Of a stretch of DNA of 64,000 bases, positions 1-64,000 are shown one piece after another. The stretch's first letter is position 1, and every line of letters begins with the position of its first letter. Under the pieces are notes generated by a model. The model was given only the letters and a program-made list of their open reading frames with translations, did not search any database and had not been told where the DNA came from. The stretch covers positions 31,374-95,373 of the forward strand of contig NZ_JAENIM010000043.1 in NCBI RefSeq assembly GCF_016595495.1, read 5' to 3'. A program made the position numbers and the translations under genes. This DNA is from Persicirhabdus sediminis (GTDB taxonomy: Bacteria > Verrucomicrobiota > Verrucomicrobiia > Verrucomicrobiales > Akkermansiaceae).

Positions 1-695
1 TTAGGCATTTCATCTTTCAGCCAGAGCACACGACATAGCCCACGGCGAGCGCGTTTATCTCCAGCTAGAGCGGCTCCATAACTACACCATCGATACGCTT
101 CTGGTTTCTCCACCATGCCCGCTCTAACTGGGTTCAGATCAATGTAGGTCGACATGATTCTAGCAACGTATCCAGCCTGCACGAGCACGCTGGTGTAGCG
201 ACCGCTCCACAGGTAGCCGTCGCGGTTGTTATGCCTATTGTACCAGCGACTGAACCGCTGCTTCAGGCTCTTCATGAAGTTGCCCAAATCGTGCATCCGG
301 CTGGTATATTGTCGCTTGAAATTATCCGCCGCCACCCGGCTGGGATTCCCCTCAGCATCTTGGCTAGTAGTCTCTAGCAAATTGTTAAATATCTGCTTCA
401 CCTCGGCGTAGTAGCTGGCTGAATACAGCGCCTTCACGCGTCGTAAAAACTCATCATCGCTAATTTCTACCTCACCTTCCTTAGGCACTTCAACCAGCAG
501 GTGAAAGTGGTTCGACATCACACAATAGCTGAGGATTTTGACGCCGTAAAAGGTCTCACAATTACGCATGAGCCCAACAAATAGCTCACGCTCAGCATCA
601 CCCAAAATAAATCGCCGGTCGACTACACGCGAAATGCAATGGTACACCGCCGAGCGATGTTTTCGATATGGTGACAAATAGCGAGCTGTAGCCAT
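1..695 (-). CDS. IS200/REP-associated (Y1-type) transposase, partial
   Basis: This is a Y1 (HUH) transposase of the IS200/RAYT type, which cuts and joins single-stranded DNA at small hairpins. 231 codons are present; the C-terminus lies beyond the left edge. The start is the ATG at 695, giving MATARYLSPYRKHRSAVYHC, which resembles the usual RAYT opening. The metal-binding HUH motif is seen as NHFHLL with histidines at residues 63 and 65, and the candidate catalytic tyrosine is Y152 in the segment SRWYNRH. The segment YIDLNPVRAGMV (residues 184-195) is also typical of the family. No flanking partner transposon gene is seen, so it is more likely a domesticated REP-type enzyme or the end of a single-gene element. 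Confidence 0.85.
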   Translation of the reverse strand, partial: MATARYLSPYRKHRSAVYHCISRVVDRRFILGDAERELFVGLMRNCETFYGVKILSYCVMSNHFHLLVEVPKEGEVEISDDEFLRRVKALYSASYYAEVKQIFNNLLETTSQDAEGNPSRVAADNFKRQYTSRMHDLGNFMKSLKQRFSRWYNRHNNRDGYLWSGRYTSVLVQAGYVARIMSTYIDLNPVRAGMVEKPEAYRWCSYGAALAGDKRARRGLCRVLWLKDEMP

Positions 696-776
696 AATCT
701 CTACAGGTAACTCAGGTTGTGAAGATTGCAAAAAGTTCCTACGTGAAATTACCTGTCTGTAAAAAAAAGGAGAGGT

Positions 777-814
777 AAAAAAAATGCCACGTCGTCAGGA
801 TGACGAGGTGGCAT
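777..814 (-). terminator. Rho-independent terminator of the sulfatase operon
   Basis: On the minus strand a hairpin with arms ATGCCAC and TCGTCA (784-797 paired with 801-814, one G:G mismatch, loop of 3) is followed by eight T. It lies just after the stop of the sulfatase at 838, so it ends that transcript. Confidence 0.85.
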
Positions 815-837
815 GGATGATAGGTTTAGCTGTGAGC

Positions 838-2373
838 TTACTTCCCTTTTCTTTTCTTTGGCTGAGGTCTGTTTTTGCGCTCAGCGGCTTGAGTATTGAA
901 CTGAGACACGTTAGTGCGTTTGCCTTCTGCGTATTTCACGTTGCGGTTAGCAGGGACTTTGCCGGTCACATTTTCAGCTAGTTGGCTGTCCCATGCGTCA
1001 AATGCGTCTTGCATTTGTTGGGCGCGCTCAGGGTATTTGTTAACGAGGTCAACGCGCTCGCCTGGATCTTCTGCTAGGTTGTACAGCTCGATGGTTTGAT
1101 CGCTGCGGCTGTTCCAACAGAGCTTCCAATCGCCTTGGCGGATGGCGTAATCGTTGTCACGGCGCCAGAACATATTTTGGTGAGGTCTTTCGTTAGCTGG
1201 CTTTTCACCGGTGATGTATGGCAGTAGGTCAACGCCGTCAAATGGCAGTCCTTTGCTAGGTTTGGTCATACCTGAGCGGGCTACGGCAGTAGGCGCCATG
1301 TCGAAGCTAACCACTGGGTGCGGATAGACTTGACCAGCTGGAATGGTGCCAGGCCAGTAAGCGACTAACGGGACACGCAGGCCACCTTCGTAGGTATCGC
1401 CTTTAAAGCCGTTGAAATCGCCGGGGCTGGACATAGTTGTCGTGCCACGTTCTTTCTGTTTGGGCTGTTTAAATCCCTGACCGCGAGGGGTGCCATTATC
1501 ACTGAGGTAGAAAATGAGAGTATTCTCGCTGAGGCCATTTTTTTCTACGGCGTCGAGGATGGCTCCGACACTGTCATCTAGCGCTAACACCATACCGGCA
1601 AAGAAGCGGCGTTCTTCGTGGTGTACTGGAAGGTCCTTGAGTCTCTCGAGGTATTTGTCGTGCACTTGCCATGGGAAATGGACTGCATTGTGAGCTACGT
1701 AGAGGAAAAATGGACGGTCTTTATTTTCGTTAATAAAGTCAGCTGCCTCGTCACCGTAAACTTCAGTTAGGTAGTCGCCTCGCTCTTGGATTGGCGTATC
1801 AATTTTGCCATTTCGGTAGACGGGGAAAATGGCTTTTCTGGTTTCGTCTGCATTGGCGCTAGATTTGAAATAGTCGTGAGATCCTGTTGGAGATCCGTAG
1901 TAGAAGTCAAATCCACGGTTCCACGGCAGTTGGTCTTCAGTTTCACCGAGGTGCCACTTGCCGATCATACCAGTGTGGTAGCCGAGCTCCTTCATCATTT
2001 CTGCGAAGTTTTGCTGGCTGTGTGGGATCACGCTGAGAGGGCCGTTGCCGTAGTAGCCGAGCCTCTGCTGGTGCATGCCAGACATGATACCGCAGCGAGA
2101 TGGGCCACAGACGGATGCGGTGACGTAGCCTTGGGCGAATGAGGTGCCGCCTTTAGCTAACTTATCAATGTTAGGTGTGCGGATATCATCAAATCCATGG
2201 AAACCAACATCACCGTAACCCTGATCATCAGCAAGGACGATAATCACATTTGGCGGTGTCGCAGCCTGGCTGGCCGCTATGAGTGAAACACTGCCAATTA
2301 GGCTCAGTGCGGATGTTTTGAAGTCGTGCATATGCATTATATTTGTAATATAAATACGCATGTGCAAGGTCAA
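838..2373 (-). CDS. Secreted type I sulfatase (formylglycine-dependent)
   Basis: Family S1 sulfatase, hydrolysing sulfate esters, most likely on algal or animal polysaccharides. The modification motif is C89-G-P-S-R93, where the cysteine is converted to formylglycine by a maturation enzyme not seen in this window. Metal-ligand aspartates D49-D50 follow NVIIVLADD, and a second metal motif SDNGTP lies in the middle of the protein. A signal peptide starts at M13 or M15 (start near 2337 or 2331), so the first 12-14 residues may not be translated. It follows the acetylesterase by 30 bp and probably forms an operon with it. It is a close paralogue of the sulfatase at 23394, including the C-terminal tail. 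Substrate is unknown. Confidence 0.93.
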   Translation of the reverse strand: MTLHMRIYITNIMHMHDFKTSALSLIGSVSLIAASQAATPPNVIIVLADDQGYGDVGFHGFDDIRTPNIDKLAKGGTSFAQGYVTASVCGPSRCGIMSGMHQQRLGYYGNGPLSVIPHSQQNFAEMMKELGYHTGMIGKWHLGETEDQLPWNRGFDFYYGSPTGSHDYFKSSANADETRKAIFPVYRNGKIDTPIQERGDYLTEVYGDEAADFINENKDRPFFLYVAHNAVHFPWQVHDKYLERLKDLPVHHEERRFFAGMVLALDDSVGAILDAVEKNGLSENTLIFYLSDNGTPRGQGFKQPKQKERGTTTMSSPGDFNGFKGDTYEGGLRVPLVAYWPGTIPAGQVYPHPVVSFDMAPTAVARSGMTKPSKGLPFDGVDLLPYITGEKPANERPHQNMFWRRDNDYAIRQGDWKLCWNSRSDQTIELYNLAEDPGERVDLVNKYPERAQQMQDAFDAWDSQLAENVTGKVPANRNVKYAEGKRTNVSQFNTQAAERKNRPQPKKRKGK

Positions 2374-2403
2374 ATCAGGACAAAGTAGCGGCTGATAGGA
2401 TAA

Positions 2404-4014
2404 TTATTTTAGTTCGATAGTAAAAACGGAAGCAGGCAGGCCCTCTTTATTGTAAAGGTTAGCCTTCAGCGGCAGACCCGCCCAGGCGTAGCGCACAGCT
2501 TTTGGTGCGCTGATTTCTGGGTGGGAAACCTTGACCTCGTCAGCTGAGATAATTTTGGCTTTTGCCCAATGCCATTGGCCTGAAGCATCTTGCATAGCAA
2601 AACCGCCGAGCTCGTCGTTAGTTGCCTTAGCTGGCTGCATGAGTGTTTTTGTCGATGCAGTTAGGCCGCTGCCAGTTGAGTCAAATTTGATCACCAAATC
2701 TTGACCATCCAGCTGGTGTGAGCGGTAGAGGGGGCCTGAGGAAACGATGTCTTTGGCATAATCATTAGCTAAGGCTAACAGAGCGAGTCGTTTGCCCACG
2801 TCATACTTGTTGTGCGGGTGGATGTCTTGGCTTTCACCGATGTCGTGAGCGACAGCCATGCCTGTGTTAGCCAGCTCGAGTGTAAGGCGCTGTTGTTCTC
2901 GTATGAAGGCAAACGAGGAATCGTCACCGGCGTCACCTTCAGCTTCACGGAAGCCCGCGAGCTGGACGTGATAGAATGGCAGTTCCTCATTGCCCCAGCG
3001 CTTGCGCCAGCCTTGGACCATCGCCATATAGCGCTGGCTGTAGACTTCTTGGAAATGGTTAGCATTACTTTCACCCTGATACCAGAGCACCCCGCGCACA
3101 CTGTAGGGGATGCACTGGGCAACCATGCCGTTGAAGAGAGTGGCTGGAAATTGTTTGTTAGTTTTGGTCGGCGGATCTAGCCTCGGGCGTGGGCCTTGTT
3201 TGTTTTTTTGCCATTCAGCTAGGGCTAATTTGTGGGCATCGGCAGCTTTTTTTACAGCTTCAGGAGATTGTTGTTTTGCTTTTTCTGCTGCCTTTTCTAG
3301 ATTGTTTTGGTAGTAAGCTTTAAGGTTATCGTTAGATTCTAGCACCTCTTTAGGGATCCATGCTTCTACACGAGTACCACCAACGGCGCACTTGATGATG
3401 CCGACGGGAACCTGCAGTTCTTTTCGCAGCTCTTTGGCAAAAAAGTACGAGGTAGCGCCAAATTTGTTACTGCTTTGTGGGCTTAGCGGTGTCCATGAGC
3501 TATCAAAACTATGAGCCTCGGCAAATGGGGAGGGTCGGTTAGGTACTGAGATTTGACGTAAGAGCGGATCATTGGCGGTTTTTACTTCTTCCCTGAGGAA
3601 TTCCACCAGCGGCTGGTATTGAGGCTCACGAGCATCTTTTAGCATCATTTCCATAGTGAAGAACATGTTCGACTGGCCTGAGCAGAACCAGACTTCTCCA
3701 ACAAGTACATCATTAATTTCTTTACTAACATCGCCGATGTTAACCTGTAGCTGGCGAGCTTCAGCAGATGCATCCATGGGCTCTAGCTGGACTAGCCACT
3801 TACCTTCTTCGTTGGTTACGGCTTTTACATTTTGTCCGTCAAATTGCACAGTCACCTCAGTTCCCGGATTAGCGGTTCCCCAAACTGGCACTGCTTGGTC
3901 GCGCTGCAGCACCATGTGGTCGCTAAACAGGCTTGCGAGAGCTGCTTGCTCGGCAGTGAGTTGGCCGATGCTGGCTGCTAGAGTGATGGTGGCGAGAAGG
4001 TAGTTCATTTTCAT
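2404..4014 (-). CDS. Sialate O-acetylesterase-like SASA family hydrolase, secreted
   Basis: SGNH-fold carbohydrate esterase of the SASA family that removes O-acetyl groups from sugars. A signal peptide (MKMNYLLATITLAASIGQLTA, the start chosen here) is followed by an N-terminal beta domain and the catalytic domain. The nucleophile serine is in GQSNM, and a second block WYQGESNA and the late DIHPHNKYDVGKR block supply the oxyanion and histidine residues. A reading frame extends nine codons further upstream, but these would precede the signal peptide. It is the first gene of an operon with the downstream sulfatase, which suggests joint removal of acetyl and sulfate groups from one polysaccharide. 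Confidence 0.9.
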   Translation of the reverse strand: MKMNYLLATITLAASIGQLTAEQAALASLFSDHMVLQRDQAVPVWGTANPGTEVTVQFDGQNVKAVTNEEGKWLVQLEPMDASAEARQLQVNIGDVSKEINDVLVGEVWFCSGQSNMFFTMEMMLKDAREPQYQPLVEFLREEVKTANDPLLRQISVPNRPSPFAEAHSFDSSWTPLSPQSSNKFGATSYFFAKELRKELQVPVGIIKCAVGGTRVEAWIPKEVLESNDNLKAYYQNNLEKAAEKAKQQSPEAVKKAADAHKLALAEWQKNKQGPRPRLDPPTKTNKQFPATLFNGMVAQCIPYSVRGVLWYQGESNANHFQEVYSQRYMAMVQGWRKRWGNEELPFYHVQLAGFREAEGDAGDDSSFAFIREQQRLTLELANTGMAVAHDIGESQDIHPHNKYDVGKRLALLALANDYAKDIVSSGPLYRSHQLDGQDLVIKFDSTGSGLTASTKTLMQPAKATNDELGGFAMQDASGQWHWAKAKIISADEVKVSHPEISAPKAVRYAWAGLPLKANLYNKEGLPASVFTIELK

Positions 4015-4138
4015 AATCCCTATAGAATGAGTAATGCACATAGGGGAAATGTGCGATTTGATGTGGATTAAACGAACATAGACGCGTTGTTATTTCAATA
4101 ATTTAGTTAAAATAAACAGATTGTGGAGGCGGGAAATA

Positions 4139-4810
4139 TTATTTGAGTTCCTGCCATAGTCTATCAAACTCTAGCTGGAATTGGCTGACTAACTTTGGTT
4201 CGTTAGTGACCAGGATATTTTCGTTATTGGCGGTGGCGGCACTGCGCGTCCAGTTGTAGCTGCCATTGAGCAGTTGGCTGGAGTCAGCGATGGCAAACTT
4301 GTGGTGCATGTGTGCCTCGCTACGGTCAAATCGGCAACTCACCCCTTTTTCTATCAAATAGTCGAGATCGGAGCCAAGGTCCTCAGATTTATCATCATCT
4401 GATAGAATGCGAACGCTAACACCACGTTGTTTAGCTTCGATAATTTTTTCTACAATACGGTTATCAGTAATGGTGAAAACACAGATGTCTAGCTGGCTAC
4501 GGGCGCCGGATATGAACTCACGAATGCGGTGTAAGCAGTCGTCACCAGGGCTGAAATAGGCGCTGGATTTGATTTTCATTTCATTAGAGTAGAGCTGCTT
4601 GATGACGGCCTCCAGCCAGTCCATCACGGTAAGTTCACCAAACTCTTCTAGCGATTTGGTGGCGAGCCGAAAGGCCATAGTGCGCACTTTGGCCAGTTCG
4701 ATATGATTGCCCTGTAGCTGGGAGATCAAGGTTTTGAGTTCTTTGCGCTCAGAACGGCTGAGGGCAAAATCTTCTAGCGAATCTATGAGTTGCTGTTGGA
4801 TTTTTTCCAT
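4139..4810 (-). CDS. Phospholipase D-like protein with one HKD motif
   Basis: Single-domain PLD superfamily protein of the Nuc/mitochondrial-PLD size class, which acts as a homodimer on phosphodiester bonds of nucleic acid or lipid. An N-terminal helical region (1-85) precedes the PLD domain (about 86-221). The catalytic HxKx4D motif is H169, K171, D176 in the segment HMHHKFAIAD, followed by LNGSYNW, as in PLDc_2 members. No signal peptide is seen, so it is probably cytoplasmic. It lies 31 bp upstream of the HlyD-like gene's end on the same strand. Substrate cannot be told from sequence. Confidence 0.85.
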   Translation of the reverse strand: MEKIQQQLIDSLEDFALSRSERKELKTLISQLQGNHIELAKVRTMAFRLATKSLEEFGELTVMDWLEAVIKQLYSNEMKIKSSAYFSPGDDCLHRIREFISGARSQLDICVFTITDNRIVEKIIEAKQRGVSVRILSDDDKSEDLGSDLDYLIEKGVSCRFDRSEAHMHHKFAIADSSQLLNGSYNWTRSAATANNENILVTNEPKLVSQFQLEFDRLWQELK

Positions 4811-4841
4811 GCTGAAGTTTTTGTTGATGTTAGCTGGATGA

Positions 4842-5969
4842 TTAATGATCGAGGTAGATGTAGTTTTCCCAGCTCTTCATTCTGAGGAGAATTTTTCTGA
4901 GCAGAGCGACGTGTTCGAGGTGTTCGCTGTAGACAGCGACCTCGGCGAAGATGCCATCTGGCAGCGTGTAGTCGCTCATATCATCAGTGATAGTTAGCAT
5001 GACCGGCACAAGACCGCGTTTGTTTTTGGCGTATTCGGCGGTTTCCATGAGCGTGCCTGAGGCTTGAAATTCCCCTTCCCCTAAAGCGGGAAACATCTGG
5101 CTAACTTCTGCTGTGAAGACTTTGCCGGGGATGCTTGGAAACATGATCTCAGCTTGATAGCCGGGTTTGAGGCGCTGCAGGGCATTTTGACGAAAACTGG
5201 CAACGACGAAATGTTTTTGGTTAGGGATGAAGACCATGGTTGGTTTCAGAGGCATGCTAACAGCCATCATGCCAGGGCGCACTTTGATCTGTGTTACATA
5301 GCCGTCGCTAGGCGCGCAAACGATGGTGCTGTCGAGGTTGAATTGCGCCTTTGATAGAGCGGCTTGATGCTCGGGAATGACATTGTGCACTTGTGAGTCG
5401 CGCTCTAGCTGGTGCATGGCTAGGTTGGCTTTGGCTTCATCTAATGAGGCTTCAGCGCCGAGGTAAATTTGGCGTTTGTTTTCCACCTCGTTAGCTGAGA
5501 CGGCGCCGCTGGCAGCAGTCTTGCTGAAGCGCTCGAATGACTGCTTAGTGCGGTCACGCTCACTGGTAGCGCGCTCTACAGCGGCTTGCGACTGGGCTAC
5601 TAGCTGGGTCATTTGGTCGACTTGAGCTTTGGCTAGATCCAGCGCTGCTTGCATTTGATTGACTTTGAACTGGTAGGGTTCGGGGTCGATTTTGAAGAGC
5701 ACAGTATCTTTTTTGATAGGTACGTTAGCCTCTACGGGCACGTCGATGACAAGCCCTCTAACGTTGGGGACGATGGGGGTGCTGATGAACCCACGAACGG
5801 CAGATTTTGAATGTGGGTGATTGTAGTTCATGGCAAACACAAGCGCGCCAATGATAACAACGCCACCAAGTACGGCGGTGGGGATTGTCCACTTGTTCAG
5901 TGGAATTTTGAAAAGTTTGAAAATGCAGATGCAGATGGCTGCGTAGGTGAGTAGGAGTAGGATTTCCAT
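4842..5969 (-). CDS. yibH: HlyD/EmrA-type membrane fusion protein, YibH-like
   Basis: Inner-membrane adaptor of the HlyD family. The first 50 residues hold two membrane segments (about 1-17 and 31-49) ending in AMNYNHPHS, the arrangement seen in E. coli YibH/YiaV. A biotinyl-lipoyl-like half-domain is followed by a long coiled coil (about 95-205), the second lipoyl half with APSDGYVTQIKVRPG, and a beta-barrel. The gene follows a DUF3302 gene by 24 bp, the same pairing as yibI-yibH and yiaW-yiaV in E. coli. No pump or outer-membrane channel gene is adjacent, so the transported compound is unknown. Symbol assigned by similarity. Confidence 0.88.
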   Translation of the reverse strand: MEILLLLTYAAICICIFKLFKIPLNKWTIPTAVLGGVVIIGALVFAMNYNHPHSKSAVRGFISTPIVPNVRGLVIDVPVEANVPIKKDTVLFKIDPEPYQFKVNQMQAALDLAKAQVDQMTQLVAQSQAAVERATSERDRTKQSFERFSKTAASGAVSANEVENKRQIYLGAEASLDEAKANLAMHQLERDSQVHNVIPEHQAALSKAQFNLDSTIVCAPSDGYVTQIKVRPGMMAVSMPLKPTMVFIPNQKHFVVASFRQNALQRLKPGYQAEIMFPSIPGKVFTAEVSQMFPALGEGEFQASGTLMETAEYAKNKRGLVPVMLTITDDMSDYTLPDGIFAEVAVYSEHLEHVALLRKILLRMKSWENYIYLDH

Positions 5970-5993
5970 AGTCTTAAAAATTGAGGGTGGACA

Positions 5994-6374
5994 TTATTCA
6001 CCATTTTCCAGCTGGCTGGACGACTGCGCTGATTTTGTGGTTTGATTTGATTCTAACTTAGCGACTTGCTTGGTTAGTTTTGCGACTTTCTTTTCAAGAT
6101 CTATCAATGCCTGTTGGGCGCTTTCGGGTTGCCCCTTATCACTGATGAAGCCCCAGCCGCGATCAGCGCGGTACAAGGTGGCCCAGATCCACAAAAATGG
6201 CCACAAGACGTGCAGGGTAAATAGACTAATCCAGCCAGCAACGAGGATGGCATCTTGCTGCGGGTGGTTTCTTTTTTTAGCGATTTCGTAGGGGATATCG
6301 TGAATGGCGATGATGCCATAGAAGATCACGAGTACCACGGCGATGAGAATTCCGAGTGAAATGTAGTCTAGCAT
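5994..6374 (-). CDS. yibI: DUF3302 inner-membrane protein, YibI/YiaW-like
   Basis: Small membrane protein of the DUF3302 family. It has a first helix at about 5-25, the family block IHDIPYEIAKKRNHPQQDAI, a second hydrophobic stretch (residues about 46-66, LFTLHVLWPFLWIWATLY) and then RADRGWGF. The C-terminal 40 residues form a charged coiled coil. It is the first gene of a two-gene operon with the HlyD-like protein and probably helps that adaptor in the membrane; the actual role of this family is not known. Confidence 0.88.
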   Translation of the reverse strand: MLDYISLGILIAVVLVIFYGIIAIHDIPYEIAKKRNHPQQDAILVAGWISLFTLHVLWPFLWIWATLYRADRGWGFISDKGQPESAQQALIDLEKKVAKLTKQVAKLESNQTTKSAQSSSQLENGE

Positions 6375-6401
6375 GATGTAATGGTTGTGAGAGTAACATC
6401 A

Positions 6402-6422
6402 CCTATCACCCAGTGTGATAGG
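6402..6422. repeat. Perfect 8-bp inverted repeat upstream of the yibI-like gene
   Basis: CCTATCAC and GTGATAGG separated by five bases, 28 bp before the yibI-like start and on the far side of the DUF1653 gene. There is no T tract, so it may be an operator for the yibI-yibH pair rather than a terminator. Confidence 0.5.
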
Positions 6423-6517
6423 GACTGTGAAACCATTAGATCGCTGGGGAATTTTTACAAGAGCATTAAGCGCCGCCACGCGCTGGATGATTGTCTATCA
6501 ATGCTATGTCATTAGAT

Positions 6518-6790
6518 CTAGCTAGGATCTTGGATGTGTTCAAAGCGATAGAAAGTTTTGCCGTCGCGGGTGACTTGCTCAGCAAACATGCTCAGCGGTC
6601 TCACCCAGAGCTCACGCTCGCCGTAGCGCGGTCGGTAGATCACCATGGTGTTGTCGGTTTCGCTACAGCGGGCGAAGTCGACCACATCGTATTCATTGCC
6701 TTTGAAATGCCGGTAGCGCCCTTTGACGATTTCTCTTTCCATGGTTTGCTGCTGAGATTCTTCGCTATGTCCTCTATGTGGTTGTATCAT
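6518..6790 (-). CDS. DUF1653 domain protein
   Basis: Short conserved protein of unknown function. The family pattern is visible: KGRYRHFKGNEYDVVDFA, then CSETDNTMVIYRP, then ELWVRPLSMFAEQV and FYRFEHI. The domain starts at residue 22; an internal ATG (position 6742, residue 17) would give the usual family length and is an alternative start, neither start having a clear ribosome-binding site. It lies 13 bp after holA on the same strand and is probably cotranscribed with it. Confidence 0.85.
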   Translation of the reverse strand: MIQPHRGHSEESQQQTMEREIVKGRYRHFKGNEYDVVDFARCSETDNTMVIYRPRYGERELWVRPLSMFAEQVTRDGKTFYRFEHIQDPS

Positions 6791-6803
6791 GTTCAGTGAG
6801 GAT

Positions 6804-7946
6804 TTATTTTTCCGTGCAGATGATGGCGATGAGGCGGTGGAGGATCATGCGGTGGTCTTGGCCGGTGCTGACGAGTGAGAGGTCGGCCTCTAAGCATGAG
6901 TCCATGGCCTTGCGCAGTGCTGGGAGAGAGAATTTGTTAGCATCTCTAGCTGCTAGAAAGAGTGGGTAGGCATTGACGCCTCCTGCTTTTTTCTGTGGCA
7001 GCCAAGAGCGCTCATTTTCTGGCAGCGCATTGATGGCGGCGGCAAATTGATTGTAGTTAGCCAGTGAGACTTTGCGTCCAGCTGTGGCGGCTTTGGCCAT
7101 GAATAGATTGCGCACGGTGGGGATGATAGAGGCGCGCAGCAGGCCGATGGCGGCTTCGTTGCGGGCGAGCTGTTGGTTGACAATCTCGATCGCTCTAACG
7201 GCATTTTTTTTCTGCAATGCGCGCCCGATTTCAAAAACGATGCCGGCGCGCGACAGTGGCACCATGAGCTGGACGTCGTCTACTTCCACTTGGCGCCGTT
7301 GGTCGCCGAGGTAGAGGTCGAGTTTGGCGAGCTCTGAGTTGATTTGGCGGGTATCTTCCCCAGCGCGCATGACAAATAATTCCATCGCTTCAGCCTCGAA
7401 GCTCATGCCGTAGTCGTTAGCTTTCTGGCGCACCATATTGGCGACGATGTCTTGCCAGCCGTCTTTGCTAACATCTGGTTTGTCGTAGCTGCGAATGGTG
7501 GCAATTTTATCTAGCAGCTTGTAGAATGCGCGGCGTTTGTCGATGCCGGTACAGCTGATGATGAGTTTGACGCTATCGGGCACGCCTTGTTCGATGGCTT
7601 CTTTGAGCGCTTCGACGCCTTGTTTGGTGCGGTCGGAGTCGCTAGTGCGATCGCCGCCAGCTAGAAATGATGCGCGTTTGAGCCAGACGATTTTATCGCC
7701 GCCAAAGAAGGGCAGGGTTTGCAGGGCTTCGATAGTTTGGCCGCAGGCGCTGTAGGCGTCTTCGCTATTGCCAGCGGTGCCTTCGATGATGTCGTTGGCA
7801 AAATCATCCGAGTCAGCGGGCTTGAGCTGGTTGAAGAGCTTGTGCGCTTCTTCAGCCACGCTGCCTTCATCATTGCCCATGATGACGTATATGTTCCCTG
7901 CCTTTGCCATGGCTTCAGCATGTTGTGGGGCAGGTGGTTTTGACAA
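6804..7946 (-). CDS. holA: DNA polymerase III subunit delta
   Basis: HolA is the clamp-loader subunit that opens the sliding clamp for loading onto DNA. The length of 380 residues is slightly above usual. Residues about 18-160 match the first ATPase-like domain (NIYVIMGNDEGSVAEEAHKL, then LPFFGGDKIVWLKRASFL), followed by the middle domain with AGEDTRQINSELAKLDLYLG and the C-terminal helical collar (ALRKAMDSCLEADLSLVSTG). The protein lacks a P-loop, as expected for delta. It heads a unit with the DUF1653 gene. Confidence 0.92.
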   Translation of the reverse strand: MSKPPAPQHAEAMAKAGNIYVIMGNDEGSVAEEAHKLFNQLKPADSDDFANDIIEGTAGNSEDAYSACGQTIEALQTLPFFGGDKIVWLKRASFLAGGDRTSDSDRTKQGVEALKEAIEQGVPDSVKLIISCTGIDKRRAFYKLLDKIATIRSYDKPDVSKDGWQDIVANMVRQKANDYGMSFEAEAMELFVMRAGEDTRQINSELAKLDLYLGDQRRQVEVDDVQLMVPLSRAGIVFEIGRALQKKNAVRAIEIVNQQLARNEAAIGLLRASIIPTVRNLFMAKAATAGRKVSLANYNQFAAAINALPENERSWLPQKKAGGVNAYPLFLAARDANKFSLPALRKAMDSCLEADLSLVSTGQDHRMILHRLIAIICTEK

Positions 7947-8128
7947 GGCTCAAGTTATACCATTTGAGCCGATAAACCCTTGGCATGGCGAACTGGATTT
8001 TCCGCTAGGCCGCGGCGAGAGGAGCTCTTGTAGCTGGCTCGATTCAGGCCTTTAACCTATCAACCGTTTGCTTGTCTCGCTCGGGTCTTGTGCCTTGAGA
8101 CGCGAGAGTATTTTGCTAGAATGCAGGA

Positions 8129-8554
8129 ATGACAGCGAGGACAACTGGGTATGCATTTTTTGTTAGCATGACGTCTATAGTATTGATGGCTCTGGCATGT
8201 TTATGGGTAGTCGGAGTTTTGGTTTTTGATTTCAGCTGGCATCAATCTCATGCCTCACTGCTAGATGATGTTTTTCTAGCGGCTTTAACGGTAGTTGTAG
8301 TGGCGCCAGCTGCCTATGTGATGCGCTCGACTTGGAGTTTTTATAAAAAGCCGTGCATTGTCTATCTAAAGCCAGGTTTGGTTTTGTTAGCTCTCTCGCT
8401 AGCTGGAGTTTTGTTTTACCAGCTAGCTCAGCAACCCGCTGAGGTGTTGGTGAATTTGATCATGCCTGTGGCTATTGGCCTAGCTTGGCCGCTGGTTTAT
8501 TTCAGCTGGCGGGCATTCAAATGGCTGCTGAGACACGGTGGCTGGCCTAGATAG
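8129..8554 (+). CDS. Small membrane protein of unknown function (first of a pair)
   Basis: No family is recognised. Four hydrophobic segments are predicted (about 7-35, 45-65, 80-98, 106-126), with the positive segment WSFYKKP between the second and third. The next gene shares the same plan, with WRFYKKT, a following hydrophobic block, the short match FPVAI/MPVAI and a charged end, so the two look like an old tandem duplication. The start ATG at 8129 is 17 bp after an AT-rich stretch. Transcribed away from holA. Confidence 0.7.
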   Translation: MTARTTGYAFFVSMTSIVLMALACLWVVGVLVFDFSWHQSHASLLDDVFLAALTVVVVAPAAYVMRSTWSFYKKPCIVYLKPGLVLLALSLAGVLFYQLAQQPAEVLVNLIMPVAIGLAWPLVYFSWRAFKWLLRHGGWPR

Positions 8555-8595
8555 CTGGCGATTGGGAATGAGTTTAGTTGTTAGGATTAGAGAAT

Positions 8596-9225
8596 ATGAC
8601 AGAGGGCCGACGATTTAAAACCATCAAATGCATTTCTATCAGCATGGTGACCTTGCCGACTCTGCTGCTGATTGCAATATGGGTTGATTTTGTGATGTGG
8701 TCAGATTTAGCCTCGTTGCCCAATTGGATATTCCTGCTGATTCTATCGACGATTTTGGCCATCCCAGCGTGGTCGGGTTGGCGGTTTTATAAAAAGACGA
8801 GCTTAGGAAGTTTGCGGTCTGGCCTGTCGATGATGCTTGCGATACCTTTGCTGGTACTCATGTGCTGGCGAGTGGAGGATAGTAGTGGAATTTATTCCCA
8901 GCTCAGCTTTCCCGTAGCGATTCTCCTTGGCGCAGTGCTTCATGTTAGATCTGAGCGGCTATTGAAGGACAAGCTGAAGCTGGCTGGGGAAGTCTGCAAG
9001 CCGCATCCTTTGATCATCTCTGGGGCATTGTTTTTTATCTTTCTGGCGATGTGGACTACGCTGTCGCAGAGCTTCGAGGGTCATCTCAGTGAGTTGCGTG
9101 GCATGGCAAAAGTTCTCGGCATGTTAGCCCCCTTCCTATTGGCATTTGTCAGCTATAAATTATTGAGGTCAACTCTGCATCGCATGATTTACGGTAAGCC
9201 GGAGCTGGTTGAGCAATTAGATTAA
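8596..9225 (+). CDS. Membrane protein of unknown function (second of a pair)
   Basis: The start is set at the ATG at 8596; a TTG seven codons... earlier frame start at 8578 is less likely. The protein has about six hydrophobic segments and a cytosolic-looking WRFYKKTSLGSLRSG block that aligns with the previous gene. Compared with that paralogue it has an extra pair of membrane segments near the C-terminus (FFIFLAMWTTL and FLLAFVSYKLL). No function can be assigned. The two genes are 41 bp apart and probably form one transcript. Confidence 0.7.
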   Translation: MTEGRRFKTIKCISISMVTLPTLLLIAIWVDFVMWSDLASLPNWIFLLILSTILAIPAWSGWRFYKKTSLGSLRSGLSMMLAIPLLVLMCWRVEDSSGIYSQLSFPVAILLGAVLHVRSERLLKDKLKLAGEVCKPHPLIISGALFFIFLAMWTTLSQSFEGHLSELRGMAKVLGMLAPFLLAFVSYKLLRSTLHRMIYGKPELVEQLD

Positions 9226-9352
9226 AACTTTGTTTCTATTAAATCCCTGTAGCTGTAGGGTTTATAGACGCTAAATGGTGGCTAATTAATGCGTATGTTT
9301 TGAGCTTAGATGCGATGCACAAAGCGGGTGATTGGGCCTATAGTATCCACGT

Positions 9353-9592
9353 ATGAATGAAATACATGGACACGAGGTAATGCAGATGATGATTGATGCG
9401 AATAAGACCTACTCACGTACGTCCCTGCGCAGCGACATCTACGATAAGTTTGGTGTAGACGCTACATTCTATACCTGTTCAGCCAGCGGCATGTCTGCAG
9501 ATGAGTTGATCAAATTTTTGGAGAACAAAGGAAAAGTTGTTTTCAATTCTTATGGTTACATCGCCGAAGAAGTGGTGATGTGCAATCATTAG
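9353..9592 (+). CDS. yecH: YecH-like (DUF2492) metal-binding protein
   Basis: At 79 residues this has the same length as E. coli YecH and shares its pattern: IHGHEVMQMM at residues 4-13, then ATFYTCSASGMSADELIKFL and a C-terminal cysteine-histidine pair. The conserved histidines and cysteines are thought to bind metal, but the role of the family is not established. It stands alone between two convergent units and is followed by a strong terminator. Confidence 0.85.
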   Translation: MNEIHGHEVMQMMIDANKTYSRTSLRSDIYDKFGVDATFYTCSASGMSADELIKFLENKGKVVFNSYGYIAEEVVMCNH

Positions 9593-9651
9593 GGATTGAT
9601 AAGCATTATGCGTTAGATTCATTTCTACGCAGTTGTTATTGTTACGTGTTG

Positions 9652-9689
9652 CCGGTATACCTGGGGGGGTATACCGGTTTTCGTTTTTT
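9652..9689 (+). terminator. Rho-independent terminator of the yecH-like gene
   Basis: Perfect 9-bp stem CCGGTATAC / GTATACCGG with an 8-nt loop, followed by TTTTCGTTTTTT. It points rightward and ends transcription of the yecH-like gene just before the convergent kinase gene. Confidence 0.9.
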
Positions 9690-9691
9690 AG

Positions 9692-10993
9692 TTAGGATAT
9701 GGCTGGCCTGCTAGTGCGGATTTTTGCTTTCAGCGCGCCAGCTAGGTTATACAGGCCGAAGTAGGTGCGGTTGAGGTAAAGGGCATCGGCATTTCCTCTA
9801 GCAGCATTGAGTGATTGCAGTTCTTGGTCGTCGCGCGTTTGGTCGCCAAAGTCAGCGAGCTCGCGGAAATACGATTGGTCACCAAAGTCAAACACCTCGT
9901 GCTGGAATGGTCTGGAGAGCAGGTCGACAGATTGGTGGAATACTTCGGTGAGCTTGGCCACCGCAGCTGGAGAATCGTCAGGTAATAAGAGGCCTATCTT
10001 ATAGAGTGATTGGCGGAATTTCTCTGGATCTGCTAGGATTTCTGGCTCCATCAGGCTGAAGTATTGGCGGTAGAAATCATCCGGTAGCGCTTTGACACAG
10101 CCGAAGTCGAGCACCCAGAGCTGGTCGTCTATCACCTTGAAATTTCCTGGGTGTGGGTCGGCGTGAAAGACCCGCAGCGTATGCACCTGATGGTGATAGA
10201 AATCCCACAGCGACTGGCCAATGAGGTCAGCCAGCTGGCTATCTTCATTGCGCTGGCAGAATTCATCGAGCACTTCACCAGCCACCCAGTCCATGGTGAG
10301 GATGCGTTTGCTGCTGAGCTCGGCATGGAAGTTAGGAAATTGTATGTTAGCCAGCTGGCTGGACTTTTCCGCCAGCTCTAATGACCTACGTAGTTCCAGC
10401 TGGTAGTCGGTTTCCTCGGTGAGCCGTTCTTCCACCTCGTTGATGTATGGATTGATGGCTTTGGCATCTAGCTTGAATAAGCGCATGGCCAGTGGTTTGA
10501 CGATGGAGAGGTCTGAGTGAATGCTCTCCGCCACGCCAGGGTATTGGATTTTTACCGCGTAGTCGTGGCCGTCTAACTTAGCTTTGTGGACTTGACCAAT
10601 TGACGCCCCAGCGATGGCTTTTTTACCAAACTCATCAAATATTTTATCTGGCGATTTATCCATTTCGCTGAGGAATGTTTTCACTACCAGCGGGTAGGAG
10701 AGCGGCGGTGCCGAGTAGTGGGCTTTGGAGAATTCTTTGACGTAGGGGTCGGGCAGTAGGTTGCGGTCGAGGCTGAGCATTTGCGCTAGCTTCAGCGGGC
10801 TACCCTTGAGTTTGCTGAAGGTGCCAAAGGCCTCGGCGGCGGTGCGCTGGTGGAATTTCTCTTTGTCGCCATTGCCTGTTAGCGCCTTTTTGCCAGCGTA
10901 TTTCAGGTAGTTCACACCGACACGGGCACCAGCTGCGGTGAGCGATGCGGCGCGTCCGATCTTATCTTTAGGGATGGATGTTTGTTCTTTCAT
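9692..10993 (-). CDS. ABC1/UbiB-family atypical kinase
   Basis: Member of the AarF/ABC1/UbiB family, linked in other organisms to quinone synthesis or lipid homeostasis through an ATPase activity. Seen: the N-terminal helical region with KLKGSPLKLAQML (family KxGQ region), the A-rich loop AGASIGQVHKA (residues 128-138), the ATP-contacting lysine K148 in AVKIQYPG, FHADPHPGNF with D279, and VLDFG with D296. It has no C-terminal membrane helices, unlike UbiB itself, so it belongs to the soluble branch. It follows a TetR-type regulator by about 13 bp and is probably controlled by it. Confidence 0.9.
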   Translation of the reverse strand: MKEQTSIPKDKIGRAASLTAAGARVGVNYLKYAGKKALTGNGDKEKFHQRTAAEAFGTFSKLKGSPLKLAQMLSLDRNLLPDPYVKEFSKAHYSAPPLSYPLVVKTFLSEMDKSPDKIFDEFGKKAIAGASIGQVHKAKLDGHDYAVKIQYPGVAESIHSDLSIVKPLAMRLFKLDAKAINPYINEVEERLTEETDYQLELRRSLELAEKSSQLANIQFPNFHAELSSKRILTMDWVAGEVLDEFCQRNEDSQLADLIGQSLWDFYHHQVHTLRVFHADPHPGNFKVIDDQLWVLDFGCVKALPDDFYRQYFSLMEPEILADPEKFRQSLYKIGLLLPDDSPAAVAKLTEVFHQSVDLLSRPFQHEVFDFGDQSYFRELADFGDQTRDDQELQSLNAARGNADALYLNRTYFGLYNLAGALKAKIRTSRPAIS

Positions 10994-11006
10994 CAGCGTG
11001 GTGGGA

Positions 11007-11681
11007 CTACGGCTGCAGGCGGCGCATCATGAAGCGGGCGAGGTCTAGCGCGGAGTCGAGCACGCCTGAGCTGGCGCTGTCGGCAAAGAAGCGGACGGAT
11101 TTTTCTATCAATGCGTCGGTGTCTTGGAAGCCGTCGCTGGTATCTTTGCGATAGTAGTCGATGAGGAAACGTAGCTGCTCAAACAGGCCCTTGGCGTAGA
11201 GCTCGTTGAGCTTTTTGCGGTCGGCAATCTGACCGCTTGCTAGACCTTCTTGCATCAGCTCGTCTGCCCAGCTGGTGAATGTTTGGCGCATGGCGCGCAG
11301 CGAGTCAGGTTTGAGATCTCGCATACACGGGAAGCACTCTACCAGCCGCGAGCGGTGGCGCTGGACGTGGGTGAAGAAGGTAAAGTAAAAAGCTAACAAT
11401 TTCTGCTGGATGTCGTACTCAGCGTAGTCGTCATCAGCTTCCAGCACGTTGATAGTCTCGCGCACGAGGCTTTCCCAGTAGCGAGATTCGAGCGCGGAAA
11501 ATGAGCTGTGATGTTGGTAAAAATCGCCTTCAGTTAGCTCGGCATATTTGCAGAAAGCATACACGCTGGCTGGCTCGTGTCCTTTGGTGAGCACGTAGTC
11601 CCAGTACATGTCAGCGACTTGCTCGGCGCTGGCGGGTGGGTTTTTGGCCTGTTTTTTCTTGGTGGATTTCTTCGCTGCCAT
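11007..11681 (-). CDS. TetR-like transcriptional regulator
   Basis: An N-terminal lysine-rich tail is followed by a helix-turn-helix region about residues 20-65 (EQVADMYWDYVLTKGHEPAS, then YAELTEGDFYQHHSSFSALE), as in TetR proteins, and a helical ligand-binding C-terminal domain. The ATG at 11681 is chosen over a TTG eleven codons upstream. The gene lies directly upstream of the ABC1 kinase, a pairing also known in Bacteroidetes, so it likely controls the kinase and itself. Ligand unknown. Confidence 0.75.
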   Translation of the reverse strand: MAAKKSTKKKQAKNPPASAEQVADMYWDYVLTKGHEPASVYAFCKYAELTEGDFYQHHSSFSALESRYWESLVRETINVLEADDDYAEYDIQQKLLAFYFTFFTHVQRHRSRLVECFPCMRDLKPDSLRAMRQTFTSWADELMQEGLASGQIADRKKLNELYAKGLFEQLRFLIDYYRKDTSDGFQDTDALIEKSVRFFADSASSGVLDSALDLARFMMRRLQP

Positions 11682-11857
11682 ACTCACGGGTGCCCCATTT
11701 CTGGCTGCCGTCAACTGCTAGTCGGCCGAATAAGAAGAAATAAGACACTATTTCCCTGCAGCTCTGATGCAGATGGATTATCTAGTGTTAGCTAGCCTGC
11801 TAGAAATAATCGCCCTAATCACCTTTTACCGTAAAGAATTGGCAAGGCCAAACTGCT

Positions 11858-12286
11858 ATGTCTGATATTACTCCACATTCTCTTTTACAACGCATCCTTC
11901 AGTTGATTGCTGATGCTCAGGAGCGCGCCGTTCGCTCGGTTAATTTTGAACGAGTGCTACTCTACTGGAATATGGGTTTTCATATTGTAGAGGAAGAGCA
12001 GAGAGGAAAAGAGCGAGCTGATTATGGAAAAGAGCTCATTCAATCACTTGCTGATTCATTGACAGCTGAATATGGAAGTGGATTTTCTTTTCGCCAGCTA
12101 AATTTCTGTCGCCAGTTTTACCTCCAATTCCCAAAAGTGAACGCACTGCGTTCGCAATTGAATTGGTCTCAATACCGCCTTCTTCTGCGAATTGATAACG
12201 CGGATAAGCAAAGTTATTACCTTGGAGGGGATCGAGGTATTAAAGAGCTATCGCTGATGGCAATGAATAGGATGTTTTTGAAATGA
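11858..12286 (+). pseudogene. Truncated DUF1016 (YhcG-type) nuclease, N-terminal domain only
   Basis: The first 120 residues match the N-terminal winged-helix domain of DUF1016/YhcG proteins: VLLYWNMGFHIVEEEQ, YGKELIQSLADSL, GFSFRQLNFCRQFY and LNWSQYRLLLRI. Full-length relatives are near 350 residues and end in a PD-(D/E)xK nuclease domain, which is absent here. After residue 122 the sequence departs from the family and stops within 21 codons, and the 3' end of folA follows immediately. This looks like a remnant after deletion. Whether the short protein is still made cannot be told. Confidence 0.75.
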
Positions 12287-12299
12287 CAGTGCTGAAATT

Positions 12300-12767
12300 T
12301 TATTCAGCGCGGGTGTAGTGGCGTAGCTCGAATTTTTCGAATTCTTCGACGATTTGGTATTCGGGGAATTGTTGGATGAAGTCAGGGAACCAGGTGTCGC
12401 CGTCGTAGCTGGCGTGGATGTGGGAGACGAGGATGTCGTCTAGCTGATCGAGGAAGAGCTGGTAAATTTGCGCGCCGCCAATGATAAAAACGTGGTCGTC
12501 TAGCAGGTCTAACTTTTCCAGCTGGGCTGGTGAATGAATGACGGTGGCGCCATCTGCGCTCCAGCTGGTATCGCGAGTGATGACAATGTTTTGTCGCTTA
12601 GGAAGCGGTCTGCCGATGGAGTCCCAAGTTTTGCGGCCCATGACGATGGGGTGGCCAGTGGTATGACGGCGGAATAACTTGAGATCTTCTGGTAGATGCC
12701 AAGGCATGTCTCCGTTTAGGCCGATGACTCGTTCTGGAGTCATGGCGACGATGGCTGATAGTTTCAT
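12300..12767 (-). CDS. folA: Dihydrofolate reductase
   Basis: FolA reduces dihydrofolate to tetrahydrofolate with NADPH. Normal length (155 residues). Seen: GLNGDMPWHLPEDLKLF at the active site, with D28 as the expected proton-donor position, the NADPH-binding MGRKTWDSIGRPLP, and VFIIGGAQIYQLFL. It follows thyA by 27 bp; ThyA makes dihydrofolate which FolA recycles, so the operon closes the thymidylate cycle. Confidence 0.97.
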   Translation of the reverse strand: MKLSAIVAMTPERVIGLNGDMPWHLPEDLKLFRRHTTGHPIVMGRKTWDSIGRPLPKRQNIVITRDTSWSADGATVIHSPAQLEKLDLLDDHVFIIGGAQIYQLFLDQLDDILVSHIHASYDGDTWFPDFIQQFPEYQIVEEFEKFELRHYTRAE

Positions 12768-12794
12768 CTGAGCTAGCTGGAGTTAGGTTTTTAG

Positions 12795-13604
12795 TTAGAC
12801 GGAGACGGCTGCTTTGATGTGCGGGTGTGGGTCGTAGTCGACGAGCTCGAAATCATCACCGCAGAAGGCGAAAATGTCTTTTACCTCGGGGTTGATTTTC
12901 ATCTTAGGTAGCGGTCGGCAGTCGCGTGTGAGCTGGAGTTTGGCCTGCTCGAGGTGGTTGCTGTACAGGTGCAGGTCGCCAAAGGTGTGCACAAAGTCGC
13001 GGGCTTCGTAGCCGCACACTTGAGCGATCATCATGGTGAGCAACGCGTATGAGGCGATGTTGAATGGCACGCCGAGAAAGAGGTCTGCGCTGCGCTGATA
13101 GAGCTGGCATGAGAGGCCTGGGCGCTCGGATTCTGGATTGTGAACGTAGAACTGAAAGAGCAAGTGGCATGGCGGTAGGGCCATTTGGTCGACTTTGCCC
13201 ACATTCCACGCGCTTACGATGTGGCGGCGTGAATGTGGGTTGTTTTTCAAGCTATCAATGAGCTGGCTGATTTGATCAATTTCCTCACCATCTTCATTTT
13301 TCCACGCGCGCCATTGCTGACCGTAGACGGGGCCGAGCTCGCCATTTTCATCAGCCCATTCGTCCCAGATGCGGACTTGGTTTTCTTTTAGGTAGGCAAT
13401 GTTAGTATCGCCTTTGAGAAACCAGAGCAGCTCGTGAATGATGGAGCGGAGGTGAAGTTTTTTGGTGGTTAGGCATGGGAAGCCATCGCGCAGATCGTAG
13501 CGTGACTGGCGGCCAAATACGGAGAGCGTACCGGTGCCGGTGCGGTCGCCGCGGCTCTCTCCATTTTCTAATACATCTGTAAGCAGCTCGTGATACTGGC
13601 GCAT
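12795..13604 (-). CDS. thyA: Thymidylate synthase
   Basis: ThyA methylates dUMP to dTMP using methylene-tetrahydrofolate. Length 269 residues, close to the E. coli enzyme. The catalytic cysteine is C146 in [12 protein letters not shown]; other blocks are [33 protein letters not shown] and [13 protein letters not shown], and the C-terminus ends AAVSV in the expected closing segment. First gene of an operon with folA. Confidence 0.98.
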
Positions 13605-13691
13605 GAATGCCTTATAGCCGAGCTAGCCCAGTGGTGTCGAGACCCGATCGTCTCTAGCTAAAATGCTGAAATGAATGGTTAGGTTGATGGC

Positions 13692-14804
13692 CTACTTTTT
13701 CTTTTCTGGCTTGGGTGCTTTGGAGGCATCGCGCAAGAACTTGAATTCTTCTTCGTCGGTGAAGGAATTGAGGCGTGCGTCAGACGAGGCGGTGGTAATT
13801 GGTTTGCCGTCAAACAAAACGATGGCGGCAAATCCACGGTAGATCACATTTTTGCTGTTGAAGTTGACATCCCATTTGAGGTGAGCATTTGGCAGCAGTT
13901 TGATTTTTTCTTCCTTCTTAACGAGTGCGTAATAATCGCGCTCTTGAATGCCAACGATGGCGTACTTGAGCGTAACTTCGGTGGCAAAACCATTGCGATT
14001 TTTAATATGGACAGTGCTGATGCTATCAACGGTCCTGCTGGCTTTTTGGCGCACGACATCCACCTGTATGTTAGGCTCCTGCTTGAGCATTTCTGGGTTC
14101 GCCTCGGTGAGCTTTTTCCAGTGCTCTAGGTAGCTATCATTGTCGCGAGTACTGGTATCGTATTTGGTTTTCGGGCGGTTATCTACTTCTGGCCTGTTGG
14201 AATATCGTTTGGCGTAGTCGCGCATGTGTTTGCCTTTTTGCACGGCGGCATGGCTGAGCTCGCTAGGGTCGTCAGATTTGCGTGCTTGGCTTGGCAAGAC
14301 TAACTCCACATTGGCTAGAAGGGTGGAGAACTCAGGCACGTATTTCACGGGCACGATGTATTGGAAAACCATATCTTGATCGCGATCGCGAGTGCCAGAT
14401 TTGATAGTTGGATAGAAGTGGCCGTATTCGGTGAATAGGCCACGGAATTGGGCTTCCTTCCACGTCTTCAAGATAGCATTTTTTGCCATCATGGCGTATT
14501 CGTTATCGACGCCGTCGACTAACTTGTAGGCGGAGTCGAGGAAATCATCTGGGCGCTGGCGGTTGCTGCGCTCATTTTTTTCTAAAGTTTCGATGATCTG
14601 GACCATGCGGGTTTTCAAAACCGCGAGATCTTTTTCGTTAGTCTCAGAGCTGACTTTTCCCATGGCCAGTTTTTGGGAAAACTCTTCGGCGCTCGTATTG
14701 ATTTTCGTTTTGGCTTTTGGTTTAGCCGAAACGGGAACCGTAGCAAGGGTGGCTAAAGAGAGGGCCAATAGAGTGAATATTCTGAGTCGATCCATCACAT
14801 TCAC
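13692..14804 (-). CDS. Secreted protein of unknown function
   Basis: No family recognised. A signal peptide covers the first 28 residues (cleavage near VSA-KP). The mature protein is rich in charged residues, with lysine runs near both ends (KPKAKTK and KAPKPEKKK). The middle part has a beta-rich segment starting at about residue 250, with ISTVHIKNRNGFATEVTLKY and AAIVLFDGKPI, that could be a beta-sandwich of the type found on secreted Verrucomicrobia and Planctomycetes proteins. It stands alone and lies downstream of thyA-folA on the same strand after a 87-bp gap. Confidence 0.7.
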   Translation of the reverse strand: MNVMDRLRIFTLLALSLATLATVPVSAKPKAKTKINTSAEEFSQKLAMGKVSSETNEKDLAVLKTRMVQIIETLEKNERSNRQRPDDFLDSAYKLVDGVDNEYAMMAKNAILKTWKEAQFRGLFTEYGHFYPTIKSGTRDRDQDMVFQYIVPVKYVPEFSTLLANVELVLPSQARKSDDPSELSHAAVQKGKHMRDYAKRYSNRPEVDNRPKTKYDTSTRDNDSYLEHWKKLTEANPEMLKQEPNIQVDVVRQKASRTVDSISTVHIKNRNGFATEVTLKYAIVGIQERDYYALVKKEEKIKLLPNAHLKWDVNFNSKNVIYRGFAAIVLFDGKPITTASSDARLNSFTDEEEFKFLRDASKAPKPEKKK

Positions 14805-14865
14805 TGTATGTATGGAGTTATAATACTTTTACCAGTAGAAATTGCTGGGGGTGCTCGCTAGGGTT

Positions 14866-14900
14866 AAAAAATAACCACTAGAGTTGACTCTAGTGGTTAT
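14866..14900 (-). terminator. Rho-independent terminator of the DUF4136 lipoprotein gene
   Basis: Perfect 13-bp stem ATAACCACTAGAG / CTCTAGTGGTTAT with a 4-nt loop; on the minus strand it is followed by TTTTTT. It lies about 100 bp after the stop of the lipoprotein gene and before the start of the next gene on the strand. Confidence 0.88.
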
Positions 14901-15002
14901 ATCTTTGCTGAGATGTCGGGTTATCACGTCCTCACAGGTGGAGGGCATAAGTCGATGCATTACAGCTTCTTGAAATATTATCCAGTTCTCTGGATGGTTT
15001 AT

Positions 15003-15554
15003 TTATTTGAAAAACGGCGCGAGAGCTTCGTTTACAGCGCCGCTGATAGCTTTTTTGCGCTGGCTGGTACTTGGGTTAGTGAGCAAGTCGCGAGTGGCGA
15101 AACTGCGGTAGACGAGTTCATTGGTTTTGGAGTCGAGCACGTCAATGACGATGGCGCCAGCTTCGAAATAATCTGGGCGCTCGCTTTTGATCACGCCTTC
15201 CATGTGTGCGGCATCAACAATTTCCTCTGCGTCACGACCGTAGCCGAAATGGTCATCTTCTGATGTGGTTGAGGCATTGTCTTGGAGCACGAGCATGTAA
15301 CCGACGGTGAGGTCAGCGTTAGGGCTGTCAGTCGCTAGGCCATGACTAGCAAATTGCTCTTTGATAGAGGACTGAATCATCTGGTTCACCTTCTCAGATT
15401 GGTCAGCATAGGATGGTTTGGAGCCAGGTTTTTGTTTCACAAAGCGCATGCTGCTGTAGCCTTTGCTATTGCCCTTTGGCATGTCTACTTTGTTGGCACA
15501 GCTTGAAAATAAGATGGCCACGAGGAGGAGTGAGAGTGATTTGGCAAATTTCAT
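15003..15554 (-). CDS. DUF4136 lipoprotein
   Basis: Lipoprotein signal with lipobox LFSSC and lipidated C19. The remainder matches the DUF4136 pattern: a helical segment VNQMIQSSIKEQFASHGLAT, then SPNADLTVGYMLVL, then GAIVIDVLDSKTNELVYRSF and the closing helix with VNEALAPFF. These proteins sit in the periplasm or outer membrane; their role is not known. It has its own strong terminator. Confidence 0.85.
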   Translation of the reverse strand: MKFAKSLSLLLVAILFSSCANKVDMPKGNSKGYSSMRFVKQKPGSKPSYADQSEKVNQMIQSSIKEQFASHGLATDSPNADLTVGYMLVLQDNASTTSEDDHFGYGRDAEEIVDAAHMEGVIKSERPDYFEAGAIVIDVLDSKTNELVYRSFATRDLLTNPSTSQRKKAISGAVNEALAPFFK

Positions 15555-15597
15555 ACAAGCGACTTTATAGGCACATGCCTATCATTGCGCAAGAATA

Positions 15598-15685
15598 AGC
15601 CAGCTAGATGTCACTGACATCTAGCTGGCTGTAGGATAGAAATAGTTAGCTAGATGGTCGAATCTAGCTGGATGATCACATCCAG
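15598..15685. repeat. Cluster of three palindromes built from CTAGCTGG-type words
   Basis: Three inverted repeats lie side by side between the lipoprotein and DUF2314 genes: a 16-bp arm pair at 15598-15613 / 15615-15630 (AGCCAGCTAGATGTCA and its complement), an 8-bp pair at 15648-15655 / 15662-15669, and a 7-bp pair at 15668-15674 / 15679-15685. No T tract follows on either strand. They may form the 3' end of the DUF2314 transcript or act on DNA. See findings. Confidence 0.8.
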
Positions 15686-15687
15686 TG

Positions 15688-16647
15688 TTAGTAAATTTCT
15701 TTAACTTCAACTGGCGCTAAGATCTCGCGATATTGCTTAGCTACGGATGGATGCATGTCGCTGAGCATGGCGCGCAAGGTGTAGCTACCGTGCATTTTAC
15801 CATTTTCTAAGTAGAGCCAATCGGACACAGCATCAAAGGAGACTTCAATTTCCTGGCCAGTTTCAAAGCCTTCGACGTTCTCGATATCACTTTCGATCTC
15901 TCCAGTGAAGAGACCTTCAAAGAAGTGAGTATTGGCTAACCAAACGTGCTCGGTGTTCACGCCATCGGTGATAGGGAATTTCACGCTGAAGCCTTCTAGT
16001 TCGCCAGCGATGAAGCGCTGCGTAGCATCTAGCAATGTGTCTCTAGCTGATTGAATGGCTCGGTTCATTTTTTCAGAACCAGAATCGAGGTCAACCATGT
16101 GCAGGAGCTCTTTGCTCACTGATGATGGGGCGTGACGGTTGTGTACGTAGTCGTCGAAAAGCCCAAATGACATGGTATCAAGCTCGTGGAGCATTTTGAA
16201 CTTTTTGCCATTGTGAAGGCTGATGATAGCGCAGCCGTCTTCGTATGAGAGCATGTAGAGTGAGATGGTAGATTTGGAAAAATCGTCATCAGCCCACTCG
16301 CCATACAGAGCTTCTTCGTTAGTGCATGGGCCAACCACAATGATCATGCCGATAGGGTCACCTTCGACAATATTTTCAGGTAGCTTCACTTCGATAAACA
16401 AAAAGCGACCGCTTTGGTAGCTAACGATGATGATCTCTTCAGAGAGTTTTTTGTGCTCACCGTATGACATGGATGAGACTAACTCTTTCCACTGGTAGGC
16501 AGCGTACTCAGCGGCATCGTCGGAGAGCAGGTGCTTAATGGTATTGACTTTATCGTTAGCAAACAGGTGGGGAATCGTATTGCGAGTGAAATCTTTTTTG
16601 AGTCTGCTGAGCTTTTCTTCCGGGCTCTTTTGGAATAGCGTTTTCAT
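15688..16647 (-). CDS. DUF2314 domain protein
   Basis: The C-terminal 110 residues match DUF2314: FSVKFPITDGVNTEHVWLAN, then FTGEIESDIENVEGFETGQ and VSDWLYLENGKMHGSYTLR. The N-terminal 200 residues are not recognised; they contain a beta-rich region with IIIVSYQSGRFLFIEVKLP and lack a signal peptide, so the protein is probably cytoplasmic. The role of DUF2314 is unknown. It is transcribed alone from the AT-rich region to its right. Confidence 0.78.
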   Translation of the reverse strand: MKTLFQKSPEEKLSRLKKDFTRNTIPHLFANDKVNTIKHLLSDDAAEYAAYQWKELVSSMSYGEHKKLSEEIIIVSYQSGRFLFIEVKLPENIVEGDPIGMIIVVGPCTNEEALYGEWADDDFSKSTISLYMLSYEDGCAIISLHNGKKFKMLHELDTMSFGLFDDYVHNRHAPSSVSKELLHMVDLDSGSEKMNRAIQSARDTLLDATQRFIAGELEGFSVKFPITDGVNTEHVWLANTHFFEGLFTGEIESDIENVEGFETGQEIEVSFDAVSDWLYLENGKMHGSYTLRAMLSDMHPSVAKQYREILAPVEVKEIY

Positions 16648-17137
16648 ATTTGTGCAATAGTTTGTATACGTAATTGTTAGTCGTGGGGATTATTTTCGCT
16701 TTTGCGAGGGGTGTAATCTAGGCGCCTAGTTTACTTCGACTATTGGACTAGAGCCATTTGGTCTAAGAATAAACACCGATGAGGTGGAGATGGTGTGAAA
16801 ATTTATTGCTTAGAGATTGCCACAAGATTAACAATAAAACTAACTTTGTGCAAAATGAATCGATTAGATGTTGCAAGGTATTGTCAACACAATGCCCGTC
16901 TTTATATCTGTATCATAAAATCTATTAGATTTAGAATTGTTTTCTGTTAACTGCTCAACATCAGTGAATTCAAGCTATGTGAGATTTCATGATAATGATT
17001 GCAAAAGCAGCTAAGGGTATCAGCTAGATCACCTTTTGATATATTTATCGGAGAGGTTCAAAAGTGGTAAAAAAGGTCTATCAAGATGTCGCTAAATCGA
17101 CCGAGTCGATTATGGAAATGTGGACCGATAGCTACAG
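16648..17137. other. 490-bp AT-rich intergenic region
   Basis: No gene is seen. It holds the promoter region of the DUF2314 gene on the minus strand. A short 6-bp palindrome AATCGA / TCGATT lies near 17095. A Fur-box-like half-site (GATAATGAT) is at about 16990 but lacks its second half. No terminator with a T tract is seen for the gene that ends at 17138. Confidence 0.5.
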
Positions 17138-18199
17138 TTAGCTGACATGAACTGACCTTTGATGTCTACGATAGACAATTTGGTGATGAAGAAAGTAGCC
17201 GCCGATACTGCCAATGAAGCTGCCGAGAGCGATATCAATGAAACGCGTCATGATGATTTCGTTAGCTGGAATATGCGGGCAGGTAGCGATAACTAACAAG
17301 ACGGTGATGGGGGTGACAAAGATGATGCCTAGCGCGTAGTTTTTGCTGATGGCTATCGGTGTTAGGAAGTTCAGCAGCGAGATCATTAGGCAAATCTCCA
17401 GCGGGCTGAGCCGCGACAGCGTATAAAGACAGATGAGCACGCCTATAGCTGTGCCAGTGACGCGCTGTATCCCGCGCTGGAAGACGTGGCGAGAGTTGGC
17501 ACCAAGCATCACAGTAGCGCAGGAAACACCGACCCAGTAGCCAGATGGGATATTGAGTAAATGAGCCACTAACATGGCTAGGCCAAAAAAGGCGGCGTAG
17601 ATGAGAGATTGATAGATGTTAGTCTGCGGCTGGCGAATTGGCTGCGGAGCGTCAGCTTTGGCGAGTTTTGCGGCAGAGGATTTTTTCTTGCGTCGCGTGA
17701 TGACAGCCTGGCTGATAATCAGGAAAAACAGGGTGTAGACACAGCCCAGGGTGATGGCTGAAGTATTTGCTAGGATGTGATCGAATGCCTGAGGAATGGC
17801 GTTTGCAACACAGGCGACCATGGTGAAAAAGAGTGCCTTTGGCTGCTGTAGATCAAGCCTATCAGCTAGCCAGTGAGCGGCTACCGTCAAGATGGTTAGT
17901 ACAAAAATGGCTGTGTGAGGATACGGCTGGATGAGACTGCCGATGGCAAATGCGATGATGAAACCTGCGCAGCAAATGCAGATAGCTCGCAGCTGGTGAG
18001 ATGCGCTAGAGGAGGGCAGGTAGATGGCCGCTAGGTTTGCTAGGCTGGCTAACAGTCCCAGCTGGAACTGGCCGACGTAGAGCCCTGTCAGTAGAGAGGC
18101 TAGGGTTGAGAGAGACAGGACGATAGCTGTCTGCAGCGGCATAGGGTGTTGTGAGAACTGGATGATTGTTTGCAGTTCTCTGCGGATAATCGATCTCAT
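17138..18199 (-). CDS. FUSC-family inner-membrane protein
   Basis: Integral membrane protein of the FUSC type (aromatic-acid efflux or YccS-like). Two homologous halves of five to six membrane segments each are linked by a basic cytosolic stretch (RRKKKSSAAKLAK, about residues 168-180). The second half carries SGYWVGVSCATVML and the block FQRGIQRVTGTAIG, the signature of FUSC proteins. At 353 residues it lacks the large cytosolic domain of YccS and AaeB, so it is the short form. Substrate unknown. Confidence 0.8.
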   Translation of the reverse strand: MRSIIRRELQTIIQFSQHPMPLQTAIVLSLSTLASLLTGLYVGQFQLGLLASLANLAAIYLPSSSASHQLRAICICCAGFIIAFAIGSLIQPYPHTAIFVLTILTVAAHWLADRLDLQQPKALFFTMVACVANAIPQAFDHILANTSAITLGCVYTLFFLIISQAVITRRKKKSSAAKLAKADAPQPIRQPQTNIYQSLIYAAFFGLAMLVAHLLNIPSGYWVGVSCATVMLGANSRHVFQRGIQRVTGTAIGVLICLYTLSRLSPLEICLMISLLNFLTPIAISKNYALGIIFVTPITVLLVIATCPHIPANEIIMTRFIDIALGSFIGSIGGYFLHHQIVYRRHQRSVHVS

Positions 18200-18240
18200 A
18201 GCTAGGTCGAGATGGGTTGTGTTTCTGTTTGAAACAGACG

Positions 18241-18287
18241 CACATGGCTAGCTGGATATTGAATTAGGGTCAAGATCCAGCTATGTG
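18241..18287. repeat. Imperfect inverted repeat between FUSC and GH genes
   Basis: CACATGGCTAGCTGGAT pairs with ATCCAGCTATGTG except for a three-base bulge, with a loop of 17. It sits in the gap between the glycoside hydrolase end and the FUSC start and contains the CTAGCTGG word. No T tract. Confidence 0.5.
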
Positions 18288-18339
18288 ACGAGTGTTTGGA
18301 AATGCCAGAGCACTCGACCTAACTTATGTTGATGAGGAC

Positions 18340-20985
18340 TTAGTCGATGTCTTCGCGCAGCGTGTGGATGAGCTTAGCCACAAGCCCGGTCCAGCCAGTT
18401 TGGTGTGAGGCGCCGATGCCGCGGCCGTTGTCACCGTGGAAATACTCGTAGAAGAGGATGTGGTTTTTGAAGTTAGGATCGTCGCGCAGCTGAGGAATGC
18501 CGTGGTAGACTGGTCGTTGGTCATTATCATCCGGGAGGAATATTTTCACTAACCTACGGGCTAGCTCGTCGGCAATTTCTTTGATGGTAAGGAATTGTCC
18601 TGATCCGGTTGGGCATTCGACTTTGAAATCATCACCGTAGTAGTGGTGGAATTGCTGCAGCGACTCGATGATGAGGAAGTTGATAGGGAACCAGATAGGT
18701 CCTCTCCAGTTAGAGTTGCCGCCAAACATATCTGAGTCTGATTCACCCGGCTGGTATTGCACGGGGATTTCACGATGACGGCCACGATAGCTGATTGAGA
18801 AGATGTATGGGTTTTCTTGGTAGACTTTTGATAGCCCGCGGATGCCGTAATCAGAGAGGAATTCTGTTTCGTCTAACATCCTAGATAGGAGTCGCTTCAT
18901 GCGATGCCCGCGGAGAAGTGAAAGCAGGTGGCGGTGACCGCGTCCTGGTTCTTCCCAGCGTGATACGAGTTCCGCGAGCCGAGGTTTATTTTCAAGGAAC
19001 CAATGCATGCGCTCGGCAAACTCGGGAACTTTCTCCATGTAACATGGCTCTAGTGTTTCTACGGCAAATAGTGGGATGAGGCCAACGATGCTGCGCAGTT
19101 TTAGCGGTTTGTGGGTGCCGTCAGGTAGGCTGAGCAGGTCGTAGTAGAATTTGTCATCATCATCCCACAGGCCGAGCCCTTCTTCCGCCATGTTAGTCAT
19201 GGCTTCAGCAATGTAGAGGAAGTGCTCGAAAAATTTGGTGGCGATGTTTTGGTAGTTAGGGTTGTGTTCTGATAGGATGAGGGCGATGCGCATCATGTTG
19301 AGCGCGTACATGCTCATCCATGCGGTGCCGTCGGATTGATGGAATTGGAAACCATCTGGCAGCTCGGTATTGCGGTCGAACACACCGATGTTATCGAGGC
19401 CGAGGAAGCCACCTTGGAAGAGGTTGCGACCTTCGCTATCTTTGCGGTTCACCCACCAAGTGAAGTTGACTAACATCTTGTGGAAGACTCTCTCGAGGAA
19501 GTCGTAATCGCCGCTGTGACCGTTTTGTTTGCGATCTATCTGAAAAACTCGGAGGCAGGCCCAGGCGTGTACGGGTGGGTTGACGTCGCTGAAGTTCCAC
19601 TCGTAGGCTGGGATTTGCCCGTTAGGGTGCTGGTACCAGACGCGCAACATGAGCTCCAGCTGGTTTTTGGCGAAGCTAGCATCTATCAGCGCGATGGGTA
19701 GGGTGTGGAATGCTAAATCCCAGGCCGCGTACCACGGGTATTCCCATTTATCGGGCATGGAGATGATGTCGGCATTGTTGAGGTGGCGCCATTCGTAGTT
19801 GCGTCCATGTGCTCTGTTAGCTGGCGGCTGCGGATGTGATGGATCACCTTCTAACCACTCTTTGACATCGTAGTAGTAAAATTGTTTGCTCCAGATCATG
19901 CCGGCAAATGCCTGTCTTTGCACGGCGAGTGATTCTGGGCAGGTGGTGCCGTGTTGAACGGCTTGATAGAATTCGTCGGTTTCACTGACGCGCTGGCTAA
20001 CAATTGTGTCAGCGTCTTTGAATGGTGAGGCCATGAGCTGGCGGCAGAAGCGCACTTGTACTTGGCGGGATTCTCCAGCTGGAATTTCTAGCACGTTATG
20101 GGCGGCTACTTTGGTACCGCACTGGCTTGGGTTGACGGCGGATTTGTCGCCGTCGACGAGGTAGTTATTGATGCCGTCTTTGAAGTATCTACCTTTGATT
20201 TTAGCGCCGTGGTGGCGGTTGAGGTTGGTTTCGTTTTCGCAGAAGAGCATGTCGGCGTCGCCGTCGCTATGGAGGTGCCATTCGCCGCATTTTTCGTGTT
20301 CGATGAGCACGGCTTTGTTAGCGCCTAACTTCATGCTAGGTCGGTTGGTTTTTCCAGGTGCCCAGCTATTTCTGCACCAGAGCTGCGGCAGGATGTGTAG
20401 CGTCTCGGTATGCGGGCCACGGTTGGTGGCGGTGACTCGCATGATGATGTCTTCTGGGGTGTTTTTGATATATTCTATCTGGACGTCGTAGTAGCGGTCG
20501 TCGGCAAAGGCATCGCTATCCCAGATTTCAAACTCGGCATCTTGTTTGCCGCGCTTTTTGTTTTCCGCGACGATTTGATCGTAGGGGAATGCTCTCTGCG
20601 GGTATTTGTAGAGCATTTTGCAGTAGCTGTGAGTGGGGGTGGCGTCGAGGTAGTAGTAGAGTTCTTTGACGTCTTCGCCGTGGTTGCCTTCTGGATTTGT
20701 TAGTCCGAAGAGTCTCTCTTTGATGATGGGGTCTTTGCCGTTCCACAGAGCGAGGCCCATGCAGAGGTAGGATTTGGTATCACTGAAACCAGCTAGGCCG
20801 TCTTCGCCCCAGCGGTAGGCACGGCTGCGAGCGTGGTCGTGGGGGAAGTATTTCCAGGCATCACTATTTTCGGAGTAATCCTCACGTACGGTTCCCCATT
20901 GGCGCTCGCTGAGGTAGGGCCCCCAGGTTTTCCAGAGCTCTTCTTGTGTTCCAGTTAGCCGCTTATGCTCCGCTGTGCTTTTCAT
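18340..20985 (-). CDS. GH63/MGH1-like glucosidase-type protein
   Basis: Large soluble protein without signal peptide resembling the glucosidase/GH63-like family with an (alpha/alpha)6-barrel. The N-terminal 350 residues are beta-rich (start SERQWGTVREDYS, HARSRAYRWGEDGLAGFSD), and the barrel follows with DKWEYPWYAAWDLAFH, the typical barrel motif with W-x-DLAFH, QGGFLGLDNIGVFDRN and NSNWRGPIWFPINFLIIESL. These proteins are often found in Verrucomicrobia genomes but the true substrate (perhaps a glucosyl or mannosyl glycoside) is not settled. It is transcribed alone. Confidence 0.85.
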   Translation of the reverse strand: MKSTAEHKRLTGTQEELWKTWGPYLSERQWGTVREDYSENSDAWKYFPHDHARSRAYRWGEDGLAGFSDTKSYLCMGLALWNGKDPIIKERLFGLTNPEGNHGEDVKELYYYLDATPTHSYCKMLYKYPQRAFPYDQIVAENKKRGKQDAEFEIWDSDAFADDRYYDVQIEYIKNTPEDIIMRVTATNRGPHTETLHILPQLWCRNSWAPGKTNRPSMKLGANKAVLIEHEKCGEWHLHSDGDADMLFCENETNLNRHHGAKIKGRYFKDGINNYLVDGDKSAVNPSQCGTKVAAHNVLEIPAGESRQVQVRFCRQLMASPFKDADTIVSQRVSETDEFYQAVQHGTTCPESLAVQRQAFAGMIWSKQFYYYDVKEWLEGDPSHPQPPANRAHGRNYEWRHLNNADIISMPDKWEYPWYAAWDLAFHTLPIALIDASFAKNQLELMLRVWYQHPNGQIPAYEWNFSDVNPPVHAWACLRVFQIDRKQNGHSGDYDFLERVFHKMLVNFTWWVNRKDSEGRNLFQGGFLGLDNIGVFDRNTELPDGFQFHQSDGTAWMSMYALNMMRIALILSEHNPNYQNIATKFFEHFLYIAEAMTNMAEEGLGLWDDDDKFYYDLLSLPDGTHKPLKLRSIVGLIPLFAVETLEPCYMEKVPEFAERMHWFLENKPRLAELVSRWEEPGRGHRHLLSLLRGHRMKRLLSRMLDETEFLSDYGIRGLSKVYQENPYIFSISYRGRHREIPVQYQPGESDSDMFGGNSNWRGPIWFPINFLIIESLQQFHHYYGDDFKVECPTGSGQFLTIKEIADELARRLVKIFLPDDNDQRPVYHGIPQLRDDPNFKNHILFYEYFHGDNGRGIGASHQTGWTGLVAKLIHTLREDID

Positions 20986-21164
20986 GCCTGAAAGCTAGCA
21001 CAGGCTGAATGATTTAGGAATGAGGAATTAGATACGATGTCACATGATTCTGACTGTTTCATTAGATAAATGAGATTGTCAAAATGCAGGCACATTTGTC
21101 TGTTGGTGCGAGCGGGTTAGTGCTTGCGAGTTAGACTTTTTTGCGGAGGTATTTATAGCTCTGG

Positions 21165-21794
21165 CTATTTGACGGCTGGGAGTGCTAGCCTGAGTGATTT
21201 GATAGACAGTTGGTCTTCGTCAAAGATAGATTTTTCAGCTGGCTGGGGGACGTTGTCAGCTGGTCGGTGGTTGGTGTAGGCCACTTCTGCGTCGATGGTA
21301 TTGCAGAGTGAGTTGAGCACAGGGAATGATTTTGGCGCTCTCACTAGGATTACTTTGAATTGCTGAATGAGCTTTTGGTGGTATTCAGCTGGCGCGTGTG
21401 ATGGGGTAGACTGCTTGGCGTTAAACTCGGCGAGATGGATGGGTCTGCGCTTAGCTCCTAGGGTGACGTTGACGAGTGGCGCTTTTAGCTGAGCAGTTTT
21501 GGTGCAGCTGACTCTGCAGCTGATTTTTTTTAGTGATCGTGGCCGGTTAGACCAAAGCTGCTGGTAGAGTTCGTTTTTGACAAACAGCGCTTGGTACTTG
21601 TACGCGTGGGTCGAGTTGAGCTCAGAGAATACCCGTAGGTGGGCTTGGATGAGGTTGCAGTTATCTAAATCGATGAAGTTTGGAGTTTTGGTGCCGCATG
21701 GTCGGCTGCTCGAACCATGATATAAGATATTCGAGCAGAGGTCGATATGACCGAGAATTTCTCTTAGAGAAATGTCATAGAAATAGAGTGGCAT
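21165..21794 (-). CDS. Hypothetical protein
   Basis: A 209-codon reading frame with no recognised family. It contains six cysteines, four of them in the first 65 residues, and no signal peptide or membrane segment. The AGCTGG word is present in-frame as elsewhere in the chromosome. No ribosome-binding site is evident. It could be a real species-restricted gene; coding status is uncertain. Confidence 0.45.
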   Translation of the reverse strand: MPLYFYDISLREILGHIDLCSNILYHGSSSRPCGTKTPNFIDLDNCNLIQAHLRVFSELNSTHAYKYQALFVKNELYQQLWSNRPRSLKKISCRVSCTKTAQLKAPLVNVTLGAKRRPIHLAEFNAKQSTPSHAPAEYHQKLIQQFKVILVRAPKSFPVLNSLCNTIDAEVAYTNHRPADNVPQPAEKSIFDEDQLSIKSLRLALPAVK

Positions 21795-22057
21795 TAGGGA
21801 GGGTGGTGAGGAGGTGCGGCGCTAAATAGGGAGCGTTCAGCTGAACTTTGTTTTGCTGTCTAAGTGTTTTAGGGTCAATGAAAAAAATGGTATTATCGTC
21901 TGGGTGTTTGATTTAACTAAATGGATTTTGCATTTGCTTTACTAAGCTTGGCAGATATTTGTATTATGGGATTTTTCATTCAAACTTCAGTATGATTTTA
22001 TGCTATTGCTTGCATTGCTAAGCATGTGGTTTTATCTGTCTGTTAAGTTAGTTTCTA

Positions 22058-22783
22058 GTGATGAGAATGATATTGAGAAGGTTGTGTGCAGTGCTCCTGC
22101 TGTTTTTGCTTTGTGATGTTTCTTTGGCCAATGGTTGGAAGAAGGTTGATGATTTTTCCGGCTATAAGGTTGGCGACAGGGCTAAAGCGCCATGGGTGAG
22201 AGGGAATCCCGATGGTAAGCCTATTTCCTTATTTAGGGGGAATTATGGAACACTTAGAATGACTTGGGGGTCTAAAGAGGTTGATACGATGGGGCTGATG
22301 CGGCCTATCCCTACATTGCCATCAGACTACGTGACTTATTATTTCGAGCTGACTTTCACAGGGCCTAATTTGGCTCATAATATCTTTTTTTATGATCATG
22401 AGAATCCGCGCGAGCGAATGGATCATGCGATTCGCCTGCACTTCATCAATAAGTCTGGGGAAGTAGAAATGACGGCTTCTAATGGTGAGGAGCAGGTACG
22501 TGTGGTATCTGGCCTGAAGCTTGAGCAAACCTATCAGGTAAGGTTGGCGGTGAATCAGAGAGATGGTAAATATACGATTTTCTTTAATGACGGCCGCCGG
22601 CAAGCTAGGGAAGACGACAAAATTGCGGCGACGATGAATCTGAAGGGCTTTGATAAAACGCGCAAGCTGAAGACCATAGGGTTGCATTGTTATGGCAAGC
22701 GCATCAAGACTGATTACCAAATGGGGATTAATCACATTTATGTAGGCGGTGGCGTGAAGCTCGCCTTGCCTTCTGGTTTGTAA
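22058..22783 (+). CDS. Secreted protein, probably a beta-sandwich (LamG/3-keto-glycoside hydrolase-like)
   Basis: A signal peptide (MMRMILRRLCAVLLLFLLCD, cleaved near residue 24) is followed by one domain with alternating beta strands: YVTYYFELTFTG, AIRLHFINKSGEVEM, YQVRLAVNQRDGKYTIFFND and KTIGLHCYGKR. The pattern fits concanavalin A-like domains that are common on secreted Planctomycetes and Verrucomicrobia proteins, but no diagnostic residues can be named. Transcribed alone, convergent with the Fur-family gene. Confidence 0.7.
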   Translation: MMRMILRRLCAVLLLFLLCDVSLANGWKKVDDFSGYKVGDRAKAPWVRGNPDGKPISLFRGNYGTLRMTWGSKEVDTMGLMRPIPTLPSDYVTYYFELTFTGPNLAHNIFFYDHENPRERMDHAIRLHFINKSGEVEMTASNGEEQVRVVSGLKLEQTYQVRLAVNQRDGKYTIFFNDGRRQAREDDKIAATMNLKGFDKTRKLKTIGLHCYGKRIKTDYQMGINHIYVGGGVKLALPSGL

Positions 22784-22815
22784 GGTTTTTTCCAGCTAGC
22801 TCAGTTGGCGCTGGG

Positions 22816-23256
22816 CTAGTGAGATGGCTTCTGCTCGCAATCCGGGCAGGTGCCATAGAACTCTAATTTGTGATAGAGTCCTTTGTATCCGGTGGTGAAG
22901 CGGATTTCTTTTTCTAGCTCGTGCACTGGGCACGGTGCGTTGATGGGCTGGATGTTGCCGCATTCTGTACAGATGAGGTAATCTTTGTGGCGGCCAGGGA
23001 TGACGAGCTCAAAGTAGGCGGCGCGTTCGTGTAAGCCCATGCGGCGCACGATGTCGTGGTTATTGAGCCGCTGAAGGAGGCGGAATACGGTGGCGTTGTC
23101 GCATTGATCAGCCAGCTCTGGTGACTCAGCGCATTCGGCCAATGTCATTGGGCGCTGGGCGGCGGTGAGAACGCTGAGCAGCTTTTCCAATGCTTGAGTT
23201 TTGCGCATACCAGCGGCGCGGCAGCGGTCGAGTGCCTCTGTGAGCTGAGTGGACAT
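22816..23256 (-). CDS. Fur-family transcriptional regulator
   Basis: A 146-residue Fur-type metalloregulator. The N-terminal winged helix holds the recognition segment CDNATVFRLLQRLNNHDIVRR; the dimer domain has HKDYLICTECGNIQP and CPDCEQKPSH, giving the two CxxC pairs of a structural zinc site. It is closer in pattern to Zur or PerR than to iron Fur because the HHDH ligand cluster of Fur is not seen; only RHKDYLIC is retained. Metal and targets are not determined. No Zur/Fur-like box can be assigned with confidence in the 137-bp upstream gap. Confidence 0.88.
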   Translation of the reverse strand: MSTQLTEALDRCRAAGMRKTQALEKLLSVLTAAQRPMTLAECAESPELADQCDNATVFRLLQRLNNHDIVRRMGLHERAAYFELVIPGRHKDYLICTECGNIQPINAPCPVHELEKEIRFTTGYKGLYHKLEFYGTCPDCEQKPSH

Positions 23257-23393
23257 GAGGGATATTTAGGGCAGGTGTGTGGAAAAATCCAAGGAATTAT
23301 CACTGGTATGATGATGATTGTGGCGGCTGTTGGATGAAAGAGTTGTCCTACTAATTGATTGGCGCGCGTATTTAGGGTAGTAAATAATTTGAA

Positions 23394-24908
23394 ATGATGA
23401 ACTTAACTATGAAAATGCCGGTGGCTCTGGCGAGTATGGGCCTGTCTGCAATGCTAGCCACGGCAGCTAGCCCGCCAAATGTAGTGGTATTTTACGTCGA
23501 TGATATGGGCTGGGGAGATGTTGGTTATCATGGATTTGATGACATCAAGACACCGTCAATTGATAGTTTGGCAGCGGGTGGGGTTCATTTTACTCAAGGG
23601 TATACGAGTGCCTCGGTTTGTGGTCCATCGCGCAGCGGCTTGCTCACCGGGGTGTATCAGCAGAAATTAGGGGTATATGGCAATGGCGCAGCTGGCGTGA
23701 TGAATGCTGAGCAGCCGTTGATTTTTAAGACGCTCAAAGAACATGGTTATACCACGGGAGCGGTGGGCAAGTGGGGCATCCATGTAGGCAGTGAGACGCC
23801 TATGCCTACGGATAATGGTGTGGACTTTTTCTACGGGTTTTTAGGCGGTGGTCATGATTATTACCATTCGAGCTTGGATGCAAATCATGCCAAACCTGGC
23901 TGGCGTCCGATTTATCGGAATGCCGAGATGGAGCCGCCGATTCAGGAAAAAAATGGCTACCTTACGGAGCTTTTCACCGAAGAATCACTGGGTTTCCTTG
24001 ACCGTCATGCGGGCGATGAGAAACCATTTTTCCTCTATGTGGCGTACAATGCGGTGCATTCACCGTGGACGGTGCCGCAGCCGTATCTCGATAGGGTGGA
24101 TGACTTGGAAGTGCACCACCCAGACCGCAAGGTGCTAGCTGGCATGGCTTTGTGCATGGATGATGGTGTGGGGCAAATTGTCGATAAGCTGAAGGAGAAG
24201 AATGTTTATGATAATACGATTATCTTTTTCATGTCAGACAATGGTACTCCAGCTGGCCAAGGGGTGAAGAAACCGTACACCCGCACTGAGCGCAACGATA
24301 CGGTGATGAGCAGCCCTGGACCTTTTAATGGCTACAAGGGCGACACCTACGAAGGCGGTATTCGCATCCCCTACATCATCCATTTCCCCAAAGAGCTGCC
24401 GCAGGGAAAGGTCTACGAATACCCCGTGATCAACCTCGACATGGCGGCTACCGTGACCGCGCGCATTGGCGTGGACTCACCGGGTGAGGGAGCCCCATTT
24501 GGCTACGACGGCAAAGATCTTTTCCCATACCTGAAAGGCGAGAAAACCGAGCGTCCGCACGAAGTTCTCTACTGGCGCCGCGGCAATGACTACGCCATCC
24601 GCGTGGGTGACATGAAGCTGGCCTTTAATGACCAGCGCGGGCCACAGACAATCCGCCTCTTTGATATGGTGAAAGATAAAGAAGAGCGTATTGATTTGGA
24701 CCTGAAAATGCCTGAGCTAGCGCAGTCATTGCAGGATAGATTTGATGCCTGGGATAGCGAATTGGCACCTGCAAATAGACCGCAAGCAAACCGCAATTTC
24801 GACTACGCTAAAGGCCAGCGTACCGACGTGAAGGCATTTAACGCAGCGGCTTTGGCGAATCCCAAAAAGGCTGAGAAAAAAGGCGGCAAGCGTAAGAGTA
24901 AAAAATAA
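23394..24908 (+). CDS. Secreted type I sulfatase
   Basis: S1 sulfatase. Signal peptide to about residue 25, then NVVVFYVDDMGWGDVGYHGF with metal-ligand D36-D37, the modification motif C76-G-P-S-R80, the metal motif SDNGTPAG, and the C-terminal tail with NRNFDYAKGQRTDV. It is paralogous with the sulfatase at 838: the two share the FHGFDDI/YHGFDDI block and an identical tail layout. The next gene, 96 bp downstream, is a haem protein on the same strand and is likely in the same transcript. Substrate unknown. Confidence 0.93.
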   Translation: MMNLTMKMPVALASMGLSAMLATAASPPNVVVFYVDDMGWGDVGYHGFDDIKTPSIDSLAAGGVHFTQGYTSASVCGPSRSGLLTGVYQQKLGVYGNGAAGVMNAEQPLIFKTLKEHGYTTGAVGKWGIHVGSETPMPTDNGVDFFYGFLGGGHDYYHSSLDANHAKPGWRPIYRNAEMEPPIQEKNGYLTELFTEESLGFLDRHAGDEKPFFLYVAYNAVHSPWTVPQPYLDRVDDLEVHHPDRKVLAGMALCMDDGVGQIVDKLKEKNVYDNTIIFFMSDNGTPAGQGVKKPYTRTERNDTVMSSPGPFNGYKGDTYEGGIRIPYIIHFPKELPQGKVYEYPVINLDMAATVTARIGVDSPGEGAPFGYDGKDLFPYLKGEKTERPHEVLYWRRGNDYAIRVGDMKLAFNDQRGPQTIRLFDMVKDKEERIDLDLKMPELAQSLQDRFDAWDSELAPANRPQANRNFDYAKGQRTDVKAFNAAALANPKKAEKKGGKRKSKK

Positions 24909-25004
24909 ACCAAAGTGACAGAGAGAGAATAGACCTATGTGCCGAACGTTCAATAGTTTCAGTCCTAGCAATGAAGTTATTTCGTGCATTGCCAATAGCA
25001 GAAT

Positions 25005-27623
25005 ATGCGCATAATGTTCTGTCGTACCAATTGTATAGATAGAATGGAAAAGTCAGTCATGATGCCTCATCAATTTTTATCCTCAAGGCGCCCAAAAAGA
25101 ATGGGCTCTTATTTCGCCGGTTTGGCTCTTGGCTGGTTAGCCACGTCAGGAGCATTGCTCGCTGGAGACGCCAAACAGCAACTGCTAGACGAAGGGGTGG
25201 AGCAGATTGTTTTTGCTACCCGCCACCAGTCTATCGACGCTCACTATTACGCTAGCTTTGGCCATTACGCGCAGAGTGAAAATACACCAGCGTACACCGA
25301 GTTTGGCCAGCTGGTCATTCTGGATGTGGATTCTGGCGAGATGAATATCTTGCTGGAAGATGAAAAAGGCGGCGTGCGTGATCCGCAGATGCACTACGAT
25401 GGCAAAAAAATCCTCTTTTCCTACCGTCCTGGTGGCAGCCCGTATTTCAACCTCTACGAAATCGACATCGCCAGCAAAGAGCTGCGCCAAATCACCAAAG
25501 GTGAGTATGACGACATCGAGCCAAGCTACCTGCCCAATGGCGATATCGTTTTTGTTTCCACCCGCTCTGAGCGCTGGGTAAACTGCTGGGCGACTCCATC
25601 AGCTACCATTCACCGCTGTGATGAAAATGGTGAAAACATCCACGTGCTTTCGTCCAACATCGAACAAGACAATACCCCGTGGGTACTGCCTGACGGGCGG
25701 ATTTTATATACCCGCTGGGAGTACGTAGATCGCAGCCAGTTTACCTTCCACCACCTGTGGACGATGCATCCAGATGGCACTCGCCAGCAGGCGTATTTTG
25801 GCAATATGCACCCGGGCCTCGTCTTCATTGATGGCAAGCCAATCCCGGGCTCAGATGAAGTGCTATTTTCACGTTCTCCCAAACAACACGGCTGGCGCGA
25901 CCACAAAGGTTACGTTGCCAGAGTCAGTGCCAAAAAAGGCCCCGACCACGAGGAGTCATTAGTGGTGGTGAATGATAAAGTCGTCTGCGTAGATCCATAC
26001 CCGATCAGCAAAGACCTCTACATCGCGGCGCAAGAAACCGCACTCATTACCATGACGCCAGATGGTGAAGTGGCTAAATTATTTGATCTGCCTAAGCAGC
26101 TTATCCAGCAAGGGCTGAAAATTCACGAACCGAGACCGGTGCGTCCGCGTGCACGTGAATCCATCATCCCAGATCGTACCGATGCGGCTGAAGAAACTGG
26201 CACCATGATCCTGAGCAACGTCTACGAAGGACGTAACATGGACGGCATCGAGCCAGGCAGCATTCGTGAGCTATTGATCATGGAAACCCTGCCCAAGCCA
26301 GTCAACCATGGCGGCACCCAGCCACCAATCAGCTTCTTTGGTACCTTCACATTGATGCGTACTCTGGGCACCGTGCCAGTAGAAGAAGATGGCTCCGCTC
26401 ATTTTGAAGTGCCAGCTAAGCGACCAATCGTTCTCGCAGCTCTCGATGAAGAAGGCAACAGCGTGCAGCGTATGCTCAGCTTCACCACCGTGATGCCGGG
26501 TGAAAAACAAAGCTGTATCGGCTGCCACGAAGATCGTGTTAGCACGCCGCCACCGAGCTACGGCTCCATGTCCATGGCGCTCAAGCGTGAAGCTAGCATT
26601 CCCAAGCTGGCTGAACATCGCCCAGAAATCTACGATTTCCCACGCGACATCCAGCCCATCCTCGACCGCCACTGCGTAGAATGTCACTCACCAGATAAGC
26701 TGGATGGTCGGGTAAACTTGAGCGGCGATGACGGCCCAATTTTCACTCACAGCTACCACACACTCACCGTGCTGCAGGAAGCCGTGGACAACAGAAACCG
26801 CGCTAATGGCAGCCTGCCTCCATATTCATTTGGCTCAGGAGCTAGCCCGCTGATGAAGAAACTTTCCGGCGACCACTACGATGTCAAACTCAGTGATACT
26901 GAGATCGACATCATCCGTGGCTGGCTAGATACCGGCTCTGCATTCCCTGGCACCTACGCGGCGCTGGGATCAGGCATCGTTGGCAACTACGACCGCCTGC
27001 CAGAGCAATACCACGGTAGAATGTCCTCGCTGAATCAAGTGAGAGATTGGCCAGAAAGTGTCGCTGCGAGCAAAGTGATCAGACAAGACTGCATGAGCTG
27101 CCACACGGACAACCGTCGCCTGCCTCTGCACCCAGCTGACCACAAAGGCATTCCTCATTGGTCATGGGGCGGAGTGGATAAACCAATCAAGAGAGACATG
27201 GAGTGGCAAGACCGCGAGCTGGTATTCAGCTCTAACCACCAAGTATTCAACCTTAGCCGACCAGACAAATCACTCATGCTACAAGCTCCGCTGAGCAAAG
27301 AGCAAGGTGGACTAGGCATCTGTGTGAGTGCGGATGGAAAACCAGTGATAGAGTCTGATGATAGCGAAACCTATCAGCTGATCTTGAAAATGGTAGAGCG
27401 CGCTAAGCAAGAGCTCGATGGCACCAGCCGATTCAACCGCGACGACTTTGTGCCGCTGCATTCATACCTCAGACAGATGAAAAACTACGGCATCATCCCT
27501 GAGGAATATGATCCGGCTAAACATAAAATCGACCCGTACGAAGTGGACGAACTCTACTTCCAGAAGCACTGGTACCGTGCTGAGGGAGAATTTAATGAGA
27601 AAGCAACTTTGATAGAAAGATAA
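25005..27623 (+). CDS. Secreted protein with PD40-type repeats and three haem motifs (HzsA-like)
   Basis: An 872-residue protein with an N-terminal hydrophobic segment (GSYFAGLALGWLATSGALLAG); the start may be residue 14, 19 or 34. The first half is a beta-propeller with PD40/TolB-like repeats (QMHYDGKKILFSYRPGGSP, PNGDIVFVSTRS), the middle part matches the hydrazine-synthase-alpha middle domain, and three CxxCH motifs lie at residues 504, 557 and 696. These are periplasmic c-type haem proteins; despite the name, most members are not in anammox bacteria and their reaction is unknown. The arrangement sulfatase then HzsA-like protein suggests a role in polysaccharide breakdown, inferred only from context. 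Confidence 0.85.
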   Translation: MRIMFCRTNCIDRMEKSVMMPHQFLSSRRPKRMGSYFAGLALGWLATSGALLAGDAKQQLLDEGVEQIVFATRHQSIDAHYYASFGHYAQSENTPAYTEFGQLVILDVDSGEMNILLEDEKGGVRDPQMHYDGKKILFSYRPGGSPYFNLYEIDIASKELRQITKGEYDDIEPSYLPNGDIVFVSTRSERWVNCWATPSATIHRCDENGENIHVLSSNIEQDNTPWVLPDGRILYTRWEYVDRSQFTFHHLWTMHPDGTRQQAYFGNMHPGLVFIDGKPIPGSDEVLFSRSPKQHGWRDHKGYVARVSAKKGPDHEESLVVVNDKVVCVDPYPISKDLYIAAQETALITMTPDGEVAKLFDLPKQLIQQGLKIHEPRPVRPRARESIIPDRTDAAEETGTMILSNVYEGRNMDGIEPGSIRELLIMETLPKPVNHGGTQPPISFFGTFTLMRTLGTVPVEEDGSAHFEVPAKRPIVLAALDEEGNSVQRMLSFTTVMPGEKQSCIGCHEDRVSTPPPSYGSMSMALKREASIPKLAEHRPEIYDFPRDIQPILDRHCVECHSPDKLDGRVNLSGDDGPIFTHSYHTLTVLQEAVDNRNRANGSLPPYSFGSGASPLMKKLSGDHYDVKLSDTEIDIIRGWLDTGSAFPGTYAALGSGIVGNYDRLPEQYHGRMSSLNQVRDWPESVAASKVIRQDCMSCHTDNRRLPLHPADHKGIPHWSWGGVDKPIKRDMEWQDRELVFSSNHQVFNLSRPDKSLMLQAPLSKEQGGLGICVSADGKPVIESDDSETYQLILKMVERAKQELDGTSRFNRDDFVPLHSYLRQMKNYGIIPEEYDPAKHKIDPYEVDELYFQKHWYRAEGEFNEKATLIER

Positions 27624-27631
27624 GACCATGC

Positions 27632-27701
27632 CGACTAGTTAGCACTAGTTAGCTAGTCGAATGGTAGCAGCCAGCCAGCTGGAAATATCTAGCTGGCTGG
27701 C
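27632..27701. repeat. Word-rich palindrome cluster after the HzsA-like gene
   Basis: CGACTAG (27632-27638) pairs with CTAGTCG (27653-27659), and GCCAGCCAGCT (27670-27680) pairs perfectly with AGCTGGCTGGC (27691-27701) over a 10-nt loop. Nearly every base belongs to CTAG, TTAGC or AGCTGG words, as at 15598 and 39720. Confidence 0.75.
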
Positions 27702-27710
27702 AATGATGGA

Positions 27711-27747
27711 AACCCAAGTTGGCACTAGCCAGCTTGGGTTTTGTTAT
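27711..27747 (+). terminator. Rho-independent terminator of the sulfatase/HzsA-like unit
   Basis: AACCCAAGTTGGC (27711-27723) pairs with GCCAGCTTGGGTT (27728-27740) with one wobble pair and a short loop, followed by TTTTGTT. It overlaps the 3' end of the convergent zinc-ribbon gene. Confidence 0.8.
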
Positions 27748-28243
27748 GTTGCTCTTGGGCTGCAGCGATGGCGTGCTGCGCCATGTGCACCTTGACGATG
27801 TTTTCTAACTCGCTAGATGGTCTGGCTGGATCTGGTTTGTGAAATAGACCAAAAAAATTGCGTCCCACTTGGATAGGCGTCATGATGATGCCCCAAGGAA
27901 ATCCCCACCAGCCAAAGACGCCTGAAAATAACATGCCGCCGATTTTGTTTTTGATTCCACACGAGTGGCAGCAGATGTCAGGTTTGCTTTTCCATGAACT
28001 TAGAATAAAAGCTGACCAGATAGAATGTGATGTGTGTACATCGACGGGGCCAGCTTTGCCACATTTTGGGCAGCTGCCCGAGTGAACCTCAATGACGTTC
28101 TCGCAGAGGATGTCAGCTGGAATCTGATCGGCGACGTTTAAGACGTAGCCATGGGCGTGGCATTCATCGTTACAGAATTTCAAGTTGCCGTCTTTTTTGC
28201 CAGAGAAGATTAGGAAAGACCCGCAGTAGTCGCATTTCGCCAT
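27725..28243 (-). CDS. Zinc-ribbon protein with a hydrophobic segment
   Basis: Four cysteine pairs suggest treble or double zinc ribbons: CDYC and FCNDEC (residues 4-29), CPKC (about 58), and CCHSC (about 88). A hydrophobic stretch rich in Gly, Phe and Trp follows (MLFSGVFGWWGFPWGIIM, about 100-117) and may lie in the membrane. The C-terminus is a charged helix. No known function; relatives with this layout are seen as conserved hypotheticals. Convergent with the HzsA-like gene, transcribed alone. Confidence 0.75.
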   Translation of the reverse strand: MAKCDYCGSFLIFSGKKDGNLKFCNDECHAHGYVLNVADQIPADILCENVIEVHSGSCPKCGKAGPVDVHTSHSIWSAFILSSWKSKPDICCHSCGIKNKIGGMLFSGVFGWWGFPWGIIMTPIQVGRNFFGLFHKPDPARPSSELENIVKVHMAQHAIAAAQEQHNKTQAG

Positions 28244-28481
28244 GGTTTTTTAATTGTTAATTTGTTGTGAAGTTAGTTCTCGTCAGCTGGCCATGTTAGT
28301 GGGAGAGCAGGGTGAGTTTGTTAGCTTGGCAGTGCGAACGGGCATTTTTGATAGGTGGGGTTAGTTGTCAATTAGAAAGCGGAGGTGACAAGATGTGTGC
28401 CATTTATCGTGCCTAACGGTTGGCAGACATGACTATTTTTTAATCTGTACCTGATCCGGTAAACGCTCCACTTTAGCTGGC

Positions 28482-29936
28482 ATGAAATTTTTCTATCGAC
28501 TTTGTTTAGCCGCAGCTGCGGTGATTTCAGCTGGCTCGCTGCAGGCGCGTCCAGCTGGAGAAAAACCTAACGTCATCATCATCTTAGCAGATGACCTTGG
28601 TTACGCCGGTTTGAGCTGTTTTGGAGGCGAGGGCATCTCCACCCCCACACTTGATAGACTAGCTGAAAATGGTGTGAAGTGTGAGAACTTCTACAGCAAC
28701 AGCACAGTTTGTACGCCCACGCGTGTTGCCTTGATGACTGGCCGCTACCAGCAGCGTGTTGGTGTCGATCATATCTATTACTACTGCCTGAAGGAAAATG
28801 ACGGCTTAGATCCTAATACCAGTCCATTATTAGCCAAACAATTTAAAGCAGCTGGATATGTCACTGGCGTTTTTGGCAAATGGCACCTCGGCGCTGGCCC
28901 AGCGTATCGGCCTGATAAGTTAGGGTTCGATTGGTTCACCGGATTTCTCGATGGCAATATCGACTTCATCTCGCATCACAATACCGAGAGCAAAGTCGAT
29001 TGGTGGGTGAAAAATGAAGAGCGCAACCAAGAAGGTTACGCTCAAGACTTGCTCAATGAGGCCGTGGTTGACTTTATCGACGAGCACCATGAAAAACCAT
29101 TTTTCCTCTACGTGCCGCTAGCTGCTGTGCACGTTCCCATGCAGGGACCTAAGGACGAGCCACTGCGTACGGATAGCTTCTACGCCTACCGAGTTGACCA
29201 TCTATTCCCGCGCGACGAATACATGCGCCGCTACAGCGACATGGTCACCTCTATCGACCGTGGTGTGGACATGATGATGGCTGCTCTGCAAAAATATGAG
29301 TTAGAAGAAAATACCTTAGTCATCTTCACCTCAGACAATGGTGGCGAGGCGATTGGCGTGGGACACGCCAAAGTCAATGGGCCGTTCCGTGGCCACAAAG
29401 TGAACATGTATGAAGGCGGGCTGCGAGTGCCTGGGCTGATGTATTGGAAGGGTATGTTAGGCGGTGAGTCAGCCAGCCAGACTAGCGATGAAGTGATGCT
29501 GACTATGGATCTATTTCCCACTGTGCTAGAGGCCGCTGGTATTGAATACAATGATGATTATCCGCTGGATGGCGTGAGCCTGTGGCCAGCTGTGAGCAAA
29601 CAAGAGCCGCTCGCTGAGCGTGACCTTTTCTGGATGCATACCGAGCGTCTTGTGATGCGTCGTGGTGATTGGAAGCTCATCCGCCAAGATGGCGGCGAAG
29701 AACTCTACAATCTAGCAGATGATCTAGCTGAAGCGAATGATCTATCGGCTTCAGCTGAGCAACAAGAGCGCGTCCAGCAGATGCTCAAAGACTCAGACCA
29801 GTGGCGCAAAGAAACCGCCATCGGCGTTCCAGCTGAGCGCGAAATTGGCGTGTGGGTGAAACCAGTGTGGCCGTGTAGCCGCGACGTCAAAGCATTCAAC
29901 GAAGGGCGCGAGTATAGCTGGCCAAATAACAAATAA
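28482..29936 (+). CDS. Secreted type I sulfatase (arylsulfatase A-like)
   Basis: S1 sulfatase of a different subgroup from the two above: modification motif C77-T-P-T-R81, metal-ligand D37-D38 in ILADDLGYAGLSCFGG, metal motif SDNGGEAIG. Signal peptide to residue 22. Length 484 residues, without the C-terminal NRNxxYAxG tail of the other two. One base separates its stop from the next small gene, so the two are translationally coupled or at least cotranscribed. Substrate unknown. Confidence 0.93.
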   Translation: MKFFYRLCLAAAAVISAGSLQARPAGEKPNVIIILADDLGYAGLSCFGGEGISTPTLDRLAENGVKCENFYSNSTVCTPTRVALMTGRYQQRVGVDHIYYYCLKENDGLDPNTSPLLAKQFKAAGYVTGVFGKWHLGAGPAYRPDKLGFDWFTGFLDGNIDFISHHNTESKVDWWVKNEERNQEGYAQDLLNEAVVDFIDEHHEKPFFLYVPLAAVHVPMQGPKDEPLRTDSFYAYRVDHLFPRDEYMRRYSDMVTSIDRGVDMMMAALQKYELEENTLVIFTSDNGGEAIGVGHAKVNGPFRGHKVNMYEGGLRVPGLMYWKGMLGGESASQTSDEVMLTMDLFPTVLEAAGIEYNDDYPLDGVSLWPAVSKQEPLAERDLFWMHTERLVMRRGDWKLIRQDGGEELYNLADDLAEANDLSASAEQQERVQQMLKDSDQWRKETAIGVPAEREIGVWVKPVWPCSRDVKAFNEGREYSWPNNK

Positions 29937-29937
29937 G

Positions 29938-30195
29938 ATGATGTCCGTTAGTGCCCCGCAATTCAGTTGCCTCAGACTGGCGTGGATTGTCCAGCTGGCT
30001 TCCATTGGCTACCTGCTATGGTTTCTTTTTCATCTTCCAACTGGCAGCGCTGGCAGTGTGATGCTCTGCCATGCTGTCAGCTGTGTTTTGTTGCTAGTGG
30101 CATTATTGATAGAGAAAAAGCGCGATCATCTCTGGCTACCTGTGATTTCATTTCTTGTGGTACTAATCATCGTGCCCATGTTTTTGCCTCTCTAA
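29938..30195 (+). CDS. Small membrane protein
   Basis: An 85-residue protein with three hydrophobic segments (about 14-34, 40-57, 64-84) and the basic loop EKKRDHLW. Starts with two consecutive ATG codons 1 bp after the sulfatase stop. Unknown family. The tight coupling to the sulfatase suggests a shared role, perhaps in the membrane. A terminator-like hairpin follows 10 bp after its end. Confidence 0.65.
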   Translation: MMSVSAPQFSCLRLAWIVQLASIGYLLWFLFHLPTGSAGSVMLCHAVSCVLLLVALLIEKKRDHLWLPVISFLVVLIIVPMFLPL

Positions 30196-30202
30196 TACGA
30201 GA

Positions 30203-30240
30203 TAAAAAATGCCGCTCAGAGAAAGCTCTGAGCGGCATTT
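30203..30240 (-). terminator. Bidirectional terminator, strongest for the giant protein gene
   Basis: Perfect 15-bp stem AAATGCCGCTCAGAG / CTCTGAGCGGCATTT (30207-30221 and 30226-30240) with loop AAAG. On the minus strand it ends in a run of T; on the plus strand the tail is GATTTCT, weaker. It lies between the convergent ends of the small membrane gene and the giant gene and serves both. Confidence 0.9.
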
Positions 30241-30261
30241 GATTTCTATCAGCGGGTCAAT

Positions 30262-33200
30262 CTATTCGAGAACGAGGTAGTTAACTTGCTCAGTAGCGTG
30301 CTTGCGCTCGCTATTACCAAGCATGTCTTCGTCAGCCACCAAGTTGAGGGAGCTCGAGGAAATTGGGCTCGCACCAAACAGCACTGGCCAGTAGCCGTCT
30401 GCGCCGTCCATTGCCGCGCCTGATAGAGCGGCTACACTTGGGTTACTCAGCGCACCACTCAGGCTATAGCTGTATGGGTTATCGCCATTGTTGCTCCAGT
30501 GTCTGATAGAGTCGGCGCCAGTAGCAGCCTCGTAGGCCACACCATTAATGGTGCCTGAGCCAGACTCAATGACGATGTAACCGATCGTCTCGTCAGCGCG
30601 GCTAACGACTGAGTCTTCACCAACGTGTTTGCCGATGTTGAGGTTGTTAGCATCAGGTGTGTTATTGCGCGAGCTTCCATGACACCAGAACACTGATGGG
30701 CTGTCGTCATTGTTACTCATCACTTGGCCAAGCACTACTGGTGAGGTGTAGCTGTTGTTATAGCTTACTGATTCAGCCAGCCAGTTGTTATTTTCAGCGG
30801 TCACCGTAGAGGTCATGCGCGCAGCTTCCATGGTCACGCCGTGCGCTGCGTGTGTGTAAATACCAGCTTCTACGGCGACAATGGAGACGTCTAGCGAGAT
30901 CGAGTCTGTGAGACCATCAAATCTATCGATTTGGATTTCAAAACCTGACCCAGAGACATTTCGCAGACGAGTGACTACAGGAGGAGTCGTGCTATCTGGA
31001 TAGATCGGTGTGGCAATGATCACCGCTGAGTGGTAGTAGGTGCCGAGATCAACTTGCGTCCAGTTAGTATTGCCCACACTGCTGAGTGTTGTGCGCGCTA
31101 GCTTTGGCGTTAGATCTTGCTCTACAGTCACCGTGATGGTGGCACTGGCTGAGGTAAACTCAGCGTCGGAAGCCGTGAAGCTGAAGCTGTCCGTACCGTA
31201 GAAACCTGCATTTGGTGTGTAGGTCACTAAGCTGCCTTGTTGGCTCAGCTGGCCGCTAGCTGGCTGGCCAGTGATATTGTAGTTCAGGTTGTCACCGTCG
31301 GGGTCGCTTCCTGTCAGTGTAATCTGAGCATCGCTGCCTTCAATTAAGGTCAGGCTGTCGTTATTAGCAACTGGTGGAAGGTTAGAGATCTCGATAGTTA
31401 GCGAGACATTGGCGGTGATGTTTTGGTTTCCATCAGTGAGGGTGTAAGTGAAACTATCAGAGCCAGACTGGCCAGCTGATGGTGTGTAGGTCACTTTGCC
31501 ATTATCAATCACCGCTGTGCCGCGTGTGCCGTTAGTAACTGAAACTAGCGATAGAGTATCGCCATCTGCATCGCTATCGTTAGCGAGTACATCGATGGTG
31601 ATGGTGTCTTCTTGATCTACCAGATAGCCCGTATCATCTAGCGCGACAGGTGCGGCGTTGCCAACCATGGAGACATTGTCAAACAGCGTGCGCTGAGCCG
31701 AACTGCTGCCGTTGTTATCGACGCGGAGAATGACTCTGCCAAAGGCTGCACTAGCTGGTGCTTGGTGGCTGCCCTGCAAGGTGTACCAGATTCCCGGTGT
31801 TTCATTGGCAATGTCACCTTCGTCCACGATGATGGTTGAACCAATGAGTCCACCAAGGGCGTCGTACCATTCCAGCTGGAGCGTCGGCTCCCACTTGTTG
31901 TTATTGTCGCCTTTGTTGTAGTAGTCAGTGCTGAGCTGGTAGATGTCGCCTGCATTCACCGGGATGTCTTGGTAAATGTAGGAATTTTGCCAACGAGACT
32001 CGATGTAGCGTGAGGCAATACCATCTAGGGTAGCAACTTCTAACCAGATGTTTGCATCACCAACGGTCACTCGGCGCCAGCTTGGAACGTCAAACGCTTC
32101 ATCCAAGTTCTTGCTGTCGGTGCCTACATCAAATTGTGCATTGCTAACAAGGTTAGCTCCCGGAGTGCCAGGGGCTTCACTGGCTGCGCTATCCAGCTGG
32201 ATGATGTAATCTAGCAATTCTTGTTGGGCGCTAGCTGATAATGATCTGACGACTGCGTGGGCGCTGCCGTCTGGTGCATTGGTGGCATTAAATACCTCAG
32301 CTAGAGTAGCTGCTGAACCATCATGGAGATAAGGAGCTGTGTCAGCTAGACCTTTCAGCGTAGGCGTATCAATGCCGTCTAATAGGCCTGATAGACGTTG
32401 ACCTGAGCTGACCTTGATCGTGCCGATATCGTGGCGAACTAGGCTAGCGCTGTCAGTAAAGTCAGCACCGCCGTGGCACTGCGCACAGTTGAGATCAGCA
32501 AAGTGTCTCTGGCCAAGGTATGCGGATGCAGTCATGTAGCCGTCAGCCTCGCGAGCTGGGCTGCGCGGTTCATGTTTGAGCGAAGTGACATAAGCTGCTA
32601 GAGCGTCGAGCTCCACGCTGTGGCCAGCTTTACTATCACCGAGTGGCTGGTTGCGAGAGCCTGTGTTGAAATCACTATCAGCTAGGAATCCAGTGCCGCC
32701 GAATGGTCCGCGAATGTCGTGTTCGAAGTCTTGGATTTCATCAAAGTTACCAGACCAGTGAACGCGACCATGGCCAGTACCGCGTTTGCCGTTGAGCGTT
32801 GAGTTGTTACGTATGCCTTCGCCGCGCTCGGTGAAGTCGTAGGTGCGACCGTCTTGGCCACCGTCGTCGTGACAAGAGGCACAGCTGAGGTAGCTATCGC
32901 GCGACATGCGTTCGTCGTTAGCATTGTAGAAGACTTGTTTGCCTAGCAGGACTTCCGCGCTGAGCGTTTCATTGCTAACAGTGATGGTATTCAGCTGGAC
33001 GTTAGTCGCTCCTTGATAGGCTAGGAATGGCTGAATATCAAATGACTGCACTGAGCGGCTCATGAAGTTTTTCACGAACAAGTTGCCGGAAGTGGCGTCG
33101 TATAACAAAGCATCTGGCGAGAGCTCGGTGAGCAATGTTTTACGCAGCGCCATGGTGCCGTCGAGGATGTCGTAGATTAGCACTTCGTTATTTCCGCGCA

Positions 33201-36200
33201 TAGCAATGAAGACGTAGTCACCGAGTGGTGAGAACTCCACTGCCGCTGGGAAGGCTTTGTTATCGTGGTCAAATCGGCGTCCAGCTAGTTCGCTAGAGCT
33301 GGAGAGCTCGACAACGGCGGTGACCGCACGAATGGTATTTTGGAATGCTTGTGAGTCTGGCTGGCCACTGCCACCTTCGAGGAATTCTCCGCGATCGGTA
33401 TTGGCTTTTGTGGCGGCGACCCACAGTTCGTCGCCAGCGGGATTGATAGATAATCCAGCTAGATAGTTAAGGATGCCTCTGCCGTTAGCGGATTCATCAA
33501 TCGAGGTATCTTTAGCCAGATTGATAGTGGTGGTCAGGCTCATGTTGGTGAGGTCGACTTGCCAAACATGCGCGGTTTCCACTTCTGTAATAAACTGTGA
33601 GACGTAGGCTTTGTTGCCGTCGCCATCGATAGCAATCGCACGTGCGCCACGGCTTAGTTCTAGCTGACGGGTGACGATTTTACTAGCTGGATCAATCTCG
33701 AGCAACTGACCAGAACCTTCCAGCGCAACGTAGAACTTATCATTGCCAGCATGATAGGTGATGCCAGATGGAGCGCTGCCGTAATCTAGTTTGATGGATT
33801 CAGATAGATTATTGTTGGATGTGGTAATGATATCAATTTGATCGTTTCCTTTACAGGTAACCCAAACTTCGTCGACGCTGTTAGTCGCGACGGAGACCGG
33901 CTTCTGGCCGACGGCTACTTCTTTAACCTTGGTATTGGTATCCGCAAGTAGGGCGCTGACTGTATTGTTATCTGGGTTGACCGACCAGATGGTGGCGGTC
34001 GTAGTATCGATCGTTAGACCACTGCTTTTCGCCGGAGCGGCGCCAGTTGGCACGGAGCCCACGGTGATGGTGTAGTTGTAGCTAGACACATTGCCTGAGG
34101 CATCGCGCACGTTGACCAAAATTTGATGGCGACCGTCAGTAGAAAAGCTAGTCGTTAGGTCGGCTGCACTTTGCCAGGCACCAGCGACGCCGTCTTGAAC
34201 CAGCTGGTACTCGAGCGCTTCACCTTCGGAGTCGATGGCGAAGGGCGATAGAGTCACACTTTGGCCAGCGCTCACCGGGTAGGTGGATAGATTGAAATCT
34301 GTCACCAGCGGAGCTGCGTTGCTATTATCAATAGCTGAGTCTGAGGTGGTGAAACTTGAGGTGAAGGTGGTTTCTAATCCATTGCCGACGACGTCTTTGA
34401 TGCCGCCTTGGCTGACAACAATTTCGTAGGTGGTGCTAACGGCTAGATCTTCGTCAGGAGTGAAGGTGATGATGTCTTTATCTGAGTAGGTGAAGTAACC
34501 TGCTAGAGTTTGTCCACCCACAGGACGCACGATGAAGTTTTCCGGAGTGATAGATGAGGTATCGAGGTTCTCTGGAATGACGATGGCGATGCGGCTTTTT
34601 ACCGACTGGCCAGTAGCGCCGTTCACTGGGTTGCAGTAGCTAACATCTGGGCCGCGAGTATCGGGCTCGGTTGAGCTAGCGTAAAATGCGGCGTGACCTT
34701 TTCCTCCAACAGAGAGAACCACATTGCCCATCGGAACCATGTATTCAGCTCCAACATCAAAGGTAGCGATGGTGCTGAGGTCGTCCATGTTATACATGCC
34801 GCGGCCAATGTAGCCGATGTTGTCTTGGAATTGGATGTAGTGGTTGAGACCTGTGGCCACAAAGCTACCAACGACGGTTAGGTTGCTCGGATCTGAGAAA
34901 TCCACCACCGTTGTGCGTTTGTTGCCCGCCGCATCTTTACCTGGCATGACGAGTTTGTCGCCGTACACAGCTGGCTCGTAGGCATTGCCTACTCCGTAGA
35001 TGAGATCTAGCAGTACTGGGTTGGCTGGGTTAGAAACATCGTAGGCTGCCACACCGTCGCCGGTATTACTGGCGGTGACTAACATCAAGTTGCCAACCAC
35101 CGTCATGCAGCCGCGGAATCCTAGCTGGTTTTCAAAATCCAAATCTACCAGCTTGGTATCGGTTTTCATGTCCCAGATCTCAGCAGCCACATGACTGCGT
35201 GGGTAGCCGTACTGACCGTAGTATGCGTAGCGGCCGTCGAAGAAGGCATTCACGTCTGGAGATCTTTGCGCTACCAAGTTCTGCGGCGTGGCATGACTCA
35301 CCGCAGGAAGCTGGCTGATATCGATGAATTTATCTTCATTGTTATAGGTGGCATTGATGTAGAGGTCTTGGCCATCGGGCATCAGGTACTCGCTGTAGAG
35401 GTGCTCAGGGCGGTGTACGTCGTAGTGCTGGCTAACACGTCTTGGATTGGTGATGTCTGAGAAGTCGTAGACGGAAATGCCGCCAGTATTGGCTAGCTTG
35501 CGACCGTCTGAGTAGAACCAGCCATCACGGTAGCCGATAGAAACAACACGTCCTTCTTCGCCGCTGTCGCCCACGCCATTGAGGTCAAATTCAAGAATCT
35601 TCTCACCCACGGTGGTATAGCTTTGCTGGTTGATGCCGGGGCCGCTGAGGCCTAGCGCTCTACCATTGAGCACGTTAGCAGTGCGGGATGTTGTCTCTCC
35701 TTGCAGTCCGTTTAGATAGAGATGGCGAATTTCGGCAGCATTAAGTTCGCGGTTCCACACGGCTAGCTCGTCGAGCTCGGCGTGCACGCCTGCGGTTCCA
35801 GCTAGCTGACCGATGCGGTCTAGTGGCAAGTCCATCACCCTGAAAGCTGAGGCAAATGGCGGTGTGCCGTAGGCGTAACCGTCGACGTAGACACAGGTGG
35901 TATGTTCGCCAGCCACCATGGCTAGGTGAACCCACTGGTCACTTGGCATCGCTTTCTCTAGCGATAGATCACCGCTAACAGCCTTGCTAATGCCTATTTC
36001 TTCAATGCCATCTTGTTTGAGGCGAACTGAGCCGTTAGCGGAGTCAAATAGAACTTCCATGGCCTCACCTGTAGCGCTGCGTTTTACCCAAGCTGAAAAT
36101 GTCCACGGGTAGCTGATATCGCCAGCATTTAGGTCGATAGCTTCAGCTACGTCATCTAACTTTACTGCTTGGCCAAATGGGCCGTTAGTATAACTCACGC

Positions 36201-36930
36201 CACCTACCGCAGAGCCATTCAGCTGGCTGGGTCCGGCGTCGTTCAAGTCGCCATCAAATGGCCAGTAGCCAACCAACCCGCTGCCCATTTCAGTAGCGCT
36301 GAGTGGCTGGTTTAAATCCTCCTTTGTTAGTGATACATTGTCGACTATGATAGACGACTGCGAAGTGGTGACCAATGTTGGCTCGGTGGTATAATGCACT
36401 TGCACACGCACGGTTTCGCAGCCAGCTGGAGCAATGCCCTCAAGCTCGTAGCGATGCCAGCTGGTGTCGACAACCAATGCATCTACGTCTAGATTCTGGC
36501 GGGAAATTTCCTGCCCGCTAGCGTCTAACCAGACGATGGACGTTTCCATCTGTGTGCCATTGGCGAGCACGTTAGCATTAAAGGCTGAGCTGAGTGCTAG
36601 ATGATAGCGGTCTCCGGCAACGGCTGGGATATCCTGATAGAGTGTCTGATCCAGATTGGTGATCCAGCCTTTCAGCCACGCTCCTTGGTTGCCAGATTCT
36701 GATGACCAGCCAGCATTTTGAATTGTCGTATAGTTAGAGTTACCAATAACAAACCAGTCGCCACTAGTGTTCATGGCGGTGCCGCCGCTGGAAAGCGCCG
36801 GTTCTTCAAAGCCTACATTCTGCAGCAGCTCGGTAGCTGAAAGAGAGGACATACAAAGCAGCGAGCTAAGCGCAGCCAGCCCAAGCGGGCTGTATTTCTC
36901 TCTAGGGTGAGGAAGGTGAAGTTTTTTCAT
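30262..36930 (-). CDS. Giant secreted LamG / diheme peroxidase-like / cadherin-like protein
   Basis: A 2222-residue protein. Signal peptide (SLLCMSSLSA near residue 25-34). Then a choice-of-anchor/CBM-like beta domain (about 35-205), a LamG domain (about 215-410, start GLVGYWPFDGDLNDAG), a repeat region of LVIVD/propeller type (about 430-760), a bacterial Ig-like domain (about 790-890), a second YVTN-type propeller (about 970-1330), a diheme cytochrome-c-peroxidase-like domain with CASCH (C1350) and CAQCH (C1482) and LKHEPRSP between, a second beta domain (about 1595-1755), two cadherin/Ig-like repeats (about 1760-1930) and a C-terminal lectin-like domain (about 1940-2222). Haem binding is expected from the motifs; a peroxidase role is inferred from family only. 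Transcribed alone on the minus strand. Confidence 0.88.
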   Translation of the reverse strand: MKKLHLPHPREKYSPLGLAALSSLLCMSSLSATELLQNVGFEEPALSSGGTAMNTSGDWFVIGNSNYTTIQNAGWSSESGNQGAWLKGWITNLDQTLYQDIPAVAGDRYHLALSSAFNANVLANGTQMETSIVWLDASGQEISRQNLDVDALVVDTSWHRYELEGIAPAGCETVRVQVHYTTEPTLVTTSQSSIIVDNVSLTKEDLNQPLSATEMGSGLVGYWPFDGDLNDAGPSQLNGSAVGGVSYTNGPFGQAVKLDDVAEAIDLNAGDISYPWTFSAWVKRSATGEAMEVLFDSANGSVRLKQDGIEEIGISKAVSGDLSLEKAMPSDQWVHLAMVAGEHTTCVYVDGYAYGTPPFASAFRVMDLPLDRIGQLAGTAGVHAELDELAVWNRELNAAEIRHLYLNGLQGETTSRTANVLNGRALGLSGPGINQQSYTTVGEKILEFDLNGVGDSGEEGRVVSIGYRDGWFYSDGRKLANTGGISVYDFSDITNPRRVSQHYDVHRPEHLYSEYLMPDGQDLYINATYNNEDKFIDISQLPAVSHATPQNLVAQRSPDVNAFFDGRYAYYGQYGYPRSHVAAEIWDMKTDTKLVDLDFENQLGFRGCMTVVGNLMLVTASNTGDGVAAYDVSNPANPVLLDLIYGVGNAYEPAVYGDKLVMPGKDAAGNKRTTVVDFSDPSNLTVVGSFVATGLNHYIQFQDNIGYIGRGMYNMDDLSTIATFDVGAEYMVPMGNVVLSVGGKGHAAFYASSTEPDTRGPDVSYCNPVNGATGQSVKSRIAIVIPENLDTSSITPENFIVRPVGGQTLAGYFTYSDKDIITFTPDEDLAVSTTYEIVVSQGGIKDVVGNGLETTFTSSFTTSDSAIDNSNAAPLVTDFNLSTYPVSAGQSVTLSPFAIDSEGEALEYQLVQDGVAGAWQSAADLTTSFSTDGRHQILVNVRDASGNVSSYNYTITVGSVPTGAAPAKSSGLTIDTTTATIWSVNPDNNTVSALLADTNTKVKEVAVGQKPVSVATNSVDEVWVTCKGNDQIDIITTSNNNLSESIKLDYGSAPSGITYHAGNDKFYVALEGSGQLLEIDPASKIVTRQLELSRGARAIAIDGDGNKAYVSQFITEVETAHVWQVDLTNMSLTTTINLAKDTSIDESANGRGILNYLAGLSINPAGDELWVAATKANTDRGEFLEGGSGQPDSQAFQNTIRAVTAVVELSSSSELAGRRFDHDNKAFPAAVEFSPLGDYVFIAMRGNNEVLIYDILDGTMALRKTLLTELSPDALLYDATSGNLFVKNFMSRSVQSFDIQPFLAYQGATNVQLNTITVSNETLSAEVLLGKQVFYNANDERMSRDSYLSCASCHDDGGQDGRTYDFTERGEGIRNNSTLNGKRGTGHGRVHWSGNFDEIQDFEHDIRGPFGGTGFLADSDFNTGSRNQPLGDSKAGHSVELDALAAYVTSLKHEPRSPAREADGYMTASAYLGQRHFADLNCAQCHGGADFTDSASLVRHDIGTIKVSSGQRLSGLLDGIDTPTLKGLADTAPYLHDGSAATLAEVFNATNAPDGSAHAVVRSLSASAQQELLDYIIQLDSAASEAPGTPGANLVSNAQFDVGTDSKNLDEAFDVPSWRRVTVGDANIWLEVATLDGIASRYIESRWQNSYIYQDIPVNAGDIYQLSTDYYNKGDNNNKWEPTLQLEWYDALGGLIGSTIIVDEGDIANETPGIWYTLQGSHQAPASAAFGRVILRVDNNGSSSAQRTLFDNVSMVGNAAPVALDDTGYLVDQEDTITIDVLANDSDADGDTLSLVSVTNGTRGTAVIDNGKVTYTPSAGQSGSDSFTYTLTDGNQNITANVSLTIEISNLPPVANNDSLTLIEGSDAQITLTGSDPDGDNLNYNITGQPASGQLSQQGSLVTYTPNAGFYGTDSFSFTASDAEFTSASATITVTVEQDLTPKLARTTLSSVGNTNWTQVDLGTYYHSAVIIATPIYPDSTTPPVVTRLRNVSGSGFEIQIDRFDGLTDSISLDVSIVAVEAGIYTHAAHGVTMEAARMTSTVTAENNNWLAESVSYNNSYTSPVVLGQVMSNNDDSPSVFWCHGSSRNNTPDANNLNIGKHVGEDSVVSRADETIGYIVIESGSGTINGVAYEAATGADSIRHWSNNGDNPYSYSLSGALSNPSVAALSGAAMDGADGYWPVLFGASPISSSSLNLVADEDMLGNSERKHATEQVNYLVLE

Positions 36931-37650
36931 TGTTGTGTTTGAGGTTGCTCTTCTTCACAAACGTAGTTTTCATATGCAAAACTTCGATGGTGAGGGAGAT
37001 CAGGCTATTTTCCCCGATCTCATGGGCTTTGTGGAGATAAAAACCCATCATGGCTTTTTCACATCCAATAAAATTGTAAGGATTTCATTTCCTGCAAACA
37101 TTTACATCTATTGATGTGTCGTACAGGATTCACTCAAACGCATGTTCCTCGCCGCAGTGAAAATAGTCAAAGACTAGCATTTCCGTAATTACGTAAAATC
37201 GTTAGTTTTGCGCCAAATGGTCAATAAACTGTAACTCAGAGACTTGCCAAAAAAGGGGGGCAAGAGGGGTAAATAAATCACTAATACAGCTGTTTAGTGT
37301 GATATAAATGAGTATAATAGCTGGCTGGATTCTAGCGGATCATCTTCTCGCTCAGGCGAGATTTTACCACCGCGAGATCTCCAGCAGCCCGCAGAGGGGG
37401 AAGGCAGCTGGACTATATAAGCGCGTGATTAAAACGCTGCGGTATATTAAAGCATAGCTATTTAAGCTGGCTGATAAAGGGCATAAAAAATGCACATGAT
37501 TGCGCATTTCTACCAGAATGAACTCGTTAGGCGGTTGATTTGTAAACGTTTCAATCAACAGATATTGAGTCAGTTATCACAATTGGCGCGGGGTCATCTA
37601 TGCAGAGTGTGGTATATTACAGCCGTCCGCCCAAGGCAGACAAACCTGTA
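36931..37650. other. 720-bp divergent intergenic region
   Basis: No gene supported. It lies between the giant gene (minus) and the BetT-like gene (plus), so it must hold both promoters. It contains several AT-rich stretches, a short palindrome GTTGATT/AATCAAC near 37532-37557 and the word CAGCTGG. No classical -35/-10 pair can be named with confidence. A 17-codon in-frame extension before 37651 has no ribosome-binding site and is left out. Confidence 0.5.
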
Positions 37651-39672
37651 ATGACATCCAAAGACACAATCAATCGACCCGTATTTTTCAGCTCCTTATT
37701 GATCACATTAGTAACCGTGATTTATTCCGTCCTCCAGCCAGAGGGTAGCGCGGAACTATTCCAATCCATGCAATCATGGATCACCGGCAACGTTAGCTGG
37801 CTCTATGTGTTAGGTGTGGCTAGTTTCCTCATCTTCATCTTCTCTATCATGGTTAGCCGCCTGGGCGACATCAAGCTCGGCCCAGATCACTCCGAGCCGG
37901 ATTATTCCAACAAATCCTGGTTTGCCATGTTGTTCTCCGCTGGCATGGGCATCGGCCTGATGTTCTTTGGTGTTGCCGAGCCAGTGATGCACTATCTAGC
38001 ACCTCCTGTGGGCACGCCGGAATCTATCAATGCCGCCGAGCAGGCACTGCGCATTACCTTCTTCCACTGGGGCCTCCACGCCTGGGGCATCTACACGGTA
38101 GTGGCGCTCAGCTTATCATATTTCAGCTATCGTCATAACTTACCACTGCTGCCGCGTTCTGCGCTCTATCCGCTGATTGGTGAGAAAATTTACGGACCTA
38201 TCGGCCACGCTGTGGATACCTTTGCGGTTATCGGCACCCTGTTCGGTGTAGCTACTTCACTTGGTTTTGGTGTGCAGCAGCTCAATGCTGGCCTGCACTT
38301 CCTCTTTGGTCTTGAGCAATCTACCATCGCTCAGGTGGTCTTGATTGTTATCGTCACCGGCCTAGCCACCATCTCAGTGGTGCTTGGCTTAGACGCTGGC
38401 ATTAAAAGACTCTCAAATATCAACATGCTGCTAGCTGTTGCCTTGTTAGTAATTGTTTTACTCATGGGCCCTACTCAGATGCTGCTGCAGACACTCGTGC
38501 AAAATACCGGCACCTACATGAGCGAGCTCGTTAGTAGCACCTTCAACATGTACGCCTACGAGAAAAAGGAAGCATGGTTAGGTGGCTGGACACTATTCTA
38601 CTGGGGCTGGTTCATTGCTTGGTCACCATTTGTAGGCACCTTCATCGCCCGTGTATCACGCGGTCGTACGATCCGTGAGTTCATCGTTGGTGTGCTCTTC
38701 ATTCCTACTGGCTTCACTTTCTTGTGGATGACTATTTTTGGCAATACTGCCCTGCATGAAATTGCTGGAGCGAGTAATGATATCCTATCATCCGCCGTTG
38801 GAGATAATGTAGCTGTAGCTATCTTTGTTTTCTATCAGCAGCTTCCTGTTGTGGAAATTATGTCCATGCAGCTACCTCTAGCGGGTCTGTTAGCGGGCCT
38901 GTCATTAATCTTGATCGCCACCTTCTTCATCACCTCAGCTGATTCTGGCGCGCTGGTGATAGATACCATCACCGCGGGAGGAGAGACCAATACTCCTGCT
39001 TGGCAGCGCATCTTCTGGACATCTATGATTGGCATCGTCGCCCTCGTACTGCTCTACGCTGGTGGGCTCTCCAGCTTGCAAACCCTAGTGATTGCCAGCG
39101 CCTTCCCATTCCTCTTTGTGATCATCCTCTTCTGTTTCTCGCTATTCAAAGCGCTGCGACACGATTACATGCTCATCAACAGCGTGCAGAGCCACAATAC
39201 ATCCGTGCAATTCTCCAAGGCTAACGTCAGCTGGCAAGAGCGTATGGATTCGTTGTTAGTCAATCCATCTCATAAGGAAGCTCAAGATTTCCTCCAGCTA
39301 GAAGTGCGCCCAGCCATGAGCAAACTCGTCAAACAGTTTGAATCTAATGGATTCGCTACAAAATTGCTAGAAGAAGACGAACGTGTCCGCCTCGTCGTCA
39401 TCAAAGATGAAGTAGAAAACTTCTCCTATGGCATCCGCCTGCGTCAGTTTGCTGTGCCAGTATATGCCGATGAGACACGCGAAGGTTACTACCGCGCCGA
39501 GGTATTCCTTCACCAAGGTGGCCAGCAATACGACGTTTACGGCTACAACGAAGACCAAATCATTGCCGACTTCATCAGCCAGTACGAACGCCACCTGCAC
39601 TTCCTCTATCTCGCCAGCTCAGAGATTCTCGACGACGAGCAGGTAGGTGAGGACGCTGAAAATAAATCCTAA
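37651..39672 (+). CDS. betT: BCCT-family choline/betaine transporter, BetT-like
   Basis: Sodium- or proton-coupled carrier for choline or betaine, giving osmotic protection. Start ATG at 37651 chosen over a reading frame that extends 17 codons upstream. Twelve membrane segments; family blocks are MLFSAGMGIGLMFFGVAEPV, FYWGWFIAWSPFVGTFIARV and the substrate-site segment near it, and ITSADSGALVID. The soluble C-terminal domain (about residues 520-660, ending YYRAEVFLHQGG and QYERHLHFLY) is of the BetT type and is usually the osmosensor. No betaine-synthesis genes are adjacent. A strong terminator follows. Confidence 0.92.
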   Translation: MTSKDTINRPVFFSSLLITLVTVIYSVLQPEGSAELFQSMQSWITGNVSWLYVLGVASFLIFIFSIMVSRLGDIKLGPDHSEPDYSNKSWFAMLFSAGMGIGLMFFGVAEPVMHYLAPPVGTPESINAAEQALRITFFHWGLHAWGIYTVVALSLSYFSYRHNLPLLPRSALYPLIGEKIYGPIGHAVDTFAVIGTLFGVATSLGFGVQQLNAGLHFLFGLEQSTIAQVVLIVIVTGLATISVVLGLDAGIKRLSNINMLLAVALLVIVLLMGPTQMLLQTLVQNTGTYMSELVSSTFNMYAYEKKEAWLGGWTLFYWGWFIAWSPFVGTFIARVSRGRTIREFIVGVLFIPTGFTFLWMTIFGNTALHEIAGASNDILSSAVGDNVAVAIFVFYQQLPVVEIMSMQLPLAGLLAGLSLILIATFFITSADSGALVIDTITAGGETNTPAWQRIFWTSMIGIVALVLLYAGGLSSLQTLVIASAFPFLFVIILFCFSLFKALRHDYMLINSVQSHNTSVQFSKANVSWQERMDSLLVNPSHKEAQDFLQLEVRPAMSKLVKQFESNGFATKLLEEDERVRLVVIKDEVENFSYGIRLRQFAVPVYADETREGYYRAEVFLHQGGQQYDVYGYNEDQIIADFISQYERHLHFLYLASSEILDDEQVGEDAENKS

Positions 39673-39786
39673 CGAATTGGTCTGTGCGCTGGCTGGATTG
39701 ACTTTCGCAGCACGGACTAACTAATTAACTAGCTGGGCCGTCCAGCTAGAAAATCTAGCCACCCGCACATAACATCCAGCTAGTCC

Positions 39787-39859
39787 GCCCTCACCACCGA
39801 GGGCGATCAACCATACCAACCCGCTTGACTCCAGCCCGCTGGACAAGCGGGTTTTTTTT
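39787..39859 (+). terminator. Terminator after the BetT-like gene
   Basis: A first hairpin GCCCTC/GAGGGC (39787-39804) precedes a strong one, AACCCGCTTG (39818-39827) paired with CAAGCGGGTT (39844-39853) with an inner TCCAG/CTGGA stem, then eight T to 39859. It ends the BetT transcript. Confidence 0.92.
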
Positions 39860-40008
39860 GTCTATCATCATGACCCATTCAGCTAGGAGTGTTGGCAGGG
39901 AGATCCGCTTACCATTTTTTTTACCGCCTTGGGAATGTGTGAAGCTATTGAAGTAGTCAGAGCCGAAGCAGCCTTTTAGACAATCTGCTAGTGCGAATGG
40001 TTTACAAT

Positions 40009-40078
40009 GAGGGAGAGCTAGTGAGGGAGAGCTGTGTGGGAGAGCTGTGTGGGAGAGCTGTGTGGGAGAGCTGTGTGG
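40009..40078. repeat. Short tandem repeat, about 5 copies of GTGTGGGAGAGCT
   Basis: The 13-base unit appears about five times in a row; the first two copies differ slightly (GAGGGAGAGCT). No gene depends on it; it may be a slippage-prone tract. Confidence 0.85.
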
Positions 40079-40380
40079 TGAATTAGCCCGTAGGGCTAGA
40101 GGATTTTAGCCGCGGGTCAACGAGCCCAGCGAGTGCAACCCGTGGTTGCATTCCAGCTAGATCCGTTCCCCGAAGGGGAAATGGAACGTAGCGGGTATTT
40201 GTTCATCCAGCTCAAGCAGAAATAGCTAGGCAGACATTAGTTCTAAAATGATATGGTTGGGGGGAATTTCCTGCGAGTCTAATGCTAAAGTTGTCTTGTC
40301 ATAGGCCCATACGGTATAAATCAACAAGTCGATTAAGTTGCATTCCTTAACCACTTGCCAGCTACGTAACATAGCCAATG

Positions 40381-40420
40381 TGAAAATTTTAACCTCAACC
40401 CAAAAAACTAGCGCACTGAG
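40381..40420. repeat. Upstream copy of an imperfect direct repeat around the L,D-transpeptidase gene
   Basis: TGAAAATTTTAACCTCAACC and the following 20 bases match the stretch at 41233-41273 at about 33 of 40 positions, both copies ending in a CTAGCGC block. The two copies flank one gene. Confidence 0.7.
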
Positions 40421-40449
40421 TGGTTAGTGTGCTAGACGTTAGCGAAACA

Positions 40450-41226
40450 ATGAATCACCTCCCGAGAAAGCCATACCTAGTAGCCCTTGTTGCAACATTT
40501 GGTCTCGTAATATTTTACCATTTCGGTGGTCCCATATGGCGGCCAATCAAAGCTCGCCTCACAGGTGAGAAGACCGTTGTGCAGGTTCTTGACGAGCTTG
40601 AACCGCTCATGGCTAAACGATTCCAGGATCTTGGACCTCTCACCAATGGCGAACCGATGAGTATTCTCGCGTTTAAGAAAGAACAACGGCTCGAGCTTTG
40701 GAAGCAGCGCGAGAGCGGCTGGGAGATGGTTTGTTCCTACCCGTTCACTGGCTACTCAGGTACGCTGGGCCCCAAGCTGGAGGAGGGTGACGGCCAGATT
40801 CCCGAAGGAATCTACCAGATCGAATACCTGAACCCAAACAGCTCATACCATCTTTCTATCAAGCTCGATTACCCGAATTCATTTGATCGGAAAATGGCAG
40901 ATGTAGATGGTCGAGAAGAGCTGGGCTTTGACATCTTCATTCACGGGTCGAGTGCTACGATAGGCTGTATACCTATTGGTGATGAGGCTATCGAGGAGTT
41001 GTTCTATCTGATTGCCAAGAACGGATATAGTAATGTGACCACCATCATTACGCCTGTTGATTTCCGTCTTGGGGCCGCACCGCCTGAGGTGGACGGCATT
41101 GGCTGGGAGGCTGATCTCTACGCCAAGCTTTCCAAGAGGCTGAAGGACTATCCAATTCCTGAAAATCCCAACAATGAAGATGATAACAAGGAGCATCAGC
41201 TGCCCACAGTCCCACCGAGCAGCTAA
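40450..41226 (+). CDS. YafK-like L,D-transpeptidase-domain protein
   Basis: YkuD-fold protein of the YafK/DpaA type, acting on peptidoglycan or on its link to outer-membrane lipoproteins. Start ATG at 40450 (a GTG ten codons earlier is possible). An N-terminal membrane anchor or uncleaved signal is seen at about residues 8-26, with catalytic block GDGQIPEGIYQI, then NPNSSYHLSIKLDYPNSFDR and FIHGSSATIGCIPI with H165 and C173. Other members cleave the Braun lipoprotein link in E. coli; here the target is not known. The C-terminus is a Pro/Asn-rich tail. The gene is flanked by near-identical 40-bp repeats. Confidence 0.85.
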   Translation: MNHLPRKPYLVALVATFGLVIFYHFGGPIWRPIKARLTGEKTVVQVLDELEPLMAKRFQDLGPLTNGEPMSILAFKKEQRLELWKQRESGWEMVCSYPFTGYSGTLGPKLEEGDGQIPEGIYQIEYLNPNSSYHLSIKLDYPNSFDRKMADVDGREELGFDIFIHGSSATIGCIPIGDEAIEELFYLIAKNGYSNVTTIITPVDFRLGAAPPEVDGIGWEADLYAKLSKRLKDYPIPENPNNEDDNKEHQLPTVPPSS

Positions 41227-41232
41227 GCATCA

Positions 41233-41273
41233 TGAAAATTTCATCATCAACGCAAAAACCTAGCGCGCAGGAG
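41233..41273. repeat. Downstream copy of the direct repeat around the L,D-transpeptidase gene
   Basis: TGAAAATTTCATCATCAACG onward matches 40381-40420, then continues with a GTTGGTGTG block against GTTAGTGTG in the upstream copy. See the paired entry. Confidence 0.7.
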
Positions 41274-41454
41274 GGTTGCAGTTGGTGTGTAAATAGACAG
41301 ACAAGCTAATTGAACGGCTGCGGAAAAACCCAAAACGACTGAGGTTATTTCAGCTGTAATCCTTGTAGCTAGGGCAATCATGGTCCAGCTAGCTGAAAAA
41401 TGTCTGGCATTTTTTATGACACTATTGAGCAGGAATTCCACTGCCGAAGGCATG

Positions 41455-41702
41455 GTTAAATGCCAGCCCCGTGCGATGGCGCAGCCATCCCGCGGGGAGG
41501 CAGATTCACCGAAACCCGAGCCCTGAATGGGCTCCACATAGGCACAGCCGTAGCAGAAATTTGTCGCCATCAGCTTGGCTGGGCTTTCTCTCGCCCCTTT
41601 GGGGCTTCAGGGTCATTGGGCGTGTTTACCCTGACCTGCGTTAGGCCTTCAGCCTGGCCTTGCTCAGGGCTGTAGTTTCTCGGTCCTTCGGACCTTTTTT
41701 TG
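41455..41702. repeat. Palindromic element cluster, related to the 48641 array
   Basis: A row of hairpins: GATGGC/GCCATC nested in CCCCG/CGGGG (about 41467-41498), GAGCCC/GGGCTC (41519-41535), GCCCC/GGGGC (41593-41606), then a 75-bp unit at 41628-41702 with outer stem CCCTGA/TCAGGG, inner AGGC/GCCT, and GGTCC/GGACC followed by seven T. This last unit has the same order of parts as each copy at 48641-49340. Two reading frames here (opposite strands) lie within the hairpins and are judged spurious. The rest of 41274-41882 shows nothing else. Confidence 0.7.
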
Positions 41703-41882
41703 GAAATACAGACTCAAAATCAGTGGATTAGTATTCAGTCAGCTAGAATGTTAAATCCAGTGATTTTGGATAACAAAACGATTCGATTAGAGGTTGCAGC
41801 AACCTGCTAGTACTCGGTAATCTTGTCTTGTGATATTAAAGTTGTGGAGGGTGGCTAATTAATTTTAGTCATTTAGACTGTA

Positions 41883-42197
41883 ATGTTATTTAATGATATG
41901 AGGCAGATAATAGCTAAGTTGAAAAAAGATGAGTTTTTTAGGCCGAGTGCTCTATTTGTTTGGAAAAAAGTTGACATAATGTTGCTAATTTTTTTCACAC
42001 TGGGGTATTTTGTGATGTTTGAAATGCCTAACAAGACGGGGGTGGGAGCACTGTCCTTCTGTTTAGCTCAAACAACTACGACACTGTTGATGGTGTATAG
42101 GGTTGTCATAAAGCAAAATAAAAAAATTCGAGAACTAGAAAAGTTACTGAATAAAGAATCTGGTGATGGTGACAAAGCAAAGCTACAATTCTATTAG
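41883..42197 (+). CDS. Small membrane protein with coiled-coil tail
   Basis: 104 residues; two hydrophobic segments (about 33-47 and 56-74) and a C-terminal coiled coil (KQNKKIRELEKLLNKES). AT-rich compared with neighbours, no known family. Single gene, convergent with the unknown gene at 42286. Coding status moderate. Confidence 0.5.
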   Translation: MLFNDMRQIIAKLKKDEFFRPSALFVWKKVDIMLLIFFTLGYFVMFEMPNKTGVGALSFCLAQTTTTLLMVYRVVIKQNKKIRELEKLLNKESGDGDKAKLQFY

Positions 42198-42285
42198 ACT
42201 TTGAATCTAGATCTTCTGCTAGAATCAGGTGATTGGTTTCAGCAGATTCTTGAGATGATGTTTGGTTTTCTAACCGGTTGAGAGG

Positions 42286-42867
42286 TCACAGCTGGTCGTT
42301 ATCGATGACGAGTTGGTTTGCTTGCAACTCAGCACCTCGCACGGTGAGGCGGATGGAGGTGATGGGGGTTTCTGATAGGTGGAAGAAAACGATTTCACCA
42401 TTGTATAGAATCTCTACTTTGTTGGGCGAATTGACGACTTCTAATTTGCTCTTTTGATAGAGATTGTCGAGGTAGAGCGTCTGGCACTTTTTTTGTTTTT
42501 CGTGTTCGGTCGGCTGAGCTGGTTTGAAATTGATATCTTTGAGGTGGAAGTGGCCTAGGTATTCGTTGTCGCCAGCCCATGCGGCAATGATGAGATATGG
42601 GGGCTGTTGGTGATGTTCGAGTCGAGTCAGCTGGAATTGCAATGAGGCTAACTGGAAGCTGTCGCGCAAGGTAATGCGGTGATGTTTGTAGGAATCTAGC
42701 GGGTCGACGGTGATGTCGAAAATCGAGGGATTTTTTTCGTCAGCTGAGCTTTGCTGGGCGGCAAAGATATAGGGGCCAGAGAAGATGCTCTCGGCTGCGT
42801 TCACCGGAGCGAAAAGCATGAGGGCGGCGGAGATGATGCCGTAGATGGAGTTAGGTGAAGCAGTCAT
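42286..42867 (-). CDS. Secreted protein of unknown function, last gene of the PadR operon
   Basis: No family is recognised. A signal peptide (about 24 residues, ending APVNA) is followed by a beta-rich domain, with RITLRDSFQLASLQFQLTRL and PPYLIIAAWAG. It starts 1 base after the TPM gene stop, so it is translated from the same message. The domain may carry a ligand or partner for the TPM protein; this is inference from position only. Confidence 0.7.
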   Translation of the reverse strand: MTASPNSIYGIISAALMLFAPVNAAESIFSGPYIFAAQQSSADEKNPSIFDITVDPLDSYKHHRITLRDSFQLASLQFQLTRLEHHQQPPYLIIAAWAGDNEYLGHFHLKDINFKPAQPTEHEKQKKCQTLYLDNLYQKSKLEVVNSPNKVEILYNGEIVFFHLSETPITSIRLTVRGAELQANQLVIDNDQL

Positions 42868-42868
42868 G

Positions 42869-44362
42869 TTAGTTATGGAATGGGCTTCTTGAGCGCACGC
42901 TGGCGTTTAGTTTTTTGTCATTGAGGCAGCTGCTCGTGAACCATGCATAGCTGTTCCATGCGCGTTCATAATTTGGGTAGTGTTTGACCATGGCCTCGTA
43001 GTGGTCGGTGACGCCGTCCCACATGGGGAAACGCAAGCGCATGTCGATGCACATGAATCGTTTATCAAGCGTATCAGGTTCAAGCGCGAGACCTTTTTCC
43101 ATCGTGCGTATGGCGGCGCGTATCCAGTAGCACTCGTAGTAGAGGAACTCGCCCAGCTGGAAGTAGAGGTCGGCGTCGTTAGGGTTGGCTTTTATCAATT
43201 GTTGGAGGTGATGGATGTGTTCGTAAGGGTCAGCATCGACATCAGCGGGAGTGGGCACACGGTAGTCTGCAACTCTCCAGTTAGAATCGCGAAAGGCAAA
43301 CATCCACTGATTGTCTGGGTTTTCTAGCCGGCAGTAGCTTTTGTTTGGTGGGCTCGCTTGATAGGCCCAAGTTTTTGGGAAATCGACCAACCACTGTTTG
43401 TCTTTATTGCGCCGCATGAGCAGGTGGAATGCATTGCCCTTGCTGAAGCGAGCGACGGCTAGGTCGCCTTGTTGCATGATGTACATGGGGCCAGCTGCGG
43501 CGTAGCGTTGCCACATGGTTTTCAGCTGCGCTGGTGGGTGTGGGTATTCTAAGCGCATCATTTGGCTGCCTTTGGTGATGCAGGGGAGAAATGGATAGTC
43601 GATGCCATTTTCTAGCGCTGAGAGGAAATTCAGTGCGGTGACATCGGGTGTCAGTCCAGCTGGAAATCGACTGTCTATATCTGCGGGATCGTATTCCATA
43701 GAGCGATCGACTCGCTGCTGGATGCTGTTGTAAAAATCTTTAGTGCTGACGCCAGCGCCACCTGATAGGAATCCTTGGCTCATGCCGCCGCGTTTGAGCT
43801 CACCAATGGAGAAGCGGGTGAAGGTTTCTTGGCCATTGTGTTTATCGACTACAGCGGCGATCATGGCGCCAAATACATCGCCGTAGTAATTGCCCGACAT
43901 GTAGGATTTGATGGTTTCCTGAAAGCCTAAACAAAAGGTATCCGGGTACATGTCTTCGAGCTCGTAGCCGACTTCAATTTTCAGCTCTTGGTCATCTTCG
44001 ATGAAGAGAAAGAGTAGGCCTTTGCCGCCAGTGTTAGCGCCAATTTTCCAGGCATCAAACAGCTCGCTGGCATAGCTTTCTAGCGAATACCCGCGTGGCA
44101 GGGTGGGGCGCAGAACGATGGCAAATTCATAGCCTGTCTCTTTGTGTGCACGCTTGAGCTCGTAGCGCGCGTAGTCGTCGGCGCCACGGATGCCGCTGTC
44201 GTTGTAGAAGGCGAGCTGAGCTGGTTTTTTAGGAAATGGATCCAGCTGATAGGCGATGAGCGCCTTGGGTTTTTGTTGCTGCCAGAAGGCGACGAGCTCG
44301 GATGAGTAGTAGGTACAAGCGGCTATCAGCACCAGCAGATAGAGTGCAATGCGGTATTTCAT
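42869..44362 (-). CDS. TPM-domain (TLP18.3/Psb32-like) protein with TPR-like C-terminus
   Basis: An N-terminal membrane anchor or signal is seen (about residues 5-24). A TPM domain (about 50-185) has EFAIVLRPTLPRGYSLESYA, GLLFLFIEDDQELKIEVGYE and LEDMYPDTFCLGFQETIKSY; a long middle region is unassigned, and a short TPR-like helical repeat (about 385-450, HHLQQLIKANPNDADLYFQL) ends the protein. TPM proteins of bacteria are usually next to LemA, as here. LemA-TPM pairs are linked to envelope stress in several bacteria. Gene starts 3 bp after the LemA-fusion stop. Confidence 0.82.
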   Translation of the reverse strand: MKYRIALYLLVLIAACTYYSSELVAFWQQQKPKALIAYQLDPFPKKPAQLAFYNDSGIRGADDYARYELKRAHKETGYEFAIVLRPTLPRGYSLESYASELFDAWKIGANTGGKGLLFLFIEDDQELKIEVGYELEDMYPDTFCLGFQETIKSYMSGNYYGDVFGAMIAAVVDKHNGQETFTRFSIGELKRGGMSQGFLSGGAGVSTKDFYNSIQQRVDRSMEYDPADIDSRFPAGLTPDVTALNFLSALENGIDYPFLPCITKGSQMMRLEYPHPPAQLKTMWQRYAAAGPMYIMQQGDLAVARFSKGNAFHLLMRRNKDKQWLVDFPKTWAYQASPPNKSYCRLENPDNQWMFAFRDSNWRVADYRVPTPADVDADPYEHIHHLQQLIKANPNDADLYFQLGEFLYYECYWIRAAIRTMEKGLALEPDTLDKRFMCIDMRLRFPMWDGVTDHYEAMVKHYPNYERAWNSYAWFTSSCLNDKKLNASVRSRSPFHN

Positions 44363-44365
44363 GGC

Positions 44366-45316
44366 TTAGAATTGCACTTTAGGATTTTGCTTTGCAGCTT
44401 CAGGGGCGACGATGTAGCCCTCGTAGTTTTGCAGATTCATGGCTTGGGCAACGAATGCCTGCGGCATTTTTTTGATCTCGCTGTTATAGGCTCTAATGCT
44501 TTCGTTGTGACGCATGCGCTCGATGGCGATGCGGTTTTCGCTACCTTCTAAGGTGATGATTAGATTTTGGAACATCTGGTTAGCCTTCAGCTGTGGGTAG
44601 GCCTCTACCGAGACGAGCAGCCGGCTGAGACTACTTTCTAGCTGGTTGGCGGTGCTGAGTTTTTCGGCGCCAGTTTGGCGTGCCCAGTCGCTGCGCAATT
44701 TGCTGATTTCGGTGAGCAGCTCCCGTTCGTGTTTGGCGTATCCTTGCACGGTGCTGACGATGTTAGGGATCAGGTCGTAGCGGCGTTGCAAAACATTATC
44801 GACTTGTGCTTGGCTCGCTTTGATTTGTTCTTCTAGGCTAACAAGGTGACGTTGAGTTTTGATTGTCCAGCTGCCTGCGGCGATGATCAGAGTAATTATG
44901 ACGGCTGCGGCAATGGCGAAAATTGCCACTTTGTTAGGTGGTTTTTGCTCGATCTGGCTGGTGGCCTGAAGAGTATTACCTTCTTCAGCTGGGGGATTCT
45001 GTTCCTCGACTAGCTCTGGATCAGCAGCATTTTCGTAGACGATTTCAGAATCTAATGACTCAATGTCATCGAGGTCAAAATGTTCGTCTAACTCGTCGCT
45101 TTCAGTGAATTCAGGATAGGATTCGGCTGGCTCTAGCTGGTTGAGTATTTCCAGTTGGCTAGCTTTATCGAGGTCGCTACCACCGCCTAACTCCTCAATC
45201 TGCAACATGGCTGAGCTGAGGATGTTCTCTTGGGCTTCGTTGTCGTAGCCTTTGTCTATCAGGCTCTCCGATAAGTGCTGGAGGTAATCAGTGAGCAGCT
45301 CATTTCTTGGGTTCAT
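44366..45316 (-). CDS. HAAS-like domain fused to LemA
   Basis: 316 residues. Residues 1-70 form a helical domain like the HAAS/DUF1700 domains that follow PadR genes in other phyla; a long acidic linker follows (about 70-128), then one membrane helix (about 130-150) and a full LemA domain (155-300, with VDNVLQRRYDLIPNIVSTVQ and GYAKHERELL). LemA usually begins at its membrane helix; here the helical domain and acidic stretch precede it, putting the N-terminus inside the cell. It overlaps the PadR gene by 17 bp and probably exchanges signals with the TPM partner. The HAAS assignment is by pattern and context, less certain than LemA. Confidence 0.82.
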   Translation of the reverse strand: MNPRNELLTDYLQHLSESLIDKGYDNEAQENILSSAMLQIEELGGGSDLDKASQLEILNQLEPAESYPEFTESDELDEHFDLDDIESLDSEIVYENAADPELVEEQNPPAEEGNTLQATSQIEQKPPNKVAIFAIAAAVIITLIIAAGSWTIKTQRHLVSLEEQIKASQAQVDNVLQRRYDLIPNIVSTVQGYAKHERELLTEISKLRSDWARQTGAEKLSTANQLESSLSRLLVSVEAYPQLKANQMFQNLIITLEGSENRIAIERMRHNESIRAYNSEIKKMPQAFVAQAMNLQNYEGYIVAPEAAKQNPKVQF

Positions 45317-45659
45317 AGTCAGCGTTCAGTTTTTTTAAATCCTTCTGTAGGGAATTTACAAACTTCTGCATAAAGGCGAGCTTGATGCGGCCTTTGGCTT
45401 GAAGTTCGAAATATTTGCGCGGCGGGCCGCTTGCGGATTTCACACTATGAGCGCTGATGTAGCCTTCTTTGACCGAACGTGCTAGAATTGGGTAGACGGC
45501 ACTTTCGGTGACCTTGGTCATGGACGGGTAACTGCGCAGCTCTTGGAGGATTGCATAGCCATAGTTCTCGCCACTTGTTAGCACACTGAATACTGCATAC
45601 TCTAGCAGGCCCTTGCGGACTTGCCCGTACCAGTATTCTTCTGTGCCTGACTGCTTCAT
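45300..45659 (-). CDS. PadR-family transcriptional regulator
   Basis: 119-residue winged-helix regulator with the family pattern LLEYAVFSVLTSGENYGYAI, then VTESAVYPILARSVKEGYIS and GPPRKYFELQAKGRIKLAFM. The PadR protein is typically a repressor of its own operon and of an adjacent transmembrane gene; the layout here fits, with two 24-bp palindromic sites upstream. First gene of a four-gene operon running to 42286. Confidence 0.9.
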   Translation of the reverse strand: MKQSGTEEYWYGQVRKGLLEYAVFSVLTSGENYGYAILQELRSYPSMTKVTESAVYPILARSVKEGYISAHSVKSASGPPRKYFELQAKGRIKLAFMQKFVNSLQKDLKKLNADYEPKK

Positions 45660-45742
45660 TTTGCATATTATAGATCAGGCTGGAGACATTAGTCTAGCAC
45701 CAGATTCTAATAACTACTGTGAGAAATCATGTTTAGTAAAAT

Positions 45743-45766
45743 TACTATTTTATAAATAATAGTCAA
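45743..45766. promoter_or_regulatory. Candidate PadR operator 1
   Basis: Twenty-four bases, TACTATTTTATAAATAATAG plus TCAA, contain an internal dyad ACTATT(N8)AATAGT. It is the exact reverse complement of the site at 45841, 98 bp away (centre to centre). Position 84 bp upstream of the PadR start. A TACTAT/ATAGTA-like half-site is compatible with known PadR sites. Confidence 0.6.
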
Positions 45767-45840
45767 GGTGAATTGAAAGAGCTCGCAAATGCGACGGTAT
45801 ATATGTTTGCGCCAAGTAGATCAATTGTTTGAATAAGTAG

Positions 45841-45864
45841 TTGACTATTATTTATAAAATAGTA
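45841..45864. promoter_or_regulatory. Candidate PadR operator 2
   Basis: Exact reverse complement of the site at 45743-45766, again with the dyad ACTATT(N8)AATAGT on the other strand. The pair could bind two regulator dimers and loop DNA over about 100 bp. Confidence 0.6.
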
Positions 45865-45974
45865 CCTATTGGCGACGCGATTTTCCTAGGGGTATGAGAA
45901 TCGTATTCGTATTATATGTAGGCCCGCTCTGTTTTTATGTATGGCAGAGCGGGTCATTTACGTCTAGCGAGTGG

Positions 45975-47930
45975 CTAGAATTCATCTTCAGATAGAACGA
46001 CTAGGGTATCGTCTGGCTGGAGTGTGAAGGTGGTATTTTTCTCTGGGATCAGCTGGATGCCGAAATTATGATCGGCGTCATTTTCCAGCTGGTTAGTTTT
46101 CACGCCGAGGCAGACTTCGCCGCGTTGTTGTGCGATTCTGATCATACTGGCAAAGCTAACAACTTTTGGTAGATCATCGAAATAGAGCTGAGCTGGTTTG
46201 AGGTAAATCTCGGATCCATCTTCTTCGAAGATATCATCGTAGACGAGCTTGATGTCTCTGCTTTCTGAGATTTGTGCGAGGATCATGCTCACGAGTCTGT
46301 TGGAGATGATGACATCTTTGACGCCAGCTTGGGAGATGAGCGGGTAGTTCATGGAGTCGAGAATTTCCGTGATCAGCTTGGTGCCGTTTTGGTCGTGTTT
46401 GCCCTGCTCAAAGATGTGGCGCAGCAGCAGCAGCGTGGCAATGTTCTCGGAGTCTACTTTTTGCGCATCCATGTCGCGTCCAGCTTCAGCTAGCACGATG
46501 ATGTTGTCGTAGTTTTGCGGCGATAGGCTTGTGAGGTCATTCATGCTGAGGCGGTCTTTTTCTATCAGCCTGATATCCATGCCTTCTAGGGTATCATTAG
46601 CCAGCTGGATTTCTTCTCTGATAGAATCGCTAGGGTCGAGTAACATGATGTCGATCTGGCTGCCATCTTGTACGTAGTCGGCATATTGTTGGAGAATGGT
46701 GGGCACTTTGTTGGACCAGCCAAGGATGAGTTCTTTTTCTATGCTTTGTTCGCTACGGCGGTTTGCTAGAGTGAGTTTTTCTGGCTGGGCGACGGCTTGG
46801 TTTTCGTAGTGGATTGTCGAGTCGTCATCGGCGAGGATGAGGATTTCATCATCACTAGTTAGCTGGTAATCTAGCGGTGGGTTGAGGCTGAGTGAGCCGT
46901 CTGCGTGGCGAATTCCCATAGGCACGCCATCGGCGAAATGATAGGGCAGGTCGGCGAAGCTGATGTCACCCCAATCGGCCTGATAGAAATACATTTCACA
47001 GCCGTCGTATGAGAGGATTTCGTTATAGACAACGGATAGGCCGACGGAGCGTGACGTTTGCACGAGCAGTTTGGCGAGGATATCGCCGGTGTCTACGGTG
47101 ACGATATTTTCGGCGAAGGTTTTATTGATGATGTCGCGGTAGGTGGGTGAGTAGATTTCGGCGACGATGGCGGCTTCGTCTTTGTGGGCTTTGATCGTAT
47201 TGAGCGCGAGGATGGTCTGCATCACTTTGGCGTCGCTCATGGTTTTATCTTTAGCGCTGCCCATTTCATCGCAGGCGGCGAGGATGATCATGGATTTGCA
47301 GCTCTCGGCGGAGACGATGTCGAGGTTGATGAGTGAGGCGGTATTGCCGCAGCGGGTGACGATGCGCGTGGTTTGGGTATTGGGCAAACGCAGCCGCAGG
47401 GTATCGTCCATGGTTTCTTTATCCATGTCTGATAGAATGACAACGCAGGCGTCGTCTTCGCTTTCGTTAGCCATGATGAGCTCTCTAATGATTTCGACAA
47501 TGCGTTGTTCATTCCAGCCGAGAATGAGGGTGTGGTCATCTTCTATCACCTTGGAGTGGCCGCGTTTGAGCTCGCTGATTTTTTGATCCATGGCGGTGGT
47601 GATAAAGGCGATGAGGGCGGAGAAAATGATCACGCCTGATAGACCGGCGATCACGGCAAAGAATTTGTGAGCTGGTGAGGAATAGATGTCCTGAGCCATG
47701 TTGCCGGGGTCGGTGAGCTCGAGGAAGGTGATGTAGGCATTGCCGGTGAAGCTCAGCTGGTGCTGGCTGGCTAGGCTCTCGGGAGGGAATCCCCAAGCGA
47801 GCAATCCGCGCAGTGTGGCTAGAACTACAAAGATGACGAGGAAGGCAATGACGAGGCTGGTGAAAATGGAGATGCCCCCCTTGGCCATGAAGCTGTCGAT
47901 GCGGTAGCGGATGATTTTTTTGAATGCCAT
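45975..47930 (-). CDS. CASTOR/POLLUX/DMI1-type ion channel with RCK domains
   Basis: Start at M20 of the open frame (47930), which gives a normal cytosolic N-terminus MAFKKIIRYRIDSFMAKGG. One membrane segment at about 20-40 and a second at about 90-115 frame a pore-like region. The cytosolic part holds two RCK/TrkA-N-like domains, beginning HTLILGWNEQRIVEIIREL and KELILGWSNKVPTILQQYA. Relatives of this architecture are the plant CASTOR/POLLUX cation channels and bacterial homologues. The ion cannot be inferred. Transcribed alone. Confidence 0.88.
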   Translation of the reverse strand: MAFKKIIRYRIDSFMAKGGISIFTSLVIAFLVIFVVLATLRGLLAWGFPPESLASQHQLSFTGNAYITFLELTDPGNMAQDIYSSPAHKFFAVIAGLSGVIIFSALIAFITTAMDQKISELKRGHSKVIEDDHTLILGWNEQRIVEIIRELIMANESEDDACVVILSDMDKETMDDTLRLRLPNTQTTRIVTRCGNTASLINLDIVSAESCKSMIILAACDEMGSAKDKTMSDAKVMQTILALNTIKAHKDEAAIVAEIYSPTYRDIINKTFAENIVTVDTGDILAKLLVQTSRSVGLSVVYNEILSYDGCEMYFYQADWGDISFADLPYHFADGVPMGIRHADGSLSLNPPLDYQLTSDDEILILADDDSTIHYENQAVAQPEKLTLANRRSEQSIEKELILGWSNKVPTILQQYADYVQDGSQIDIMLLDPSDSIREEIQLANDTLEGMDIRLIEKDRLSMNDLTSLSPQNYDNIIVLAEAGRDMDAQKVDSENIATLLLLRHIFEQGKHDQNGTKLITEILDSMNYPLISQAGVKDVIISNRLVSMILAQISESRDIKLVYDDIFEEDGSEIYLKPAQLYFDDLPKVVSFASMIRIAQQRGEVCLGVKTNQLENDADHNFGIQLIPEKNTTFTLQPDDTLVVLSEDEF

Positions 47931-48093
47931 GATGCGTGAATGATAGATCTCGCATTCTAATTGATAGATTATTACGGCTGTGGGCAAGGATGATTTAGTG
48001 ATTTGTTCTCAATGAGTTATTTTTCAGCTGGATGACATGAAGCGCCTTTGGTCTGGTAGTGTTTTATTTGTTGTGTTAGTGATGGCAAAAATG

Positions 48094-48633
48094 ATGAAGA
48101 GTCCGGTAGCAAATCATAAAGAGATGAAGCATGTGGTCTTAGATAAGGGGCTGATAGCTTTTAAGTGCGTGGAGACAGGGGGGATTTTTATTCCAGCTGG
48201 ATCGTATTGGAGCTGGTTAGACCAGCAGCCAGAGCGTTTGCCACACCGCGAGCCGATGGCTGGCATTGCGCCGCCTATCATTGATAGCAAACATGCAAAG
48301 ATTTGTCCTGAGACGGGCACGGTGATGATGCGTTGTGCGGTGGGTCACGGGTTTGATTTTTCTATTGATAGATCGCTGAAGGGGAGCATCTGGCTGGATG
48401 CTGGCGAGTGGGAGGCATTAAAGCAGCGGAATTTCCACGACGAGCTGCATTTGATTTTTTCAGCGCCGTGGCAGCAGGCGGTGCGCAATGAGGAGATTTA
48501 TGCCGAGCGCCGCGAGAGGATGAAAAGCCAGTTAGGTGAGGATTTGCTCAGCCAGCTGGATGATTTGAAAGCTAGTTTGCGAGACCATGCGGCGCGTGAT
48601 TTGGCGCTGTCTTATTTGTTGCACGAAGATTGA
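48094..48633 (+). CDS. Zf-TFIIB-family protein with eroded zinc ligands
   Basis: Start taken at ATG 48094, giving MKSPVANHKEMKHVVLDKGL, which lines up with the usual MKCPxxxxxEM opening of the zf-TFIIB family. A second unit has CPETGTVMMRCAVGHGFDF and the block SIWLDAGEWEALKQRNFHDE, then LIFSAPWQQAVRNEE. In relatives each unit has CxxC pairs; here S3 replaces Cys, VETGG has only one Cys, CPETG only one, and the second pair before WLDAGEW is RSLK. The zinc sites are therefore broken, which is unusual. A longer frame starting at 48037 adds a hydrophobic head that the family lacks. Confidence 0.75.
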   Translation: MKSPVANHKEMKHVVLDKGLIAFKCVETGGIFIPAGSYWSWLDQQPERLPHREPMAGIAPPIIDSKHAKICPETGTVMMRCAVGHGFDFSIDRSLKGSIWLDAGEWEALKQRNFHDELHLIFSAPWQQAVRNEEIYAERRERMKSQLGEDLLSQLDDLKASLRDHAARDLALSYLLHED

Positions 48634-48640
48634 TTTGGCC

Positions 48641-49340
48641 AGTTAGGTGGGGTGGTGCGCTGGGGTCTGTGTCGCTCTTGCAGAGCTGTGGTCTTATTGG
48701 TTTGCTGACCTAGGGTTGCGTTGAGCCTTCGGCTCTGCCTTACCCTAGGCTAGGCTGTTGCACGCCTTCGGCGTTTTTTTTAGTTAGGTGGGGTGGTGCG
48801 TTGGCGGCTGTGTCGCTCTTGCAGAGCTGGGGTCTTATTGGTTAGCTGACCTAGGGTTGCGTTGAGCCTTCGGCTCTGCCTTACCCTAGGCTAGGCTGTT
48901 GTACGCCTTCGGCGTTTTTTTAGTTAGGTGAGGTGGTGCGTTGGCGGCTGTGTCGCTCTTGCAGAGCTGGGGTCTTATTGGTTAGCTGACCTAGGGTTGC
49001 GTTGAGCCTGCGGCTCTGCCTTACCCTAGGCTAGGCTGTTGCACGCCTTCGGCGTTTTTTTTAGTTAGGTGGGGTGGTGCGCTGGGGTCTGTGTCGCTCT
49101 TGCAGAGCTGGGGTCTTATTGGTTAGCTGACCTAGGGTTGCGTTGAGCCTTCGGCTCTGCCTTACCCTAGGCTAGGCTGTTGCACGCCTTCGGCGTTTTT
49201 TTTAGTTAGGTGAGGTGGTGCGCTGGGGTCTGTGTCGCTCTTGCAGAGCTAGGGTCTTGTTGGTTTGCTGACCCTGGGTTGCGTTGAGCCTTCGGCTCTG
49301 CCTTACCCTAGGCTAGGCTGTTGCACGCCCTCGGCGTTTT
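48641..49340. repeat. Five tandem copies of a 141-bp hairpin element
   Basis: Copies begin AGTTAGGTG at 48641, 48782, 48922, 49063 and 49204. Each carries CCTAGGGT/ACCCTAGG enclosing GAGCC-TTC-GGCTC, then a GCC-TTC-GGC hairpin followed by 7-8 T. Copies are about 97% identical; changes fall mainly in loops and single-stranded joints. There is no reading frame of note and no gene in the 790-bp gap that contains it. The tail to 49395 keeps a degraded half-copy. Confidence 0.9.
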
Positions 49341-49425
49341 GTTGCCGGATTGCGTTTTGTTTAGGGTGCTAGCCTTCGGCGTTTTGTTTGTTATATTAGG
49401 TTTTCTCAGCTAGCGGGTAGAATTT

Positions 49426-49779
49426 TCAGCCAGCTGGTAGATAGTCGTTGATGATGTTGTTGACGCTATCTTGTAGCTCATCTATCAGCGCGGGATCCAT
49501 GAATTGATAGTCGTCTGGGATATCTAGCACGTAGATGTCTGTGCTGTCTTGAGCTTGTGGATCTAGCTGGAGGATTCTTTGTTTGTGCTGGTTTTCCATC
49601 ACGCAGATGACGTCAGCCCAGTCGATGTCGTGGGGTTTTAGTTGGCGTTTGGCTGATTTGTTAGTTCCGGCTGATCGGGCTATCACAGCGTGGTGGTGGC
49701 TGTAGATTTTTTCAGCAGTTGGGCTGCGCCATTGGTTCATGGAGCAAATGAATAAGAGCTTGAGTCGAGAATTGGGCAT
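49426..49779 (-). CDS. Low-molecular-weight protein tyrosine phosphatase-like protein
   Basis: 117-residue protein of the LMW-PTP fold. The P-loop C-x5-R is C12 to R18 in FICSMNQWRSPTAEKI; the family aspartate is probable in the loop DIPDDY (about residue 93-97). It is shorter than canonical LMW-PTPs (about 155) and belongs to a branch seen in many environmental bacteria. Substrate unknown. 30 bp separate it from the hslR gene on the same strand. Confidence 0.8.
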   Translation of the reverse strand: MPNSRLKLLFICSMNQWRSPTAEKIYSHHHAVIARSAGTNKSAKRQLKPHDIDWADVICVMENQHKQRILQLDPQAQDSTDIYVLDIPDDYQFMDPALIDELQDSVNNIINDYLPAG

Positions 49780-49811
49780 ATTGCTCAGCTAGCTAGAGCT
49801 GGTGTTAGTTT

Positions 49812-50234
49812 CTAGTTAGATGGTTGTTCTGGTTCGCCGAACTGATGGAGTCCGCGGTTCCATGCGCGGCGTTGTTTTTTATTGAGTCTGCCTTGGTCGC
49901 CTTCTTTGCGCAGTTGGCGGTTGGCTTTTTGGTCTTCTTTGCGGCGGGTGGCCTCGGCGAGCACATCAGCGGCGGTGAGGTCGCGGTAGGCTTCGCGGGC
50001 GAGTGGCGCGCCGACACGTTTGTCGATGAGCTGGACGACTTCGATTTGTTTTTTATGGGTGCCGTCGTGGCTGGGCACTTCTAGCAGGTCGCCGATTTTG
50101 ATGGCGGCGGCTGGTTTGAGTGCGCGGGTGTCGCGTTTGACTTTGTTAGCGGAGGCGTCTTTGGCGGCGAGGCTACGGGTTTTGTAGAGTCGGGTAGCCC
50201 AGAGCCATTTATCGAGTCGTACGGTGTCTGCCAT
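49812..50234 (-). CDS. hslR: S4-domain RNA-binding protein, Hsp15 family
   Basis: Hsp15 recycles stalled large ribosomal subunits that carry nascent chains. Seen: S4 domain at residues 6-50 (VRLDKWLWATRLYKTRSLAA, then IKIGDLLEV) and the basic tail RKEDQKANRQLRKEGDQ. Length 140 residues, close to the E. coli protein. Possible operon with the phosphatase downstream. Confidence 0.9.
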   Translation of the reverse strand: MADTVRLDKWLWATRLYKTRSLAAKDASANKVKRDTRALKPAAAIKIGDLLEVPSHDGTHKKQIEVVQLIDKRVGAPLAREAYRDLTAADVLAEATRRKEDQKANRQLRKEGDQGRLNKKQRRAWNRGLHQFGEPEQPSN

Positions 50235-50397
50235 AGGTGGCTAGGATAGCTGAGTGGTGGCGATTGGCCAAAGCTAAAATGAGCTGGCTGAATGGGGTGG
50301 CAGGCGGCGAGTGGGGAGTGAATTGGTAAGATTTCTATGAAAAGATGGAATCTACGCGTGATTTTTTGTGAATTCTAGCGCATGTGTGTTGTGAAGC

Positions 50398-51693
50398 ATG
50401 TTTGAGATCAGGGAAAAACCGGAAATGGTGGAGCGCGCGCTACTGGTGCGGCTTAATTTTGACAAACGCGATGAGGATGAAGACATCAGCCTGCTCGAGG
50501 AGTTGGGTGAGCTGGTGGAGAGTCTGGGCATTGGGGTGGCAGATTCTGCGCTGATGTATGTGCGTACGATGCAGAAGCCGTTTTTGTGTGGCTCGGGCAA
50601 GGCGGAGGAGATTGTTGAGCTGGCTAGAGCACATGAGTGCGACTGCATTGTGATTGATAATATTTTGCTGCCATCGCAGCAGCGCAACTGGGAAGAGCTC
50701 GCTGACTTGTGTGTGATCGACCGCGAGGAGGTGATTTTGGATATTTTTGCCAAACGTGCGCAGACTAAGGAAGCTCGCTTGCAGGTGGATCTGGCGCGCA
50801 TGCAGTACTCGCTGCCGCGTCTGGCTCGCATGTGGGGTCACCTTGACCGTGAAGGTGGTGGCGGCACTGGCGGTGGTGGCGGAGGCGCTGCCCGTGGTAT
50901 GGGTGAGCAGCAGATTGAGGTGGATAGACGGATGGCGCACAAGCGCATTGACCGTTGCCGCCGTGAGCTGGCTGAGGTGAGAAAACAACGTACCACACGC
51001 CGAAAGGAGCGGGAGAAAAACCAGACGCCACACGCGGCGATTGCTGGTTATACCAACGCGGGAAAATCAACTTTAACCAACCGTCTGGCGGGCGCGGATA
51101 TCATGGCCAAGGACATGCTATTTGCCACGCTGGATACTACTACGCGGGCGATTGAGCTGCCTGATGGTCAGCCGCTTTTGCTGACCGATACGGTGGGATT
51201 TGTACGCAACTTGCCACACCGATTGGTGGAGGCCTTTAAGTCGACGCTGGAGGAGGCTGTGCTGGCTGATTTCATCATCCACGTGGTGGATGCCTCGTCG
51301 CCAGAAGCGGTGGAATTTCACAATACCACCATCTCGGTGCTGACTGAGCTGGGCGCTGAGGACAAGCAGATGATCACGGTTTTAAATAAGATCGATATGG
51401 TGGATGACCCAGCTGTGCTTGCGGCGCTGGAGGGGAAATTTGACAATGCGATCGCGGTGAGTGCGCGCACTGGCGAGGGCATGGACAAGCTGCTGGACCG
51501 CTGCTCAGACATGCTAGCAGATCGTGTGAAACGCCGACTTTATCGCATTCCGCAGGCGCGTGGCGACCTGAGCGGGCTGATTTACCGCGAAGCAAAAGTT
51601 CTCGATACAGAATACGATGGCAATGATATGTTGGTAACGGCGATTGTGCCTGCCAAGATTGCCGGCCAGCTGAAAGATTTCCTGGTCGACTAA
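50398..51693 (+). CDS. hflX: Ribosome-associated GTPase HflX
   Basis: HflX splits stalled ribosomes after heat or antibiotic stress. Blocks: N-terminal domain with LPSQQRNWEELADLCVIDRE, the helical linker VDLARMQYSLPRLARMWGHL, then a Gly-rich insertion (about 153-163), and the GTPase domain with GYTNAGKST (residues 217-225), LFATLDTTTRAI, DTVGFVRNLPHRLVEAF and NKIDMVD. Length 431 is normal. Gene start at 50398 matches the family opening MFEIREKP. Confidence 0.95.
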   Translation: MFEIREKPEMVERALLVRLNFDKRDEDEDISLLEELGELVESLGIGVADSALMYVRTMQKPFLCGSGKAEEIVELARAHECDCIVIDNILLPSQQRNWEELADLCVIDREEVILDIFAKRAQTKEARLQVDLARMQYSLPRLARMWGHLDREGGGGTGGGGGGAARGMGEQQIEVDRRMAHKRIDRCRRELAEVRKQRTTRRKEREKNQTPHAAIAGYTNAGKSTLTNRLAGADIMAKDMLFATLDTTTRAIELPDGQPLLLTDTVGFVRNLPHRLVEAFKSTLEEAVLADFIIHVVDASSPEAVEFHNTTISVLTELGAEDKQMITVLNKIDMVDDPAVLAALEGKFDNAIAVSARTGEGMDKLLDRCSDMLADRVKRRLYRIPQARGDLSGLIYREAKVLDTEYDGNDMLVTAIVPAKIAGQLKDFLVD

Positions 51694-51731
51694 GCCAGCG
51701 CAGACATCCCTATTCACCCACACTTATCATC

Positions 51732-52988
51732 ATGCGTGCCCTAAGTTCATTGATAGCTCTGATGGTCAGCTTTAGCTGGCTGACGGCGAGTGGCCAAACA
51801 ACGCCTTCGCCTTCGCCAGCCACCGCTGAGCTGCCGTCCATCGCGCCAGCTAGCACCCCGCAGGCGCCAGCTGCACAATCGGCATCACCTGTGAGCCCTG
51901 CGGCTCCGGCTTCGCCAGCTGCTCCTGTCGTTCCTGCTAGCCCTGCGAGTCCGGTCCCGTCAGCACCACATGCGCCGGCGTCCGCCCCAGCGTCTCAAGT
52001 TTCCCCATCTCCGCTCGGCCAGCCGACTGGCTCGGTGGCTGAGCTGGTGGAAGAACGTCCAGCTAGCATTGAAGAAGCGGTGCGTTTGCAGGTGTATCTG
52101 GACAGCAAAAACTTTGGCCCTGGGGTGATTGACGGCAAGCCGGGAAGGTTCACCACACAGGCGATTCAGGCGTATAATACCAGCCTTGGCCGCTATGCTG
52201 ACGACTGGGCCAGTGTGATGAAAGAAGCTGCCGTGGCGGTGACTAGCCCGTATGCTACGGCGATCATTCCCGAGGTGGCTAAGAACTACGTTGACCCGAC
52301 CCTTTCGTACAAACGGCCAGCGCAGGCGCAAGCGAAGATGATGTCCTACCGCAGCATGGCTGAGTTCATCGCCGAGCGCTACCATACCACGCCTGAGTTT
52401 CTCAAAGAAATCAACGGCCACAGCTACATGAACAATGCTGGGCCTCGCACCACGGTGAAAGTGCCCAACGTGCATCCATTCAAAATCGAAGACCTTAAAC
52501 ACGGGCGCATGCACCGTGGAAATCCACAGCTGCAAGCGCGCCACATCATCGTGGATACTAAGGTCAACATGATCTCGTTCTACGAGCGCCAGCTGATCGA
52601 AAAAGGTGGCGAATTTGACAATCATACCGTGGAGGTAAAAATGCAGCTAGTGGCTGCCTTTCCCATCACTCCGGGGCAGGAAAAATTCATCGAGCGCGGC
52701 ATGTGGAATGTCAAAAACTCCATCGAGCTACCGACCTGGCGTTACGACCAGCAATTTCTCGATACCGGTGTGCGCGGCAAGGAAGCGCTCACCATTCCTT
52801 TTGGGCCAAACAACCCGGTTGGCGTGATCTGGACTGGATTGACCAAATCTGGCATTGGCATCCACGGCACCGACTCACCACATACCATCGGCCGCGCGCG
52901 CAGTGCTGGCTGTATCCGTATGGCCAACTGGGACGCCGTGCGTGTGCCTCAGCTCGCCGGCGTAGGCTCGGTGGTAGAAATTCGCTAG
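51732..52988 (+). CDS. L,D-transpeptidase (YkuD), periplasmic, with Pro/Ala linker
   Basis: Cross-links peptidoglycan stems or attaches lipoproteins. Signal peptide to about residue 21, then a long Pro/Ala/Ser-rich linker (25-100), a peptidoglycan-binding-like helical segment (EEAVRLQVYLDSKNFGPG, about 113-130), a LysM-like region (AEFIAERYHTTPEFLKEING, about 211-230) and the YkuD domain with H378 and C394 in GIHGTDSP and SAGCIRM. It is the first of two tandem paralogues. Confidence 0.9.
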   Translation: MRALSSLIALMVSFSWLTASGQTTPSPSPATAELPSIAPASTPQAPAAQSASPVSPAAPASPAAPVVPASPASPVPSAPHAPASAPASQVSPSPLGQPTGSVAELVEERPASIEEAVRLQVYLDSKNFGPGVIDGKPGRFTTQAIQAYNTSLGRYADDWASVMKEAAVAVTSPYATAIIPEVAKNYVDPTLSYKRPAQAQAKMMSYRSMAEFIAERYHTTPEFLKEINGHSYMNNAGPRTTVKVPNVHPFKIEDLKHGRMHRGNPQLQARHIIVDTKVNMISFYERQLIEKGGEFDNHTVEVKMQLVAAFPITPGQEKFIERGMWNVKNSIELPTWRYDQQFLDTGVRGKEALTIPFGPNNPVGVIWTGLTKSGIGIHGTDSPHTIGRARSAGCIRMANWDAVRVPQLAGVGSVVEIR

Positions 52989-53194
52989 CATCTAGCTGGC
53001 TGGCTCGCACAGCGGGGAAGTTTTTTCGCCCAGTGGCTGGGCTGGCGGGAAAAAATGCCATTTTTCCTCCTATGGGCGCGGCTAGCTAAAGCCATCTGAG
53101 CGAGAATTTTATTCATATAGATGTAAACCTCTGTATGACACATGCGCGCTAACAGTTTCACAAATTCACCTCCGAGCAGCGTTTCTATGGTGAT

Positions 53195-54244
53195 ATGCTC
53201 CGCAAAATCACCGCACTACTCGTGGCCATCAGTTGTATGGCAACGGCCACCCTCTCGGCGCAATTCAAGCTCTTTGGTGGATCCAGCGAGCCGCCAATTC
53301 CCGCAAAAGACGCCCGACCAGCTAATATCGAAGAAGCCGTAAGACTGCAGATTTTTCTCGATGAGAAGAATTTTGGTCCCGGTGGCATCGACGGCAAGCC
53401 GGGGAAATTTACCACCTACGCGATTCAAGGGTACAATAGCAGCCGTGGCCGCGACCTCAACGACTGGGGCATCGTCATGCACGAGGCCGCCAAGGCCATC
53501 CCTGAGGCCTACATCGACGTAGCTATCCCGGAGCACGCTAGCCAATTTGTGAACCCAAAGCTGCCGTATAAACGCATCGAGCAGGTGGAGGAGAAAATGA
53601 TGAGCTACCGCAGCTACCTCGAGTATATGGCTGAGCGCTACCATACCACGCCGCAGTTTCTCAAGCAGCTCAATGGCGATAGCTACATGGCCAGTGCCAA
53701 ACCACTCACCATCGTCAAGGTGCCTAACGTCACCCCATTTCAGATAGAAAATCTCAAACACGGGCGCATGCACCGTGGCGACCCAGACCTCAAAGCCCGC
53801 CACATCATTCTCGATACCAAGTACAACATGATCTACTTTTATCAGCGTGAGTTAGTCCATCCAGCTGGCCGCGGCAAGGAAAAGCCAGCGGTGAGCATGA
53901 GCTTAGTAGCTAGCTTTCCAATGACGCCGGGTCATGAAAAATTCATCGAGCGCGGCATGTGGAATATTAGAAATTCTATCGAGCTGCCGACATGGCGCTA
54001 CGACCCGCAATTCCTCGAGACAGGAGTGCGTGGTACGGAGGCGCTGAGCATTCCCTACGGACCTAACAATGCTGTGGGAGTTATCTGGACTGGCTTAACA
54101 AAATCAGGCATCGGCATCCACGGTACTGATTCGCCACAAACCATCGGCCGCACACGCAGCGCTGGCTGCTTCCGCATGGCGAACTGGGATGCTGTGCGCG
54201 TGCCTCATCTAGCTGGCGTTGGCGCCGTAGTGGAAATCCGCTAA
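53195..54244 (+). CDS. L,D-transpeptidase (YkuD), tandem paralogue
   Basis: Closely related to the gene 206 bp upstream, with the same order of peptidoglycan-binding, LysM-like and YkuD parts, catalytic H309 and C325 in SAGCFRM. It lacks the Pro/Ala linker, which suggests a shorter reach in the periplasm. Signal peptide to about residue 24. A strong terminator follows, so both genes could be on one message; the 206-bp gap may hold a second promoter. Confidence 0.9.
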   Translation: MLRKITALLVAISCMATATLSAQFKLFGGSSEPPIPAKDARPANIEEAVRLQIFLDEKNFGPGGIDGKPGKFTTYAIQGYNSSRGRDLNDWGIVMHEAAKAIPEAYIDVAIPEHASQFVNPKLPYKRIEQVEEKMMSYRSYLEYMAERYHTTPQFLKQLNGDSYMASAKPLTIVKVPNVTPFQIENLKHGRMHRGDPDLKARHIILDTKYNMIYFYQRELVHPAGRGKEKPAVSMSLVASFPMTPGHEKFIERGMWNIRNSIELPTWRYDPQFLETGVRGTEALSIPYGPNNAVGVIWTGLTKSGIGIHGTDSPQTIGRTRSAGCFRMANWDAVRVPHLAGVGAVVEIR

Positions 54245-54267
54245 CTAACATCGTTTTTCAAATCATC

Positions 54268-54307
54268 TACCAGTGGATCTCAGCAGCTGAGCCACTGGTA
54301 TTTTTTT
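54268..54307 (+). terminator. Rho-independent terminator after the transpeptidase pair
   Basis: TACCAGTGG (54268-54276) pairs with CCACTGGTA (54292-54300), with an inner CTCAG/CTGAG stem, followed by seven T. Confidence 0.92.
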
Positions 54308-54391
54308 GCCCGGAGGCTCTAACGAGGCAGAATTTCGCCAGAAGTTAAATCGGTTAACCTGCGTCACCTAACGATTCTTTCCGTGAACTAA

Positions 54392-54441
54392 CTTGACTTG
54401 TCTAGTTGGGTGAATCAGTCATTTGTCAGTCTTGATAGAGG
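54392..54441 (+). promoter_or_regulatory. Upstream block shared with the 55154 copy (copy 1)
   Basis: The pattern CTTGAC-TGTC ... GG-TGAA--AGTCA-TTGTC-GTCT-----GAGG is shared between this block and 55154-55205. A -35-like TTGACT is present but no good -10 follows at 17 bp. The block precedes the first of two duplicated membrane genes and may hold a common promoter or regulator site. Confidence 0.5.
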
Positions 54442-54466
54442 ATTACTGCTAAGGAGAATATGTACG

Positions 54467-54952
54467 ATGATGAGTGAGGATAACAAGCCAAGGGCAATAA
54501 GTGAACGAGTTGGCGAAGCGTCTAAGAGAGCTGGCCTGAGTGGGTTTAAACAAGCTGGTTCGATTTCAGCTGAGCCAGAGAGCCCAGTACCTTCTAAGAT
54601 CAGAGTGCCTCGCTATCGATTTCATCATGGGGTTGCAGCGACCTGTATATTGATCACGGCCTTGTTACTGCGAATAGTTGTGATGATTGGCTACTCTTCG
54701 CCATCACAGACACAGCTTACAGTTTATTTTTTATTGTCTATTCTATCAGCTATTGTTTGGATATGGGGGTGTGTTCATTTCGCTAAAAATTTCGGCCTGC
54801 CTGGTATCTGGGGGGCATTTGGAATCTTTTTCATCTTTGGCCTCGCTGTTATTTATTGGGCGGGGCGCCAAAAGCCCAAATGGGATAAGGGAAGGAGCCA
54901 GAACCCATCTTCTGGTAAATTCAGAGGTGGTGACCCTAACAGCCTGTATTAG
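54467..54952 (+). CDS. Membrane protein of unknown function, duplicate 1
   Basis: Start ATG 54467, preceded by AAGGAG nine bases upstream; an open frame begins 69 bases earlier but has no such site. A polar N-terminus (RVGEASKRAGLSGFKQAGSI), then three hydrophobic segments; the block IWGCVHFAKNFGLPGIWGAF and the exact C-terminal end GGDPNSLY are shared with the next gene. No known family. Confidence 0.75.
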   Translation: MMSEDNKPRAISERVGEASKRAGLSGFKQAGSISAEPESPVPSKIRVPRYRFHHGVAATCILITALLLRIVVMIGYSSPSQTQLTVYFLLSILSAIVWIWGCVHFAKNFGLPGIWGAFGIFFIFGLAVIYWAGRQKPKWDKGRSQNPSSGKFRGGDPNSLY

Positions 54953-55153
54953 CTGGCTGTTTATTTGCATTTGAATCATCTAGTTTTTGTACCCGCCTCA
55001 GGCGTTTGCGATTCTATTTGGAGCTAGTTTGCGCCGCTGCAGGCTCATTTTCATATAACTAGTGGCATTGTCATACCGGCGGTCAGATAGGTTAAATGAC
55101 AGTCAAATAACACGATTAAGCGTTGATATATAACCAGCTAGTTCTTCAGCTCG

Positions 55154-55205
55154 CTTGACATGTCCCGCTGGCTGAACAAGTCAGTTGTCTGTCTCTTTAT
55201 GGAGG
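55154..55205 (+). promoter_or_regulatory. Upstream block shared with the 54392 copy (copy 2)
   Basis: Second copy of the upstream block (TTGACA ... TGAACAAGTCAGTTGTCTGTCT). The duplication therefore covers the control region as well as the gene. Confidence 0.5.
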
Positions 55206-55230
55206 CATGAAACCAAGGAGGTGGCAAACG

Positions 55231-55716
55231 ATGAATAGTGATCAAAAGAGATCAAGGGGGAATGAGCCCTTTGGAGATAGGTCAAGGAAAGCTCGGCTGA
55301 GAGGGTTTAAGCAAGCTGGTTCTATCACAAACGAGCTAACGAGCCAGGTGCGCTATAGCCGCAGGGCTGGGCTCTCACACTTTCCTCATAATGGGCTGGC
55401 TGCCTTATTATTGATTGTTGCGGTGGTTCTGCGTGTGGTTATCATGTTGGCATTCTCCTCACCGTCATCGGTCGACCTGGGTGGCGTCTATCTTGTACTT
55501 TCTATGTTATCTGCGCTGGCGTGGATATGGGGCTGTGTGCATCTAGCAATTCATTTTGGACTCAATGGCGTCTGGGGTTTGCTAGGTATTTTTTTTATAT
55601 TCGGGCTAGCGGTGATCTTGTGGGCAGCACGTCAGAAACCTAGATGGGATCTCGAGCAACACATGCAAGCGCATCTAGCTAGATATGGCGGTGGCGATCC
55701 AAACAGCCTTTATTAG
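55231..55716 (+). CDS. Membrane protein of unknown function, duplicate 2
   Basis: Start ATG 55231, set by a perfect ribosome-binding site AAGGAGGT at 55214-55221; the ATG at 55207 lies before it. The layout and blocks are as in duplicate 1: GFKQAGSITNEL, IWGCVHLAIHFGLNGVWGLL and GGDPNSLY. Three hydrophobic segments. Function unknown. Confidence 0.75.
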   Translation: MNSDQKRSRGNEPFGDRSRKARLRGFKQAGSITNELTSQVRYSRRAGLSHFPHNGLAALLLIVAVVLRVVIMLAFSSPSSVDLGGVYLVLSMLSALAWIWGCVHLAIHFGLNGVWGLLGIFFIFGLAVILWAARQKPRWDLEQHMQAHLARYGGGDPNSLY

Positions 55717-55808
55717 TTAGTTGGATATTGTTTGCCAGCCAGCTGACACGAGCTGAAAGTCACCGCTTATGCTTGTTGATAAATGATTTACTGATAGGGT
55801 GAGACGGT

Positions 55809-56219
55809 ATGGACAACACAGAAAATGACCAAACGGTGAATTTGATTTGTGTTCGCTGTGGCGAAGCTAACGATGAGCGAGCTTCTCGCTGTGAGCATTG
55901 TAAGGCACCGTTAGATGACTTCGCCTCCACCGCACCGTGGGAAATGGGCAAGGTCACAGCTGGCCGTACTGCGGCGAATCCACGCACTAACCCCATTGTT
56001 TTCTGGGGTGTATGGTTATTATTTAGCCCAACGGTAGTGATTGCTGGCTACAGCTTTGTCAGTCACCTAACATACGCGATCGTCGGACCCGATGATTCTT
56101 ACACCTCTGGCGGCTACCTGTTAGCTGGCCTGATGGCTGGCCTGTATTTCCTCATTGGTGGTTGGGCGCTGTACACGGTGACCAAACGGTTTTTTTCCAA
56201 AAAGAAAGCCAGCGAGTAA
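55809..56219 (+). CDS. Zinc-ribbon protein with two membrane segments
   Basis: 136 residues. CxxC pairs CVRC (about 14-17) and CEHC (about 28-31) make a zinc ribbon; two hydrophobic segments follow (about 66-86, 103-123) and a basic tail FFSKKKASE. No specific family known. It follows the duplicated membrane genes on the same strand by 92 bp. Confidence 0.7.
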   Translation: MDNTENDQTVNLICVRCGEANDERASRCEHCKAPLDDFASTAPWEMGKVTAGRTAANPRTNPIVFWGVWLLFSPTVVIAGYSFVSHLTYAIVGPDDSYTSGGYLLAGLMAGLYFLIGGWALYTVTKRFFSKKKASE

Positions 56220-56228
56220 GACCATTGC

Positions 56229-56273
56229 CTCCAGCTAAAGGGAGCATGGTATAAACTAGCTGGCTAGCTGGAG
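56229..56273. repeat. CTCCAGCTA/TAGCTGGAG inverted repeat between convergent genes
   Basis: A 9-bp inverted repeat with a 27-base interval separates the zinc-ribbon gene and mnmA. It holds CTAGCTGG words on both sides. No T tract. Confidence 0.5.
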
Positions 56274-56285
56274 CTGGCGATGCGC

Positions 56286-57368
56286 CTAGCTGATGATTTT
56301 TTCAAATACGCCGCCGCCGAGCAGCGTGCCGGCATCGTAGAAGGCACAGATCTGGCCCGCGGTGATGGCGCGCTGTGGTTTGGCGAAGTCGACCTGCCAC
56401 TTGCCATTTTCCAGCGGTGTGACAGTGACCGGCTCAGATTTGGCACGGTAGCGCGGCTGAGCTTCAATTTTGCTGACGCCCTCAGGCACGCGGTTGACCC
56501 ACGAGACCGAGCCGACGATGCACGAGCTGGCGTAGAGGCCAGGTGTGTCAGAGGTATCCCAGCCGACTACCAGCTGGTTTGTCTCAGCATCTTTGCCGAC
56601 GACAACATAAGGCATGCCATCGCGTGGTGAGGCGACGCCGTGGCCTTTGCGCTGGCCGAGCGTGTAGAGGTGAAGCCCTTTGTGGCGGCCCAGTTTGTTG
56701 CCCTCGGTATCGACGATGTCGCCGGGGCTATCGGGCACATAGTTGCGCAGGAAATCGCTCATCTTGATGTTGCCGATGAAGCAGATGCCCTGGCTGTCTT
56801 TTTTATTAGCGACGGGTAAATTTAACCGCTGGGCGACTTCGCGTACTTGCGGTTTGAGCATTTCTCCACAGGGGAAACGCGCGTGCCACGCTTGTTTTTG
56901 CTCCATCAGTGAGAGGAAATAGCTTTGGTCTTTATTAGGATCAGCGCCGCGTAGGATGTCGGCGGTGCCATTGCTGCGCTCGCGGCGGCGGGCGTAGTGG
57001 CCAGTAGCTACGGCGTCAAATCCCTGCTCCAGCGCGTAGTCTAGAAAAACGCCAAACTTCATCTCGCGGTTGCAGTAGACGTCTGGGTTGGGCGTGATGC
57101 CGCTGCGGTAGCCTTCCAATAAATAGTCGACGATGCGCTCTGAGTATTGGTCAATCAAATCAACCACGCGGAACTCGATGCCAAGGTGCTTGGCCACCGC
57201 GTGCGCGTCTTCTACGTCTTGCTCCCACGGGCATTCGCCGGGGATATTATCGGTATTCATCCAGTTTTTCATGTACGCGCCAGTGACCTCATGCCCTTGC
57301 TCAAGCATGAGTGCGGCTGCTACGCTGGAGTCTACACCCCCTGAAAGTCCGACAAGTATCTTCGCCAT
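56286..57368 (-). CDS. mnmA: tRNA-specific 2-thiouridylase
   Basis: MnmA thiolates U34 of tRNAs for Lys, Glu and Gln. The start is taken as MAKILVGLSGGVDSS at 57368 (a seven-codon upstream frame is ignored). P-loop SGGVDSS; the catalytic and partner cysteines are C106 in NPDVYCNREMKFG and C203 in GICFIGNIK (numbered from the longer frame). The target-site loop DPNKDQSYFLS and the C-terminal beta-barrel are present. Normal length for the family. Confidence 0.95.
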   Translation of the reverse strand: MAKILVGLSGGVDSSVAAALMLEQGHEVTGAYMKNWMNTDNIPGECPWEQDVEDAHAVAKHLGIEFRVVDLIDQYSERIVDYLLEGYRSGITPNPDVYCNREMKFGVFLDYALEQGFDAVATGHYARRRERSNGTADILRGADPNKDQSYFLSLMEQKQAWHARFPCGEMLKPQVREVAQRLNLPVANKKDSQGICFIGNIKMSDFLRNYVPDSPGDIVDTEGNKLGRHKGLHLYTLGQRKGHGVASPRDGMPYVVVGKDAETNQLVVGWDTSDTPGLYASSCIVGSVSWVNRVPEGVSKIEAQPRYRAKSEPVTVTPLENGKWQVDFAKPQRAITAGQICAFYDAGTLLGGGVFEKIIS

Positions 57369-57457
57369 GGGCGTCAAGCTAGCTGGCATCGGCCAGATTT
57401 CAAATGCGAATTTTCACCCATCCAGCCAGCTGGGAAATTGCCTAATCCGCGGGGCGG

Positions 57458-57517
57458 CAGTGGATTCTGCCACTGGCTGCGCGGCTTGCCGAAATGGCGC
57501 TGCCCATGAAGGCAGCG
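57458..57517. repeat. Short palindromes in the mnmA-57669 gap
   Basis: CAGTGG/CCACTG (57458-57475) and CGCTGCC/GGCAGCG (57498-57517) lie in the 280-bp gap to the next gene. Sequence style resembles the intergenic palindromic repeats at 41455. Confidence 0.55.
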
Positions 57518-57647
57518 ATTCTGGCGAAGTGGATGATTTCCTGGTCTGATGTTAGTTCCTGTTAAAATACCATTGATAGATTAGATGTCACGGTATTGTA
57601 ACAGAAAGGCACTGCGTCTGTTGGGGTGAATAGGTGTAGGTATGATC

Positions 57648-57664
57648 CACCCAAATGGGTGAGG
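57648..57664 (+). promoter_or_regulatory. Hairpin covering the ribosome-binding site of the 57669 gene
   Basis: CACCC (57648-57652) pairs with GGGTG (57657-57661), with the loop AAAT; the stem runs into the GGTGAGG site 5 bases before the start codon, so it may limit translation. Confidence 0.4.
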
Positions 57665-57668
57665 TTGT

Positions 57669-58802
57669 ATGAGTAGAGAGAAAGCGCTGAAAGTTGATTT
57701 GGGGAAGTGGCAAATGGTCAAAATGCCAGGTCTATCAGCGCCTAGCCATCAGGGAGATTATTTCTCAGCTGAGGTGCAGGCGATTTTATCGCGCAACTTT
57801 GGTTTGACCTTTCCTGAGGTTGTTAGTCTTGAGGGCGAATATTATTACCGCGCGATAGATGACAAGGGGATTGATAGAGCGGCAAAGAGCAAGGCAGTGA
57901 AGAACATCGCTGATATTCCTAAGGGTGAGATTTTACGATTGATGGAGGGGTGGATTCGCTCACAACGTTGTCTAGCTGATGAGGGATTGCCTAACCATGT
58001 GCGGTCAATATTGCTCAATCTGAAGGTGCCCAATCCACGGCGAGCCATCCAGCAATACCGTCTATACAAAGATGACCAGGGCCAAGAAAGGTTGATGATC
58101 TTGTGGGGGTTTGAAAATAAAGATGCGCCGGCGGTGTCATTAGAGAAGGCGATCTCTAGCATCATGGATGTGCCAGTTAAGCATTTGCAGAGCATTCTAT
58201 CGACTTCTATGCCGACCACAACATCCACGGTGGCGGTTCCTCTAGCAGCAGACACTCAGCAGATTGCAGTGATGATAGAAAATGCCAAGATGCAGGGGCA
58301 GACTGAGCAGAAGTCTAACTCAAGTGGCTGGATGATGTTAGCTGGCTGCGCGACCTTGGTAGCTGTTCTCGCTATAGCGGCGGTGGCTATGTTAATGTTT
58401 GGTGACGAGAGTCACTCTACGCCTGTGACGGTGTATCGTGAGAGTCCGCCAATGTCAGTAGCTGCTGAGCCGACTGAGCTTAGCGTGGAAGCTGAGGATG
58501 AGCTAGCTGGACTGGCTGAGGCTGTAGTTGAAGCGCAAGTGGTTGAGCCATCACCAGAGGTGACAGCATCAGTAGCGGAAGTGAGCCAGCCAGCTGAGCT
58601 GGATATGTTAGTAGCTGCTGCACCTGCTGAGAAGAGTGCAGAGGTGGCCAAGCTGGAGATCGATTTGGATGCGATGGTGGCTGTAGATCGCACTGAAAAG
58701 GTGGCGGATGAGATTTCTCTGGATGATCTGTTAGTAGGGGAAGGCGAAAAAGAAAAATCCAGCCAGAGCGAGAGTCTCATCGATATGATGACTGGCAATT
58801 AA
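57669..58802 (+). CDS. Membrane-anchored protein of unknown function
   Basis: 377 residues; N-terminal soluble domain (1-215), one membrane helix (about 221-245) and an acidic, low-complexity C-terminal stretch (about 250-377) rich in Glu, Ala and Val. No family recognised. It ends 45 bp before the PstS/OmpA fusion and is probably cotranscribed with it. The orientation suggests an N-terminal cytosolic part and a periplasmic acidic tail, or the reverse. Confidence 0.65.
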   Translation: MSREKALKVDLGKWQMVKMPGLSAPSHQGDYFSAEVQAILSRNFGLTFPEVVSLEGEYYYRAIDDKGIDRAAKSKAVKNIADIPKGEILRLMEGWIRSQRCLADEGLPNHVRSILLNLKVPNPRRAIQQYRLYKDDQGQERLMILWGFENKDAPAVSLEKAISSIMDVPVKHLQSILSTSMPTTTSTVAVPLAADTQQIAVMIENAKMQGQTEQKSNSSGWMMLAGCATLVAVLAIAAVAMLMFGDESHSTPVTVYRESPPMSVAAEPTELSVEAEDELAGLAEAVVEAQVVEPSPEVTASVAEVSQPAELDMLVAAAPAEKSAEVAKLEIDLDAMVAVDRTEKVADEISLDDLLVGEGEKEKSSQSESLIDMMTGN

Positions 58803-58847
58803 GGACATAGCTGAATTTTTACAAATTTGAGGATTAATACAAACAAG

Positions 58848-60530
58848 ATGATGATAATGAGAAAGTTGCCAAAGATGGTGTTATGTTTACTCATCTGGTC
58901 GATGAGCACCTTTGCCATGGCTGACCAGCAAGAGTTCAAGGAGATCAATGAGCGCCGGACAGCGCGCAAGGTATTGATTGATTACCTCAAACAGGATGGC
59001 AAGGCGCAGGAGACTGCCGCTGGAACATTGAAGATCGCAGCTGGTGTGGACTCGACCAGTGCACAGGCGGCGATTGAGGATGAGAATGCCGATCGCGTTC
59101 GCCAGTTTACCATCATTGCCTCTATCAAAGGCATGAGCAAAGATGAGGTGGCGTCGCAGTTTGCGCAAAAAATGGGCGTCGATACGGCGGCTCCTGACTA
59201 CGAGGTTTTGCTGAAGCTGCATGGTTCTAACACTGTGGGGGCGAGCCTAGCGCCAAGTTTGGTACAGAAATTTTTAATTGAGCGCGGTTACCGTGATATT
59301 TCGATAGAAAAGCAGGGAGTTGAGTCATTCATCCGCTTCAGCCAGCCAGGGAAAAAATCATTAGGTCTGGTGGAAATCAAAGCACATGGATCTAGCACCG
59401 CGTTTAGCGGAAGTGGCGAGCTTGATGAGTTAGGCCTAGCTGGAAAATTTTGTGATCTCGGCATGGCGTCTCGCCCCGCTAAGGATAAAGAGGTGGCCTT
59501 GTTGAGTAAAAATGGCATTGGCAACATCCGCAGCGCTGCGAGTGAGTACCCGATTGCGCTGGATGGTGTGGCGGTGATCATTAACCGTGAAAACCCAGTG
59601 AGTACCCTAACTGTAGAGCAGGTAGCTGGATTGTTTTCAGGTAAGATAGCTAACTGGAAAGAACTTGGTGGGCCAGACCAGCCAGTTCACATTTATGCTA
59701 GAGATGAACATTCAGGCACCTGGGATACCTTCAAATCAAAGGTGCTCAAGCCTAGCAAATTGTCTCTAGCTGAGAAAAATGTAAAGCGCTACGAGGACAG
59801 CGGCAAGCTGGTGCTCAATGTAGCTGGAGATCCAGCTGGCATTGGCTTCATTGGCCTCGCTTACGTGGATACCTCAGTGAAGGCGGTGCCAGTGCAGGCT
59901 GGTGAGGGCGCGCGAGCGCTGGAGGCCACCCGACTAACAGTGAAGTCGGAGGATTACCCGCTGAGCCGCCTTTTGTACTTTTATATGCCTACAGATGCCT
60001 CGGCATTTACCCGCGATTTTGTGAAGTTCACCATGTCTGAAGCTGGCCAGAAGGTGGTCGATCAGGTTGGCCTAGTGGGGCAGGGTCGCTCAACCAAACG
60101 CGACTTCAGCAATGCGGATAAATTGAAAAAAGACTTATTGGAAATGGCTGATTTGCCAGCTGATTATCGTGCTTTGATAGAAATGGCAGATCGCCGCGAT
60201 ACACAGTCTAACTTGCGCTACCGCAGCGGCTCCGATCAGCTGGATATCAACTCGCTGAATAACTTAGATCGTCTGGCCAAACTCTTAGCTGATCCTGATT
60301 ATGACGACGTGCAGGTGGTTTTGATAGGTTTTGCCGACAATGTGGGAGCAGCTAGAAGCAACCAGCGGATCTCTGAGCGCCGCGCACAAAAGGTGGCTGA
60401 CATGTTAGCTGGTAAGGGCGTGCAGGGAATTCAGGTAGCTGGCTTTGGCGAGGCCTTGCCCGTAGCTGACAATGCTTCTGAAAGTGGCCGCGCAAAAAAT
60501 CGCCGCGTTGAGATCTGGCTGCAGAGATAG
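58848..60530 (+). CDS. Phosphate-binding-like (PstS) protein fused to OmpA peptidoglycan-binding domain
   Basis: Start ATG 58848 chosen (a TTG lies 21 bases earlier). Signal peptide to about residue 25; an N-terminal helical segment with ERRTARKVLIDYL and AIEDENADRVRQFTIIA resembles DUF1318/YdbL; the PBP-like domain (about 120-420, LKLHGSNTVGASLAPSLVQK, GIGFIGLAYV) is of the PstS type; an OmpA-like domain (about 450-560) ends with NQRISERRAQKVAD and GRAKNRRVEIWL. It can bind a small anion and the cell wall. The link with phosphate is by family; ligand residues cannot be checked here. Confidence 0.85.
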   Translation: MMIMRKLPKMVLCLLIWSMSTFAMADQQEFKEINERRTARKVLIDYLKQDGKAQETAAGTLKIAAGVDSTSAQAAIEDENADRVRQFTIIASIKGMSKDEVASQFAQKMGVDTAAPDYEVLLKLHGSNTVGASLAPSLVQKFLIERGYRDISIEKQGVESFIRFSQPGKKSLGLVEIKAHGSSTAFSGSGELDELGLAGKFCDLGMASRPAKDKEVALLSKNGIGNIRSAASEYPIALDGVAVIINRENPVSTLTVEQVAGLFSGKIANWKELGGPDQPVHIYARDEHSGTWDTFKSKVLKPSKLSLAEKNVKRYEDSGKLVLNVAGDPAGIGFIGLAYVDTSVKAVPVQAGEGARALEATRLTVKSEDYPLSRLLYFYMPTDASAFTRDFVKFTMSEAGQKVVDQVGLVGQGRSTKRDFSNADKLKKDLLEMADLPADYRALIEMADRRDTQSNLRYRSGSDQLDINSLNNLDRLAKLLADPDYDDVQVVLIGFADNVGAARSNQRISERRAQKVADMLAGKGVQGIQVAGFGEALPVADNASESGRAKNRRVEIWLQR

Positions 60531-60560
60531 TTTTTTATGTGAATGCAATACGTGAGTACC

Positions 60561-60598
60561 GGGTCCGTGGTTTGGGTTAACCACGGGCCCAATTTTTT
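60561..60598 (+). terminator. Rho-independent terminator after the PstS/OmpA fusion
   Basis: GGGTCCGTGGTT (60561-60572) pairs with AACCACGGGCCC (60579-60590) with one wobble pair, loop TGGGTT, followed by AATTTTTTG. It ends the unit before the island. Confidence 0.9.
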
Positions 60599-60896
60599 GC
60601 ATGTGAGCTTCATATTTACGTTTCTAGGAAAACCATGCTTTAGTCTGTTTAGTAGAGTTATATAGATCCTCGACAAATGGGGTTTCAGGCATCCATTTTT
60701 AGGTGAGGCACAGGAAAAATATAGCGTGTTATTTAGCTGTCCAATGGACAAGCCTAACTATGTTCTATGGGGCTTAAACTATTTTGCTCTGGTCCTCCGT
60801 TCTTAAACGAGTCAGAAATAATCTAAACATACAAAGTTTCAGACCTCTCCCATCTGGCTTCCCTGACAATTAAAGCCGTCCCGCAAACCACTCACC
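60599..60896. other. 298-bp AT-rich gap and start of the divergent-composition island
   Basis: No gene, no tRNA or att-like repeat is seen. The words AGCTGG and TGATAG stop being frequent here. The promoter of the 60897 gene must lie in it, but no clear -35/-10 can be named. Confidence 0.5.
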
Positions 60897-62588
60897 ATGA
60901 ATAATTTTCCCGACCAAGATTCAGTTGCTGGCTGGCTATCCTTATCAGACCTTGAATTCAGCCAAATGACAACGAGCACTTGGATACCTCTTGCGATCCA
61001 AAACAGTTCTAATAAGAACGGACTTCAACCGGGCGAGGATGGTTATTTCAATGAATGTTGGGACGTTGATAGCGTCGTCATGTTAAGAAGTTCAGTAGAA
61101 GAATTAGGGCATCCAGATTGGGAGACCATTACCTCTGGCTCGATTTCAAACGCTTGGACTGATGAGGTGTCGTTTCATATTCCCGGATATTTCTACCATG
61201 ACAACACTTCAAATTTTCATGGATTGTATCCAGTGATCAAGAAACACTATGTGGGTCAGGAGCACGCCCACTGGGAACTACATCAGGAGATAGCTTTATC
61301 CCTAAATCTGCTCCGGCGAGGTAACTCATGGATCCGGCCAGAAGAAGGTAACGTGGAGGTCGCTAGGCTTAAGATTTGTGCAGATGGGGCTCCCTATCTA
61401 CTAGAAATCAGAGCTGAATTTCTAAAGGATTACCTTCGGGCCAGAGATAGCCAACTAATTCTCGGGGGATTTGTTCTGAGAGAAACGACTGGGAGTACAG
61501 CTGAATTGGCGGGCTGGGATCTAGGGGGACGTGATCGCAACTTTATTCATGGTGAATGGGATGGGCATCATGAGGCTACATATATGGATAAGCCAATACA
61601 TCATGCTCAGGGTAGAATCTGGTGGACTGAGGTGGTCGAACCTGCAAAAGCAAGTTATCGCGTTGGCAGCTGTGATGAACCTTCTCACATTCAATTTATC
61701 GTAGACGCTCAATCAAATGAAACAGCTACAGCTGCCGAGCTAGAAAATAGCAGCACGTGGTTGTATTTTTCGCCAAACCTAATCAGCTCGATGCTTGAGC
61801 TAGATCACGCAAACCTTTCCATGGGGTCATTGATGACAGGAACTTTGTCTATTGGGGATGCGCATTTTCAGTTCGGAATAAACGAGTGCAATCTAATCAC
61901 GATTTTCGCGAAGGACATAGCTAGGCTCCCTCTATGGATACAGAAGTCACTTGTTGGTCATAACATAACACCAGAAGGCTCGATAGGAGAAGAGCTCAAT
62001 CTCATGCAAGTGAGAGCATACTTTGCTGGGACGATAGCTCCGGAGAAACGCCTAGTAAAAGCTATTAGAGGGCTTAACGCTGTATTTGAGGAGAAGACAT
62101 CATCTCCATTACTTAGGAACGTTCCTGACGAAACTGAGCTTGCCAGGAAGTTGCATCGCTTTCATTCGGGTTCTTTTGAAGATGTATGCTCTCTCAGTAA
62201 ACAGTTGGTGAAGATTCTGATTGAGCGTATTGATCTGCCGCACCTAACGTCCCTGCTTACGGAGGGGAATAAAGCTGAAGCTAAAAGGAAAAAATTTCGT
62301 TCTCTAAAGATTGTTGGCCTCTATCTAGAGCAATTAGGAGGAAACGGTCGCGACATGACCACAGCACTGGTCGGGATCAATGACCTCCGTCAAGGTGATG
62401 CACACATTACCTCATCTACTGCCAAAAGTGCTTTAACTCTATTTGGTCTTCCTGAAGATGAAATAGATCACCTTAAATCATGTAGAATTATACTTACGTC
62501 AGTAACCAATTGCATAGAGGCAATAGCAACACTAGTCAGTTCGAATACTACTATAGACTCTAGCCGCTCTCCTAATTTCATCAATTGA
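60897..62588 (+). CDS. Unknown protein with a C-terminal HEPN-like R-x4-H signature
   Basis: 563 residues, no signal peptide. No known family recognised. The N-terminal 350 residues are mixed beta/alpha with Trp-rich segments and WDLGGRDRNFIHGEWDGHHE. The last 200 residues are helical. The segment LRQGDAH has R498 and H503, i.e. R-x4-H, the nuclease signature of HEPN RNases, within SLKIVGLYLEQLGG and ALVGINDLRQGDAHIT. Such N-variable, C-HEPN plans are seen in several anti-phage RNases. It lies 50 bp upstream of a nuclease-like gene and shows a different word usage from the chromosome. Role as a defence effector is inferred. Confidence 0.6.
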   Translation: MNNFPDQDSVAGWLSLSDLEFSQMTTSTWIPLAIQNSSNKNGLQPGEDGYFNECWDVDSVVMLRSSVEELGHPDWETITSGSISNAWTDEVSFHIPGYFYHDNTSNFHGLYPVIKKHYVGQEHAHWELHQEIALSLNLLRRGNSWIRPEEGNVEVARLKICADGAPYLLEIRAEFLKDYLRARDSQLILGGFVLRETTGSTAELAGWDLGGRDRNFIHGEWDGHHEATYMDKPIHHAQGRIWWTEVVEPAKASYRVGSCDEPSHIQFIVDAQSNETATAAELENSSTWLYFSPNLISSMLELDHANLSMGSLMTGTLSIGDAHFQFGINECNLITIFAKDIARLPLWIQKSLVGHNITPEGSIGEELNLMQVRAYFAGTIAPEKRLVKAIRGLNAVFEEKTSSPLLRNVPDETELARKLHRFHSGSFEDVCSLSKQLVKILIERIDLPHLTSLLTEGNKAEAKRKKFRSLKIVGLYLEQLGGNGRDMTTALVGINDLRQGDAHITSSTAKSALTLFGLPEDEIDHLKSCRIILTSVTNCIEAIATLVSSNTTIDSSRSPNFIN

Positions 62589-62638
62589 TCCTGTGAGGAA
62601 CCCGTCACGACTTCGGCTACCAAAATTCTCAACCCGAC

Positions 62639-64000
62639 ATGAAATTCACCTCCCAAAATCTACCAAGGTTGGATCTTAATGATTTCAAACTTCACCAGAA
62701 AGTTTATCATCTTAATGACGGGCCCGGCGAAGTGATCATTGTTGATGATGATCGCGTCAAGGTGGGTTGGGATGATGGATCGAATTATTCATTTTGGAAG
62801 TCAGAGCCTAAGCGCTATTCTGAAGGATTCGTTAGTAAGGCCAATTACTTTATTTATGTCGCGGCAGAAAAACTACGCTCTCAATTACCAGCTATTCATC
62901 ATGCAGCTAGGGTCAATGGCACTTTGGTTGCTCCTTCATCTCCAAATGGCAGTGACATTGAGCTCGTTAAGATATGGGCTCAAGGCGAAAGCTCTGAAAA
63001 CAAAGAGGCTACACTTACTCGTATGTTATCTGCAAGACTAGCGGAGAAGGCCGTTGCCGAGTACTTTGAGAGCAATAACTATACAGTTGATGATATTGCC
63101 GCTAGCCAGATAAACGAGGATAACAATGGTGACTGGAAGCTCTACGACCTGAGGGTTCAACCATCAAAGCCAAGAGGCGGGATCTTATACGTGGATGTTA
63201 AAAATTCGAGGAGGTCTGAGCTGAATCCCAAATCATACACTCGGCATTGCGTACCCAACTTCAAGTTTACCTCAGACTATAGGTCTACTAGGAAGAGGCA
63301 AGAGGTCCAAATTGCTGGGGCATTATCCAGCTATGTTCACTATAAAAAGATAACAGCGGAGCCAGGAGAAGTGTTGTACCTAGGCCTGACGTCGCAGAAA
63401 GTCATCGACGGCATGATTAGGCATTTTTCAGGCGATGGTTTAATTATCGATTTTGCCTTATGTGGGCAGAGAATGTTACCCCCATGGACCTTTGAACATC
63501 AGCCTGAAGTATATCAGCTCCGCCAGAGACTCATTCAGTGTATCGCTCTTGAGCAAGCTTCCATAGACGAATCAGCGCCAGATGAATACAAAATCTTACA
63601 GTTAGCAAAATCAATTCGTCCTCTGGGGTTCAGTAGGTACAGCTATGAACGTGTCCTTGCTGAAGGCATCCAGACTCTAGGTCTATCATTACCTGTCATT
63701 TACTTATCTGTACTCAAGCATTTTATAAATAGTCTCCAACAAGAACGCGATTATAATGCCCGGGCCATAGAGAGCCTTATCTACACTGGTGCAGCCAGCA
63801 ATGATAAACTAACGCCAATGTTTGTATACGATCCACTAGAAACTGTGGGAGCACTTCTGGCTTGCCTATCTAAGCTATGGAAAAACAAGACCGAGGAGTT
63901 AAAAAGATTTAAAAGCTTCCGGCTGATAGGCCTGAATAGTCTAAGAGGCGCCCGTGACGGTGAGGACAGCTCATGGCAGACACTCGTTACCTATTGCGGA
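62639..64000 (+). CDS. PD-(D/E)xK nuclease-like protein, partial at the right edge
   Basis: 454 codons are present and the reading frame remains open at 64000. The N-terminal 55 residues look like a small SH3/CarD-like beta-barrel (KLHQKVYHLNDGPGEVIIVD, VKVGWDDGSNYSFWK). Residues 130-190 carry a PD-(D/E)xK pattern: helix with E136/E141 (AEKAVAEYFESNNYTV), D170 in LYDLRV and D186-V-K188 in ILYVDVKNSRRS. After it come segments without known fold, helical from about 290. Start ATG at 62639, 50 bp after the previous stop, so probably the same operon. Nuclease activity is inferred; the C-terminus and any further genes are outside the window. Confidence 0.7.
   Translation, partial: MKFTSQNLPRLDLNDFKLHQKVYHLNDGPGEVIIVDDDRVKVGWDDGSNYSFWKSEPKRYSEGFVSKANYFIYVAAEKLRSQLPAIHHAARVNGTLVAPSSPNGSDIELVKIWAQGESSENKEATLTRMLSARLAEKAVAEYFESNNYTVDDIAASQINEDNNGDWKLYDLRVQPSKPRGGILYVDVKNSRRSELNPKSYTRHCVPNFKFTSDYRSTRKRQEVQIAGALSSYVHYKKITAEPGEVLYLGLTSQKVIDGMIRHFSGDGLIIDFALCGQRMLPPWTFEHQPEVYQLRQRLIQCIALEQASIDESAPDEYKILQLAKSIRPLGFSRYSYERVLAEGIQTLGLSLPVIYLSVLKHFINSLQQERDYNARAIESLIYTGAASNDKLTPMFVYDPLETVGALLACLSKLWKNKTEELKRFKSFRLIGLNSLRGARDGEDSSWQTLVTYCG

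Follow-up and report, generated by a model that had tools for sequence, protein, structure and literature searches.

The window, a 64,000-nucleotide stretch of the Persicirhabdus sediminis genome, carries a tandem array between two convergent host genes, both of which lie outside the repeated element (Table 1). TRF places the array at 48641-49340 with a period of 141, 5.0 copies and 95% matches, and the last unit extends it to about 49343. An earlier note on this DNA had described five units with spacings of 141, 140, 141 and 141, which TRF and the unit starts confirm, and had located the single-base change of length in the T run, where unit 2 is indeed shorter by one T. A Pfam search with the product of the upstream gene returned no match; its homologues in 13 other genomes are only 33-55% identical. 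The downstream gene encodes a low molecular weight phosphatase-like protein.

Table 1. Positions of the array, its hairpins, the adjoining genes and related elements in the window.
Feature	Position	Strand	Details
Array unit 1	48641..48781	+	TRF; covariance model 125.4 bits
Array unit 2	48782..48921	+	140 bp, one T fewer; TRF; covariance model 125.7 bits
Array unit 3	48922..49062	+	TRF; covariance model 124.0 bits
Array unit 4	49063..49203	+	TRF; covariance model 125.5 bits
Array unit 5	49204..49343	+	Most diverged; G interrupts T run; TRF; covariance model 112.1 bits
Hairpin A, unit 1	48674..48686	+	GCTCT TGC AGAGC
Hairpin B, unit 1	48709..48749	+	Outer stem CCTAGGGT/ACCCTAGG, inner stem GAGCC TTC GGCTC
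Hairpin C, unit 1	48762..48774	+	ACGCC TTC GGCGT, then 7-8 T (array-only); terminator-like
Upstream ORF, 198 aa	48037..48633	+	Stop codon 7 nt before array; host gene outside element
Downstream ORF, 117 aa, convergent	49426..49779	-	Low molecular weight phosphatase-like, PF01451 E 1.9e-8; host gene
Sister-family element	41584..41700	+	64.4 bits, E 5.6e-11; closest to ends of C21:147230-147673 transposase
Weaker element	41435..41541	-	33.7 bits, E 4e-5; closest to ends of C41:41274-41720 transposase
Weaker element	40079..40188	-	33.4 bits, E 5e-5; closest to ends of C47:241655-242086 transposase

Each unit contains three hairpins, A, B and C. The nested hairpin B and the final hairpin C had been noticed before and are present in all five units; hairpin A is additional to them. 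Alignment of copies together with their flanks delimits a conserved core of ~116 bp, beginning ~9 nt ahead of hairpin A and ending beyond hairpin C; in unit 1 the core occupies 48665-48780, with a 24-bp spacer ahead of it. Within the array, 16 of 141 columns are variable (2 of them by gaps alone), and pairwise differences range between 2 sites for units 1 and 4 and 13 sites for units 2 and 5. Variants are common to the units in a mosaic pattern, as expected under slippage or unequal exchange within the array. Unit 3 alters, as had been stated, only the loop of the inner stem of hairpin B (TTC to TGC). The change in unit 5, previously read as retaining a wobble pair, is a TA to CT replacement at unit positions 71-72 that breaks two outer-stem pairs, leaving C-A and T-T on the + strand. 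The five array copies alone thus do not bear out the claim that changes preserve pairing, which is upheld by the copies across the genome.

These copies are numerous. In its own assembly (4.17 Mb, 47 contigs), the window family has at least 57 dispersed copies and is therefore not a single locus. Across 56 copies, 97.1% of stem cells are paired and both-sided changes occur at 15 of 25 stem pairs, including 4 of the 5 pairs of hairpin A and 9 of the 15 pairs of hairpin B; for hairpin C, 99.6% of cells are paired. The covariation score lies above 500 of 500 shuffles and all slid versions. The view of the unit as a structured element with compensatory changes is in this way substantiated, and random stem-destroying changes, which were to count against it, are not what the genomic copies display. 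No copy lies inside an ORF of at least 150 aa, so that by this check the copies are intergenic, and the genes around copy clusters show no preferred orientation (8 convergent, 6 and 5 tandem, 4 divergent). Short AGCTAGCTGG- or CCCAGCTAGCATTAT-like repeats make up much of the surrounding intergenic DNA (L052:940-1060 and many element flanks). Four copies (L052:779-896, L042:642-757, L039:615-730 and L049:354-469) lie within a ~750-bp repeat at contig starts; C20 opens with bases that correspond to the reverse complement of the 16S rRNA start, which suggests that each of four rRNA operons has such a copy upstream.

The genome also encodes six solo Y1 transposases of 147-150 aa (~149 aa). One of them, a 149-aa Y1 (HUH) transposase gene at C47:215523-215969, has inverted copies of the window element on its two sides, in the layout inverted copy, gene, direct copy, with hairpins A, B and C following in order outward from the gene; it is the sole complete element of the window family found in the genome. 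Inverted hairpin ends are present at all six genes, the other five sharing a similar plan with different sequence, and when the ends of three of these others were searched in the genome, 15, at least 40 and at least 43 matches were obtained. When the ends of all six genes are set against the window array, those of C47:215523 alone match; since the identity is only 79%, the array may have been moved by a transposase that is lost or unsequenced. A relic at C9:147800-148258 consists of two inverted copies around ~230 bp that encode the first ~35 codons of the window-family transposase (tblastn 54%, E 4e-9); nucleotide identity across its left end and the gene start is 76%. This internally deleted element links the complete transposon to the gene-less repeats. 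The suggestion in the earlier note that the array could be an expanding mobile repeat gains support from the many copies and from the inverted copies around a cognate Y1 transposase.

With 42-50% identity to the first of them, the six proteins are diverged singletons. They bear the motifs DHVH, WQ and YxxxQxxHH, and D54, H55, H57, W94, Q95, Y114, Q118, H121 and H122 are invariant in 32 aligned proteins. PF01797 scores above its cut-off for the Y1 proteins, while the IS200 model NF033573 does so for five of six and falls below for one; profile matches extend to the solved TnpA of ISDra2 and IS608, and the closest solved relatives are class 1 TnpA. Subclass 1.2 of TnpA-Y1 was defined by the HUH motif DH[IV]H, WQ, the Y motif Y---Q--HH and a length of ~148 aa (PMC6006769). 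Motifs and length here equal that definition and would assign the transposases to subclass 1.2; low copy number with low identity between copies, a trait of that subclass, is likewise seen (six genes, 42-50% identical). In the 2018 survey, subclass 1.2 had no REP and generally no IS200-type ends (PMC6006769), an observation on the group that is not part of the motif definition. We find that subclass 1.2 genes carry inverted hairpin ends, at 6/6 loci here and at 47/77 elsewhere. A second, longer Y1_Tnp group, mostly 370-445 aa, occurs in the window at 387-650 (- strand) and at about 17 other places; it has many genome copies, several at contig starts, and is unrelated to the array as far as seen.

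Sister families with ends of the same kind are present in the window itself (Table 1). The sequence at 41628, formerly counted as a further copy of the array element, belongs to a different sister family, that of the C21 transposase, with 81% identity to the C21 end over 73 nt. The element at 40079..40188 is 89% identical over 46 nt to the ends of the C47:241655-242086 transposase; directly adjoining it, at 40011-40078, is a 13-bp unit, GGGAGAGCTGTGT, repeated 5.2 times. At C39:357483-359228, copies of the C47:187165 sister family are interspersed among seven head-to-tail window-family copies, and the resulting mosaic array recalls BIMEs.

The association of gene and ends extends well beyond this genome. 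Of 116 relatives, 58 contain copies by the covariance model and 75 contain the transposase protein; model matches flank transposase genes, often as inverted pairs. We assembled 80 named loci from Verrucomicrobiota, Planctomycetota, Bacteroidota, Acidobacteriota, Lentisphaerota, Chloroflexota and others, of which 77 were usable. At 47 of the 77, the upstream/downstream inverted match exceeded the 99th percentile of mismatched pairs, and 30 fell below this threshold; the flanks of the named loci hold 2.5 perfect hairpins per 160 nt, vs 0.6 after shuffling. The literature searched, which comprised freely accessible papers, contained no paper linking subclass 1.2 or Acido-Lenti-1 to such ends. A widespread transposase group thus has ends that were previously unrecorded in the searchable literature, and we regard this as a real gap.

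Acido-Lenti-1 (RF01687), described by Weinberg et al. in 2010 (PMC2864571), enters here because its model, an 8-bp hairpin, a linker CUA... and a 5-bp triloop hairpin, corresponds to the ends of these transposases in consensus, pairing and linker, differing in that it has no hairpin A. Judged by these likenesses, RF01687 is hairpins B and C, with the CUA linker, of these transposon ends. An Rfam scan of the window at gathering thresholds returned no match, the array units scoring 19-24 bits against RF01687, under its 37-bit gathering score, a value that sister families of this genome do reach, as do, elsewhere, ends of homologous transposases. Two further candidates from a relaxed-threshold scan of the window, sR40 and rnk_pseudo, were far under their cut-offs and were treated as chance. 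At the named loci, about 25 of 32 RF01687 matches face outward from the gene. Across 240 genomes of the phylum, RF01687 occurs in 46 of 51 with the transposase vs 18 of 189 without (Fisher p 9e-29, a value inflated by shared ancestry); physical adjacency is stronger evidence than this co-occurrence. The 18 genomes with RF01687 and no transposase match imply either that the repeats persist without the gene or that the gene was missed in incomplete genomes. In G298, another genome of the phylum, RF01687 forms head-to-tail arrays of four copies ~72 bp apart (C1:769620-769882) and six copies ~124 bp apart (C1:1701174-1701838). A 2026 paper still suggests a possible regulatory role for Acido-Lenti-1 copies on nearby protease genes (PMC13298647); debris of mobile elements is a simpler reading.

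Rfam classes RF01687 as an sRNA gene, and the array could by extension be a multicopy structured RNA gene or regulatory RNA of Acido-Lenti-1 type, its fold acting as RNA. The covariation fits RNA equally with single-stranded DNA, and the correspondence of the Rfam model to hairpins B and C speaks for such a role. We nevertheless consider it improbable: a transposase gene has inverted copies at both its ends, copies are dispersed as well as arrayed, no sigma-70-like promoter was found in the array region, and the + strand of a unit folds no better than shuffled RNA (z-score -0.8; the - strand gives -3.6). The loops carry a strand signal of their own. C(GNA)G triloops give DNA hairpins of very high stability. 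On the + strand the triloops are TTC, TGC or TAC, and 141 of 168 read GNA on the - strand; at the named loci, GNA triloops number 118 on the inward-reading strand vs 21 on the outward, with GTT the second large class. Such an imbalance suggests that folding matters on one of the two strands and fits single-strand recognition, with RNA also compatible. Non-Watson-Crick counts are 14 G-T vs 32 A-C cells, but these reduce to about 7 vs 7 base pairs, and folding with DNA parameters yields three hairpins on both strands with equal mean energy, so energy does not decide the strand.

It is still less probable that the units form a functional intrinsic-terminator array, retained for that role between the convergent genes. 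In every array unit a 5-bp hairpin runs into a stretch of T's, and the array begins 7 nt past a stop codon; the terminator-like unit end that had been pointed out earlier is therefore accurate for the array. As a feature of the element it does not stand, 51 of 56 copies having no T run: a run of at least 5 T directly after the last hairpin is present in only 5 of 56, 4 of them in the window array. Gene orientations around the copies are mixed, and termination would leave hairpins A and B and the link to the transposase unexplained. The T run is thus a property of the window array, not of the element; it may or may not be used for termination, and a terminator role can hold as a local side effect.

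Alternatively, the repeat could be simply satellite-like and have nothing to do with the transposase, two copies having inserted by chance to give the C47 flanks. This would agree with most adjacent copies being head to tail, as in ordinary tandem duplication, but can hardly account for an inverted arrangement that recurs at other solo Y1 genes and at homologues in many phyla, or for the part of the transposase gene kept in the C9 relic. Integron attC sites, likewise long hairpins, were considered because the genome encodes an integron integrase over the curated cut-off (C16:983-1894, near the contig end), and this reading was dropped as next to impossible, given that 0 of 57 copies are on C16 (with no model match within 9 kb of its integrase end), that copies flank a Y1 transposase and that no cassette genes separate the array units.

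Taken together, the array unit is very probably the terminal repeat of a small transposon whose sole gene encodes the ~149-aa subclass 1.2 Y1 transposase, one end of which inserted here and was then locally amplified. By analogy with the IS200/IS605 and REP/RAYT families, the transposase would recognise the ends as single-stranded DNA hairpins, cleave them and mobilise the element, and solo ends or gene-less end pairs could spread with its help as non-autonomous repeats. One such end would have settled between the two convergent genes of the window and been multiplied head to tail, along with ~25 bp of neighbouring sequence, by slippage or unequal recombination. Adjacent copies in the genome comprise 25 same-orientation (head-to-tail) pairs vs 2 opposite pairs, these two being the complete C47 element and the C9 relic; in other relatives, inverted pairs are common among covariance-model matches. 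Copies within 1 kb of each other are 88% alike and others 70%, and the most similar copy is a neighbour for 35 of the 43 copies that have one. In the window array, the ~25-bp spacer is duplicated together with the core. Orientation, neighbour similarity and the duplicated spacer suggest that single ends dispersed first and were then duplicated in tandem where they lay. A bolder version, in which subclass 1.2 transposases drive three-hairpin repeats across phyla, Acido-Lenti-1 included, and in which head-to-tail arrays of single ends are the work of the enzyme itself (which might, for instance, repeatedly join excised single strands) rather than of passive slippage, seems to us unlikely. With transposon ends as the favoured reading, an orphan group of single-strand-DNA transposases gains a likely DNA partner, a database 'sRNA' of unknown role would be recast as the end of a mobile element, and the A-B-C end becomes a defined candidate substrate for recognition and cleavage assays.

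Several known systems come close. IS200/IS605 elements (subclass 1.1; IS608, ISDra2) share an HUH Y1 transposase of ~150 aa and hairpins at the ends; unlike them, the ends here are long inverted three-hairpin repeats and the transposases are diverged singletons, not near-identical IS copies. TnpA-Y1 class 3 elements are known from Planctomycetes and Acidobacteria (PMC6006769), with proteins of ~178 aa, NHVH, W[TA] and YV..EQ motifs and a CnGA foot, compared with ~149 aa, DHVH, WQ and YI..Q..HH here. TIRtrons (Di Nocera et al. 2013, PMC3733652) also combine a Y1 gene with long, partly self-complementary terminal inverted repeats and include some dispersed families, and some 'double palindromic' repeats are drawn in that paper; the TIRtron transposases, the TIRYTs, belong to class 2, most of them to subclass 2.1, and have C-terminal HTH domains and GGGGWSAS repeats (PMC6006769), whereas ours are short subclass 1.2 proteins with three-hairpin ends. 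There is also a likeness to REP/BIME/REPIN sequences with their class 2 RAYTs (PMC3733652, PMC6006769): these are multicopy palindromic intergenic repeats, inverted copies of which lie on both sides of a diverged Y1 transposase gene present once, and every such transposase has a repeat family of its own. The repeats described here are likewise palindromic, intergenic, numerous and cognate to the transposase that they flank. In contrast to REP/RAYT, the Y---NP motif is absent, with Y114-x-x-x-Q118 (class 1) in all aligned proteins; REP hairpins measure 20-65 nt, while the subclass 1.2 ends here are ~95-116 nt with three hairpins; and the core has the consensus TGTnTC before hairpin A in place of a GT[AG]G foot. 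By this comparison, the elements may be regarded as a new variant of the REP/RAYT kind.
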